From Pseudomonadota bacterium (GTDB taxonomy: Bacteria > Pseudomonadota > Gammaproteobacteria > Steroidobacterales > SZUA-146), in contig JBCCHD010000026.1 in NCBI GenBank assembly GCA_039028935.1, positions 1 to 48,784 on the forward strand: DNA of 48,784 bases. The letters run 5' to 3'. The position numbers and the translations under genes were made by a program. Under the pieces are notes generated by a model, which did no database searches, was not told the DNA's origin, and saw nothing but the letters and a program-made list of their open reading frames with translations. Positions 1 to 48,784 of the stretch are shown here, piece after piece (the first letter of the stretch is position 1; the number at the start of each line of letters is the position of its first letter).

Positions 1-248
1 GCAGCACGTGTGCCTCGATCGGGTTCCGAGAAAGATCAGAAGTTGGAGCGCGTATCCGCCGAGGTGTGAAGACCTTGCACTCGTTAGTTCTGCTCCTTTG
101 CTGTCAATCCCATGTGGTCGGCGACCGTGAGGTAGACAATGGAACAGTCGCGCTGCGTGCGCAAAATGGGGACGACTTAGGGTCGCAACCCATTGAAAAC
201 GTAGTGGAACTATTCGCCGATCTGGTTGCCAAACGCAGCCGTGTATAG
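1..248 (+). CDS. thrS: Threonine--tRNA ligase, C-terminal end (5' truncated by window)
   Basis: The frame is open from the window edge to TAG at 246-248. Its last ~45 residues contain VVGDREVDNGTVALR and GDDLGS, which match the end of the ThrS anticodon-binding domain (family form VVGDKEVENGTVAVR...DLGS). ThrS charges tRNA-Thr, and thrS directly upstream of infC is the usual gammaproteobacterial order. The part before base ~110 fits poorly: an IGARIR-like piece is visible, but about six extra residues lie between it and VVGD, and ThrS-like fragments appear in the other two frames. This suggests indels, either sequence error at a contig edge or real damage. The identity of the tail is fairly sure; the state of the gene is not. 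Confidence 0.7.
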   Translation, partial: STCASIGFRERSEVGARIRRGVKTLHSLVLLLCCQSHVVGDREVDNGTVALRAQNGDDLGSQPIENVVELFADLVAKRSRV

Positions 249-254
249 CCATTT

Positions 255-269
255 GGGAGTAAGAATATA
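255..269 (+). promoter_or_regulatory. infC ribosome binding site with probable AUA start codon
   Basis: GGGAG at 255-259 is followed after 7 bases by ATA at 267-269, in frame with infC through GCT TCG ATG. The spacing is ideal for the ATA and too long for the ATG at 276. IF-3 represses its own mRNA in E. coli by rejecting a non-standard AUU start, so a rare start here has a clear rationale. The start assignment is inferred from spacing alone. Confidence 0.5.
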
Positions 270-275
270 GCTTCG

Positions 276-791
276 ATGAATTCAAAACGTACCCGGCGTA
301 ATCAGGATATTACGGCGCCGGAACTGCGTGTGATAGACGCCGAAGGCGAACAGCAGGGCATTATGAGCCGTGCCGACGCCCTCGATTTTGCCTCTAACCT
401 AGGACTGGATCTGGTCGAGGTCTCGCCTAACGCCGAGCCCCCCGTCTGCCGTGTCATGGACTATGGGAAATACTTGTTTGAGGAGAACAAGAAAGCCCAT
501 CAGGCCAAGAAAAAGCAGAAGCAGATTCAGGTTAAGGAAATCAAGTTTCGCCCTGGTACAGAAGAGGGTGACTATCAGGTCAAACTGAAGAAGTTGCTGA
601 AGTTTTTAGAAGGCGGTGACAAAGCCAAAGTGACGCTGCGGTTTCGCGGACGTGAAATGGCCCACCGCGACGTCGGTGCCGCGATGCTCAAACGCGTCGA
701 GGCCGACCTAGAAGAGATTGCACAGGTGGAGCAACACCCGAAAATGGAAGGCCGACAGATGGTCATGGTGTTTGCACCGCGTAAGCATTAA
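276..791 (+). CDS. infC: Translation initiation factor IF-3
   Basis: IF-3 binds the 30S subunit, discriminates the initiator tRNA and start codon, and prevents premature 50S joining. The 171-residue protein has the family core: [22 protein letters not shown] (given here only as a landmark near residues 44-65) in the N-domain, a lysine-rich linker (residues ~72-85), and [16 protein letters not shown] and RFRGREMAH in the C-domain. The ATG at 276 is the first standard start, but its only Shine-Dalgarno candidate, GGGAG at 255-259, is 16 bases away. An in-frame AUA at 267-269 sits 7 bases from that site and is probably the real start, as with the AUU start of E. coli infC. It lies 18-27 bases after thrS. 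Confidence 0.96.
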
Positions 792-833
792 TCGCCAGCG
801 AGAGTTGGCACGCACGACCTAAAACAGAAAAGC

Positions 834-888
834 AGTGAATGGGGCAGCCCATCACTCACCTGATCACCCCGCTGTGGTGGAGACAGGT
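834..888 (+). promoter_or_regulatory. Two tandem hairpins in the infC-rpmI gap, candidate ribosomal-protein leader
   Basis: Hairpin 1 pairs AGTGA (834-838) with TCACT (852-856) and TGGG (840-843) with CCCA (848-851) around the loop GCAG. Hairpin 2 pairs ACCTG (858-862) with CAGGT (884-888) and CACC (865-868) with GGTG (876-879). They end 6 bases before the rpmI Shine-Dalgarno GGAG (895-898). In E. coli, L20 represses rpmI-rplT by binding structured RNA in this same gap. The pairing is directly visible; binding by L20 is inferred. Confidence 0.5.
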
Positions 889-904
889 CAAAACGGAGTA
901 AGTC

Positions 905-1102
905 ATGTCTAAGATGAAGACCAATCGGGGCGCGGCCAAGCGCTTCAAACGCACGGGTAAGGGCGGCTTCAAACGCAAGCAGTCCCACCTTCGCCATATC
1001 CTCACCAAGAAAAGCAGCAAGCGTAAGCGCCACCTGCGATCCGTCGAGCAAGTTGCCGAATGCGATCTCAAGTCCGTTCGTCGTATGTTGCCGTTTGTTT
1101 AA
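905..1102 (+). CDS. rpmI: 50S ribosomal protein bL35
   Basis: A 65-residue, very basic protein of normal bL35 length. It begins [20 protein letters not shown] and contains the typical [14 protein letters not shown] segment. It is a structural protein of the large subunit. The start is supported by GGAG at 895-898, seven bases upstream. It sits between infC and rplT as in most bacteria, and translation is probably controlled with rplT through the upstream hairpins. Confidence 0.97.
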
Positions 1103-1114
1103 AGGAGAGTTGAG

Positions 1115-1474
1115 ATGGCACGAGTAAAACGCGGCGTCATTGCACGAGCACGCCACAAGAAAGTTATTAATAAAGCGAAGGGGTATTACGGTGCCCGTCG
1201 CAACGTCTATCGAGTCGCCAAGCAGGCCGTCATTAAAGCCGGTCAATACGCGTATCGCGATCGTCGTAACCGCAAGCGTGAATTCCGCGCGCTGTGGATC
1301 ACTCGCATCAATGCGGCGGCCCGCATGCACGGGTTGTCCTACAGCCGTTTGATCGACGGACTCAAAAAGTCGTCGGTGGAGATCGACCGCAAAGTACTGG
1401 CGGATATCGCTGTGTTTGATCCAGAAGGTTTTGGTGCTATCGCCGAACAAGCCAAGGCTGGACTTTCGCAGTAA
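1115..1474 (+). CDS. rplT: 50S ribosomal protein bL20
   Basis: A 119-residue protein of exact family length. It starts [18 protein letters not shown] and carries the conserved [20 protein letters not shown] and [19 protein letters not shown] stretches. bL20 is an early-assembly protein of the 50S subunit that binds 23S rRNA. In E. coli it also represses the operon. Its start follows rpmI by 12 bases with AGGAGAG just upstream. A terminator-like hairpin follows at 1512-1542. Confidence 0.97.
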
Positions 1475-1511
1475 ATCCCGGGTGCTTGCGCCCACCGAAC
1501 GTTTTTACGAG

Positions 1512-1542
1512 AAGGGAAAGGCCTCGGTCTTTCCCTTTTTTT
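1512..1542 (+). terminator. Rho-independent terminator or attenuator between rplT and pheS
   Basis: AAGGGAAAG (1512-1520) pairs with CTTTCCCTT (1529-1537) around an 8-base loop, and the 3' arm runs into seven T residues (1536-1542). The hairpin ends 16 bases before the pheS start. It could end the infC-rpmI-rplT transcript or act as an attenuator of pheST, as the hairpin in the E. coli pheM leader region does. Confidence 0.75.
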
Positions 1543-1549
1543 GTCTTAA

Positions 1550-2575
<1,026 letters not shown>

Positions 2576-2592
2576 CCGACAGGAAACGAACA

Positions 2593-4968
2593 ATGTTAAT
2601 CAGTGAATCCTGGTTGCGTGAACTGGTCAATCCCGAGTTGTCGACAAAAGCGCTGGCTCATCAGATCACCATGGCTGGGCTCGAAGTCGACGGTATCGAA
2701 CTGGCCGCACCGGAGTTTAAAGGCGTGGTGATCGGCAAGGTGCTGGACACCGAGCAACATCCTGATGCCGAAAAACTTCGCGTCTGCACCGTCGACATCG
2801 GTGCCAGTGAACCATCGCGTATCGTGTGCGGTGCGCCCAATGTGCGCGCGGGATTGACGGTCGCGGTGGCGACAGTTGGCGCGCGCCTGCCCGGAAAAAT
2901 TAAAATACGTAAAGCCAAGCTGCGCGGCGTCGAGTCACACGGCATGATTTGCTCGAGTCGTGAGCTTGGGCTAGGTGATGAGCACGACGGCATTATGGAG
3001 CTGCCGGACCTGCCGATTGGTCAGGATTTTCGCGACGTGTTTGGGCTTGACGATCACGTTATCGAATTGGGATTGACGCCTAACCGAGGCGATTGCCTTG
3101 GGATGTTTGGCGTAGCCCGCGACGTGGCAGCACTGAACCAGCAACAGTTCGACGCGCCCAAAGCCGCTGCCATTGCCGCGCAAGTTGACGATCAGATCGC
3201 CATTCACTTGGATGCGCCAGATTACTGCGCGCGCTATTGCGGTCGCGTTGTCCGCCACATCCGCACCGATGCCCAAACGCCGGTTTGGATGGTTGAGCGT
3301 CTGCGTCGTGCCGGTATTCGCGCGATCCATCCGGTGGTGGATATCACCAACTACGTGATGATCGAAAGCGGTAAGCCTATGCACGGATTCGATCTTAAAA
3401 CGATGAATGGCGATGTGCGCGTGAGGCTTGCCGAGCCCGGTGAGGCACTCACGTTGTTGGACGGTCGTGAAATCACCTTGGATAGCGATATTCTGGTGAT
3501 TGCCGACGATAGCGGCGCGCGTGCGCTCGGTGGAATCATGGGTGGCTCAGACTCAGGTGTCAGTGATGCGACGACCGACGTCTTTTTCGAAAGCGCGTAT
3601 TTTGACCCGCTGAACATTGCGGGCAAGGCGCGGCGATTTGGTCTACACACCGATGCGTCTCATCGCTTCGAACGCGGTGTGGATCCAGACCTGTGCGCCG
3701 ATAGTATTGAGCGCGCCACTGAGTTACTGCTGGCGATTTGCGGCGGAGAACCCGGGCCGGTGGTCACGGCGGAGGTTACCGAGCATTTGCCCAAACCCGC
3801 GCAGATCGAGCTAGAGCATGCCCATTTAGAGCGCCTGATTGGTCGCGCGTACGAACGAACCGAGGTGACGCAGATTTTTCGGTCTTTGGGCTGCGACGTG
3901 AGCGAAACGGATGCAGGCTGGCAGGTGACGGCGCCGACGTATCGATTTGATTTGGCGATTGCCGAAGACCTGATCGAAGAGGTGGTGCGTATTCATGGCT
4001 ATGATGAGGTTGAGCCCAAGGCCGCCGTAGCGGAGCTCGGCATGGGCGCGGCGCGCGAGTCGAACGTGGATTCGATGCGTATGCGCGACTATTTGGTGGC
4101 GCGTGGATACCACGAGGCGATTACGTATTCCTTCGTTGATCCGAAATGGCACGCGCTGTTGGTTCCCAATGTGACACCTCTGCCATTGAGCAATCCGATT
4201 TCGTCGGATCTGTCGGTGATGCGTGCCGGGTTGTTGCCGGGTCTTCTGGGGGCTGTGAAGAAGAATCTGAGCCGGCAGAAAACGCGCGTGCGTTTATATG
4301 AGGCAGGATTGAGGTTTATTCCTCAAAATAATGAAATTAAACAGGAAAATGTGATCGGCATCATAGCAACTGGTGCCCGGTATGCAGAACAATGGGGACA
4401 GGACAGTCACTCTGTGGGCTTTTTCGACGTAAAGTTGGATGTCGAAACCTTGCTCACGATGGGAGGCATGGACCGCCAGATTGATTTTGTCGCTGACCAG
4501 CATCCGGTGCTTCACCCCGGACAAACCGCTCGAATCGTGGTGAATGGGGAAGACGCAGGCTGGCTTGGCACATTGCACCCAAGGGTGGCTAAAAACGCCG
4601 AAGTCGAGGGAAATGTCGTCTATTGCGAGCTAATTGAATCGGTCGCTATGGCGGCCAGCGTGCCGCAGTTTGCGCCGCTGTCGAAATATCCGGCGGTGCG
4701 GCGTGACCTCGCAATGATCGTGCCAGAATCGGTCTCAATCGAGCGGATCTTGGCGACGGCAGAGTCGGCGGCGCCAGCGTCGCTCAAAGATTTGCGAGTG
4801 TTTGATATTTATCGAGGAAAAGGCATAGAAGATGGTGCAAAAAGTGTCGCTTTAGGCTTGATTTTACAGGATTCTTCGCGCACTCTAACCGATGTGGAAA
4901 TCGACGCCGCGATGGCTGAAATTGCCGCTCAATTACAAGAAAACCTGCAAGCAAAAATAAGAGATTAG
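2593..4968 (+). CDS. pheT: Phenylalanine--tRNA ligase beta subunit
   Basis: A 791-residue protein of normal bacterial PheT length. It has an N-terminal tRNA-binding OB domain (~39-150, with [20 protein letters not shown]), a B3/B4 editing domain with [11 protein letters not shown] near its end, a B5 domain (~400-480), a catalytic-like core and a C-terminal ferredoxin-fold anticodon-binding domain ([12 protein letters not shown] to the end). The beta subunit binds tRNA and clears mischarged Tyr. The ATG is preceded by AGGAAACGAAC. ihfA starts two bases after its stop, as in many gammaproteobacteria. Confidence 0.97.
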
Positions 4969-4970
4969 GA

Positions 4971-5270
4971 ATGGCCCTCACAAAAGCAGATATGGCCGAG
5001 TCGTTGTTTGACGAACTTGGACTTAACAAGCGTGAAGCACGCGAACTCGTCGACGTGTTTTTCGAAGACCTACGTGTCTCGCTAGCCAGTGGCGAGCAAG
5101 TCAAATTATCCGGATTCGGCAATTTCGACCTGCGTGACAAGAATCAGCGTCCCGGTCGCAACCCGAAAACCGGCGAAGAGATCCCGATCAGCGCGCGACG
5201 CGTTGTGACGTTCCGCCCGGGCCAAAAACTGAAATCACGAGTAGAGGCCTATGCTGGAAGCGGGGAATAA
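4971..5270 (+). CDS. ihfA: Integration host factor subunit alpha
   Basis: A 99-residue HU/IHF-family protein. It has [20 protein letters not shown] at the N-terminus, the family signature [20 protein letters not shown] on the DNA-binding arm and [14 protein letters not shown] at the end. IHF is a heterodimer that bends DNA about 180 degrees at specific sites; the alpha assignment rests on its place after pheT. It starts two bases after the pheT stop, and its last 20 bases overlap the next gene. Confidence 0.95.
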
Positions 5271-5607
5271 CAACGAACTGCCGCCGATTCCGGGGAAGCG
5301 GTATTTCACGATTGGGGAAGTCAGCGAATTGTGCGGCGTCAAGCCTCACGTGCTTCGCTATTGGGAGCAGGAGTTTCCGCAGCTCAAGCCCGTGAAACGC
5401 CGGGGCAACCGGCGCTACTATCAGCGGCAGGACGTCATCATCATCCGTCAAATCCGAAGTTTGCTGTATGAGGAAGGCTTCACTATCGGCGGCGCACGCC
5501 AACGATTGACGGGCGACGAGGCACGTGAAGACGTTTCTCAGAGCCAGCAAATCATCCGCCAAATGCGCACGGAGCTAGAGGACATCCTCAAAATCCTGCG
5601 CCGCTAG
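5251..5607 (+). CDS. MerR-family transcriptional regulator
   Basis: A 118-residue protein with one MerR-type winged helix-turn-helix: [20 protein letters not shown], then WEQEFPQL and [10 protein letters not shown] (residues ~17-60). A short C-terminal helix follows ([17 protein letters not shown]), probably for dimerisation, with no effector-binding domain and no metal-binding cysteines. It overlaps the end of ihfA by 20 bases, with GAGG (5244-5247) upstream. This small MerR gene between ihfA and tRNA-Pro is conserved in pseudomonads and relatives. Its target is not known to me. Confidence 0.93.
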
Positions 5608-5658
5608 CATCGCGTTCGGTGGTCGAATCCATCGTTGATCATTATCCGTTTTTGGGCA

Positions 5659-5687
5659 TTGTCGTGGGGCGCTAATCCCTCTATGAT
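5659..5687 (+). promoter_or_regulatory. Probable sigma-70 promoter of tRNA-Pro
   Basis: TTGTCG (5659-5664) and TATGAT (5682-5687) are separated by 17 bases. The sequence after the -10 is GC-rich (GAGCGCCCGC), the kind of discriminator found at stringently controlled stable-RNA promoters. The predicted start near 5694 leaves about 35 bases of leader before the mature tRNA. Confidence 0.6.
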
Positions 5688-5728
5688 GAGCGCCCGCAGC
5701 CGTCATCACGGTGCCTGAAAGTTACAGT

Positions 5729-5805
<77 letters not shown>

Positions 5806-5885
5806 ATCAACTTTCATCGAATACTGCTCAACCTCGCCGCCTCAGCGTGACCCCCCCCTTGGGTGCGTTTGGGTGCCGTCTGTGC

Positions 5886-6941
5886 TCAGGTGATCACGAT
5901 GTTGGACGATCCCGGCAGCTGCGACGCGAAAGTGGAACCCAAGAGTGTCGACGGCGTGTACGCGCCGCTCAGGTCCGCACGTTCCAGTAAATGACGGCTA
6001 GCAGCGATCGCGGCCTCAACCGTGAAGGCGTACGCATTGGCCGTAACAAGCCGCGCGCTGCGCACACTCCCTTCGGCATTGCGCACTTCACCCCAGACAT
6101 AGGTCCGGTCAGTCTCGCGCTGATGTTCCGTCGGGCCATGCACGCGCTTGTCGATTTCCTTGTGCAACATACGCTGTACCCATCGCCACCCGAGCGCGCC
6201 ACGAAATGCATCGAGACGACGCAATCGCTTGATGAGCGACTCGGAAGCCGGAATGTAGGTCTCAATCGAACCAATGCCCGTGGTGTGATAGGCGGTGGCG
6301 ACGTCGCCCCAGGGAATGGTCATCGCGGACTTGTTGCCATTACCGAAGTCGATTTGACGGTCTCGATACGCGAGCGGCACCTCAATGAGTTCGCCTTCCT
6401 GTCGAACACGACCACCGTTAGGTAGCGTCGCAACCGTTGTTTTTGCCGTGCCTGGACTCAGCACCGTGTTAGCGTCAAACCCCAGTGCCAGGTGGGTCGC
6501 ATCCTCCATCGCGTGTTTCAGTGTGGCGGCCAAACAATCGGTCGGTACCACATCAAAGCCGACACCGGGACACAGCACAATGCCCGACGTTTTGGCGGCA
6601 TGATGGCGAGACTGGGCGTATTCAAACACATCGATTTCGCCGGTGATATCGAGATAGTGTGTGTGTGTGTCGAGGCACGCATCGATTAAGGGCTGCGCCG
6701 TGTGCGCGAACGGGCCGGCGCAATTAAGAACGACTGAGACGTCGTTTAAATGTCGTCGTAAGCGCTCGCGCTCATCGAGATCGACGACCAGCTGTTTGCA
6801 GCCCGTATCGCCCGCGAGGCGGGTCAGAGGGCCGGCCGAGCGGCCGCTGATCAGGGGCTGAAGGTCGCGCGATCGGGCTTCTTGGACGATGAGTTTCCCG
6901 GTATAACCATACGCGCCATATATCAGCCAATTGTCTGCCAT
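5886..6941 (-). CDS. Saccharopine dehydrogenase-like NAD(P)-binding oxidoreductase
   Basis: A 351-residue protein with a Rossmann dinucleotide-binding motif at the N-terminus (IYGAYGYTGKLI) and VLNCAGPFAHTAQPLIDAC, THYLDITGE and PGVGFDVVPTDCLAA, all typical of the saccharopine dehydrogenase/trans-acting enoyl reductase superfamily. The substrate cannot be read from the sequence, and lysine biosynthesis is not implied. It is transcribed away from the phosphatase-like and kinase-like genes to its right; a TACAAT (complement of 6974-6979) could be its -10. A (GT)7 run lies inside the gene at 6657-6670, coding DTHTH. Confidence 0.85.
   Translation of the reverse strand: MADNWLIYGAYGYTGKLIVQEARSRDLQPLISGRSAGPLTRLAGDTGCKQLVVDLDERERLRRHLNDVSVVLNCAGPFAHTAQPLIDACLDTHTHYLDITGEIDVFEYAQSRHHAAKTSGIVLCPGVGFDVVPTDCLAATLKHAMEDATHLALGFDANTVLSPGTAKTTVATLPNGGRVRQEGELIEVPLAYRDRQIDFGNGNKSAMTIPWGDVATAYHTTGIGSIETYIPASESLIKRLRRLDAFRGALGWRWVQRMLHKEIDKRVHGPTEHQRETDRTYVWGEVRNAEGSVRSARLVTANAYAFTVEAAIAASRHLLERADLSGAYTPSTLLGSTFASQLPGSSNIVIT
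6657..6670. repeat. (GT)7 dinucleotide repeat inside a coding region
   Basis: Seven perfect GT units lie inside the oxidoreductase gene, in frame as read here. Family members usually have a short Gly/Thr-His-Tyr stretch at this point, so the present length looks like the functional one. Gain or loss of one unit would shift the frame about 95 codons from the start. Confidence 0.9.
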
Positions 6942-7007
6942 GCGCGCGATCTCTCCCTATAAAAACTGCGCGCATTGTAGCGTAAATACGCTCGATGGGT
7001 ATGCGTG

Positions 7008-7036
7008 TTGACTCGCCCTCGACACCTCCCTATGTT
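7008..7036 (+). promoter_or_regulatory. Probable sigma-70 promoter for the phosphatase-like/kinase pair
   Basis: TTGACT (7008-7013) and TATGTT (7031-7036) with a 17-base spacer. The predicted start near 7043 is 25 bases before the ATG at 7068. No other good pair is seen on the plus strand in this gap. Confidence 0.5.
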
Positions 7037-7067
7037 AGCCATTCCGATCCGCGTTGGATGATTTGAT

Positions 7068-7835
7068 ATGCCAAGTTTAGTGCTCGTACGTCATGGGCAA
7101 GCCTCATTTGGGGCAGAAAATTATGATCAGCTTTCTGATCTCGGTCGCCGTCAGGCGGCCGCGACGGGTGTGCATTTGGCCAAGCTCGGTATCAAACCGA
7201 CACAGGTCTATTCTGGCCAGCTTGAACGTCAGAAAGACTCCGCACTGCTTGCGATGAAAGCTATGGGTCTTTCGCCTTCCATTGAATCGCTAGAAGCCTT
7301 TAACGAATACGATTCCGATGGCGTGTTTAAGGCATTTTTACCGGCGGTCTTGGATCGCTTTCCAGCGATTCGCGATCAACTCAAGCCGGACGATTTTAGT
7401 TTGCTCAAGGACCGCAAAATTTTTCGCACACTGTTTTTTCCGGTATTGACCCAATGGATTGACGAGCAAGTCGTCGAACCGGGTACGGTCGAGGCCGCGC
7501 TCCAGGACGAGGGCAAGGTGCTTGCGCCAAACGGTCAGCCCTATGAGCCATGGGGGCGGTTTCGCACCCGAGTCCTGCAGGGCGTGGACGACGTTCTTGC
7601 GAAACTCGACGAGGACGACTGCGCGTTCGTGTTCACGTCAGGCGGCACAATTTCCGTGACCATGACCTATGCGTTGGCCACAGCCGATGTGCGCTTTGCC
7701 GAGTTTAATTGGCGAACGGCGAATGCGTCGATTACCCGATTTATGGCCACCGACCGGGGCTTAGAACTTGAATCGTACAACCAATACGGGCATCTCAATG
7801 CCCCTGAGCAACAGCTCAAAGTCACCCATCTTTAG
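7068..7835 (+). CDS. Histidine phosphatase-fold protein, second catalytic His replaced
   Basis: A 255-residue protein of the histidine phosphatase (phosphoglycerate mutase-like) superfamily. The N-terminus has the phospho-acceptor motif LVLVRHGQASFG (RHG at residues 8-10) and LSDLGRRQAAATG. In active members a second His sits in a late VxHGG motif. Here that position reads VFTSGGTISV, with Ser in place of His, so ordinary phosphatase activity is doubtful. It lies 34 bases before the APH-like kinase and probably shares its transcript. The fold is sure; the function is open. Confidence 0.9.
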   Translation: MPSLVLVRHGQASFGAENYDQLSDLGRRQAAATGVHLAKLGIKPTQVYSGQLERQKDSALLAMKAMGLSPSIESLEAFNEYDSDGVFKAFLPAVLDRFPAIRDQLKPDDFSLLKDRKIFRTLFFPVLTQWIDEQVVEPGTVEAALQDEGKVLAPNGQPYEPWGRFRTRVLQGVDDVLAKLDEDDCAFVFTSGGTISVTMTYALATADVRFAEFNWRTANASITRFMATDRGLELESYNQYGHLNAPEQQLKVTHL

Positions 7836-7869
7836 ACGCTGATTGACAGCTAACCCCGAAGGAATCGCC

Positions 7870-8943
7870 ATGAGTGATCTTATTGATAGCGCGGACCCGC
7901 AGCGCGATAGCGAACAGCTTGATCAAGCGGTGCTTGAGCGTTATCTGCTCGAGCAAAACGTTATTCACGAGCCGATTTCGGCCATAACCCAATTTTCGGG
8001 CGGCGCATCGAATCTGACTTACCGCGTACAAAGCGGTGAGCTCGATCTGATCTTGCGTCGGCCGCCGTTCGGTCACAAAGCCAAAACCGCCCACGATATG
8101 TCGCGGGAAGTGACGGTACTGTCCGCGCTCAGCCCACATCTGGCTGTCTGCCCCAAGCCCGTGCATTTTTGTGAGGACGAAGCGGTTATGGGGTCACCTT
8201 TTTATCTTATGGAGCGAATTGCTGGGGTGATAATTCGCCGCGAAATGCCGCCCGCGCTGAGCGCTCAACCCGGATTGTACGAACGCATGTGTCAAGAATT
8301 TGCCGACCAACTTGTGGCGTTGCATACCTTGGATCCGGCTGCCGTGGGACTGGCGGACTTCGGCAAACCGGAAGGCTATGTCGCGCGACAGGTCAACGGC
8401 TGGATCAGCCGTCTCGAAGCGGCTGTCACTCAAAACACGCTGTCGTTCGATGCACTCGCTAACTGGCTAATCGACCATATGCCTGATGACCATGTGGAGT
8501 CAGCCATCATTCACAATGATTATAAGTTTGATAACGTCATCTGGAGTGAGCAGAGCCTGTTGGACAACGCGCCGCGGATTATTGGCGTACTGGATTGGGA
8601 AATGGCAACGCTCGGCGATCCGCTCATGGATCTTGGGTCGACGCTGGCGTATTGGGTTGAAGCCGGCGATCCCGCGCCCCTCATTGCAACGGGCATGATG
8701 CCGACCTATCTACCCGGCATGCTGTCGCGTCAGGGATTCAGCGATCACTATGTGGCGCAGCGGGGATGGGATTCGCACGATATGGCCTACTACCGAACAT
8801 TTGGTCTTTTTCGTCTGGCTGTGATTGTCCAGCAGATTTACTATCGCTTCGATCTTAAGCAAACAGACAATCCCATGTTTGCCGGATTCGGTGATTTGGC
8901 CAATTTACTCATTCATACCGCGGGTCAAGCCGCGCACGCATAG
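7870..8943 (+). CDS. Aminoglycoside phosphotransferase-fold kinase (ACAD10/LvaA type)
   Basis: The ATG at 7870 is chosen because GAAGGA (7858-7863) precedes it; 357 residues. The kinase-like fold shows FSGGASNLTYRV (nucleotide loop), the catalytic loop IIHNDYKFDNVIW and the metal-binding GVLDWEMATLGDPLMDLG. All needed residues are present. This family includes LvaA and the kinase domain of ACAD10, which phosphorylate 4-hydroxyacyl-CoA to prepare dehydration. A role in hydroxyacyl-CoA or lipid breakdown is more likely than antibiotic resistance. It follows the phosphatase-fold gene directly. The substrate is inferred from family only. Confidence 0.88.
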   Translation: MSDLIDSADPQRDSEQLDQAVLERYLLEQNVIHEPISAITQFSGGASNLTYRVQSGELDLILRRPPFGHKAKTAHDMSREVTVLSALSPHLAVCPKPVHFCEDEAVMGSPFYLMERIAGVIIRREMPPALSAQPGLYERMCQEFADQLVALHTLDPAAVGLADFGKPEGYVARQVNGWISRLEAAVTQNTLSFDALANWLIDHMPDDHVESAIIHNDYKFDNVIWSEQSLLDNAPRIIGVLDWEMATLGDPLMDLGSTLAYWVEAGDPAPLIATGMMPTYLPGMLSRQGFSDHYVAQRGWDSHDMAYYRTFGLFRLAVIVQQIYYRFDLKQTDNPMFAGFGDLANLLIHTAGQAAHA

Positions 8944-8979
8944 ATCAGCAATGTCTAGCCCGTTGCCTTGACGCTGTAA

Positions 8980-9858
8980 TTAAGGCGAATCGGGAGGGCG
9001 GACGCTTTCGGCGTTCATGGTGATGCCGAGTGGACCGCGCGGAACATAAAGCTCCATCGTTTGCCCATTTCGATTTACCACAACCGGTACCATCTCGCCC
9101 ACGGAGCCGCTTTGCGTGCCGCGGCGAATCGCCCGTGTGTCATACACTGATTGTCCGTCGTACGACACCAACTGATCGCCGTTTTGAATGCCGGAATGAA
9201 AAGCCGGCGAATTGTCGATCACGGACGACACATTGACCTGGTTGGGACGGCCGACCGCATACAGATAACGGGCGTAATAGTCGTCACCAAATTCGGTCGC
9301 TAAGTTGTTTTGTGATTGATTGAGCCGCTGAATTTCTTCCCGGTATTGCTCCTTACCCAGCCAGCCTTCGCGCTGCGCTTGGTCTCGAAGGTAAAGTCGC
9401 TGCATAGACAGTTCATCGAGGCGCGATTTGATTTGTGCCGCATCGCGTTCTGGGATGCCCGCGTCGGTGAGGGACGCCAGGGTCAGTCCCCCTTGATTGC
9501 GCCGTCGAGCGTTTTGCATGCGCGCCAGTCGGCCCTCTGATGCCAGCGAGGCGGACTGAGCCACCGGTTGCTTGTCGATGGCGCTCAGACGCACGGACAA
9601 TGCGTCCAGTTGATCTTTCAGCGCAGAGCGCTCGTTTTGTGCGATCTCAAGTTCGCGCCTGAGTTGGCTGATAAGCGCCGCCGTATCATCATCGGTGGCG
9701 AGCATGTTGATCGGGCTATCCGATGCATCCGGGGTCGATTCGGTGATTGGCGGCGGGCTGGCCGAGAGCGGATCGCTCGTAATGGCGTCACGCGCCCACG
9801 CGACGAGCCCCGCCCCGATCAGGAGCGCGACAACCAGCAGTAGTTTGGACTGAGACAT
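8980..9858 (-). CDS. Membrane-anchored periplasmic PDZ-domain protein
   Basis: A 292-residue protein with one N-terminal membrane anchor (SKLLLVVALLIGAGLVAWA), a Ser/Pro-rich stretch, a heptad-like coiled coil (LISQLRRELEIAQNERSAL, ~residues 60-95), a charged helical middle region (~105-195) and a C-terminal PDZ domain (VIDNSPAFHSGIQNGDQLVS to PRGPLGITMN). No protease triad is visible, so it is probably a scaffold or inhibitor-type PDZ protein. The topology resembles GspC, but the middle part does not look like a GspC homology region and the T2SS operon is 20 kb away. Exact role unknown. Confidence 0.8.
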   Translation of the reverse strand: MSQSKLLLVVALLIGAGLVAWARDAITSDPLSASPPPITESTPDASDSPINMLATDDDTAALISQLRRELEIAQNERSALKDQLDALSVRLSAIDKQPVAQSASLASEGRLARMQNARRRNQGGLTLASLTDAGIPERDAAQIKSRLDELSMQRLYLRDQAQREGWLGKEQYREEIQRLNQSQNNLATEFGDDYYARYLYAVGRPNQVNVSSVIDNSPAFHSGIQNGDQLVSYDGQSVYDTRAIRRGTQSGSVGEMVPVVVNRNGQTMELYVPRGPLGITMNAESVRPPDSP

Positions 9859-10028
9859 AGTTCACCCGTGGATCGTTCTCTGTGCAAAGTATAGCGCGCC
9901 TGCTCCGGCGACGCCCGGCGCGCGAATGAAGCGCGCCAGTGCTTTGTTTGAGCGGGTAAATTCGAGTTAGTTCAGCGTTTCACACGGACACGCGGCAGGA
10001 AGAGCCTGTCCCACGTTCGGCCGAGGGT

Positions 10029-10484
10029 CTAGAAGTTGGCAATGAGATAGAACAACCAAAGCTCATAGGAAATAAGAACCACATAACCGGCAAACGCCAG
10101 CTGCGCGAGTCGATTGACCGTAAAGCCCAACGATAGGTGCACGTTTTTGTGAATCACTAGAAGCAGTACGCCGAGAATGGTGAGGCCCAGTTTGAACCCG
10201 ACGAACTTCCGTACGTCGGTTTCGATCAGTACGGCCATCAGAGTGTTCAATTCAATGGCGCCTTTGGACAACAGGCTGAGGGTGAACGCCGCGTCCATGG
10301 CGCTCATAATGACAATCCCGATCGCCACCATGATTACCGGCCACTCGTACCGATCGACATAAACGGTCGTGTCGTCTGCGCGGCGGGCCGCCACGCGCCG
10401 TCCCGCAATGCCCAAGGTGTACTTGCTAAAAAACGGCGGCGGTTGACGGCGATCGTCAGAACGACGGGTAACAATCGAATGCAT
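10029..10484 (-). CDS. DUF5658-like integral membrane protein
   Basis: A 151-residue protein with a basic, Arg-rich N-terminus (~45 residues) followed by about four hydrophobic segments (PVIMVAIGIVIMSAMDAAFT; FVGFKLGLTILGVLLLVI; LAFAGYVVLISYELWLFYL). The pattern SAMDAAFTLSLLSKGAIELN, ahead of a conserved KLGLT segment, resembles DUF5658, whose function is unknown. It is a single gene with 269 bases upstream and 170 bases downstream, so it is probably transcribed on its own from the structured region at 10485-10753. Confidence 0.7.
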   Translation of the reverse strand: MHSIVTRRSDDRRQPPPFFSKYTLGIAGRRVAARRADDTTVYVDRYEWPVIMVAIGIVIMSAMDAAFTLSLLSKGAIELNTLMAVLIETDVRKFVGFKLGLTILGVLLLVIHKNVHLSLGFTVNRLAQLAFAGYVVLISYELWLFYLIANF

Positions 10485-10753
10485 GGTTCATCCTCAGTTT
10501 GGATTCTTGTAAATAGAGGGAGCAAGTTTTGTGCCATCGCAAGAGATCACCATCAGACAGATAGTTAGCGGGCAGCTCGGGTTAGAAAATGGTCGTCGTG
10601 TAAGTAATATCGACGGCCATTATCGACTTATGGCAAGTCGACGCGCGAATGACTTATGTCGACGAATTCAACGCGTGTGTGGTGTTTTAGCTCGCGGTCA
10701 TTCGCGCACTACAGGGGCGCCCAAGGCGCAGAGCGAGTCAATCAACATCGCGC
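10485..10753. other. Intergenic region with inverted and direct repeats
   Basis: No convincing gene is seen in these 269 bases, which lie upstream of the DUF5658-like gene. They hold an 11-base perfect inverted repeat, GCGCGAATGAC (10643-10653) and GTCATTCGCGC (10697-10707), a 6-base one, CGACTT (10624-10629) and AAGTCG (10635-10640), and a direct repeat GACTTATG at 10625 and 10651. An operator, a structured 5' leader on the minus strand, or a small RNA are all possible. Confidence 0.5.
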
Positions 10754-11062
10754 TTAGAAAATGAGCACACCCGTGATAAGCGCGATCAGAAAATTGGCGA
10801 CAGCGAATCCGGTGAGCGCTGGATACGGTAGCGACGGGACCCAGCGGCGGCAGATCAACGCGACCAGAATCGGTGCAATGAGCGCGGCCGCAGCCGCGAT
10901 CGACAGGCTGGTGACAAAGCCAAACGGAATGCCTTGCTTGTATTGAAAAATAAGCATGACCGAGGCGGTGAGAAAGGCGGTCGTTGCGGCGATAAGAAAC
11001 ACCGACAGGGCATTGAGCTTACTGTATGTGGGCGAGTCATCCGTGTCGGCAACAGTTGTCAT
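10754..11062 (-). CDS. Small integral membrane protein, function unknown
   Basis: A 102-residue protein with three hydrophobic helices (ALSVFLIAATTAFLTASVML; SIAAAAALIAPILVALI; GFAVANFLIALITGVLIF) and a short polar N-terminus. I recognise no family. Its ATG overlaps the stop of the FGGY kinase by four bases (ATGA), so it is translationally coupled to it and is the last gene of the amidohydrolase-mscS-kinase run. The coupling supports a real gene. Confidence 0.75.
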   Translation of the reverse strand: MTTVADTDDSPTYSKLNALSVFLIAATTAFLTASVMLIFQYKQGIPFGFVTSLSIAAAAALIAPILVALICRRWVPSLPYPALTGFAVANFLIALITGVLIF

Positions 11063-12615
11063 TCGGTTCGGTCCATGAGGTTAAGAAGGGCGTGATACAA
11101 CGGTTTCAGTCTCGCATACATGGAAGTGTATACCGAGCGATACAGCCGATCATACATTTTGGCGGTTTTTGCATGGGGTGTAAATGCGTCGCCGCGATGC
11201 GTCATGGCAGTGACCGCCTGATGGATGTCCGAAAACGCGCGGGTCGCTACGGCGCAGCAGATGGCGGCACCCAGAGACGACGCCTCGTGCGTATGTCCGC
11301 GTTCGACCGTGCGCCCTAGAACATTCGCGGCGAGCTGCATGACCGCGTCGCTCTGCGCGCCACCGCCCGCCACGCGAATACTCACCGCGCGTTGCCCGGT
11401 GCGACGCTCGATTTTTTCGAGGCTTTGGCGCATGGAGAACGCCAGCCCCTCAAGCAGCGCTCGATACACGTGCGCCCGGGTGTGTTGACTGTTGAAGCCG
11501 ATCAACGCGCCGCGCGCTTCGGGTCCTGGGACGCGCACGCCGGGCGACCAGTACGGCTGGGCGACGAGGCCCTCGGCGCCCGGTGGGGTCTGGTTGAGAA
11601 AAGAATCAAACAGGGACTCAGGCGTCACGCCGTCGCGATGGGCTTGCTGTCGTTCGGCCAGTGCAAATTCCTTTTTGAACCAGCTCACAAGCCAAAACCC
11701 GCGGTGCGTTTGCTCCTCGCAGAGAAAACGCCCCGAAATGGCCGCTGGATAGGCCGGCACAAAGCGTTCCACTTCGACATATCGCTCAACCGTGAGATTG
11801 ACCGTCGCGGCCGTGCCAAAACTGAGGCAGGCCTGGTCGTGCTGTGTACAGCCGGCACCCAGCACTTCGCAGGCTTTGTCGGTAGCACAGGCGACCACGG
11901 GCAGGCCCGAGGGCAGTGCTAAGGCCTCTGCGGCGGAGGCGCTCAATTCCCCCAGTGGCGTGCCGGGAGCAATGAGTTCTGGCAGATGCGAGGGGCGCAG
12001 AAAGGGCAGTGCGCGCCAATGCCATTTCTGTGCGTCTGCCCACTGCTGCTTACGATAGTCAAAGGGCACGTAGCCAACCTGATTGGCCACACTGTCGCGA
12101 AAGAGGCCCGTTAAGCGGTAGTTGAGATAGCCGCTTAGAAACAGCATTTTATGGGTCTGTTCCCACACCTCAGGCTCGGTCAGGGCCAAATAATTGCTTT
12201 CGGCGTCTGATTGAAAACGGCGCACCGTGCGATGTACGCCAATGACGCGCATGCCCACGCCGGTCATACCGAGCGATTCAGGTGGAACACAACGTCGTTG
12301 GTCCGACCACAATATGACCGGTCGCAGTGGTGTGCCATTGGCATCGAGCACGACAACGCTCGCACGTTGACTGGTGACGCCAATGGCGGCCGGGGTAATC
12401 TGGTGCTGATGGGCGAAGCGCACCACGCTGCCCACGGCATCGCAACAGGCGGTCCAAAATTGCTCTGCTTTGTATTCAGCCTGTCCAGGCTCGTCACTGA
12501 TGAAGGGTTCGTAGTCGCTACGTGACGCGTAAAGCAACGTGCCTTGAGTGTCGATCAAACACGCTCGCAGACTCTGTGAGCCTGCATCCACTGTGACAAA
12601 GGCGGATGAGGCCAC
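11059..12615 (-). CDS. FGGY-family carbohydrate kinase
   Basis: The start is taken as GTG at 12613-12615, giving 518 residues that begin VASSAFVTVDAGSQSLRACL; longer versions add a non-homologous tail inside mscS. The actin-like ATPase fold is clear: N-terminal phosphate loop DAGSQSLR, IGVTSQRASVVVLD, ILWSDQR, CLSFGTAATVNL, and the C-terminal signature region ALLEGLAFSMRQSLEKIE and VAGGGAQSDAVMQLAANVLG. FGGY enzymes phosphorylate sugars or polyols with ATP, and the substrate here is not evident. The GTG overlaps the mscS stop by one base and the 3' end overlaps the small membrane gene by four. Confidence 0.88.
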   Translation of the reverse strand: MASSAFVTVDAGSQSLRACLIDTQGTLLYASRSDYEPFISDEPGQAEYKAEQFWTACCDAVGSVVRFAHQHQITPAAIGVTSQRASVVVLDANGTPLRPVILWSDQRRCVPPESLGMTGVGMRVIGVHRTVRRFQSDAESNYLALTEPEVWEQTHKMLFLSGYLNYRLTGLFRDSVANQVGYVPFDYRKQQWADAQKWHWRALPFLRPSHLPELIAPGTPLGELSASAAEALALPSGLPVVACATDKACEVLGAGCTQHDQACLSFGTAATVNLTVERYVEVERFVPAYPAAISGRFLCEEQTHRGFWLVSWFKKEFALAERQQAHRDGVTPESLFDSFLNQTPPGAEGLVAQPYWSPGVRVPGPEARGALIGFNSQHTRAHVYRALLEGLAFSMRQSLEKIERRTGQRAVSIRVAGGGAQSDAVMQLAANVLGRTVERGHTHEASSLGAAICCAVATRAFSDIHQAVTAMTHRGDAFTPHAKTAKMYDRLYRSVYTSMYARLKPLYHALLNLMDRTE

Positions 12616-13712
12616 TAGTCGTCGGTACGTTGGTCGGCGCGCAGATTTTTGATGTAGACATCTTGCTGCGGAAACGGAATGTCGATGTTGTGTTCTTTGA
12701 ATGCAGTGAAAATTTTCAGGTTGAGCTCGTGCGTGATACGCCCGCGTTCGACGGGTTTGGGCACCCAAGACAACAGCTCGACGTTGATGCCGCTGTCGCC
12801 GAACGTGCGCACCCGAACCCGAGGTTTGGGGGTTTCGCAGACGCCTGTTTGATTGATCGCGATCTCTTCGAGCACGTGACAGACTTTTTGCAGGTCGCTG
12901 GCATACGACACGCCAACCTTGTTGCGGATGCGGTATTTTTCGTGCGGGCCGCCGGTTTCATTGATGATCTTTGCATTACCGATTACGGCATTGGGAATCG
13001 TGATTTCGACATCGTCGCGTGTCAGCACGCGCGTACTGCGAATACCGATCTGAGTGACCTCACCGCGTTCGCCGCTACCCAGCACCACAAAATCACCCAC
13101 TTTGTAGGGGTTGTCGACAAGAATGGAGACGCCCGCGAAGACGTTGGCCAGGGTGTCTTTGGCTGCGAAACTGAGCGCAAGACCTAAGATACCCGCTGAG
13201 GCCAACAGTGCCGTAACATCCTTGTTCCAGGCGTTCATGAAGGCGTAAATCGCCGCGATCAGAATGATCATATACATCACGTTCTGAACGAGCGGCAACG
13301 TACGATTGTCGATAAAATTGAAGCCGCGGCGCGTGTTCTTTAAGGCGTTCAGCACCAGACTTGTGAACGACAAGGCAAAGGTCATCCATACCCATACGCC
13401 GATGGACTTGAGAATCGACTGCGAAATAGACGCGGTGCGTTCCGCAAGATCCAGTCGGCCTATCGCCAGTGATCCGCCGATGAGTAGAATCGACACAAAC
13501 AGAGGCCGACGAAGTCGCTGGATCACCGCATCGTCCACATCGGTTTTCGTAAAGCGCGTGAGTCGACCCACAATGCGGGTGAGTAGGCCGGTGAACAGGT
13601 AGGCCAACAGCACCGTGATCGTCATGATGATCGCCGACTGAAGAAGCGGGTTGGGGCCGAGCAGCCCCGCGCACATCTCAACCCACGCGCGCAGTGTATC
13701 GATATAGTTCAT
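12615..13712 (-). CDS. MscS-family mechanosensitive ion channel
   Basis: A 365-residue protein with about four N-terminal membrane segments, then the pore helix TM3 with the Gly/Ala pattern LLASAGILGLALSFAAKDTL and the beta domain FAGVSILVDNPYKVGDFVVL, ending in the alpha/beta cytoplasmic domain (VRTFGDSGINVELLSWV). MscS channels open when membrane tension rises in hypo-osmotic shock. It is longer than E. coli MscS (286 residues) because of extra N-terminal helices. Its ATG overlaps the amidohydrolase stop by four bases and its stop overlaps the FGGY kinase start by one. Confidence 0.94.
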   Translation of the reverse strand: MNYIDTLRAWVEMCAGLLGPNPLLQSAIIMTITVLLAYLFTGLLTRIVGRLTRFTKTDVDDAVIQRLRRPLFVSILLIGGSLAIGRLDLAERTASISQSILKSIGVWVWMTFALSFTSLVLNALKNTRRGFNFIDNRTLPLVQNVMYMIILIAAIYAFMNAWNKDVTALLASAGILGLALSFAAKDTLANVFAGVSILVDNPYKVGDFVVLGSGERGEVTQIGIRSTRVLTRDDVEITIPNAVIGNAKIINETGGPHEKYRIRNKVGVSYASDLQKVCHVLEEIAINQTGVCETPKPRVRVRTFGDSGINVELLSWVPKPVERGRITHELNLKIFTAFKEHNIDIPFPQQDVYIKNLRADQRTDD

Positions 13713-13951
13713 TTTGCTGAGCTTTCTTTCTCTGTCGCGGCATCGGCCGCATCAAAAATTTTATTGCCACCAAGCCAGGTTTCGATAACGCGCTGTTGCC
13801 AGATGTGCGATTCGGGAATCGAAAAGAAATCGTCTTCCAACACAATAAAATCGGCCCACAGCCCCTCCTCGAGGTTACCGATTTTCGTTTCTTGATGTGC
13901 AGAAAAGGCCGCATCGACGGTAAACGCACGAAGGGCTTCACCGCGTGTCAT
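13709..13951 (-). pseudogene. C-terminal part of the YtcJ-like amidohydrolase, cut off by an in-frame TAG
   Basis: These 80 residues (MTRGEALRAFTVDAAFSAH... then GLWADFIVLEDDFFSIPE) are the normal end of the amidohydrolase encoded just upstream, in the same reading frame and separated only by TAG and GCG (13952-13957). There is no ribosome binding site before the ATG at 13949-13951, though re-initiation right after the amber stop is possible. The last four bases overlap the mscS start. It is best read as one gene with 13955-15487. Confidence 0.85.
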
Positions 13952-13954
13952 CGC

Positions 13955-15487
13955 CTAGTTCGCATACCAGCCTTCGGGTGGATTGCCCGCATGATCTTTA
14001 CGCGCCACCGCGGAATAGAGGCCGTGGAATGGATTGGACAGTTCGACCGGAAAATCGGAGCCGGCGGCGATGATCACACCAAGGTCCAATAGCTTACGCC
14101 ACGCATAAGCGCCCTTGATGCGTTCGCTGCCGACGCGATCTTCGGCCATGTTCATGTCGCTAGTGGCGTGCGTAGGCTGCATTGACGCGATGATCTCATG
14201 TTCTTTCAGCTTGGCCAGGTCTCGCAGCGGAATCACCTGCGCGTGCTCGATCCGATGGCGTAACTTGTGCCGAGTGATGGGTAGGCGGGCAAATATGTCG
14301 ATGACTTGTCGATTGGCTGCATCGCCGATCGCGTGGACGTTGACCTGAAAGCCAAGATTCGCCGCCCGACGCACTTTCAGTTCCAATTCATCGAACGGGC
14401 TGAATAACAACCCGTGGCTGTCCGGCTTGTCGGAATAGGGTTCAAGCAGCGCGGCGCCTCGGCTGCCGAGCGCGCCATCGGCGTACAGTTTGACGCTGCG
14501 TAACACAAAAAGATCGCGCTCATCGGCGGGCCAAGGTTGTTCGACCGCGGTCAGCTCCTCACCAGCCCCAGACACCATGGCGTAAACCCGCAGGGTGAGA
14601 GAACGATCCCCGGCGAGTTGGCGGTATAACCCGGCAAGCTGCGCGCTGACGCCCGCATCGTGAGCCGACGTAATGCCCATGCGACGCAGTTCTTCTTGTG
14701 CCAGGGCGAGCGCTTCGATAACGCTGGATAATGTCGGCAGTGGTATTTGGTTTTCAACCAATGCCATGGCGCTGTCGACGAGCACCCCGGTCGGTTGGCC
14801 CTCTTCATCGCGTAAGATTTCACCACCGGACGGGTCACGCGTGAGCTCAGTGATACCGGCCTTTTCGAGCGCCAGTGAATTGGCCCATCCAGCGTGGCCA
14901 TCAATGCGACGCAGAAAGACGGGGCGGTCCGCGACAATTTCATCCAGATCGGCGGCGGTGGGAAATGCCTTGTCGGGCCACAACACTTGATTCCAACCGC
15001 GGCCCAGAATCCACGGTAAGCGTGTCTGCGTCTCGGCAAATTCGGCGATGCGGTCTTGAGCATCTTGTACTGAGCGCGTTCCCACCAAATCGACACGCTG
15101 GCGAGTTTGGCCGAGGCCCAGGATATGGCCATGGGCGTCGATCAGTCCGGGCAATACCACGCGTCCGTTACCGCGAATGACGTTGATTCCCTCATCGAGT
15201 GAGTCGGTGGACGGAGGGGTGGTGTAAATTTGCGCGATTTTGCCATTGTCATCGATAAGCATGGCGGCAAAAGGCGACCAGTAACCCGCGCGCGGCTCGA
15301 GCGTTTGGCGCGCGGCAGGGGTGCCATCGGGCGGAGATTCGGCAATAAACCGATAGCCAGTGATATCGGTATACAAGATGGCCCCGCTTGCAAGCGGAGT
15401 GATCACCGCCGCGCCGATCAGAAGGCTGAGACGCCGGACTGCTCGATAAAATAGGGTTTTTGGTACTGCGAACGGGCTCTCAAGCAT
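13955..15487 (-). CDS. YtcJ-like metal-dependent amidohydrolase, truncated by amber codon
   Basis: The start is ATG at 15485-15487, eight bases after GAGG; 510 residues to TAG 13955-13957. An N-terminal hydrophobic segment (LSLLIGAAVITPLASGAI) suggests export. The amidohydrolase core is complete: LPGLIDAHGHILGLG (metal HxH), VKLYADGALGSRGA, VNVHAIGDAANRQVID, LRHRIEHAQVIP and AAGSDFPVE (catalytic Asp). YtcJ-type enzymes hydrolyse amides or esters of small organic substrates. The protein stops at EGWYAN, where the family continues with a Gln/Arg-x-LTREEAL segment; that segment follows in frame after the TAG. A single C-to-T change (CAG to TAG) would explain it. It is the first gene of a coupled run with mscS. 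Confidence 0.87.
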   Translation of the reverse strand: MLESPFAVPKTLFYRAVRRLSLLIGAAVITPLASGAILYTDITGYRFIAESPPDGTPAARQTLEPRAGYWSPFAAMLIDDNGKIAQIYTTPPSTDSLDEGINVIRGNGRVVLPGLIDAHGHILGLGQTRQRVDLVGTRSVQDAQDRIAEFAETQTRLPWILGRGWNQVLWPDKAFPTAADLDEIVADRPVFLRRIDGHAGWANSLALEKAGITELTRDPSGGEILRDEEGQPTGVLVDSAMALVENQIPLPTLSSVIEALALAQEELRRMGITSAHDAGVSAQLAGLYRQLAGDRSLTLRVYAMVSGAGEELTAVEQPWPADERDLFVLRSVKLYADGALGSRGAALLEPYSDKPDSHGLLFSPFDELELKVRRAANLGFQVNVHAIGDAANRQVIDIFARLPITRHKLRHRIEHAQVIPLRDLAKLKEHEIIASMQPTHATSDMNMAEDRVGSERIKGAYAWRKLLDLGVIIAAGSDFPVELSNPFHGLYSAVARKDHAGNPPEGWYAN

Positions 15488-15650
15488 GACGGACCTCGTC
15501 AAAAAACTAACGCCAGTTTACGTGGTTATGACAACTTCAGGCAACGACCTGCGGTGTCTAACGGCCACAGACCTGTTAAACTACACGCCGGTTTGAGAAT
15601 CGGTCCGCGTGGACGGCGCGACCACTCGCACAGAATAACGGATTAACTGT

Positions 15651-16946
15651 ATGTATCTGGACTATTTTGGTTTAAATCAGCCACCGTTTCAGCTGACGCC
15701 TGATGCGGAGTTTCTGTACATGAGTCCTCAGCATTCGGAAGCCAAGGCGCATATGGACTATGCGGTGCTTAACCGAGATAGCTGCGTGGTGGTCACCGGT
15801 GATGTGGGTTGTGGCAAGACCACGTTGATCAACCGTTTTCTGGCCGACGTGGACGATGAAATTCGCGTGGCGCGCATCTTTCAAACCCAACTTTCACCAC
15901 GCCAGTTTTTGCAATCGCTGCTCGTTCAGTTCGGTTACAAACCGTTTCGCAAGAACAAGGCTGAGTTGCTCGATACGGTGCGCCATTTTTTACTCGAAGA
16001 GCATCGTGCTGGCCGGCAGGTGGTGTTGATTGTCGACGAAGCACAAAACCTCAGTGTCAAAGTGCTTGAAGAGATCCGCCTTCTCACCGACATCGAAACC
16101 GAAAAAGCCAAGACTATTAACGTACTGCTTTGCGGTCAGCCGGAGTTTGAAGACAAGCTGTATTCCCCCGGCATGGAGCAGCTGGCACAACGCGTGCACT
16201 TCCATGTGCGTCTCAAGCCGCTGAGCTTGGTTGAAACGTCGGAATACATCAATTTCAGACTGAAGATCGCCGGCTACGCGGGCGAAGATGACCTGTTTCC
16301 GGCCGAGGTTATCCCCGCGCTGTTTCGATACACGGGCGGTGTGCCGAGGCTCATCAATACGCTCTGCGATACGGCGCTTACCAGCATGTTTGTGGACGAA
16401 GAGTCGGTGATCAGCAATGAGACCATCACCAGCGCCTTGGAAGAGCTCAAGTGGGTGCCATTTTCGGAACGCAGTAACCGCAAGCAAAGCAAGCAAAGTA
16501 AGCTCACCGAGCATGCACCGCAGCTGGTGCTCGTGCGGGAAGGTACGGTCATTCAAAAATACAAAATCCACGGCGATCGCCTCGTAATCGGACGCGATGC
16601 GGACAACGACATCCCCGTGGCAAGCGAGTTCATCAGTCGTCACCACGTGCAGATCAGCTACTACAATGACGCGTACTGGGTCAGCGATCTTAAGAGTACT
16701 AACGGCACCTACGTCAACGGTAAGCGAATCCAGAAACACCAATTGTCGGACAAAGACGTCATCGCGCTGGGCCATCATCGATTGATTTTCCAGGACGTCA
16801 AAGAACGTCGAGCCGCCAATGACGGCGATACCGCCACCAATATCTCCGACTATCGGGGAACTCGCGTGATTGGCGATGAAGTCGATGAGACCGGCAAGCA
16901 CGAAGCCTTTATGACCGGTACGCTTACCGACGACGGCAAAGGCTGA
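15651..16946 (+). CDS. ExeA/GspA-type AAA ATPase fused to an FHA domain
   Basis: A 431-residue protein. Residues 1-270 are an ExeA-type ATPase: MYLDYFGLNQPPFQLTPD start, Walker A GDVGCGKTT (50-58), Walker B VVLIVDEAQNL (Asp129-Glu130) and YTGGVPRLINTLCD (sensor 2). A KQSKQSK linker (~278-284) leads to an FHA domain (~292-382) with the phosphothreonine-binding residues in place: IGRD (314), SRHH (329-332) and STNGTYVNG (349-357). ExeA helps assemble the T2SS secretin in Aeromonas using a peptidoglycan-binding domain; here FHA takes that place. Related ATPases also occur in exopolysaccharide/PEP-CTERM loci. It has its own upstream region and faces a glycosyltransferase-like gene. Confidence 0.92.
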   Translation: MYLDYFGLNQPPFQLTPDAEFLYMSPQHSEAKAHMDYAVLNRDSCVVVTGDVGCGKTTLINRFLADVDDEIRVARIFQTQLSPRQFLQSLLVQFGYKPFRKNKAELLDTVRHFLLEEHRAGRQVVLIVDEAQNLSVKVLEEIRLLTDIETEKAKTINVLLCGQPEFEDKLYSPGMEQLAQRVHFHVRLKPLSLVETSEYINFRLKIAGYAGEDDLFPAEVIPALFRYTGGVPRLINTLCDTALTSMFVDEESVISNETITSALEELKWVPFSERSNRKQSKQSKLTEHAPQLVLVREGTVIQKYKIHGDRLVIGRDADNDIPVASEFISRHHVQISYYNDAYWVSDLKSTNGTYVNGKRIQKHQLSDKDVIALGHHRLIFQDVKERRAANDGDTATNISDYRGTRVIGDEVDETGKHEAFMTGTLTDDGKG

Positions 16947-16962
16947 CTGTCCGCCCACTCGC

Positions 16963-18255
16963 TCACGATACCAGTGCGTGGGATCGGAAGCGCATCGGCG
17001 TAGTGTGTTTTTGTTGAAAGGCGGTTAGCCAATCCTGGGCCACCGGCGCTGTCACGTTACCCAATCCACTATCGCGAAGTGCGTGAATAAAGCGCAGCGT
17101 TTTCAGACCGTCCATACCGTTTTGAAGTTGCGGAAGCCATTGGGTCTTGGGGTAGTGGGTAAGCGTGTCATCCAGCCACTCGAATAAATCGAGCGTATCG
17201 GCTGCCTGCGTCGCAGCCGCATACAGAGGGCGGTCCTGGTGATCGTCCCAACGGGTGCGAGCGCAGGGCGCAGCGGCTCCACCGTCACGTTGAGCGCTGG
17301 CGGCTATAAAATCAAGCCATAATTTCAGGGCATCGAAACACGCAGGCGCATAGAACGCGCGGGTGTCGAGCGGGTGGCGCTGTGTCGCAAACGTTTGGAC
17401 GGCTGGCCCGGTGCCAAACGGCACACGCGTTGAGAGTCGTTCCTCAAGGCGTATGGTGCGCGATGCGTCGAAGCCAATCCGGCCAAGTTTGCGGAGTTTA
17501 TTCAGCAAATAAAAATCTTCGCCCGCGGCGCGGCGCGGATACCCACGCACACTGGCGTAGGCGTCGGCTTTTATCGCCAAGGCGCTGCCTAAGCTATAGT
17601 GGGCGTAAGGCGAGGTGGCATGCTGTAAACCCGCCACATAGTAATCGAGCTTCAGGTCATAAAGACGTTGGCTGAGGCTCGTCGTCGGGCTACCGACATG
17701 CTCAAAATTCAGATGCATGGCGACCGCATCGCCAAACTGTTCCGGCGCCAGAAAGTAATGGGCGGGGAGTGTTGCGTCTCCATCGGTTTGATAAAACCAC
17801 TCGGATCGCACCCGGTCTTTGTGCCAAAGCGCCAGCGCGACATCATTGCCGAGCTTGCGGGCCAATCCCACGCCTTGACGAGCTGGCAGGGGATCTGTGC
17901 ATCGATCGATAACCAGCACATTAAGTCCAGTATCGCCAAAATTGACGAGGGTAGTATCGCTCGATTGCGCCAGCTGCGGGTGGTTGCAAACCAAGTGGTG
18001 ATGGAGCGCTCGTGTTCGAGCGGCGGCTGCCGTGCTAGCGTCCTCAGGTGTGTTGATGACGGCGATCACCAGTGCTTTGTCGGCGTCGCTTACCTGAGCG
18101 AGAGAGTGGAATATAGCCTCCGTTTCGTCGAATAAGGGGACGCACACGACGTGTTGATACCGGCGGCAATGCCGCGATAACCATTGCGCCCGATCCGTCG
18201 ATCCCGTTACGGCGTAGTGATGTAAATATTGCTCGACGCGAGCGGAGGGCGTCAT
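16963..18255 (-). CDS. Glycosyltransferase family 2-like protein
   Basis: A 430-residue protein. The order fits a GT-A fold: a first beta strand (HVVCVPLFDE, ~35-44), a metal-binding DGD in FYQTDGDATLP, and GSALAIKADAYASVRGYPRR followed by AGEDFYLLNKLRKLG, the ED acceptor-site motif of GT2 enzymes. The C-terminal ~130 residues are unfamiliar. The donor and acceptor are unknown. It starts 18 bases after the miaE stop, so both are probably on one minus-strand transcript, and it converges with the ATPase-FHA gene, 16 bases apart. Confidence 0.75.
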   Translation of the reverse strand: MTPSARVEQYLHHYAVTGSTDRAQWLSRHCRRYQHVVCVPLFDETEAIFHSLAQVSDADKALVIAVINTPEDASTAAAARTRALHHHLVCNHPQLAQSSDTTLVNFGDTGLNVLVIDRCTDPLPARQGVGLARKLGNDVALALWHKDRVRSEWFYQTDGDATLPAHYFLAPEQFGDAVAMHLNFEHVGSPTTSLSQRLYDLKLDYYVAGLQHATSPYAHYSLGSALAIKADAYASVRGYPRRAAGEDFYLLNKLRKLGRIGFDASRTIRLEERLSTRVPFGTGPAVQTFATQRHPLDTRAFYAPACFDALKLWLDFIAASAQRDGGAAAPCARTRWDDHQDRPLYAAATQAADTLDLFEWLDDTLTHYPKTQWLPQLQNGMDGLKTLRFIHALRDSGLGNVTAPVAQDWLTAFQQKHTTPMRFRSHALVS

Positions 18256-18273
18256 CGCCTCGTCGGGGATGAA

Positions 18274-18912
18274 TCAGTGCAGCGCTGCACGAAGCGGCAG
18301 CGACGTGACGATTTCGGCTTCAATCGACTGCAGGTCCCGCAGTCGCTCCGCCACGATTTGATCAGGCACATAGCGCAGCGCCAGATCCACAAACAAACGC
18401 TGATGGCGGGCTTCGGACACCGCGAGTTGATGATAAAACTGGCGTAGCGTTGACTCTTCGCAGTGTTCGCCGATCAACGCAAAGCGTTCGGTGCCGCGGG
18501 CTTCCACGAGGCCCGCAATCAGCAGCCGATCCAGCAGATATTCCTGTTTGCCATGGCGGACATGCTTGCGTAGCGCATTGACATACGGGTCTTTAGTGTC
18601 TGGCGTAAGTTGTATGCCCCGAGCATGTATGAGTTTAATAACTTGGCGAAAGTGGCTCATTTCCTCGGCTGCCAGGTCGGCCATATCCGCCACAAGCTGC
18701 GCACGGTCCGGATAATGGCAAATCATCGACGTGGCGACCGCGGCCGCTTTGCGCTCGCACGCCGCGTGATCGATGAGAAACGTATCGAATTCGGCCAATA
18801 CCGTCTCTACCCAGGCGGGCGTTGTGGCCACACCCAGCGCGATCGACAGGGGTTCGTGCGGTGTGCCGTGCGTTGCGTCGGCGAGTGAGTGGCGGTTGGC
18901 GTTTGCATTCAT
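18274..18912 (-). CDS. miaE: tRNA-(ms2io6A37)-hydroxylase
   Basis: A 212-residue ferritin-like diiron protein. Iron ligands are visible as CERKAAAVATS, AAEEMSHFRQV (EExxH), LVEARGTERFALIGEH and VSEARHQRLFVDLA (ExxH). MiaE hydroxylates the isopentenyl group of ms2i6A at position 37 of tRNAs reading U-starting codons, using O2. It diverges from pgi with 113 bases between the starts, and the glycosyltransferase-like gene follows it. Length and motifs fit MiaE well. Confidence 0.93.
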   Translation of the reverse strand: MNANANRHSLADATHGTPHEPLSIALGVATTPAWVETVLAEFDTFLIDHAACERKAAAVATSMICHYPDRAQLVADMADLAAEEMSHFRQVIKLIHARGIQLTPDTKDPYVNALRKHVRHGKQEYLLDRLLIAGLVEARGTERFALIGEHCEESTLRQFYHQLAVSEARHQRLFVDLALRYVPDQIVAERLRDLQSIEAEIVTSLPLRAALH

Positions 18913-19025
18913 AGGTCAATCCGGTCGGTAGAGGCAGTGTCGATGACTCAGTGCTGGTAAACTCACCTGGGCGCGCCGCGCAGCGCGTCCGAACGAATTC
19001 CACTATTTCTTACTAGAGAGTCACT

Positions 19026-20633
19026 ATGCCAGAGTCTACCACCGACAGCGCCGCCTGGAAGGCCCTTACCGCTAGCGTTGAGCGAGTTCGCTCGGCGACA
19101 ATGCTGGATTGGTTTGCGCGTGAAAATGATCGCGTCAGTTCGTTCACGATCGAAGCGGCCGATTTGGTCGCGGATTTCTCCAAGCAACAAATCGACGCGC
19201 AGACGTTCGGCGAGCTCGTCGCGTTAGCCGAGAGCATCGATCTGAACGCGTCGATCGACGCGATGTTCAACGGTGAATCGCTCAACGACAGTGAACAACG
19301 CGCGGTGCTGCACGTCGCCTTACGCGGATCGGTCGCGGACGATTTGGAGGTGGCCGGCGATCCGGTTGCGCAGGTTGTCGAAACGGAGCTTGGTCGTATG
19401 CTAGCGGCGGCGGAGCGTATTCGGCGCGGCGAGTGGAAAGGTTTTGGCGGCCAACCCATCACCGATGTCGTGCATATCGGAATCGGCGGATCGGACCTCG
19501 GTCCACGCATGGTGACGCGGGCGCTGACCCCGTTTCATAGCGGTGATATCACCGTGCACTTTGTGTCCAATATCGACGCGCACGAGTTACTGCATGTGCT
19601 TGAGGGCGTAGAGGCCGAATCGACCCTATTTTTGATCGCATCCAAATCATTTGGGACCGAAGAGACACTCACTAACGCCCGTATCGCACGCGAGTTTATT
19701 GTCGCGCACTTTGGTGATGACAACGCGGTGGCGCGTCACATGCTCGCGCTGTCGTCGAATGCGCCGAGGGTGGCCGACTTCGGCATCGACCCGGCGAACC
19801 GTTTTGAGTTTTGGGATTGGGTGGGTGGTCGCTACTCGGTCTGGTCCGTCATCGGCATGCCCATTGCAATCGCGGTTGGAGCCGAGCATTTTCGCGCGTT
19901 TCTCGCCGGCGCCCGGACACTGGACACTCACTTTCGACACGCGCCGTTTGAGAAGAACATTCCCGTGCTACTTGGGCTCACTGGAATTTGGAATCGAAAT
20001 TTTTTGGGATACGGCTCGCAGGCGGTGGTGCCCTACGCGCACTTTTTGGACTTGTTGCCCCAATATTTGCAGCAGGCGGAAATGGAAAGCAACGGCAAGC
20101 GGGTGCGCCTCGACGGCACGCCGCTCACCACGCCGTCTTCGCCGGTTGTGTGGGGAACGGCAGGGACGGATTCCCAACACGCGTATTTTCAGCTGCTCCA
20201 TCAAGGCACCGAGCCGGTGCCGGTGGATTTCGTAGTGGCGATCAAGAGCCGACACACCCGGCCGGACAGTCACGCCCGCTTGCTGACCCACGCCATTGCG
20301 CAAAGTGAAGCTTTGCTGTGCGGCAAGCGTGCGGACGACGCGCCTGATCGACTTCGGGCTCACCAGTTGTGTCCCGGTAATCGGCCGAGCACAACGCTGT
20401 TGCTCAGTGAGCTGACACCACACGCGCTCGGCATGCTTATCGCCGCATATGAGCACAAAATATTTGTCGTGGGACAGGTGCTTGGGATCAATTCATTCGA
20501 TCAGTTCGGTGTTGAACTGGGCAAGCAGCTCGCGGCGGAATTACTGCCCATGATGAACGGTGAGCAGCCCGTGGCTGAGCGCGACCCCTCTACCCAGTCG
20601 CTACTGCGGCGCTGCCGAGCGGGTCAGGCTTGA
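19026..20633 (+). CDS. pgi: Glucose-6-phosphate isomerase
   Basis: A 535-residue protein of normal Pgi length. It interconverts glucose-6-phosphate and fructose-6-phosphate. It has both family signatures, WVGGRYSVWSVIG and GQVLGINSFDQFGVELGK, and the catalytic region residues in QQAEMESNGKRV (Glu), GTDSQHAYFQLLHQG (His) and the final VELGKQLA (Lys). HIGIGGSDLGPRMV binds the phosphate. It stands alone, divergent from miaE, with no operon partner visible. Confidence 0.97.
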   Translation: MPESTTDSAAWKALTASVERVRSATMLDWFARENDRVSSFTIEAADLVADFSKQQIDAQTFGELVALAESIDLNASIDAMFNGESLNDSEQRAVLHVALRGSVADDLEVAGDPVAQVVETELGRMLAAAERIRRGEWKGFGGQPITDVVHIGIGGSDLGPRMVTRALTPFHSGDITVHFVSNIDAHELLHVLEGVEAESTLFLIASKSFGTEETLTNARIAREFIVAHFGDDNAVARHMLALSSNAPRVADFGIDPANRFEFWDWVGGRYSVWSVIGMPIAIAVGAEHFRAFLAGARTLDTHFRHAPFEKNIPVLLGLTGIWNRNFLGYGSQAVVPYAHFLDLLPQYLQQAEMESNGKRVRLDGTPLTTPSSPVVWGTAGTDSQHAYFQLLHQGTEPVPVDFVVAIKSRHTRPDSHARLLTHAIAQSEALLCGKRADDAPDRLRAHQLCPGNRPSTTLLLSELTPHALGMLIAAYEHKIFVVGQVLGINSFDQFGVELGKQLAAELLPMMNGEQPVAERDPSTQSLLRRCRAGQA

Positions 20634-20729
20634 CCGATTCGTTTCTAAACCTGTGACCAATTACCCAAAAATCAAATAAAATCAGGGAATACGACTGGCT
20701 TTCTAATCACATTTCTGATGCAAAGGGGG

Positions 20730-20735
20730 TATAAT
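20730..20735 (+). promoter_or_regulatory. Perfect TATAAT -10 box before the AlaA-like gene
   Basis: TATAAT at 20730-20735 lies 19 bases before the GTG start. No good -35 is found at 16-18 bases upstream, so an activator may be needed. The leader would be only about 13 bases and would contain the ribosome binding site GGGAGG (20745-20750). Confidence 0.4.
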
Positions 20736-20754
20736 CGGCGCCCTGGGAGGCGAA

Positions 20755-22050
20755 GTGAAAAAAACCGTTAACGTCAGTCCGGTGCTCGAGGACGTGCGCT
20801 ACGAAATCCGTGGTGCTCTGGCCAACCGCGCCCAAGAACTCGAACGGCAAGGCTACGAGATTACCAAACTCAATATCGGTAATCCGGGTCAGTTTGGCTT
20901 TCGCACACCGGAAACAATGCGCCTGGCGATGATCGAGAACCTGCGCGCGAGCGAAGCCTACTGTCACCAGAAGGGCATTTTTCCCGCTCGCGAGGCCGTT
21001 GTGATGCAGCAACAGGACCGCGGCGTGGAGGGCGTTACCGCTGAGCATGTGTTTATCGGCAACGGAGTCTCAGAGCTGATTGATCTGACGCTGCGTGCGC
21101 TGTTGGCACCCGGTGATGAAGTGCTGGTCCCAGCGCCCGATTACCCACTTTGGACGGCGGCGACTTTGCTCAATGGTGGCGTGGTGCGCCACTATCCGTG
21201 TCGGCCCGACGAGGCATTCATACCCGACGTCGACGCTATCGAAGCGCTGATTACGCCAAAAACCCGCGCGCTGGTCGTCATCAATCCGAATAACCCAACA
21301 GGTGCGGTCTATCCGGTTGCGGTACTCGACGCGATGGTGGCCCTGGCGGAGCGCCACAATCTGGTGATTTTGAGCGACGAGATTTACGACCAGATGCTGT
21401 ATGACGATGTGGTGCATGTGCCGTTGGCCACTCGGGTCGATCAGGGCGTGTGCATAACGTTCTCCGGTTTATCCAAAGTGTATCGTGCCTGTGGTTATCG
21501 CGTGGGATGGGCCGTCGTGAGTGGCGATCTTGAGGCCGCGGCAGATTACCTTCATGCGTTAGAGCTCTTGGCGTCACTGCGCCTGTGCGCCAACGTGCCG
21601 GCTCAGTGGGCGGTGCAAACCGCGTTGGGCGGGTACCAGAGTATCACCGAACTGACGCGTCCACCGGGACGTTTGCATGCGTCGCGCGCGGCGGTTATCG
21701 ATGCGGTCGCCGACAGTCCATTTCTAAAACTCGTGGTGCCACAAGGCGCGATGTACGCCTTCGTCGGTGTCGATACCGATCGTTTGCCGGCCTTTAACGA
21801 TTACGCGTTTGCGCTGGATCTACTTGAGCATCAGCACGTTTTGGTGGCACCAGGCGGCAGTTTTAATGTGCCGTACAGCGATCACTTTCGCATCACCTTA
21901 TTGCCGCGCGCCAATTCGCTCCACCAAATATTTGGGCGCATTAATGCGCAGTTAGAGAGCTTGGCGCAAAAAGATCCATCACTGGTGAGCGTGACTTCGT
22001 CGAGCCATGATGTGACGAATCCTTCTGTGACAAAAAAGGCGCAAGACTGA
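20755..22050 (+). CDS. alaA: AlaA-like pyridoxal-phosphate aminotransferase (glutamate-pyruvate type)
   Basis: A 431-residue fold-type I aminotransferase starting at GTG with GGGAGG 5 bases away. It shows KLNIGNPGQFGF near the N-terminus, VFIGNGVSELIDLTLRAL, DYPLWTAA, the core NPNNPTG, SDEIYDQM and the PLP-binding lysine in FSGLSKVYRACGYRVGW. This matches AlaA (YfbQ), which transfers the amino group of glutamate to pyruvate. About 25 C-terminal Ser/Lys-rich residues are extra. Its stop is one base before the AddB-like start, which suggests co-transcription without an obvious shared function. Confidence 0.88.
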   Translation: MKKTVNVSPVLEDVRYEIRGALANRAQELERQGYEITKLNIGNPGQFGFRTPETMRLAMIENLRASEAYCHQKGIFPAREAVVMQQQDRGVEGVTAEHVFIGNGVSELIDLTLRALLAPGDEVLVPAPDYPLWTAATLLNGGVVRHYPCRPDEAFIPDVDAIEALITPKTRALVVINPNNPTGAVYPVAVLDAMVALAERHNLVILSDEIYDQMLYDDVVHVPLATRVDQGVCITFSGLSKVYRACGYRVGWAVVSGDLEAAADYLHALELLASLRLCANVPAQWAVQTALGGYQSITELTRPPGRLHASRAAVIDAVADSPFLKLVVPQGAMYAFVGVDTDRLPAFNDYAFALDLLEHQHVLVAPGGSFNVPYSDHFRITLLPRANSLHQIFGRINAQLESLAQKDPSLVSVTSSSHDVTNPSVTKKAQD

Positions 22051-22051
22051 T

Positions 22052-24820
22052 TTGAGCGATCTGTCTGCATTTGGCAGCAAAATGCCCGGTGCCGCCTCGC
22101 CGCGCGAATCGTTACTCGATGCACGTTTGCTTGAGGCGATGAATAACGGCATCCGTGTCGTCACGGCACAGCGCACTCAGTCTCGTTATTTGCGTTACGC
22201 GTATGCGCGCGAGCAGCGTCAGCATGATGTCAGTGCCTGGCACACACCAAAAGTATCGACGTGGGTTGAGTGGGTTGAGCACCTGTCGAGCGAGATCATG
22301 TGGTCGGGTTATCTCTCACCAACCGGGCAACGCCAGCTGTTGACGGCCGGACAAGAGCAGCTTATCTGGGAACGCGTGATTTCAGAAAGCAGTCAGGTCG
22401 GCTTAATCGATAATGTCATCGGGGCGGTTGCCCGAGCCCGCAGTGCGTGGCACATGATTCAGGAATGGCGGTTACCCGATCCGCGTTCAGCGCAATTTCC
22501 CACCAAAGATGTTCGGGTTTTTTCTGATTGGATGCGTGAATACCATCAGACGACTTCTCATCGGGGCTGGCTCGACCGGGCGCGCTTATCGGACGCTGTG
22601 GCACCGGCGATTCGCGCGGGCGCGATCAAGCCGGACCGCGTGGTGATGCTATTTGGGTTTGAGGAGTTTACGCCGCAAAAACGAGTGCTGCTGAAAACGC
22701 TTGAAGACCTCGGTACAAAGTTCATTCCGATCCGGCCGAAACGCATACGCGGCGAGCTGATCCGCGCGCAGTACACCGATCTCGAACGCGAGCTACGCGC
22801 TGCTGCGCACTGGGTTCGTGAGAAACTCGACCGCGAAGATTCCAGCCTAACGTGTGTTCTGGTGCCGGAACTCGATCGGGGTCGCGATACGGTTGAGCGT
22901 GTCTTTGATGAAGTGCTTTCACCCGGTTCGTCGTTGCCCACGAGCAGTCTCGTGTCGCGGCCTTACAGTATGAGCGTTGATCGACGACTCATCCGGCGCA
23001 ATCGAGTCGAGGGTGCCATGGTGATCTTGCGCTTTGTGCTGACTTCCGCGCAATTTTCAGATGCCAGTAGTTTCTTGCGCTCGCCGTTTATGCGCGCAGC
23101 CGGTGCCGAGGCGCCTATGCGCGCACGTTTGGAATTGTGGTTGCGTCAGCATAATGTCGACGTGTTGTATCCCGGAGAGCTGGCTAGACTCATCGATGTC
23201 TATGCGCAAAGGCACGATCCGGACGCGGCCCAGTCGGTATTGAGCCAGATGCTCACGAATCTCAAACCCCTGATCGACGGCGCTCGCGGCGTGCACCCGA
23301 CGTCATTTTGGGCCGAACAGTTCAAGGCGATACTCAACGTAGTCGGTTGGCCGGGAGATAGTAGCCCGACGATTGTCGAACACCAGGCGGCCGAGAAGTT
23401 TCGCGACGCGCTCAACGAACTCAGCGGGCTTGAGTTTCTCGCGCCGGTTTGCGGTGCGGGCAAAGCCTTGTCGTTTCTAATGAGAATCTTGCAGTCCACC
23501 CGTTTCCGGCCGCAGTTACCCGAAGTGTCCGTGCAGATCATGCAGCCAGATGAAGCGTTTGCGCTGCGCTTCGATCATGTTTGGGTTGCTGGACTCAATA
23601 ATCGCAACTGGCCAGAGGCCTCTCGCGCCAATCCATTTTTGCCGATCGAGTGGCAGCGGCAGTACAAGATTCCGGGCAGTTCCAGCGAGCTGCAGCTTGA
23701 GCGCGCGAATCGTCTGACCAACGATTTATGCGGCGCTGGCGCCACCGTGGTTTTTTCCTATCCCAAAGACAGCGACGAGGAACTCATTACCGCGTCGCCC
23801 TTAATCGGCACGGTTCGTACGACCGAGCAGGTCATCACGCCCGATATCGCAACCGACTATTGTGAGGTCATTCGGGCGGCAACCGATTTGGAAGAACTCA
23901 TCGATGATCAGGGACCCGATGTAGCGGATAGTCATGTTGGGCGGGCGGGGAGCCGACTGTTTGCCCTGCAATCGCAGTGTCCTTTCCGAGCGTTTTCTGA
24001 ACTACGGTTAGGCACCCGACCGTGGGTCGTACCGCGCCCAGGCGTGAGCGCACTGGACAAAGGTAACCACTTACATAAGGCACTCGAATCGGTTTGGGAA
24101 AAAATCGGCAACGCGAAAAAATTGCACGCGGTGCATGCAACGGATGACCTTGAAAATTTGGTGTTCCGGGAAGTCGAGTTTGCGATTGACTGGCTCGATC
24201 GTAAGCGCATACGCAAAATGACCCCTGCCGAGCGCGACTTAGAGCAGCGCCGATTGATGAATCAAATTCTCGACATTCTCGCCATGGAGAAAGAACGTCC
24301 GCCGTTCACCGTAGTGGGGCATGAAATCACGCATAAGCTGACGGTGGGTCCACTGAGTGTGGATGTGCGCATCGATCGTGTCGACGAGGTCGAAGACATC
24401 GGCCTTTTGCTCATCGACTACAAACTGGGCGAACACAAAGTTAATAAATGGCAACAACCGCGCATGGTTGAGCCGCAGTTGCCGTTGTACACCTTGGCGT
24501 ATGCAGACCGGGTTGCCGGTATTGCGTTTGTAAACGGCAAGCGCGGTGCTGTGGGCATGAGTGGTTATGGTGTCGTAACCGGTATGGCCGATGGAATTAA
24601 AGCCGTAGAGACCACGCCGGCCGGCCGCAATGAGGGCCTGACGTGGGACTCACAGTTGGCGTCATGGAATGACGAATTGGCAGCGCTGGCTGGGCAATTC
24701 TCAGAAGGGCATGCCGGCGTCGATCCGTATCGACAGGCCTGTCAATATTGTGATCTGAAAACGCTGTGTCGGATCAATGAGCGACGTCTGCTTGACGTCG
24801 AGGTGTCCGACAATGAGTAG
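22052..24820 (+). CDS. AddB-like PD-(D/E)XK nuclease subunit
   Basis: A 922-residue protein (TTG start right after the aminotransferase stop; ATG 22082 is an alternative). The N-terminal two thirds are helicase-like but have no Walker A motif. The C-terminus is a RecB-type nuclease: QSQCPFRAFSELRLG, GNHLHKALESVW and DVRIDRVD with LLLIDYKLG (Asp, DYK), followed by ACQYCDLKTLC. The first Cys plus C-x2-C-x5-C is the 4Fe-4S staple pattern of AddB. It matches the gammaproteobacterial 'probable DNA repair protein' family. Its last eight bases overlap the AddA-like gene, with which it should form a resection complex. Confidence 0.88.
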   Translation: MSDLSAFGSKMPGAASPRESLLDARLLEAMNNGIRVVTAQRTQSRYLRYAYAREQRQHDVSAWHTPKVSTWVEWVEHLSSEIMWSGYLSPTGQRQLLTAGQEQLIWERVISESSQVGLIDNVIGAVARARSAWHMIQEWRLPDPRSAQFPTKDVRVFSDWMREYHQTTSHRGWLDRARLSDAVAPAIRAGAIKPDRVVMLFGFEEFTPQKRVLLKTLEDLGTKFIPIRPKRIRGELIRAQYTDLERELRAAAHWVREKLDREDSSLTCVLVPELDRGRDTVERVFDEVLSPGSSLPTSSLVSRPYSMSVDRRLIRRNRVEGAMVILRFVLTSAQFSDASSFLRSPFMRAAGAEAPMRARLELWLRQHNVDVLYPGELARLIDVYAQRHDPDAAQSVLSQMLTNLKPLIDGARGVHPTSFWAEQFKAILNVVGWPGDSSPTIVEHQAAEKFRDALNELSGLEFLAPVCGAGKALSFLMRILQSTRFRPQLPEVSVQIMQPDEAFALRFDHVWVAGLNNRNWPEASRANPFLPIEWQRQYKIPGSSSELQLERANRLTNDLCGAGATVVFSYPKDSDEELITASPLIGTVRTTEQVITPDIATDYCEVIRAATDLEELIDDQGPDVADSHVGRAGSRLFALQSQCPFRAFSELRLGTRPWVVPRPGVSALDKGNHLHKALESVWEKIGNAKKLHAVHATDDLENLVFREVEFAIDWLDRKRIRKMTPAERDLEQRRLMNQILDILAMEKERPPFTVVGHEITHKLTVGPLSVDVRIDRVDEVEDIGLLLIDYKLGEHKVNKWQQPRMVEPQLPLYTLAYADRVAGIAFVNGKRGAVGMSGYGVVTGMADGIKAVETTPAGRNEGLTWDSQLASWNDELAALAGQFSEGHAGVDPYRQACQYCDLKTLCRINERRLLDVEVSDNE

Positions 24821-27800
24821 TGCGTTGCCCGCGGATGATCAGGCGCGCAGTGAGGCGCTCAATGTAGATCGTTCCTATATTGTTCAGGCGCCAGCCGGAT
24901 CGGGGAAGACGGAACTGTTGACTCAACGGTTTCTGTCATTGCTGGCTTTGGTCGATCATCCTGAAGAAGTCTGGGCGATTACGTTCACCCGTAAAGCGGC
25001 GGCCGAAATGAGAAAGCGCCTTTTTGGTGCGCTCGAGATGGCAATGGGTGAGGAGCCGGAAAAAGCGCATGAGCGTCGCACCTATGACATCGCTAAACGA
25101 GTGGTACGTCGGAATGAAGAAAAGGCGTGGGAGCTCGATGTCAATCCCAATCGTCTGCAGATCTTCACTATCGACAGTCTATGCGCCAACCTCGTACGCC
25201 AAATGCCGGTGCTATCGGGCTTTGGCACCGTCCCGACGATCGCTAACTTTCCGGATCGGTTGTACGGTCTGGCCGCGCGGCGTACGCTGCGCAGCCTTCA
25301 CGAACAAAAAGAGGCGGGTCGTCAAGTTCAGACACTGCTCATGCATTTGGATAATAATGCAGAGCGTGCGGAACAGCTGCTGTCGGCCATGCTCGCCTCA
25401 CGCGATCGCTGGCTGCCCCACGTGGCGGGGCAAGGCCGACCCGAATTGCAGCGTGACGCACTCGAAGCCGCGCTTCGTGAAAAAGTAGAGGCCCAGTTAA
25501 CTCGAGTGAGTGACGCCCTGCCGCTGGAGCACTTGGATGACCTGTTGGATTTGGGTCATTTCGCCGCTGAGAATGTCCCGACCAATAATTCGCCAATTCG
25601 GGTGCTGCGCGGTGTCGATGCGCTGCCGGCGTGCACGGCAGAATCCCTGCCGCTGTGGCGCGGCATTCAGCAATTCTTATTGACCGCGTCTGGCGCCTTG
25701 CGTCGAGTGGTCAATGTAAATCAAGGATTCCCCCCACCCGGCAAGGCCGATGGTGACGAACAGAAAACCACATTCAAAGAGCAGAAAGCCCGTATGGGCG
25801 CGCTGTTGGAGGATCTGCAGCACCATGAGGCTTTTGTGCGAGAGCTCGCCGACGTTGAGAGCTTGCCACCGGTCACCTACACCCAAGAGCAATGGAATGT
25901 CTTTGCCGCGTTGCTGTCGTTGCTGAATTTAAGTGTGGCGCATTTGAAGGTGCTGTTTCAAGAAACCGGTGAAGTGGACTATACGGAAGTGTCTCACCGA
26001 GCGCTCACTGCGTTGGGCTCAACAGAAAACCCGACGGATCTGGCACTTCAGCTTGATTATCGGCTCAAACACCTACTGGTTGATGAGTTTCAAGATACCG
26101 CGCGTTCCCAATTCGATCTGGTCGAGGGGCTCGTGGCGGGATGGCAACCGGGTGATGGTCGGACGTTGTTCTTGGTGGGCGACCCCATGCAGTCGATCTA
26201 TCGTTTTCGCGAAGCCAACGTGGGGCTTTTCCTGCAGGCCCGCGATCGCGGGATAGGCCAAATCAAGCCGGAGTTTCTGCAGCTTCAATGTAATTTTCGA
26301 TCGGTGCCGTCCTTAGTCGAATGGTGCAATACGGCGTTTGCCACCGCGTTTCCTGCACACGACAACATCGATCGAGGCGCCGTTCAGTTTTCACCGGCAA
26401 CGGTATCGCTGCAAGAAAGCGAGGCGCCCAGTGTTAAAACGTATGCCGTACCGGAACCTGAAGCGTCGGTAGAAGCGGAGCTGGTCGCCAGTATTATTAA
26501 AGAAGAAGTGGCTGATGACCGGTCACGCACGATCGCGGTATTGGTGCGAGCGCGCAGCCATCTAAACGACATCCTGCCCGCCATGCGTCGGGCAGGCGTG
26601 CGCTACCGGGCGTTGGATCTCGAAGCACTTCGTGAGCAACCCATCGTGCGCGATTTGTTCGCCTTGACCCGCGCGCTCCTACACTTGGGTGATCGCACAG
26701 CCTGGTTGACCGTATTGCGCGCGCCCTGGTGTGGTTTGACGCTCAACGATCTTCATGCGTTAGCGGCCGATAATCACGATCTGACCATTTGGGAATTGTG
26801 TATTAACGAGCGCCGCCGCCAGCCGCTTAGCGACGATGGACAGATGCGGCTGACCCGTATTAAGGGCGTCCTCGCCAAAAGCCTGGGTGAACGCGGCCGG
26901 CGAACGCTCAGACGGTGGGTGGAGGGCACATGGGCGGCGCTGGGTGGTCCGGCTTGTGTGTTTAGTGAGGCAGAAGGGCGTAATGCAGAAGCTTTTTTCC
27001 AACTGCTAGAGCAGGCCGATGCCGATGGCTTTAAAGATGACATTGATTACCTGAATGAACTGATCGATCAACTCAAGGCCGCCGATGACACGGAGGCCGA
27101 CAGTCAAGTTCAGGTCATGACGATTCACAAGGCAAAAGGTTTGCAGTTTGATACGGTGATTCTGCCCGGTATGGCTCGAATGACCAACAATGTAGACGCC
27201 TCGTTGCTTCGATGGATCGAGTCGACCCGTGAAAATGGGGATCCCAGTTTGCTCCTCGCACCGATTCAGCCTACCGGTGAACAGGAGCCGATTTACCGCT
27301 ACTTAAACCGGCTCGATAAAGAAATGTCGCGCTACGAGGATGATCGGCTCCTGTATGTGGCGGCCACGCGGGCGAAACATCGGCTGCATCTTATTGGCGG
27401 GGTCAAAGAGGATAAAGACGGAGCCGTGGCGACGCCACCCTCGGGCAGTTTCTTACGTTCCGTCTGGCCGGTCGTCAAGAGCGCATTGTCGGATCCCTCT
27501 GCGTGGGTCGAAGAGGAGACCATGATGACCTTGGCACGGCCCACCATCGATCCGCGTAAGCGACCACTGTATCGTGTGCCCTCAGAATGGATGATGCCGA
27601 GCAAACCGCATCCGAAGCCTTGGCGTCCTCGCTCGGCGCTTGATGCCGAGTACGAAGCGGTCGAATTCAGTTGGGCGAGCGAGACGGCTCGCCATATTGG
27701 TACCGTTGTCCATCGAGTGCTCCAACAAATTGCCAATGATGGTGTGGATAACTGGGTAACGCAGTGGTCCGACGCGCTGAGCGATTATCTACAGCAAATG

Positions 27801-28205
27801 ATGCGCATGGCGTCTGTGCCTCCGTCAGAAGTGCCGGATGCAGCGCGACGCTGCGAGCAAGCGATTCGAAATACACTTGACGACCAGCGCGGGCGTTGGA
27901 TTCTTGAGCCGCACGAGGATGCGGTCAATGAAATGGAGCTTTCCGGATGGCTCGACAATCAGACTCACCGCGTTGTACTCGATCGCACGTTTGTACACGA
28001 TGGCTATCGTTGGATTATCGATTACAAAACCGGTGCCCATGAGGGCGGCACCGTTGATGCTTTTATGGATTCGGAGCTAGAGCGGTATCAGCCACAGCTT
28101 GAGCGTTATGCGCGGATTATGATGCGACTGAATCGTCAGCCCATTAAGCTTGCATTGTACTTTCCCATGCTCAAGGGCTGGCGGGAGTGGGACTATCTGT
28201 CGTAG
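24813..28205 (+). CDS. AddA-like UvrD-family helicase-nuclease
   Basis: The start is ATG 24813, with GAGG about 9 bases upstream; 1130 residues. All SF1A helicase motifs are present: VQAPAGSGKTELL (Walker A, Lys32), AITFTRKAAAEMR (Ia), LLVDEFQDTARSQF (II), VGDPMQSIYRFREANV (III), LQCNFRSVP (IV), TIHKAKGLQFDTVILPG (V) and RLLYVAATRAKHRLHL (VI). The C-terminal nuclease has IGTVVHRVLQ, VLDRTFVHDG and WIIDYKTG. It is probably the motor and second nuclease of an AddAB-type enzyme that resects double-strand breaks for RecA. It overlaps the AddB-like gene and converges with gspN, 18 bases apart. Confidence 0.92.
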   Translation: MSSALPADDQARSEALNVDRSYIVQAPAGSGKTELLTQRFLSLLALVDHPEEVWAITFTRKAAAEMRKRLFGALEMAMGEEPEKAHERRTYDIAKRVVRRNEEKAWELDVNPNRLQIFTIDSLCANLVRQMPVLSGFGTVPTIANFPDRLYGLAARRTLRSLHEQKEAGRQVQTLLMHLDNNAERAEQLLSAMLASRDRWLPHVAGQGRPELQRDALEAALREKVEAQLTRVSDALPLEHLDDLLDLGHFAAENVPTNNSPIRVLRGVDALPACTAESLPLWRGIQQFLLTASGALRRVVNVNQGFPPPGKADGDEQKTTFKEQKARMGALLEDLQHHEAFVRELADVESLPPVTYTQEQWNVFAALLSLLNLSVAHLKVLFQETGEVDYTEVSHRALTALGSTENPTDLALQLDYRLKHLLVDEFQDTARSQFDLVEGLVAGWQPGDGRTLFLVGDPMQSIYRFREANVGLFLQARDRGIGQIKPEFLQLQCNFRSVPSLVEWCNTAFATAFPAHDNIDRGAVQFSPATVSLQESEAPSVKTYAVPEPEASVEAELVASIIKEEVADDRSRTIAVLVRARSHLNDILPAMRRAGVRYRALDLEALREQPIVRDLFALTRALLHLGDRTAWLTVLRAPWCGLTLNDLHALAADNHDLTIWELCINERRRQPLSDDGQMRLTRIKGVLAKSLGERGRRTLRRWVEGTWAALGGPACVFSEAEGRNAEAFFQLLEQADADGFKDDIDYLNELIDQLKAADDTEADSQVQVMTIHKAKGLQFDTVILPGMARMTNNVDASLLRWIESTRENGDPSLLLAPIQPTGEQEPIYRYLNRLDKEMSRYEDDRLLYVAATRAKHRLHLIGGVKEDKDGAVATPPSGSFLRSVWPVVKSALSDPSAWVEEETMMTLARPTIDPRKRPLYRVPSEWMMPSKPHPKPWRPRSALDAEYEAVEFSWASETARHIGTVVHRVLQQIANDGVDNWVTQWSDALSDYLQQMMRMASVPPSEVPDAARRCEQAIRNTLDDQRGRWILEPHEDAVNEMELSGWLDNQTHRVVLDRTFVHDGYRWIIDYKTGAHEGGTVDAFMDSELERYQPQLERYARIMMRLNRQPIKLALYFPMLKGWREWDYLS

Positions 28206-28223
28206 AAGCGGCGAGACGACGCG

Positions 28224-28979
28224 TTATTCTGGCGTCGCGTAGGACCCGGTGCTGGTCAGCACATAGTGACCCTGATTGTCGCGTTGGGCGCCGAGCATGC
28301 CGACGGCCTGGGTGATCGTACCGGGCGTGGTGTTGGTTGGTTGAATTGAGGCTTCGACGCGCCACGATTTATCGTCGCTGAGAATCACATTCCCATTGAG
28401 TTTGAAGACGGCCTCGGTATCGGACATGACGCCATGCACGTCATGCTCGTCGGTGGGTGCAAACACTAATGAAAAACTGCCCAGTTCAGTGTTGCTGAGT
28501 TGCTCGGTGACGCGCGCAAATTGAATTTCGCCTTGCGCCGCCACGACAGCGCCGTTTTTCCACGCCACGTGTTCTAACTGCAAACCGGCTTTGCCCGTTA
28601 ACGCGACGGGCAGTGCGAGCAACTCGCCGACCTGCTCCAGAGGCAGGACCCCTTTTAGATCATCAACAGAGCCGCGACGACCAAACAATCCCTGATTAAT
28701 GTCGGCCTGCAGAGCGCCATCCGGTAATCGGGCGTTAACGCGTGCGCCAGCTTTTAGCAATAGGAGCTTCCAGGGCTTGAGTGACCAGCGTACGTTGGTG
28801 AGCCGCAGCGCCGGCGTTGTGACCGATGCAGCCTCGCCGTTCCATGCCGAGCCGGAGAGGCCGCTGACCGTCGTACCCGGCGGCACCAGCCACCCTGCCG
28901 CGACGCTCGCGGGAAGTTGCACCAACGCAATCAGCGCGTAACACAGCGCTCCAAAAACCAACCAACGACGCCAACTCAC
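28224..28979 (-). CDS. gspN: Type II secretion system protein N
   Basis: A 251-residue protein with one N-terminal membrane segment (WLVFGALCYALIALVQLPAS) and a beta-rich periplasmic part. It shows SGLSGSAWNGEA, VRWSLKPWKLLL and GALQADI, typical of GspN. GspN is an accessory inner-membrane T2SS protein that is missing in many systems. It is the last gene of the gsp operon, 5 bases after gspM, and converges with the AddA-like gene. Confidence 0.87.
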   Translation of the reverse strand: MSWRRWLVFGALCYALIALVQLPASVAAGWLVPPGTTVSGLSGSAWNGEAASVTTPALRLTNVRWSLKPWKLLLLKAGARVNARLPDGALQADINQGLFGRRGSVDDLKGVLPLEQVGELLALPVALTGKAGLQLEHVAWKNGAVVAAQGEIQFARVTEQLSNTELGSFSLVFAPTDEHDVHGVMSDTEAVFKLNGNVILSDDKSWRVEASIQPTNTTPGTITQAVGMLGAQRDNQGHYVLTSTGSYATPE

Positions 28980-28984
28980 AGCGC

Positions 28985-29476
28985 TTATTGACCGACAGAC
29001 TTGGCGAGCGTAACGCTGCCGCTTACGACGCCGGGCGTGTCATCGTCCCGCGTGAGATTGACCGCGTCTACGCCAACACTGTGTTGCGCGTGCAGTTCAC
29101 CAAACCAGCCCATCATCGAGTTAAAACTCGACGCATCGAACTGAACGCGCAGTTTGTTACTGCCAGAGGCGGTGCTGCTGCGTGGAACGAGGTCAAATTT
29201 TTTGGTCGACACATCCACAATAGACAACAGTGAACGATTACTGCCACCTCGAGGCGTGTTGCTCGGCGCCGCACTCGACTGTTTTAAAACGGGCGCAACG
29301 CGCTTCATATACTCAAGGTCTTGCTCGGCGACCGCCACTCGCTCTTTGTATAGCGTAGCGCCTGAGAACAACGGCTCGAGAATGAGAAAGTACAATATTG
29401 CCACGACAATCATGACGCCCATCGCGCTGACCAGTGTGCGTTCTCGGGTTTCGAGCCCTTGCCACCATTCGTTCAT
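28985..29476 (-). CDS. gspM: Type II secretion system protein M
   Basis: A 163-residue bitopic inner-membrane protein: MNEWWQGLETRERTLV at the N-terminus, one membrane helix (AMGVMIVVAILYFLILEPLF), a coiled segment (YKERVAVAEQDLEYMKRVAP) and a small ferredoxin-like periplasmic domain. GspM binds GspL and stabilises it in the assembly platform. Its ATG overlaps the gspL stop by four bases, and gspN follows after 5 bases. Confidence 0.92.
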   Translation of the reverse strand: MNEWWQGLETRERTLVSAMGVMIVVAILYFLILEPLFSGATLYKERVAVAEQDLEYMKRVAPVLKQSSAAPSNTPRGGSNRSLLSIVDVSTKKFDLVPRSSTASGSNKLRVQFDASSFNSMMGWFGELHAQHSVGVDAVNLTRDDDTPGVVSGSVTLAKSVGQ

Positions 29477-30717
29477 GGCTGCCCCCGCTTAAGCTGTACG
29501 CGGCCCTGGACCGTGCTGCCATTGGCTTTGGTTGAGTTGAGGCTGGCGTCTATCGCGTCATTGCTGGCGATCTGAGTGGCAAATCCATCGAGCAGCTGCA
29601 GACTCGGCGCCACGACCTCAAGATCCAAATTGCCGGGGCGGAAACTCATGCGTCGAACATCCAGTCCGGACACGTCCTGCGAGACCGTGGCGACGGTGTG
29701 GATATATTGAAGAAATTCTGAGCCGCCGGTCACGCTGGCGTTGCCGGTATCGCGCATTTCGGCGCGGAACATGCCGGGTGGATCGGGAAAACGCTGCCGA
29801 TTCGGATAGGTTTCTTTCGCGAGTGTCTGCATGGCGGCATTGAGTTCGGACAGGCGAGATTTCATGGCGCTCAGTTCCATGGCCTTGAAACCAACGGTCA
29901 ACGCCATGAAGAGGCCAGCGGCGATCGCCGCGGGCTTCCAGGGTGACAGCATCTTCTCGTAACTGGTCGAGGGCGCATAGTCGCCTTGCAGTAAGTTGGG
30001 CATGGCGGGCGATTGCGCCTCGCCGGCGAGTTTGGTCAACGCACCGTGCGGTAGCCGTCGAAATTCAGCATGCTCGAAGGCTTCATGGATCGCATTGATG
30101 GCACCGTCGCTATGGTCGCTGCCCGCATCATCGAGATACACCGTGATGGGCATCGGCGATTCGTCATCGCGTTGCACTTCGGCCAGTCCGAGCGCATCGA
30201 CCACCGAATCCAGAGCGATGTTCACGGCATCGCCATCGGCGGTGCGCAATGTCGCTTCGCGTGCCTCGACTAATACCGTGCAGCCATCCTCCGTGAGCGG
30301 CAGCGCCGCATCCAGTGGAATCACAATGTTCGGCGTCAGGTTGTGCCCTTCAAGTTTGTCGAGCAGGGTATCCAACAGCGAACGACCCACCGCAGCCACC
30401 GCAAAACGGCCGTCGTCATCCCGCTTGCCGGCACCAAAGTGCAATTCATCGGTACCCGAAATTAAGTGGTCTTCGAAGGAAAAGGGGAGGGCCTGCAAGA
30501 GCTTTTGCGTGCTCTTGAGCGGCAGGCTACTGTGGCCGACCAAGCTATCGTTAGCAGGCAACAGCACGCAGACCTTTCGTAAGTGTGCGGCGGTTGAGGC
30601 GTCCGCCAGCGTGCCATGGGTGATATCGCCAATACGCGTACCGGCGTCATCCACCACCAGCCAACTCGGCTGATCACTGGGGTGGTCAGGAATACGTAAT
30701 ACTAACGTTTCGGGCAT
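29473..30717 (-). CDS. gspL: Type II secretion system protein L
   Basis: A 414-residue inner-membrane protein. The cytoplasmic part (~1-260) has the actin-like fold that binds the GspE ATPase (KLLQALPFSFEDHLI is a family landmark). One membrane helix is at ~263-281 (AAIAAGLFMALTVGFKAME), followed by a periplasmic ferredoxin-like domain. It anchors GspE and pairs with GspM. It starts 51 bases after gspK, the largest internal gap among gspG-N, and overlaps gspM by four bases. gspE itself is not in the window. Confidence 0.93.
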   Translation of the reverse strand: MPETLVLRIPDHPSDQPSWLVVDDAGTRIGDITHGTLADASTAAHLRKVCVLLPANDSLVGHSSLPLKSTQKLLQALPFSFEDHLISGTDELHFGAGKRDDDGRFAVAAVGRSLLDTLLDKLEGHNLTPNIVIPLDAALPLTEDGCTVLVEAREATLRTADGDAVNIALDSVVDALGLAEVQRDDESPMPITVYLDDAGSDHSDGAINAIHEAFEHAEFRRLPHGALTKLAGEAQSPAMPNLLQGDYAPSTSYEKMLSPWKPAAIAAGLFMALTVGFKAMELSAMKSRLSELNAAMQTLAKETYPNRQRFPDPPGMFRAEMRDTGNASVTGGSEFLQYIHTVATVSQDVSGLDVRRMSFRPGNLDLEVVAPSLQLLDGFATQIASNDAIDASLNSTKANGSTVQGRVQLKRGQP

Positions 30718-30768
30718 GGCGTTTTCGCTGGTTATCCTTGGTTCTATGCCGAATTATTCACAATCGGG

Positions 30769-31701
30769 TTATTCGAAGCCAGAGCGGCGGAGGCGGGTCG
30801 CAATGGTGCCATTGCGCTGATCACGTTCCAAAAGACTGTACATGCTGAACTGCGTGGTGCCAAGCGAAACGATCGAATTGACACCAAAATACTCTGAGCT
30901 AACGGTCGCGATGGCAAGCGCCTCTTGCGGCAAAAAGGCACTGACTTGATCGAGCGACTCATAGGGTTCACCGATGCGGTTTTCGGTGATGAGTTGAGCA
31001 TCAAACACCGTGACACCCTCGGCCAACGCCGCCAGCACAGTTTCTTGCGCGGTGTTGACGTTTATCAGCGTCCCACGAGGCAGCGCGGTCACGTGTGGCT
31101 TTAGCGCGAGCCACACCGGTCCTTCGATCCCTTGGACTGTGCGTAATTCTGAGGCATCGGTGAGATAGACGTTGGCGGTTCGGTAGGCGGGCTCTGCGCC
31201 GGTGTAGGCATCGTCTTCGGCGCCGGTGGGGAAGGTCACTTCCACATCCGCATCGATCCAATCCACCACCGCGTCCGCGATTTGCGGATCGATTTCGAGC
31301 AGCATGAGCATGCGCACAAACACGTTGTACCACATCTCATCCTTTTGTCCCGTTTGGGTCACCAAGTTGTTGAGGTTGAATCGGCCCTGCATGTCCTCGA
31401 TGTTGCCGGTGAGCTGTCCACCGTCGATGGGTAATGGTGGTAGAGTCACCGCCCACGCTTCGTCCAGTGAGTCCCACTGTGTCTCCTGAGCATCGATCAA
31501 TAGCGTGTCCGCGACCCATGCTTCAGCACCCAATGCATATTGCCGCGCTTGATCCATGTTGTTGAGATTGCGAGTGCGATGTATTTCTAGGTTAGCGGTC
31601 CAGAGTAGATTGGCGGCAATGGTCACGCCAATCGCCACCACCATCATTGCTGCGAGCATCGCCACACCGTGCTGTTTGCTGGGCAATCGATGACGTCGCA
31701 T
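30769..31701 (-). CDS. gspK: Type II secretion minor pseudopilin GspK
   Basis: A 310-residue prepilin. The short leader ends in QHG, with cleavage expected before VAMLAAMMVVAIG. As in other GspK proteins the Glu at mature position 5 is missing. The large globular domain has MQGRFNLNNLV, IADAVVDWIDAD, YRTANVYLTDASEL and a helix-hairpin-like GTLINVNTAQETVLAALA. GspK caps the pseudopilus tip with GspI and GspJ. Its start overlaps the gspJ end by one base. Confidence 0.94.
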   Translation of the reverse strand: MRRHRLPSKQHGVAMLAAMMVVAIGVTIAANLLWTANLEIHRTRNLNNMDQARQYALGAEAWVADTLLIDAQETQWDSLDEAWAVTLPPLPIDGGQLTGNIEDMQGRFNLNNLVTQTGQKDEMWYNVFVRMLMLLEIDPQIADAVVDWIDADVEVTFPTGAEDDAYTGAEPAYRTANVYLTDASELRTVQGIEGPVWLALKPHVTALPRGTLINVNTAQETVLAALAEGVTVFDAQLITENRIGEPYESLDQVSAFLPQEALAIATVSSEYFGVNSIVSLGTTQFSMYSLLERDQRNGTIATRLRRSGFE

Positions 31702-32321
31702 CAGCTTGCCACCTCGATAATGCGCCGGACGATGCCCATCGTTTCAGATTCGAGCGTCACTTCAATAGCGACTGGCAAATCCTGTAATCCCGCGCCATCG
31801 CGCGACAGTGGCCAGCTTTCCGTCCATTCGAGTTGACGCGTCATAAAACGCACATTCATCGACAAAATGCCCTCGATTAGTTCGCGCCGCACAGGCACCG
31901 AGCCCTGTGTACGATCGAGTACCAGCCAGTGACTACGGTATAGCGTGTCATCTTCGATCTGATAGGCCACTCGCTGTTGCTGGCTGCGCTTGAGGTTGAG
32001 CGTATTGCTGTAACCGCCAACCGTCATTTCGATGCCACCCTCGCTTTCTGCAGTCATTACCGCTGCCAGCTGTCCTTGGCCAACCAGGTCCCGCACCGGC
32101 CGCGGCTGAATCTGTGCCAAATCTCGCGTAATCACTTGCATGGCGATCTGGATTTCTTGTAGCTGTTCAAAGCGCGCTTCAAGTTTTACCCTATTCCTGC
32201 CCGCCTGCGAGATGGCGGTCCAGGCCAGCGCAGTCACGATCGCGAGAAGGCCAACCACGACGACGATTTCGATAAGCGTGAAACCCGCTTGGCGTTGCTT
32301 ATTGAGTATCGGGACTCGCAT
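31701..32321 (-). CDS. gspJ: Type II secretion minor pseudopilin GspJ
   Basis: A 206-residue prepilin with the type IV leader and helix QAG^FTLIEIVVVVGLLAIV (Glu5 present). The globular part shows QIAMQVITRDLAQIQPRPVRD and LLE-type strands typical of GspJ (DDTLYRSHWLVLDR). It forms the tip complex with GspI and GspK. It shares one base with gspI upstream and one with gspK downstream, so translation is tightly coupled. Confidence 0.93.
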   Translation of the reverse strand: MRVPILNKQRQAGFTLIEIVVVVGLLAIVTALAWTAISQAGRNRVKLEARFEQLQEIQIAMQVITRDLAQIQPRPVRDLVGQGQLAAVMTAESEGGIEMTVGGYSNTLNLKRSQQQRVAYQIEDDTLYRSHWLVLDRTQGSVPVRRELIEGILSMNVRFMTRQLEWTESWPLSRDGAGLQDLPVAIEVTLESETMGIVRRIIEVAS

Positions 32322-32848
32322 CAGTTGTCTCGCTCAAGGCCGCGTCGAGGGTCTGGCCGCTGGCCAGGCAGCGGAGGTGTGCCTGGGACGGTGGGCGGCT
32401 GAAGCTGTCCACCGGTGTTGGCATCCGGCCAACCGCTCCACGGGCGCAAATTCGCATCGGGTGTGTTGTTACCCATGAACGCCGACATGGAGTACAGCGA
32501 TTTGTCCGGCGATTCTGCGCGCGCTACCGTGATATCAACACGTCGAATTCCCTCGACCGGTGTTTGACTAATGTCCATTGCCCACCGCCATTCGGCGCCC
32601 GCCATTTCCTCATCACCATCGGAGCGTCCGGTGCTTGGGAGCCCGGGTTTGAGTCGTAGTTCGGTCAGGGCATTCATAGCGACCCATCGTCCGTATGTGA
32701 TCTCCTGAGTGCGTTTAGCCACTTTGGCCGATTGCGACACCTTCATGGAAATGGCCAAGACCGTAATGCTCACAATGCTGAACGCGACCAGCACTTCGAT
32801 TAGCGTGAAGCCCCGTTTGTGGGAAAGAGATTGCGGTCTAAAAGCCAT
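32321..32848 (-). CDS. gspI: Type II secretion minor pseudopilin GspI, with long C-terminal tail
   Basis: A 175-residue prepilin: KRG^FTLIEVLVAFSIVSITV leader and helix (Glu5 present), then WVAMNALTELRLK and AEWRWAMDISQTPVEGIRRV, as in GspI. The family is usually near 120-130 residues. Here a Pro/Gly/Asn-rich tail of about 45 residues follows (DANLRPWSGWPDANTGG, then PPTVPGTPPLPGQRPDPRRG). It overlaps gspH by 11 bases and gspJ by one. Confidence 0.93.
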   Translation of the reverse strand: MAFRPQSLSHKRGFTLIEVLVAFSIVSITVLAISMKVSQSAKVAKRTQEITYGRWVAMNALTELRLKPGLPSTGRSDGDEEMAGAEWRWAMDISQTPVEGIRRVDITVARAESPDKSLYSMSAFMGNNTPDANLRPWSGWPDANTGGQLQPPTVPGTPPLPGQRPDPRRGLERDN

Positions 32849-33392
32849 ATTGAAGCTCGATCAGTTCGCGCGAACTGTCTGGGTGTATCTTAAGATGAAA
32901 GGCGGGTTCCACGTCGTCCATCTCAAAGTACAGGTCGAAGGGCGTAATTTCACCGCTCGCAAGCATGAGCACTTGAGGTGTGGGTACGAACTCCTCGTCT
33001 CCCTCTTCGCTTTCGTCTCGCTCTTCGGGTTCGGGCCACGTGACGGAGTTTTCTTCGATCGCAATTTCCATCCGCATGTTGTCGGGCAACGTGCGTGCGC
33101 GAAACATACGCTCGGTGCTCAGGTCGAGCCAGCGCTGTTGGGTCAAGTCGTAAAGATAAAACTGGTAGCCATTGTCTTCGACTACCATGCCGATATCGCG
33201 GCCCTGCAATAGCGCTTGCTCTGAGGCCAGTCGAACCAAGGCATTCATGCGACGAGCTTCTTCTTTCAGCGCTTTTTTGCCCCCTGCTTGGATATTCAAG
33301 GCGAACACGGCGGTCAATACGGTGATGATCAATAACACCACCGACACTTCAATCAGTGTGAAACCGTACTCGCGTGAAGGAGAACGACGCAT
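32838..33392 (-). CDS. gspH: Type II secretion minor pseudopilin GspH
   Basis: A 184-residue prepilin: EYG^FTLIEVSVVLLIITVLT leader and helix, then ALKEEARRMNALVRLASEQA and DIGMVVEDNGYQFYLYD, the usual GspH beta sandwich. An acidic loop, EPEERDESEEGDEE (~residues 120-133), is inserted. GspH connects the tip complex to the GspG shaft. It lies 17 bases after gspG and overlaps gspI. Confidence 0.93.
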   Translation of the reverse strand: MRRSPSREYGFTLIEVSVVLLIITVLTAVFALNIQAGGKKALKEEARRMNALVRLASEQALLQGRDIGMVVEDNGYQFYLYDLTQQRWLDLSTERMFRARTLPDNMRMEIAIEENSVTWPEPEERDESEEGDEEFVPTPQVLMLASGEITPFDLYFEMDDVEPAFHLKIHPDSSRELIELQYGF

Positions 33393-33409
33393 AATAGGTC
33401 GGTCGTTGG

Positions 33410-33868
33410 TTATTCCCAGCTGCCGATATCGAGGTCAGCACCTTCGCCGCCGGGCGCGCCGTCGCGTCCATACGAGAAGATGTCGTACTCACCGCCTTGT
33501 TGGCCCGGCGAGAGGTAAATGTAGTCGCGACCCCACGGGTCCTTGATGTTGTTCTTGCGAAGGTACCCACCTTCTGGATACGCGGTAAGATCCGGCGACG
33601 GTGAGGAGATGAGCGCCTGTAAGCCCTGATCCGTTGTCGGATAACTGAAATTGTCCAGTTGATACATATCCAACGCACTCGACAGTGCTGCCAAATCGGT
33701 GCGCACTTTCTGTTGTTGGGCGGGCACACGGCGGTTGAGTACATTCGGTGCGATCATCGCGGCCATGATGCCGAGAATCACGATAACCACCATGACTTCC
33801 AACAAGGTAAATCCCCGGGCTCGATGGGAAGCGGCGGCGATGCGGTATGAGGCGGTCGATGCATTCAT
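33410..33868 (-). CDS. gspG: Type II secretion major pseudopilin GspG
   Basis: A 152-residue prepilin with RARG^FTLLEVMVVIVILGIMA (Glu5 present), YPTTDQGLQALI, IKDPWGRDYIYLSPG and the C-terminal calcium-binding region FSYGRDGAPGGEGADLDIGSW. This is the canonical major subunit that builds the pseudopilus shaft. AAAGGACATCACAC precedes the ATG. A second gspG-like gene lies 294 bases upstream, and gspH follows after 17 bases. Confidence 0.95.
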   Translation of the reverse strand: MNASTASYRIAAASHRARGFTLLEVMVVIVILGIMAAMIAPNVLNRRVPAQQQKVRTDLAALSSALDMYQLDNFSYPTTDQGLQALISSPSPDLTAYPEGGYLRKNNIKDPWGRDYIYLSPGQQGGEYDIFSYGRDGAPGGEGADLDIGSWE

Positions 33869-34162
33869 GTGTGATGTCCTTTCATCCGTTCAGTTTGTGC
33901 GTGGTGGATTAGCATGACGCGAACACTGCTGTTTTGGAGTGTCTCTCGTCGCAATAATTCCCGTCATTTTAGCAGAAATTGCAGCGTTTCCCGCAGAGTC
34001 GAGCACAAAATCAATGTCCCATCTGAGCGCGCACGACGCGTAGGCATTCCGACCAGCGGCGGCGGCCGTCGGCCCGGAACGACCTGATTGCTCGGTGCGG
34101 ACAGGACCGGGCAATCCACCATCAAACACCGGATCGGTGGGTGTGCGTGAAGACGTAAGGTG
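33869..34162. other. Intergenic region between the two gspG genes, with hairpins
   Basis: No convincing gene is found in 294 bases. On the minus strand TGCCCGGT and ACCGAGCA (ends 34113 and 34089) form an 8-pair stem with one mismatch, and CACCGATCCGGTG (34127-34139) can form a short 5-pair stem just after the gspG2 stop. These may stabilise or partly stop the transcript so that the two GspG proteins are made at different levels. A TAAAAT near 33965-33970 (minus strand) could be a -10 for gspG. Confidence 0.4.
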
Positions 34163-34630
34163 TTACCGGTGTTGAATATCCTCGTCTGGGCCTTCCCCTC
34201 CGGCGGCGCCGTCGCGCCCCATCGACATGAGTTCAAAGGGCGCATCGACGCCTGGGCGACGATAAACATAATGCTGTCCCCATGGGTCAACAAGGTCTTC
34301 GTGTTCGAGATAGCCATACTCAGGATAAGCGCCCGGTAACGCGACGGGCGCTTCAATGAGCGCCTGAAGGCCTTCCTCGTTGGTTGGCAGGCGTCCGTGA
34401 TTGAGTTGAAAGAGCTGGAGCTGGGAGGCGATCGTATTGAGATTCGTGGTCGCCGCCTGCACCCGGGCCTGCTCGGTTTGCCAGAAAAGTTTGGGCGCAA
34501 CGAGCGCGGCCATGATCCCTATGATGACCATCACGACCATGACCTCGATCAGCGTAAATCCACGTGGTGACCGGGCATTCCATCGGTTGGCCGGGGCTGT
34601 AGCGTCCACCAGTGAGTACGGGTTCTGCAT
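34163..34630 (-). CDS. Second GspG-like major pseudopilin
   Basis: The start is ATG 34628-34630, with GAGGAG 7 bases upstream; 155 residues. It has an unusually long leader before SPRG^FTLIEVMVVMVIIGIMA, then LPTNEEGLQALIEAP, LVDPWGQHYVYRRPG and MSMGRDGAAGGEGPDEDI, so the calcium-site region is kept. It ends in QHR instead of the usual DIxSW. It is a true paralogue of gspG (33410-33868), not a minor pseudopilin. It is the first gene of the gsp operon and diverges from the rhombosortase gene, 81 bases between starts. Confidence 0.9.
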   Translation of the reverse strand: MQNPYSLVDATAPANRWNARSPRGFTLIEVMVVMVIIGIMAALVAPKLFWQTEQARVQAATTNLNTIASQLQLFQLNHGRLPTNEEGLQALIEAPVALPGAYPEYGYLEHEDLVDPWGQHYVYRRPGVDAPFELMSMGRDGAAGGEGPDEDIQHR

Positions 34631-34711
34631 TTTGCAACTCCTCGTCATTGTTGTGACTCCCTGGCGGGGTTCGATAGACTAGACGACAAAAGATTCCCGT
34701 GAAGGCTTTGC

Positions 34712-35335
34712 ATGATCGATTCTGTGGGTACGCGACGTCTCCGTATTTGGTTGCTTCCAACCGTGATCTCGCTCGTGTCGCTGGTGTTTGCGCTGGGAGA
34801 AACCGAGTGGCGCGAGTTGTTGCGCTACGACCGCGATCAATTAGCCGAACACCAAGTATGGCGTTGGCTCAGCGCCCATCTTGTGCATTTGAGTTGGTCT
34901 CACCTGTGGCTTAATTTGGCCGGGTTGTGGGTGGTGTGGTGGTTGTTTAGCGAACGTTTTTCCATTGCCGTGGGGATGTGGATTGTGGTGTGCTCGATCG
35001 TCGTCATGGACCTTGGGTTTTGGTTTCGCGACACCCAATTGGGGTGGTATGTGGGTCTGTCGGGCGTTTTGCATGGACTCTTCGCGGCCGGCGCACTGGA
35101 TGAATTTTGGCGGGGTGTTCGTGGCGGTGTATGGCTACTGCTCGGTATCACCACCAAGTTGGCTTACGAGCAAGCGTTTGGCGCGTTGCCTATGACGGCT
35201 GAAACAAGCGGTGGCCCCGTATGGGTCAATTCGCATCTGTACGGCGCGATCGGTGGCCTGTTAGCGGCGATTGCGTGGAATCGGCGCCAACCGTTTACGC
35301 CAGCCGCTGGGCTGCGTATATTTTCTCGCTCTTAG
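34712..35335 (+). CDS. rrtA: Rhombosortase (rhomboid-family intramembrane serine protease)
   Basis: A 207-residue membrane protein with about six helices. Rhomboid motifs are present: HLSWSHLWLNLAG (59-71), the catalytic serine in WYVGLSGVLHGLF (Ser117 in GLSG) and the catalytic His175 in WVNSHLYGAIGG. The short core and the GLSGxLHG form match rhombosortases, which cut proteins carrying a C-terminal GlyGly-CTERM tail, many of them T2SS substrates. It lies divergent to the gsp operon, which fits that role. GAAGG at 34701-34705 precedes the ATG. fabD starts 21 bases later. The rhombosortase call rather than a general rhomboid is strong but rests on motif form. Confidence 0.85.
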   Translation: MIDSVGTRRLRIWLLPTVISLVSLVFALGETEWRELLRYDRDQLAEHQVWRWLSAHLVHLSWSHLWLNLAGLWVVWWLFSERFSIAVGMWIVVCSIVVMDLGFWFRDTQLGWYVGLSGVLHGLFAAGALDEFWRGVRGGVWLLLGITTKLAYEQAFGALPMTAETSGGPVWVNSHLYGAIGGLLAAIAWNRRQPFTPAAGLRIFSRS

Positions 35336-35356
35336 TCGTTAAATAGAGATTTAATC

Positions 35357-36289
35357 ATGACGTTTGCAATGGTCTTTCCCGGTCAGGGTTCGCAGGCCGT
35401 CGGTATGCTGAGCGAGATGCATGAACAGGCGCCCATCGTTACCACGCTGTTTGAAGAGGCGTCGCACGTGTTGGGTTATGACCTGTGGCAAACGGTCGCT
35501 GAGGGACCGGCCGAGACACTCAATCAAACACGCGTCACTCAACCAGCCATATTGACCGCAAGCGTTGCGCTATGGCGTCTATTTTGCGCGCGAACGGAGC
35601 TCAGGCCGTCTGTGATGGCGGGGCATAGCCTCGGTGAATACAGCGCGCTTGTTTGTGCCGATGTGGTGCCGTTTGATGAAGCGGTTGCGCTGGTGGCCAC
35701 GCGCGGCGAACTTATGCAAGAGGCGGTTCCTGAAGGTGAAGGCGCCATGAGTGTTGTGCTCGGCTTAGAAGATGAGGTCATTATCGATGTGTGCCGACAC
35801 GCGGCGCAGGGCCAAGTGGTCGAGGCGGTAAACTTCAACGCGCCGGGTCAAGTAGTGATTGCGGGTAACGCTGCGGCCGTGGAACGGGCAGGGGCGGCGG
35901 CAAAAGAAGCCGGCGCGCGACGCGTTCAACCCTTGCCGGTGAGCGTGCCCGCACACAGTTCATTGATGAGGGCGGCAGCCGAACGATTTGCCGATACGCT
36001 TGCCACCACAACCATTGGCGAGGGACGTATTCCTGTTTTGCACAATGTGGGGGTGGATGAAGTGAGTGATACGCGCACTGCGCTCGTTGAACAGTTGTAT
36101 AGTCCCGTGCCTTGGACGCGCATTGTGCAAACCATGTCCGACCGCGGTGTCGAGACGCTGATGGAGTGTGGGCCTGGCAAGGTGTTGTGCGGCTTGGCCA
36201 GGCGCATCGATAGGGCCGTGTCCACCTTTCCGTTGCATACGCCAGATACGCTGGCGACCGCAATCGATCATCTCACGTCAACCGGTTGA
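35357..36289 (+). CDS. fabD: Malonyl-CoA:ACP transacylase
   Basis: A 310-residue protein that moves malonyl from CoA to ACP for fatty-acid elongation. It begins TFAMVFPGQGSQAVGM and has the active-site serine in GHSLGEYSALV and the catalytic His in PVSVPAHSSLM. NFNAPGQVVIAG and LMECGPGKVL complete the fold. In most relatives plsX and fabH come before fabD; here the rhombosortase gene does. fabG follows 36 bases later. Confidence 0.97.
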   Translation: MTFAMVFPGQGSQAVGMLSEMHEQAPIVTTLFEEASHVLGYDLWQTVAEGPAETLNQTRVTQPAILTASVALWRLFCARTELRPSVMAGHSLGEYSALVCADVVPFDEAVALVATRGELMQEAVPEGEGAMSVVLGLEDEVIIDVCRHAAQGQVVEAVNFNAPGQVVIAGNAAAVERAGAAAKEAGARRVQPLPVSVPAHSSLMRAAAERFADTLATTTIGEGRIPVLHNVGVDEVSDTRTALVEQLYSPVPWTRIVQTMSDRGVETLMECGPGKVLCGLARRIDRAVSTFPLHTPDTLATAIDHLTSTG

Positions 36290-36325
36290 GTTGATGCTAC
36301 GACGCCAACGCGTCAGGAGCTTGGA

Positions 36326-37078
36326 ATGAATTTGGATCTCGAATCGAAAGTGGCGCTGGTGACCGGCGCCAGTCGCGGCATTGGCGGCGCGATTGCCGAT
36401 CGACTGGCTGAGTGCGGCGCGACCGTAATCGGAACGGCCACGACCGAGGCGGGTGCCGAGGCAATCAGTGCCCGATTTGACGAGGCTGGGTATCGTGGAT
36501 GTCGCGGTGCAGCGCTCAATGTGACGGAACCCGAACAAGTCGATGGCTTGCTTAAAGGGCTTGCGGCGATCGATCTCACTCCTGACATTTTGGTCAATAA
36601 CGCTGGAATAACGCGCGATATGTTGCTCATGCGCATGCAGGAAGAGGCGTGGGCGAGCGTCATCGATACGAATCTCACCGCGATTTTTCGACTTTCCAAA
36701 GCCGTGATGCGCGGCATGATGAAGGCGCGCTTCGGGCGAATTATTAGTATCGGTTCGGTGGTGGGCACCATGGGGAATCCCGGTCAGGCCAACTACGCGG
36801 CGGCCAAAGCTGGTCTCATCGGCTTTACCAAGGCGCTCGCTCAGGAGGTGGGAACGCGTGGAATCACTGTAAATACGGTTTCCCCAGGCTTTATTCAAAC
36901 CGATATGACGGCCGCTTTGAGTGAGTCTCAACGACTGGAACTGGAGGGCAAAATTCCGCTTGGTCGACTCGGCCATGGCGACGACATAGCGGCTGCGGTG
37001 GCGTTTCTTGCATCGGACTTGGCGTCGTACATCACGGGGGAAACGCTGCACGTCAACGGCGGTATGCACATGGCTTGA
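36326..37078 (+). CDS. fabG: 3-oxoacyl-ACP reductase
   Basis: A 250-residue short-chain dehydrogenase. The NADPH-binding motif VTGASRGIGGAI is at the start, NNAGITRD in the middle, catalytic Ser in IISIGSVVGTMG and YAAAK, and the FabG-typical end YITGETLHVNGGMHMA. It reduces 3-oxoacyl-ACP to 3-hydroxyacyl-ACP. The start has AGGAGCTTGGA upstream. It lies between fabD and acpP as in E. coli. Confidence 0.97.
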   Translation: MNLDLESKVALVTGASRGIGGAIADRLAECGATVIGTATTEAGAEAISARFDEAGYRGCRGAALNVTEPEQVDGLLKGLAAIDLTPDILVNNAGITRDMLLMRMQEEAWASVIDTNLTAIFRLSKAVMRGMMKARFGRIISIGSVVGTMGNPGQANYAAAKAGLIGFTKALAQEVGTRGITVNTVSPGFIQTDMTAALSESQRLELEGKIPLGRLGHGDDIAAAVAFLASDLASYITGETLHVNGGMHMA

Positions 37079-37095
37079 CGGCCGATTTACCATAG

Positions 37096-37124
37096 TGGCG
37101 AATTCGCTGCGATTCTCTTACACT
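37096..37124 (+). promoter_or_regulatory. Possible promoter for acpP
   Basis: TGGCGA (37096-37101) and TACACT (37119-37124) with a 17-base spacer lie 54 bases before the acpP start. acpP normally needs far higher expression than its neighbours and often has its own promoter. The -35 match is weak. Confidence 0.35.
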
Positions 37125-37178
37125 AGCGTCGCGGTCAAGTGACCGAGTAGCAAGGTTAACTCCGAGAGGAAACGGGTA

Positions 37179-37412
37179 ATGAGTATAGAAACACGGGTCA
37201 TCAAGATTGTGGCCGATCAGCTGGGTGTTAAAGAAGACACTGTGAAACCCGATTCGTCGTTTGTCGACGATCTGGGCGCTGATTCACTCGATACAGTTGA
37301 GTTGGTAATGGCACTTGAAGAGGAATTCGAGTGCGAGATTCCGGACGAAGAGGCGGAAAAAATCACCAACGTGCAGCTGGCCATCGACTACATCAATAAC
37401 CATCAGGACTGA
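37179..37412 (+). CDS. acpP: Acyl carrier protein
   Basis: A 77-residue, strongly acidic protein of exact AcpP length. The phosphopantetheine-attachment serine is in [19 protein letters not shown]. It carries the growing acyl chain for fatty-acid and lipid A synthesis. GAGAGGAAACG precedes the ATG. A 100-base leader with a possible promoter lies upstream, and a terminator-like hairpin (37482-37524) follows. Confidence 0.97.
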
Positions 37413-37481
37413 TGGATGTAGCTCGAGTCCACTAATCTCGATAACAGTGTCGGCCCCTTTCGGCCACTGGATTCGAACATC

Positions 37482-37524
37482 ATGGCGGCAGATCTGACGA
37501 ACCACGTCGACGCCGCCATTTTTT
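37482..37524 (+). terminator. Rho-independent terminator after acpP
   Basis: ATGGCGGC (37482-37489) pairs with GCCGCCAT (37512-37519), followed by a six-T run (37519-37524). Within the loop GACG and CGTC can pair again. It is 70 bases after the acpP stop and about 95 before fabF, so it could limit readthrough into fabF. Confidence 0.7.
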
Positions 37525-37619
37525 ATGGCGCTGCGTATTGACGCCGGAATGACGCTTATTAGCACAAACCGACGTTCATACGCGGCAACAATTGCCAATA
37601 AACGTAACAGGATAAGGGT

Positions 37620-38864
37620 GTGTCTAAACGTCGCGTAGTTATTACAGGAATGGGTACTGTGTCGCCGGTCGGAAACACAGTAAGCGAAGCATGGTCCAAT
37701 GTCGTCGCGGGTCATAGCGGTATTGGGCCAATCACGCGTTTTGATGTCAGTGCATTTCCCACGCGCATCGGTGGGGAAGTACGCGAATTCGAGCCCGCTG
37801 ACTATATCGATCGCAAACAGGTGCGAAAGACCGATCCGTTTATTCACTACGGCGTGGCGGCTTCCAAACAAGCTTGGGACGATTCTGGCCTGTCCGTCGA
37901 GCAGACGGATCCTGCTCGAATCGGGGTCGCTGTCGGCGCGGGTATTGGCGGCATCAGCACAATTGAAACGAACCACCAAAAATACCTCGGTGCGAATTCG
38001 CCTAAGCGCATTTCGCCGTTTTTTATTCCTGGCAGCATCATCAACATGGTGTCCGGCCAGGTCAGTATCGATCTAGGGTTGCGCGGACCCAATTTTGCCA
38101 TTGTGACCGCCTGTACCACCGCCACGCATAATATTGGATATGCCGCGCGATCGATCGCGTATGGTGACGCCGATGCCATGATTGCTGGCGGTGCGGAAAT
38201 GGCGACGAGCCCGCTGGGTCTTGGCGGCTTTTGTTCCGCCAAAGCCATGTCAACCCGTAACGATGAGCCCGAAAAAGCTAGCCGGCCGTGGGATGAGGAG
38301 CGGGATGGCTTTGTGCTGGGTGACGGGGCTGGGGTGTTGGTGCTGGAAGAGTATGAACACGCCAAAGCACGCGGTGCCAATCTCTATGCCGAGTTGATCG
38401 GGTTTGGCGCGAGCGGCGACGCGTTTCATATCACGGCGCCAATCGAAGACGGCTCGGGTGCGGCACTGTGTATGGATAACGCCATCCGCGACGCCGGCAT
38501 AGATCCGACGGCAGTCGACTACGTGAATGCCCATGGCACCTCCACGCCACTGGGGGATCGTGCCGAGACACTCGCGATCCGACGATCTTTTGGCGCGCAC
38601 GCCGACCGCTTGCTCGTCAGTTCAACCAAATCGGTGACCGGTCATTTATTGGGTGCAGCAGGTGGTGTGGAGGCGATTTATTCAATCATGGCGCTACGCG
38701 ATCAGGTAGTGCCGCCCACGATGAATCTGGAGACGCCTGGAGAAGGCTGCGATCTTGATTACGTGCCAAACAACGCGCGCGAAGCGGCGTTGAGTGTGGC
38801 GATCAGCAATTCGTTCGGCTTTGGCGGCACGAACGGTACCCTTGTGTTTGCGCGTGTCGTCTGA
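37620..38864 (+). CDS. fabF: 3-oxoacyl-ACP synthase II
   Basis: A 414-residue condensing enzyme that elongates acyl-ACP with malonyl-ACP. The start is GTG in AAGGGTGTGTCTAAACG. The Cys-His-His triad is visible in [12 protein letters not shown] (Cys), [11 protein letters not shown] (His) and [13 protein letters not shown] (His), with [11 protein letters not shown] near the end. Length and motifs match FabF. pabB overlaps its 3' end by about 11 bases. Confidence 0.97.
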
Positions 38865-40230
38865 TGCACAATTGGACGTGCGCGAACTCGATTCGCACCC
38901 GGATTTTGTTGCGCTTCATCGTTTAAATCCACGCCGCTATCCGTTTATTCTCGAAAGCGCAGCGCACGGCACGCCGCAAGGTCGCTTCGATATTCTGTTT
39001 GCGTTTCCGCAACAGGATATCGTGTTGCGAGCCGATGAAAATGGGCTGCTCAATGCGCCCGACTTTCTAGCGCAACTGGACGCCGAGTTGGGCATGCCCA
39101 GTACGGCTGCCCAGACAGATGAACATGGGCCGTTGCCGTTTCGCGGTGGTTGGTTCGTGTACCTGGGTTACGAGCTTGTCGCCCAAATCGAACCGATTCT
39201 TAATTTGCCGCTGCCGACAGACCAGCCGATCGCGTATGCCGTGCGCATACCCAGCGCCATCGTTCATTGCCACACAACACAGCGTACTTGGATGGTGGCC
39301 GAGCGTGATATGGCTCATACGCTGGATGAGATGGAAGTGGACTTTGGTCAGATTCATACCCGCGAAGTCACCGTACGGCCGCTCTTGGAACGACCGCTTG
39401 AGGATGACCCATCCGAGCACTTTGTTGAGGCCGTTAAGCGCGCCAAACAATACATAATCGATGGCGACGTGTTTCAAGCCAACCTGTCGCGCGCGTGGCA
39501 CGGTGACGCAATCGACAGTTGGCACGATGCCGAAATGTATCGGCGTCTGCGTCAGGCGAATCCCGGTCCGTTTGCGGGCCTAGCGGTGTGGCAGGATCTG
39601 GCCATTATTAGTTCTTCACCCGAACGACTGATCGCACTACATGATGGTCAAATTGACACGCGCCCGATCGCCGGCACGCGACCACGAAGCGAGGAGTCGG
39701 AAACCGATGAGGCGCTGTGGCGAGAATTGATCGGCCATCCCAAAGAGCGGGCTGAGCACGTGATGCTCATCGATTTGGAGCGTAATGACCTCGGGAGAGT
39801 CTGTCAGCCAGGCTCAGTTGAGGTGAACGAACTCATGGTCATTGAGTCGTATGCCCATGTGCATCACATTGTGTCGAATGTGCGTGGGCGACTGAGAGAC
39901 GATGTCACGGTCGGTGATGCCATTCGAGCAACCTTTCCAGGCGGGACGATTACTGGCTGTCCCAAAGTGCGTTGTATGGAGATTATCGCCGAACTCGAAC
40001 GAACACCGCGCGGGCCTTACACCGGCTCAATGGGCTATTTCAATCACGATGGAAGTGGGGATCTCAATATCTTGATTCGAACCATCGTTCGCAATCACGG
40101 CAGCGTCAGTTTACGCGCGGGTGCGGGCATTGTGTTTGACTCCGATCCACACAAAGAACTGGATGAAACCGGGTTTAAAGCAAAGGGACTGATACGGGCC
40201 ATCATGACAGAAACCGAGGTGGACGCGTGA
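38854..40230 (+). CDS. pabB: Aminodeoxychorismate synthase component I
   Basis: The start is uncertain: GTG 38854, inside the end of fabF, is the first start that leaves homologous sequence; GTG 38878 is an alternative. It gives 458 residues. The chorismate-binding core shows [64 protein letters not shown] and [17 protein letters not shown]. It makes 4-amino-4-deoxychorismate for folate synthesis with a glutaminase (PabA) encoded elsewhere. E. coli PabB has PIKGT with a catalytic Lys; here it is PIAGT. TrpE also has PIAGT, but pabC directly downstream supports PabB. Confidence 0.9.
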
Positions 40231-40270
40231 CCTCTAAGGGCGTAACTCACGTCGTCGGCAGGGGTGTCCG

Positions 40271-41080
40271 ATGAATGGCCGCACGTTGATTAACGGCAGC
40301 GCATCGTCTGCGATCACGGTGAGTGATCGTGGATTGGCCTATGGCGACGGCCTGTTTGAAACCATGCTCTTTAACGGTTCGCACATTCCATTGTGGTCTT
40401 TTCATTACGCTAGGCTCGTAAGCGGTTGCGAACGACTGGGATTGAGTGCGCCTAAACTCAATACGCTGGAGTCGGAAATCGAGCATTTGCTCGGTGCGGA
40501 CACCACTCCATGTGTGGTCAAACTCATCCTCACTCGAGGATCCGGGGGCAGAGGCTATGCGCCACCCGTCTCGGGTGACACGACGCGCATACTGCAACAG
40601 TTGCCGTGTCCGTCCGCGGCGCCGATCGAGCACTGCACGATACTGTCGACAACGCTGAGCAATAGCGCGCGACTTGCCGGTATGAAGCATCTCAATCGAC
40701 TCGAGCAGGTGCTCGCCGCCCGTGAGTTACAGGGAACGGATGCCGACGAAGGGCTGGTGTGCAATGAATTTGGGTTCGTCATTGAGGCAGTGAGTGCAAA
40801 CCTTCTCGTTGTGTTGGGTGATCGGATAGTGACCCCGCGATTGGATACAGCCGGTGTGCGGGGCGTCATGCGGGACTGGCTTATCGACAATTCGCCCGTT
40901 GCAATCGACGAGGAGTATCTGTACGCCGATGTGCTCGCCGAGGCTCGTGAGCTAATGGTGTGTAACTCGATTCGCGGTGTGCGCCGCATAAACCGCTTGG
41001 ATGACACGGTGTTCACGCAGAGCGCCGTGTATGAGCAACTCGACGAGGCAGCGCGTCGAGCATTGGAGGCGATTGCATGA
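40271..41080 (+). CDS. pabC: Aminodeoxychorismate lyase
   Basis: A 269-residue fold-type IV PLP enzyme that makes p-aminobenzoate and pyruvate from aminodeoxychorismate. It has SDRGLAYGDGLFETM at the N-terminus, the PLP lysine in GMKHLNRLEQVLAAR, CNEFGFVIEAVSANLLVV and the late TAGVRGVMRDWL. It lies 40 bases after pabB, and its stop overlaps the mltG start by four bases (ATGA), the usual gammaproteobacterial order. Confidence 0.95.
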   Translation: MNGRTLINGSASSAITVSDRGLAYGDGLFETMLFNGSHIPLWSFHYARLVSGCERLGLSAPKLNTLESEIEHLLGADTTPCVVKLILTRGSGGRGYAPPVSGDTTRILQQLPCPSAAPIEHCTILSTTLSNSARLAGMKHLNRLEQVLAARELQGTDADEGLVCNEFGFVIEAVSANLLVVLGDRIVTPRLDTAGVRGVMRDWLIDNSPVAIDEEYLYADVLAEARELMVCNSIRGVRRINRLDDTVFTQSAVYEQLDEAARRALEAIA

Positions 41081-42084
41081 CGATCAAGCGGGTGGCGGCG
41101 GTATTGACCGTGGTGGCCATGTTGAGCGCCGTGGCGGCGTGGAGCGCCTTTTCACATTGGCTGACAGTGCCCGTGCATGACAACGATTCTGCGTTGGTGT
41201 TCACGGTGTCGCAAGGGGCGACGATGCAAGATGTGGCGGCCGATCTCAGCGCGCGCGGCTACGCTTATCCGCGAGTGTTGAGTCTCTACGCCCGACAGCA
41301 AGAGCTCGCCGGGCAACTCAAGGTCGGAGAGTTCGAAATTCCGGCGGGCGCCACACCCGCGGAATTTCTCGCCGTGCTGGTCGAAGGCAAAACCGTGAGC
41401 TACCCACTGACCATTATTGAAGGTTGGACATTCGAGCAAATGCGCGACGCGGTGTCGAGCCATCCAGCGCTTGTCCAGACCGTGAGCACAACAGCCGAAA
41501 TCATGGCGGCAATCGGTCAGGCTGAGGTGCATCCAGAAGGGCGTTTTTATCCAGATACGTACCGCGTTACGCGCGGACAGACCGACGTTGCGGTTTATCA
41601 GCAGGCCTTTGATGCAATGAGTGAGCAACTCGCCAGTGCTTGGGCGCAGCGACAAAAAGGACTGCCTTTTATGTCGGCCTATGAGGCCTTGATCATGGCC
41701 TCAATCATCGAGAAAGAGACGGGGGCGGACGAAGAGCGCGAGCAAATCTCAGGCGTGTTCGCTCGTCGACTGCACAAAGGCATGAGGTTGCAGACCGACC
41801 CGACCGTCATTTATGGCGTAGGGGCGGCGTATCGCGGCGACATTACGCGTAAACATCTGACCACCGATACACCGTATAATACCTACACACGGGGTGGCTT
41901 ACCGCCAACGCCGATTGCCTTACCAGGCCGCGCGTCGCTGAACGCAGCCGTAACGCCTGATGATGGTGATACATTGTATTTTGTCGCGTCGGGGCTTGGC
42001 GATGGGCGACACTATTTTTCCAAAACGCTTAAAGAACACAATGAAGCGGTGCAGCGCTATCTGGCGCGCACGCGGGGACGCTGA
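41077..42084 (+). CDS. mltG: Endolytic murein transglycosylase MltG
   Basis: A 335-residue inner-membrane enzyme with one N-terminal helix (VAAVLTVVAMLSAVAAWSAF), a LysM-like segment (VSQGATMQDVAADLSARGY) and the YceG domain. The catalytic glutamate is in MASIIEKETGADEEREQISG, followed by LQTDPTVIYG and YNTYTRGGLPPTPIALPG. It cleaves nascent glycan strands and sets their length. It overlaps pabC by four bases, and tmk begins 33 bases later. Confidence 0.96.
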   Translation: MTIKRVAAVLTVVAMLSAVAAWSAFSHWLTVPVHDNDSALVFTVSQGATMQDVAADLSARGYAYPRVLSLYARQQELAGQLKVGEFEIPAGATPAEFLAVLVEGKTVSYPLTIIEGWTFEQMRDAVSSHPALVQTVSTTAEIMAAIGQAEVHPEGRFYPDTYRVTRGQTDVAVYQQAFDAMSEQLASAWAQRQKGLPFMSAYEALIMASIIEKETGADEEREQISGVFARRLHKGMRLQTDPTVIYGVGAAYRGDITRKHLTTDTPYNTYTRGGLPPTPIALPGRASLNAAVTPDDGDTLYFVASGLGDGRHYFSKTLKEHNEAVQRYLARTRGR

Positions 42085-42117
42085 CATGAGTGATTGTCGG
42101 CCAGTAGGAATTCGATC

Positions 42118-42795
42118 ATGAGTCAGCATGCTCAATCCGGTGCATTCATCACCCTCGAGGGAATCGAAGGTGCAGGGAAGAGTACGTGTGTACCCACAAT
42201 CGAACACTGGATCGGTCAGCACGTTGAGGAAGTGGTGCGCACACGTGAACCAGGCGGCACGCCGCTGGCCGAAACGATTCGTAATTTGGTTTTGGGTATC
42301 GATGGGCATGATGCCATTGAGGCGCCCACCGCCGACACGGAGACACTGCTGATGTTTGCGTCACGCGCGCAACACCTAGACCGGGTGATTCGTCCGGCTC
42401 TAGAGCGCGGAGCCTGGGTGATTTGCGATCGCTTTACTGATGCAACACTGGCCTATCAAGGCGCAGCCCGACAGCTGGGTATGTCACGTATCGAGGCGCT
42501 TGCTGATTGGGTTCATGGGGCACTATGGCCCGATTTGACGTTGCTGTTTGACGTGTCGGTCGAAACCGGTTCTCAGCGCGCAAGCCGACGCGGCGCGAAG
42601 GATCGAATTGAACAAGAGCGTCAAGACTTTTTTGCGCGCGTGCGAGACGGCTATCTTGAGTTGGCCGAGCGCTTTCCGGAACGCATACGTATCATCGATG
42701 CTGAACGTTCGATCGATGAGGTTCGTCAGCAAGTTGAGAGCGAATTGGCCGCATTTCATCAAGCGCGTACCGGCGCCGTGAGGGATTCGCTATGA
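42118..42795 (+). CDS. tmk: Thymidylate kinase
   Basis: The start is ATG 42118 because AGGA (42106-42109) lies 8 bases upstream; 225 residues. It phosphorylates dTMP to dTDP. The P-loop is LEGIEGAGKST, the substrate motif TREPGGTPLAE, then ICDRFTDATLAYQGAAR and the lid region RASRRGAKDRIEQE. This lid arginine pattern is typical of type II (E. coli-like) enzymes. Its stop overlaps the holB start by four bases. Confidence 0.96.
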   Translation: MSQHAQSGAFITLEGIEGAGKSTCVPTIEHWIGQHVEEVVRTREPGGTPLAETIRNLVLGIDGHDAIEAPTADTETLLMFASRAQHLDRVIRPALERGAWVICDRFTDATLAYQGAARQLGMSRIEALADWVHGALWPDLTLLFDVSVETGSQRASRRGAKDRIEQERQDFFARVRDGYLELAERFPERIRIIDAERSIDEVRQQVESELAAFHQARTGAVRDSL

Positions 42796-43808
42796 GCGCG
42801 CTAAGCGACGCGGATCGCGCGCTTCCAAGTTGGCTACACTCGCCATGGCAACAGATTCAAGACAATGCGGCTCGAGGCCGGCTTGGTCACGCCTTGATGC
42901 TCACCGGCCCCGAGGGGGTCGGTAAGCACCTCCTCGCCCAAGCCATTCGCGAATTGGCGCTGTGTGGCGAACACGCCGTGCCGGCCTGCGGGATCTGCCG
43001 CTCGTGTGTCGTCGCCCGTGCGGGCAATCACGCCGACGATCACGAGGTGTTGAGGCCGGCGGACAAAAAAACCATCAGTGTTGAACAAATTCGTGAGTTG
43101 ATCGGCAAGCTGGATCTGTCGCCGTCGTATGGCAACCGCAAGATTGGGCTGATCGCACCGGCAGAAACGATGACCACGGCGGCGGCCAACGCGCTGCTTA
43201 AGACGCTCGAGGAACCGCCGGGCGACGCCTTGCTGATTCTCGTGAGCCATTCAACACGAGCACTACCGGCGACCGTGCTGAGTCGCTGTCAGCGAATCGA
43301 GTGCGCGGCGCCGTCCTACCCAGAGGGCCGAGCCTGGCTCACCGACGCGCTGGGATCGGCCGAGGGAGACGTGTGCCTGTCCTTGGCAGGCGGCGCTCCT
43401 TTTCAGGCAGAAAAGTATTATAATCAAGGTGTTGAGAGTATATATTCAAGTGTAATCGAGGATGTGAGTCGCCTTCGGCTCGGGCGAGCCGATGTGATCT
43501 CAGTGGCGTCAGGTTGGACCGATGAGCATTTGGACGTTCGGCTTCGAACGCTCTACTCCATGATTCGTCAGTTGGCGCTTGAAGCACTTGATTTAGAAGG
43601 AGAACTGGCTCACAAAACCGACTTACAGTCCTTGCGTCAGGGTCGCGGAGAGATTAAGTTGAGTGCACTGCTTGGCTATCAGGATGCCGTTTTACGTGCC
43701 CGAGCCCGGCTAGACAGTCCGCTGAATCAGCAGCTCATGATCGAAGCATTGCTGGCGCCCTGGGCGGAGGGTCTGAATTCTCAGGGGCTGGAGTATCAAC
43801 ACCAATGA
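42792..43808 (+). CDS. holB: DNA polymerase III subunit delta'
   Basis: A 338-residue AAA+ clamp-loader subunit. It has a degenerate P-loop GPEGVGKHLL, four zinc-ligand cysteines in ALCGEHAVPACGICRSC, KIGLIAPAETMTTAAANALL, LLKTLEEPPGDALLILVS and the SRC arginine-finger motif TVLSRCQRIE. A rather AT-rich patch (43411-43460) codes for EKYYNQGVESIYSSVIE, a C-terminal region that varies in the family. It overlaps tmk and pilZ by four bases each, so all three are co-translated. Confidence 0.94.
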   Translation: MSALSDADRALPSWLHSPWQQIQDNAARGRLGHALMLTGPEGVGKHLLAQAIRELALCGEHAVPACGICRSCVVARAGNHADDHEVLRPADKKTISVEQIRELIGKLDLSPSYGNRKIGLIAPAETMTTAAANALLKTLEEPPGDALLILVSHSTRALPATVLSRCQRIECAAPSYPEGRAWLTDALGSAEGDVCLSLAGGAPFQAEKYYNQGVESIYSSVIEDVSRLRLGRADVISVASGWTDEHLDVRLRTLYSMIRQLALEALDLEGELAHKTDLQSLRQGRGEIKLSALLGYQDAVLRARARLDSPLNQQLMIEALLAPWAEGLNSQGLEYQHQ

Positions 43809-44143
43809 GCAAGCCAGGACTTTTGACGCTCACGATCAAGGACAAAAGTGCCTTGTATCTGGCCTATATGCCGTTTATTGAAAACGGTGGACTATTTATA
43901 CCAACAAACAGCACCTACCGACTCGGTGATGAGGTGTTCATGCTGCTCAATCTGATGAGCGAAAGCGAAAAGTTGCCGGTGGCGGGACAGGTCGTGTGGT
44001 TAACGCCAAAAGGCGCTCAGGGTAAACGCACGGCCGGGATCGGCGTTCAATTTAGCGAACAGGACGGCGGCAATACCCAGCGCAAGATCGAAAATTACCT
44101 GGCGGGTGCATTGGGCGGCGACAAACCCACCCATACCATGTAA
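43805..44143 (+). CDS. pilZ: PilZ-domain protein, canonical PilZ type
   Basis: A 112-residue protein of the size and place (tmk-holB-pilZ) of Pseudomonas PilZ, which is needed for type IV pilus assembly. PFIENGGLFIPTNSTYRLGD and VAGQVVWLTPKG are typical. The RxxxR motif for cyclic-di-GMP binding is absent, as in the founding PilZ, so it probably acts by protein contacts. It overlaps holB by four bases and ends the operon. Confidence 0.93.
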   Translation: MSKPGLLTLTIKDKSALYLAYMPFIENGGLFIPTNSTYRLGDEVFMLLNLMSESEKLPVAGQVVWLTPKGAQGKRTAGIGVQFSEQDGGNTQRKIENYLAGALGGDKPTHTM

Positions 44144-44280
44144 CGCGGCGTCTATTCGATCGCGTTTGATCTGACCAGCGCCATATCGTCTGGCGTATAT
44201 TCCAACCTCAAAAGTGTTTTACACTAGACTCTGTCATCCGGCAGGGAAGGGCGTGGATGTGACTGTTTCCGGGAGCGTCT

Positions 44281-45909
44281 GTGTCCGACTCCACTCTGTT
44301 CATTAAAACCGCGCAAAGCGGTTTCTATGCGGGTTTTTCTCGTGCGGTATCGATAACCTCCAAGCTCGCGGTAGGGGCGCTGATCGCGTGGGCGGTGTTT
44401 TTTCAAGAGCAAGCGGGGGCCGTTCTTAATCAACTGAATACCTTTATTCTCGCCAATTTTGCCGCGTGGTACATCCTACTCATCGCCGGATTTATTATCT
44501 TCTGCTTCGGTCTCGCGCTCTGGCCGACATCCGGCCGGCTGAAGCTCGGCAGTGAGATCGATAAACCCGAATTCTCGTATTTTTCCTGGTTCTCAATGAT
44601 GTTTGGCGCTGGTATCGGTGTGGGTATGCTCACCTGGGCCATCGCCGAACCGCTCTATCACCTCGGTAGCAATCCTGAAGTCATTCTCGGACTCGCCGAG
44701 GCCGGAAGTGTCGAGAATGTTCGTAACGCCTACAAGTATTCGTTTCTACATTGGGGCATCGGCGCTTGGTCGTGTTATGCGCTCGTTGGCCTGTCAATGG
44801 CGTATTTTTCCTATCGTCAACAGCAGCCGCTCACGGTGCGAGCGTCGCTCGTGCCGTTGTTTGGTCGGGCCCTCTCCGGCAAGCTCGGGCACCTTTTCGA
44901 TGTCGTGGCGGTGGTGGCCACGTTACTTGGTGCCGGCCAGGCGTTGGGTTATGGCGTTGAGCAGTTTGTGTCGGGTCTCTATCGAATTGGTCTAGGAGAA
45001 TGGTTGCTAAATGAGCAGGGCACCGCTTCCTCCACCGCCATCGTGTTCGGGATGTCGGCGATTTTGGCGCTGACCATCGCGTCGGCGCTGTCGGGTGTCG
45101 GTAGAGGCATCAAATGGCTGTCGAACATCAATCTGGTATTGAGTTTCTTTTTGCTGAGCTTCTTTTTGCTGTTCGGTGCATCCTGGTTCGGTCTGCAGTC
45201 GCTGCTAGTGGGTTTATTCGACTACATAATCAATTTGCCCGAACTGATGTTCCAGGTGTGGCGCGACGACGGCACTCAAGAGGGAGCGGCCTTACAAACT
45301 TGGCAAACTTCCTGGACCGTTTTTTACTTTGCCTGGTGCGTAGCGTTTGCGCCGTTTGTCGGTATGTTTCTCGCCCGCATTTCAAAAGGGCGCACCGTTC
45401 GCGAGTTTGTTATCGGTGCCATGATCATGCCGTCACTCATGAGTTTTGTGTGGTTCACCTGGGCGGGCGGCACGGCCATTGATCTTGAGCTCTCTGGGGT
45501 CGCTAACGGCGCGATCATGGGTGCCCCCGATGGAGACAAGATTTACGCTATGGTTGAGCTCTTATTGTCGCCAGCGTTAGCGTGGCTGATGGCGATCCTT
45601 ATCGTCGTGTTGCTCATGACTTTTCTGGTTACCACCGCCGACTCGGCGGTGTTAGTTGTGAACACCATCAGCGCAGCGGGCCGAGCAAGTCATCGAGATA
45701 ATCGGCATATCATCGTGTGGGGCTTGGTGTTAGGACTCATGGTGGCGGTCTTACTATTGGCCGGTGGTCTCAAAGCGATTCAAACGGCGATGGTAATCGC
45801 TGCGCTGCCCTTTTCGGTTGTAATGGTGCTGATGGGCGCATCGTTGATTAAGTCGATGTTTGCACAGGGTGGTGTCAATGTGGACAAAGAACCGGCTCGC
45901 GAAAATTAG
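44281..45909 (+). CDS. BCCT-family transporter
   Basis: A 542-residue transporter with about 12 membrane helices, starting at GTG. The glycine stretch of helix 3 is MMFGAGIGVGMLTWAIAEPL. The helix-8 signature is WTVFYFAWCVAFAPFVGMFL, followed by ARISKGRTVREFVIG. BCCT proteins carry betaine, choline, carnitine or related osmolytes with Na+ or H+. From memory, BetP reads WTIFYWAWWISWSPFVG here, so two or three box tryptophans are replaced (Phe, Cys, Phe), which makes betaine a less certain substrate. It stands alone, convergent with the AlkD-like gene. Confidence 0.94.
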   Translation: MSDSTLFIKTAQSGFYAGFSRAVSITSKLAVGALIAWAVFFQEQAGAVLNQLNTFILANFAAWYILLIAGFIIFCFGLALWPTSGRLKLGSEIDKPEFSYFSWFSMMFGAGIGVGMLTWAIAEPLYHLGSNPEVILGLAEAGSVENVRNAYKYSFLHWGIGAWSCYALVGLSMAYFSYRQQQPLTVRASLVPLFGRALSGKLGHLFDVVAVVATLLGAGQALGYGVEQFVSGLYRIGLGEWLLNEQGTASSTAIVFGMSAILALTIASALSGVGRGIKWLSNINLVLSFFLLSFFLLFGASWFGLQSLLVGLFDYIINLPELMFQVWRDDGTQEGAALQTWQTSWTVFYFAWCVAFAPFVGMFLARISKGRTVREFVIGAMIMPSLMSFVWFTWAGGTAIDLELSGVANGAIMGAPDGDKIYAMVELLLSPALAWLMAILIVVLLMTFLVTTADSAVLVVNTISAAGRASHRDNRHIIVWGLVLGLMVAVLLLAGGLKAIQTAMVIAALPFSVVMVLMGASLIKSMFAQGGVNVDKEPAREN

Positions 45910-45937
45910 TCGGGGTGGTTGGACGGGCCGCGGCCTT

Positions 45938-46645
45938 TTAGAATCGCCCTTTAAGAATGCGTTTACGCTCTTGCTCTGGGTATTTTTCGATCGCGTATCG
46001 CAGCATTGTTCGCGGCATGTCGATTGAGTATTTTTTTAAAAATGACTTCTGCTTATCGAGACTGCGCTTGCCGGCCTCACGCAGCATCCAGCCAACCGCT
46101 TTGTGGATGAGGTCTTCTTTATCATTGATCAGTAACTTCGATAACCGAAGCACATCTTTATAGTCGCCGTTCTTTATAAAGTGGTAGGTCGAAACGATTG
46201 CAACACGCCGGACCCAAAGGCTGGGCGAACGGGCGAGTGTGTATAACACTGAACGATCGCGTGTGAATAAGTAGCGACCAATGATCTGGTAAGCCGAGCT
46301 GTCTACCAAGTCCCAGTTATTGACGTATTTGAGGTGCGCCAAATACCGTTTAAAAATCGAAGTTTGTTGTTTTTCATCGGCTTGACCAAATTTTTGCACG
46401 AGCATAAATAAAGCCAGCAGCCGTTCTTCGTGGTACACCGATTTGAGCAGTCGGAAAATCTGCGTCACCGACGTGTCGCGAAACTGTCTGGCGTGGGCTC
46501 GGAGTACCGGCGTGCGAATACCCAAGAATTGATCGTTCTCCGCGTAATCACCCGGACCCGTTTTGAAGAATCGCGTAGCGCGTTTGGCTTGCTTCGGGTC
46601 GGCCAATCGACGAATTACCGTTTGGATATCGCGGGCGGAAGTCAT
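45938..46645 (-). CDS. DNA alkylation repair protein, AlkD-like
   Basis: A 235-residue all-helical HEAT-repeat protein. It matches AlkD-type glycosylases in order: FKTGPGDYAENDQFLGIRTP, LLKSVYHEERLLALFMLVQK, YVNNWDLVDSSAYQIIG, LWVRRVAIVSTYHFIKNGD and KAVGWMLREAGKR. AlkD removes bulky or cationic alkylated bases such as 7-methylguanine. It is a single gene; a 7-base inverted repeat (46649-46655/46673-46679) lies just before its start. Confidence 0.92.
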   Translation of the reverse strand: MTSARDIQTVIRRLADPKQAKRATRFFKTGPGDYAENDQFLGIRTPVLRAHARQFRDTSVTQIFRLLKSVYHEERLLALFMLVQKFGQADEKQQTSIFKRYLAHLKYVNNWDLVDSSAYQIIGRYLFTRDRSVLYTLARSPSLWVRRVAIVSTYHFIKNGDYKDVLRLSKLLINDKEDLIHKAVGWMLREAGKRSLDKQKSFLKKYSIDMPRTMLRYAIEKYPEQERKRILKGRF

Positions 46646-46806
46646 GGTCTACGCTTTCCGAGGTAATGGTTGAGCGTAGCTCCCGCTGGTGGCAATATCT
46701 GCGCGGTGCCTAGCCTGCATCTTGGCTCGCCGATCACAGTGTTGTGGCGTAAAGGGGTAGGGCAGTGTTGTAGAGTGTCGTGGTCTGCAACCTCGAGCAT
46801 GCGCGT

Positions 46807-47862
46807 TTAAAGGTTATCGGCATCTGACATGGTCAGTCCGCCTTCGAGTACGTACGTATCGAAGCCGCGCTCGCTGAGGATATAGGCGCCCGCGGAGCTG
46901 CGTCGACCCGTGTCACAGCACACGACATATTTGACGTTAGTTTCCAGCGCCTTGAGTTTGAGTCGAATAAAGTACAACGGGATATTGATCGCGCCTTCTT
47001 GGTGAAAATTCTCAAATTCGCTTGGCAGTCGAACGTCGAGCCACTTACCACCGCTCTTAATGATGTCGAGCGCCTCATCGTAATTGACCCAATCGAGCAT
47101 TGGCTCATTCAGTAACTTGTTAAAGTGATCTTTTGCCAATCGCATGAGTGCTCCATCCGTGAGCATCGATACGGTGGCGTTGCGCTTAGCTTCCGATATC
47201 AGCGCCTCTTCACCAAACGTGTCGCCCGCTTTGAGCTCGGCCAGTTTGATGCCGTCTTTGTTGAGTGGCGTTTCTCGGGTGACCGCGCAGCGTCCATCGG
47301 TGATTACGTAGAAGAAATCGCCTTCATCGCCCTGCTTGATCACCACATCGCCCGCTTTGTGGGACACGCGCTGCATGTTCATGAAAATGGCCTGAATATT
47401 GGCCGGCGGAATCTTGTGAAATGCCTTTGCCTGCAGCAGGGTGGTCATCCAGTCATCCGACTCGGCGTCATCGCTACCTTGAAGTTCATTGACTTCGTAC
47501 GAGCCGGTCTGATCCCAGGTGAGCATCACATCGAGCAGGTCACTGTCGATGGAAATGTACTCAATGTCGGTACGAGCGCGGGCATTGACTTTGCGCGGCA
47601 GCATCGGGGCTAACGGATGGTTGGCATCGTCAGTGCCGGCTTTTACCACCCGCACCACTTTGGTGTCGGTACGCAACTCAACTTCACCGCTAAGGATGTA
47701 CACGGTACGCTTTTCCTGGTCGCCTTCTTTGAACAGGAAGCGCCCACTGCCGAGCTCCTGAATGGTGGTCTTTTTGACCAGCGCCTGCAGATTTTCGGCC
47801 TTGAGGCCGTCAAGCGGCGTCAGGGACTTTAGCGTTTTGGTTGTGACGTGTTTGCCAGCCAT
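46807..47862 (-). CDS. Two cyclic-nucleotide-binding domains plus rhodanese domain
   Basis: A 351-residue protein. Domain 1 (~12-125) is a degenerate cNMP-binding fold (GSGRFLFKEGDQEKRTVYIL). Domain 2 (~140-255) keeps the phosphate-binding cassette (FGEEALISEAKRNATVSM, with Glu and Arg in place) and KAGDVVIKQGDEGDFFYVI. The C-terminal rhodanese domain (~260-350) has WLDVRLPSEF and the active-site loop VVCCDTGRRSSAGAYILS with Cys. A cAMP- or cGMP-controlled sulfurtransferase or persulfide sensor is a reasonable guess. There is no DNA-binding domain. It is a single gene. Confidence 0.9.
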   Translation of the reverse strand: MAGKHVTTKTLKSLTPLDGLKAENLQALVKKTTIQELGSGRFLFKEGDQEKRTVYILSGEVELRTDTKVVRVVKAGTDDANHPLAPMLPRKVNARARTDIEYISIDSDLLDVMLTWDQTGSYEVNELQGSDDAESDDWMTTLLQAKAFHKIPPANIQAIFMNMQRVSHKAGDVVIKQGDEGDFFYVITDGRCAVTRETPLNKDGIKLAELKAGDTFGEEALISEAKRNATVSMLTDGALMRLAKDHFNKLLNEPMLDWVNYDEALDIIKSGGKWLDVRLPSEFENFHQEGAINIPLYFIRLKLKALETNVKYVVCCDTGRRSSAGAYILSERGFDTYVLEGGLTMSDADNL

Positions 47863-47990
47863 GTAGACGTTTACTCGATACGTTGGAGCGGGCCGCGGCT
47901 TGATTTAACGGCGAATTATTGCCCGAATATGGCGCGAGTCTACCACACCGCCGGGGGCCTAAATACCACCTGAATCACACAATTTTGAAC

Positions 47991-48401
47991 TTAAATTTCC
48001 GGTACTTGCACTGCATTCCCAAGGTCATCCACATGAACGTAGACAAAGTGACCCGATGCGACCTCTAGGTATTCACCTGGCTGCGCCCCTGGACGTTCGG
48101 CAAAGACCCTGACCGACACCGTAACCGACGTGCGCCCAACTCGCGTGATACGCGTGAAAAAAGTCACTACGTCGCCGATGTACACCGGTGCCGTGAAATC
48201 GAAATCTTTGACGCCGACCGTCACCACTTTGCCCGAGGCGCGGCGATAGGCGAGCACGGCACCGGCAATATCGGCATGAGACATCAGCCAGCCGCCGAAG
48301 ATATCTCCCAGCCAGTTGGCGTCTTTGGGCATGGCCATCGTTCGGACAGTCGGTTCACCGACGTCCGACCGCAGCAGGCGCTTATCGCTTGTGCCACTCA
48401 C
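47991..48401 (-). CDS. Acyl-CoA thioesterase, YciA-like hotdog protein
   Basis: A 136-residue hotdog-fold protein. It has RTMAMPKDANWLGDIFGGWL, then MSHADIAGAVLA with the catalytic Asp, and VKDFDFTAPVYIGDVVTFF, all typical of YciA-type enzymes that hydrolyse a broad range of acyl-CoAs. Its start overlaps the stop of the FadJ-like gene by four bases, so it is probably co-expressed with beta-oxidation genes beyond the window. Confidence 0.93.
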   Translation of the reverse strand: MSGTSDKRLLRSDVGEPTVRTMAMPKDANWLGDIFGGWLMSHADIAGAVLAYRRASGKVVTVGVKDFDFTAPVYIGDVVTFFTRITRVGRTSVTVSVRVFAERPGAQPGEYLEVASGHFVYVHVDDLGNAVQVPEI

Positions 48402-48784
48402 GTCGTCGCCTCATCTGTGGCGTCATTTTTTTCAAATGGAGCAGGTGCGTCCAGTGTTTGCCAGTAAGCGTCGGGTGCAAACCGCTCACCGTGGGCAGTT
48501 TGGAGCGACTCGAGCGAACGCTGTACATCGTTAATACCACGCGACCGCGCGTAGTGGATGGGGCCCGCCGTGAAGGGGGCAAAGCCACAGCCAAAAATGG
48601 TTCCTGCGTCCAGCAAATCGGCATCGTCCACGACGCCTTCACGCAAACAGGCGGCCGCTTCATTGATCAGCGGCAACATTAATCGGTCGATCAGATCAGG
48701 ACTGGGTTCGTAATCTGACGGCACTGCGGGTTTCACGGCGCGTCCTTTTTTCCATTTGTAAAACCCTTCTCCTGTTTTGCGCCC
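48398..48784 (-). CDS. FadJ/FadB-like 3-hydroxyacyl-CoA dehydrogenase, C-terminal end (5' beyond window)
   Basis: The frame is open to the right edge; it reads GRKTGEGFYKWKKG at the edge and then LIDRLMLPLINEAAACLREG, DADLLDAGTIFGCGFAPFTA and GPIHYARSRG. This is the second C-terminal dehydrogenase domain of multifunctional beta-oxidation proteins (enoyl-CoA hydratase plus 3-hydroxyacyl-CoA dehydrogenase). At least 128 residues are visible. The thioesterase gene overlaps its stop by four bases. Confidence 0.88.
   Translation of the reverse strand, partial: GRKTGEGFYKWKKGRAVKPAVPSDYEPSPDLIDRLMLPLINEAAACLREGVVDDADLLDAGTIFGCGFAPFTAGPIHYARSRGINDVQRSLESLQTAHGERFAPDAYWQTLDAPAPFEKNDATDEATT

What the first reader, a model, noticed from the sequence alone, without database searches (positions are those of the whole stretch)
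34163..35335. Rhombosortase gene divergent to a T2SS operon
The 207-residue rhomboid protein has the GLSGVLHG form of rhombosortases and lies 81 bases from the first gene of a gsp operon. Rhombosortases trim GlyGly-CTERM proteins, which are largely T2SS cargo (Haft and Varghese; later Vibrio work). Direct linkage of protease and secretion genes suggests one regulatory unit for making, trimming and exporting surface enzymes. No GlyGly-CTERM substrate is in this window.
Basis: partly seen in the sequence, partly recalled or inferred. Interest (0 to 1): 0.6.

Follow-up and report, generated by a model that had tools for sequence, protein, structure and literature searches.

The report
Rhombosortase gene tied to type-II secretion
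A bacterial protease that trims and helps anchor surface proteins has its gene next to the genes of the machine thought to export them, and this pairing recurs in many relatives, suggesting that trimming and export work as one pathway.

Summary
Confirmed. ORF 34712-35335 (+) is a rhombosortase: TIGR03902 143 bits (cut-off 84), GlpG models about 25 bits. It is divergent to gspG-N and 21 bp upstream of fabD-fabG-acpP-fabF. GlyGly-CTERM-like tails lie on other contigs of the genome. The linkage is not local: gsp genes flank rhombosortase divergently in 59 of 60 sampled order genomes, 54 of 80 named contigs and 35 of 83 class-wide genomes examined (partly overlapping samples). Beyond rhombosortase the neighbour varies: fab genes, gspF (so that it lies inside the T2SS cluster) or unrelated genes. 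Against a strong reading, in the order the T2SS-fab junction persists where rhombosortase is absent (14 of 14 readable); such genomes have fewer GlyGly-CTERM hits (6 of 40 against 22 of 40). Among GspL-positive class genomes, GspN occurs in 86 of 91 with rhombosortase and 40 of 76 without. GspN is reported to serve lipoprotein export, so I propose that it shields the lipid on rhombosortase products. 'One regulatory unit' is not shown. A known enzyme family, in a conserved linkage that my searches of the held papers did not find described.

The parts
34712..35335 (+). rhombosortase (rhomboid-family intramembrane serine protease), 207 aa; Ser117 and His175 as catalytic pair, His121 as rhombosortase signature
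   Evidence: TIGR03902 143.2 bits, cut-off 84; PF01694 44.2 bits; the three residues are invariant in 17 aligned sequences, the window's included; AF2 model pLDDT 89.9, best PDB matches GlpG
34163..34648 (-). gspG copy 1 (extra major pseudopilin; probable start 34630)
   Evidence: TIGR01710 138.7 bits, cut-off 88.85; 49% identical to copy 2; no second gspG over 60 bits in any of 220 loci scanned, 146 of them gsp-linked
33410..33868 (-). gspG copy 2 (canonical major pseudopilin)
   Evidence: TIGR01710 163.9 bits; 65% identical to the GspG of same-genus G002, copy 1 48%
32838..33392 (-). gspH
   Evidence: TIGR01708 100.9 bits, cut-off 80
32321..32848 (-). gspI
   Evidence: TIGR01707 78.6 bits, cut-off 44.35
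31701..32321 (-). gspJ
   Evidence: TIGR01711 109.3 bits, cut-off 64.85
30769..31701 (-). gspK
   Evidence: NF037980 268.6 bits, cut-off 130
29473..30717 (-). gspL
   Evidence: TIGR01709 197.5 bits, cut-off 65
28985..29476 (-). gspM
   Evidence: PF04612 107.3 bits, cut-off 27.8; no NCBIfam hit
28224..28979 (-). gspN (N-terminal helix plus long beta strands in the model)
   Evidence: PF01203 111.4 bits, cut-off 29.6; no NCBIfam hit; AF2 pLDDT 94.1
34649..34711 (.). 63-bp divergent intergenic region (81 bp counted from the start at 34630)
   Evidence: sequence; no sigma-70-like site found in it
35357..36289 (+). fabD, co-directional, 21 bp after the rhombosortase stop
   Evidence: TIGR00128 357.9 bits, cut-off 260.9
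36326..37078 (+). fabG
   Evidence: NF004197 378.2 bits, cut-off 332
37179..37412 (+). acpP-like acyl carrier protein ORF
   Evidence: 77-aa ORF; named by eye from its sequence, no HMM run
37620..38864 (+). fabF
   Evidence: TIGR03150 645.7 bits, cut-off 493.75

Best explanation
This is the protease of a GlyGly-CTERM surface-anchoring pathway whose gene is linked to the secretion genes of the same pathway. [quoted passage not shown] (2) the rhombosortase, by Ser117/His175, cuts within the glycine motif; [quoted passage not shown] (4) the T2SS moves the cargo to the cell surface, GspN perhaps shielding the lipid. Shown here: family membership, catalytic residues, candidate substrates in the genome, linkage and co-occurrence. 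Steps 1-3 and T2SS dependence are inferred from V. cholerae RssP/VesB (PMC6219818, abstract and passages). The GspN step is my hypothesis. Shared regulation is not shown.
For: TIGR03902 143.2 bits against 25.7 and 24.9 for the two GlpG models. One such gene in the genome; its three other rhomboids score 30-47 bits. Of 7 GlyGly-CTERM hits at E <= 10, 5 are over the cut-off (E 0.018-0.235); 4 of those 5, plus 1 weaker hit, sit at true C-termini. Gsp genes divergent next to rhombosortase: 59 of 60 order loci, 54 of 80 named contigs, 33 of 80 class loci, and gspG in 29 of the 30 best order loci; with G000, G007 and G534 counted, 35 of 83 examined of the 94 class genomes that have it. In 9 of the 35 gspF lies on the other side within 2.5 kb, directly adjacent in 7. 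91 of 94 rhombosortase-positive class genomes have GspL, and 86 of these 91 have GspN, against 40 of 76 GspL-positive genomes without rhombosortase. GlyGly-CTERM hits (E <= 0.3) in 22 of 40 order genomes with the gene and 6 of 40 without.
Against: In the order the gspG-fab junction stays where rhombosortase is absent (14 of 14 readable of 16 fetched), so linkage there is partly inherited order. In same-genus G001 another ORF lies upstream of rhombosortase up to the contig end, and its gspJ-N contig ends at gspJ, so linkage there is broken or cannot be read. 48 of 83 class genomes examined are unlinked. In whole-protein hmmscan only 1 of the 5 candidate substrates passes the TIGR03501 cut-off, and one passes a MYXO-CTERM model (TIGR03382, 17.1 bits, cut-off 15.85); 11 of 14 control genomes ring with TIGR03501 at E <= 10, 1 over the cut-off. 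18 of the 40 tested rhombosortase-positive genomes show no GlyGly-CTERM hit. None of the co-occurrence tests corrects for shared ancestry.
Confidence: 0.82

Rival explanations
1. Inherited gene order: the gene has its usual rhombosortase function, but its place beside gspG and the fab genes is a frozen ancestral order without functional meaning.
For: T2SS-fab junction kept without rhombosortase in 14 of 14 readable order loci; order plus window genus is not rejected as one clade in the rhombosortase tree; linkage is clustered on the class tree, 16 changes against a shuffled mean of 26.2, and one origin of it is not ruled out.
Against: Class-wide the gene beyond rhombosortase varies while the gspG side stays: fab genes in 13, gspF in 9, others in 13 of 35 linked genomes, the others including recG, chorismate lyase, macro, MscS and cytochrome c genes.
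Confidence: 0.35
2. A shared divergent promoter makes rhombosortase and the T2SS one regulatory unit.
For: 63-81 bp between start codons; short gaps in most linked loci too, with unrefined start codons.
Against: No sigma-70-like site in the gap; rhombosortase leads into the fab genes; in 7 class loci it lies antisense directly between gspF and gspG; V. cholerae rssP reported constitutive (passage of PMC11389362).
Confidence: 0.2
3. A general rhomboid of GlpG type with no tie to GlyGly-CTERM or T2SS.
For: Rhomboid fold; GlpG is the nearest solved structure.
Against: GlpG models 25.7 and 24.9 bits against cut-offs of 250 and 335, TIGR03902 143.2 against 84; His121 where GlpG has Tyr205 (position as given in PMC3237569).
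Confidence: 0.02

Closest known systems
Rhombosortase / GlyGly-CTERM system (TIGR03902, TIGR03501; Haft and Varghese 2011, PMC3237569)
   Same: HMM membership, SGxLH signature, one rhombosortase per genome with several candidate targets encoded away from it; co-distribution with T2SS genes is noted there.
   Different: That paper reports linkage to single target genes and states it was unable to find evidence that rhombosortase marks any subclass of T2SS (passages). Here the gene is beside or inside T2SS clusters in many genomes.
Vibrio cholerae RssP and VesB (PMC6219818, PMC11389362, PMC13393428)
   Same: Same enzyme family; T2SS-dependent export of GlyGly-CTERM cargo to the surface is the model used here.
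   Different: Linkage of rssP to the eps genes is not mentioned in the passages I saw; no biochemistry exists for the window's organism in what I read.
GspN-dependent lipoprotein export by T2SS (Acinetobacter, PMC12802150)
   Same: The window operon ends in gspN, with an N-terminal helix and long beta strands in the model.
   Different: Shown there for N-terminally acylated lipoproteins; a role for C-terminally modified rhombosortase products is my proposal. The passages on VesB and EpsN that I saw describe no test with VesB.
Myxosortase / MYXO-CTERM (PMC11980579, start of abstract in a search listing only)
   Same: Intramembrane protease with a tripartite C-terminal tag; 4 of the 5 candidate proteins also hit MYXO-CTERM models, 1 of them over a cut-off.
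   Different: The MYXO-CTERM motif holds an invariant Cys; the glycine motifs of the five tails have none.

Membership tests
Rhombosortase (TIGR03902) | HMM score over the curated cut-off and far above GlpG models | tested here: met
   143.2 bits, cut-off 84; GlpG models 25.7 and 24.9
Rhombosortase (TIGR03902) | SGxLH with His in place of the GlpG Tyr205; WRxxS/T; HxxGxxxG with catalytic His | tested here: met
   S117-G-V-L-H121, W50-R-W-L-S54, H175xxG178xxxG182; motifs as described in PMC3237569
Rhombosortase (TIGR03902) | GlyGly-CTERM proteins in the same genome | tested here: met
   4 hits over the cut-off at true C-termini in a six-frame search, 1 more below it; only 1 of these 5 passes in whole-protein hmmscan
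Rhombosortase (TIGR03902) | cleaves the tag; product joined to a glycerophosphoethanolamine-containing moiety | not testable with these tools
   reported for V. cholerae VesB (PMC6219818, abstract and passages)
Type II secretion system | pseudopilins G-K, L, M, plus C, D, E, F in the genome | tested here: met
   G-N in the window; C, D, E, F in a row on G000:C13
Type II secretion system | secretes GlyGly-CTERM cargo in this organism | not testable with these tools
   needs mutants
GlpG rhomboid | score over the GlpG cut-offs | tested here: not met
   25.7 of 250 and 24.9 of 335 bits
MYXO-CTERM targets | Cys in the signature motif of the tail | tested here: not met
   no Cys in the five glycine motifs, although TIGR03382 gives 17.1 bits (cut-off 15.85) for the 678-aa protein

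The most novel reading that the evidence does not exclude
Rhombosortase and GspN are two parts of one lipid-anchoring branch of the T2SS: rhombosortase puts a phospholipid on the cargo's C-terminus and GspN shields it during export, as it is thought to do for N-terminal lipoproteins. The conserved linkage marks T2SS loci specialised for C-terminally lipidated surface proteins, and in this organism that cargo includes an HvfA-type metal-binding RiPP.
Probability: 0.3. Interest if true: 0.75.

Novelty: new member of a known kind. Interest (0 to 1): 0.5.

Why it matters
It was unclear why bacteria make a membrane-anchoring tail only to cut it off, and whether rhombosortase belongs to any particular T2SS. 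The linkage, with rhombosortase sitting between gspF and gspG in some genomes, and the near-nesting of rhombosortase within GspN-positive T2SS genomes turn this into direct tests: does GspN carry rhombosortase products, and can linked loci be used to find surface-anchored cargo in uncultured bacteria?

Tried and rejected
Replacement of the window genus's rhombosortase by one from an unlinked lineage: a FastTree tree of 193 rows (15 divergent class loci, short frames and duplicates left out) placed it with unlinked sequences, and so did the 81-row class tree, which held no other order sequence. A tree of 57 hand-picked rows with a mixture model placed it inside the order, and the order-plus-window clade was not rejected (p-AU 0.709). 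Dropped.

GspN fold: no significant PDB match for the model (best E 0.19, ApoB100), so a beta-taco fold rests on the strand pattern and on PMC12802150.

Shared promoter: nothing found in the intergenic region.

Internal TIGR03501 hits at G000:C20:14004 (over the cut-off) and C30:12369 (below it) are not C-terminal and were left out.

GspN association: I could not correct for ancestry. In the 9 class families that I found by eye where two GspL-positive genomes differ in rhombosortase, GspN is the same in both (present in 7, absent in 2), so the association is deep and not a recent co-loss. In the order, the 9 family f12 genomes listed have GspL but neither GspN nor rhombosortase.

Samples. The 80 class loci (28 pre-selected as linked from gspL coordinates, 52 of the other 66) are no random draw; of the 14 others, G000, G007 and G534 were already held (they make 83) and 11 (6 at contig ends, 5 second members of a family) were not looked at. 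The 60 order loci were picked by family among the matches printed, which lists the better-scoring ones only. The 40 plus 40 genomes were hand-matched by family and completeness; one of the 40 positives, G154 (E 2.4e-18), is probably below the rhombosortase cut-off. Order presence was counted at E <= 1e-15: 214 of 296, 212 over the cut-off. Named, order and class loci overlap in part: one search shows identical proteins.

Full report
What is there. The window is one whole contig (C26) of a 4.1-Mb, 91-contig genome. ORF 34712-35335 (+) scores 143.2 bits with the rhombosortase model (cut-off 84) and about 25 bits with two GlpG models. It has Ser117, His121 and His175, all invariant in 17 aligned sequences, the window's included. 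Its AF2 model (pLDDT 89.9) matches GlpG best among solved structures. On the other strand run gspG, a second gspG, gspH, I, J, K, L, M and N. gspC-D-E-F lie in a row on contig C13, so the T2SS is split. Downstream of rhombosortase, 21 bp away, comes fabD, then fabG, an acpP-like ORF and fabF.

Substrates. TIGR03501 finds 7 places at E <= 10 in the genome, 5 over the cut-off; 11 of 14 control genomes also ring at that loose limit, 1 over the cut-off. Inspection of the frames leaves five proteins whose match ends 1-13 residues before the stop and which, judged by eye, begin with a signal-peptide-like stretch: 208, 678, 1355, 2812 and 2718 aa, the last below the cut-off. In whole-protein hmmscan only the 208-aa protein passes (15.7, cut-off 15.5); the 678-aa one gives 13.0 and the other three no TIGR03501 row. 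Domains fit surface proteins: choice-of-anchor U (two), choice-of-anchor Q with beta helix and TSP3, DUF4347 with Ig-like repeats. The 208-aa protein is an HvfA-family RiPP metallophore (NF050137 100.9 bits, cut-off 19.5; NF050188 79.5, below its cut-off of 95). A term search inside two papers on this family finds no mention of CTERM tags or sortases.

Linkage. With gspG, H or I divergent within 900 bp as the rule: 54 of 80 named contigs (44 with fab genes downstream, 9 with neither fab nor gspF in view, 1 with gspF), 59 of 60 genomes of the order, and 33 of 80 class loci. An earlier look at the 30 best order loci found gspG in 29; the other ends at a contig end. These samples overlap in part. 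For the class sample of 274 genomes, 94 have rhombosortase over the cut-off. Listed coordinates put gspL 3.6-4.8 kb away (5.3 kb in the window) in 30 of them; reading the loci adds 5, so 35 of 83 examined are linked. Of the 35, 13 have fab genes downstream within 1.1 kb, 9 have gspF within 2.5 kb on the opposite strand (directly adjacent in 7; in L279 and L313, of one genus, other ORFs lie between), and 13 have other genes. In the 7 adjacent cases rhombosortase is antisense between gspF and gspG, confirmed by Pfam for L262 and L265. In G448 it reads in the same direction as gspG, just upstream. Named linked contigs include records titled Woeseiaceae, Steroidobacteraceae, Granulosicoccaceae, Ectothiorhodospiraceae and Chromatiales.

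Results that cut the other way. In order genomes without rhombosortase, gspG directly faces fabD (13) or fabG (1) in all 14 loci where the junction can be read, of 16 fetched; the other two end too early. So T2SS-fab order survives without the protease. In G001, of the same genus, the rhombosortase-fabD pair is kept, but another ORF runs upstream to the contig end, and the contig with gspJ-N ends at gspJ, so linkage there is broken or unreadable. 48 of 83 class genomes examined are unlinked.

Co-occurrence. Class: 91 of 94 rhombosortase genomes have GspL. Among 167 GspL-positive genomes, GspN is present in 86 of 91 with rhombosortase and 40 of 76 without (Fisher p 3e-10). Order: 273 of 296 have GspL; GspN in 207 of 212 with and 49 of 61 without (p 1.5e-5). 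All 35 linked class genomes have GspN, which is partly expected, since gspN usually ends the same cluster. These p-values ignore shared ancestry. Substrates: at E <= 0.3, 22 of 40 rhombosortase-positive order genomes have a GlyGly-CTERM hit (40 hits) against 6 of 40 negative ones (6 hits), p 3e-4; over the cut-off 21 against 5; 1 of 14 control genomes rings. The genomes were hand-matched by family and completeness.

Mechanism. V. cholerae RssP cuts VesB to expose the second Gly, this is joined to a glycerophosphoethanolamine-containing moiety, and the T2SS carries the protein to the surface (PMC6219818, abstract and passages). GspN is needed for lipoprotein export by the Acinetobacter T2SS but not for a soluble substrate (PMC12802150, abstract and passages). 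Joining these with the co-occurrence above, I propose that GspN also serves rhombosortase products. The model of the window's GspN has an N-terminal helix and long strands, but no significant PDB match.

Literature. Haft and Varghese 2011 (PMC3237569; [quoted passage not shown] PMC13393428 (passage) repeats the co-distribution. Searches for rhombosortase, rhomboid+gspG+operon, GlyGly-CTERM, type II secretion+fabD+gspG (none found), GspN+rhombosortase, four terms with Woeseia and rhombosortase+operon+type II secretion listed no paper whose title or abstract start describes the physical linkage or the GspN association. I saw passages of nine of the listed papers on rhombosortase or T2SS and of two on RiPPs, none in full. 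Most subscription journals are not held, so absence from print is not shown.

Verdict. An ordinary member of a known enzyme family, in a linkage that is conserved, not found described in the searches named, and useful for a testable idea about GspN.

Noticed in passing
L016:1227-1853 (G000:C21:44226-44852, +): A 208-aa HvfA-family (EGKCG-repeat) RiPP metallophore that ends in a GlyGly-CTERM tail, which would make a metal-binding RiPP a rhombosortase substrate. The three neighbours scanned by Pfam are not RiPP-modifying enzymes; the rest of the genome was not searched for one.
   Followed up: partly
window 33410-34648: Two tandem gspG genes, 49% identical; the copy next to rhombosortase is the divergent one. 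No second gspG over 60 bits in any of 220 loci scanned, 146 of them gsp-linked.
   Followed up: partly
L330 (G448:C36): Rhombosortase in the same direction as and just upstream of gspG-H-I-J, the only such case seen among the 80 class loci; GspL was not detected in that genome.
   Followed up: no
L017 (G000:C20:14004) and L020 (G000:C30:12369): GlyGly-CTERM-like stretches inside long frames, followed by an OmpA-like C-terminus (3106-aa frame) or a barrel-like C-terminus (1180 aa); these names are by eye, no HMM run.
   Followed up: no
L250 (G534:C44): Rhombosortase on the same contig as the T2SS, about 7 kb beyond gspN and not next to gspG.
   Followed up: no
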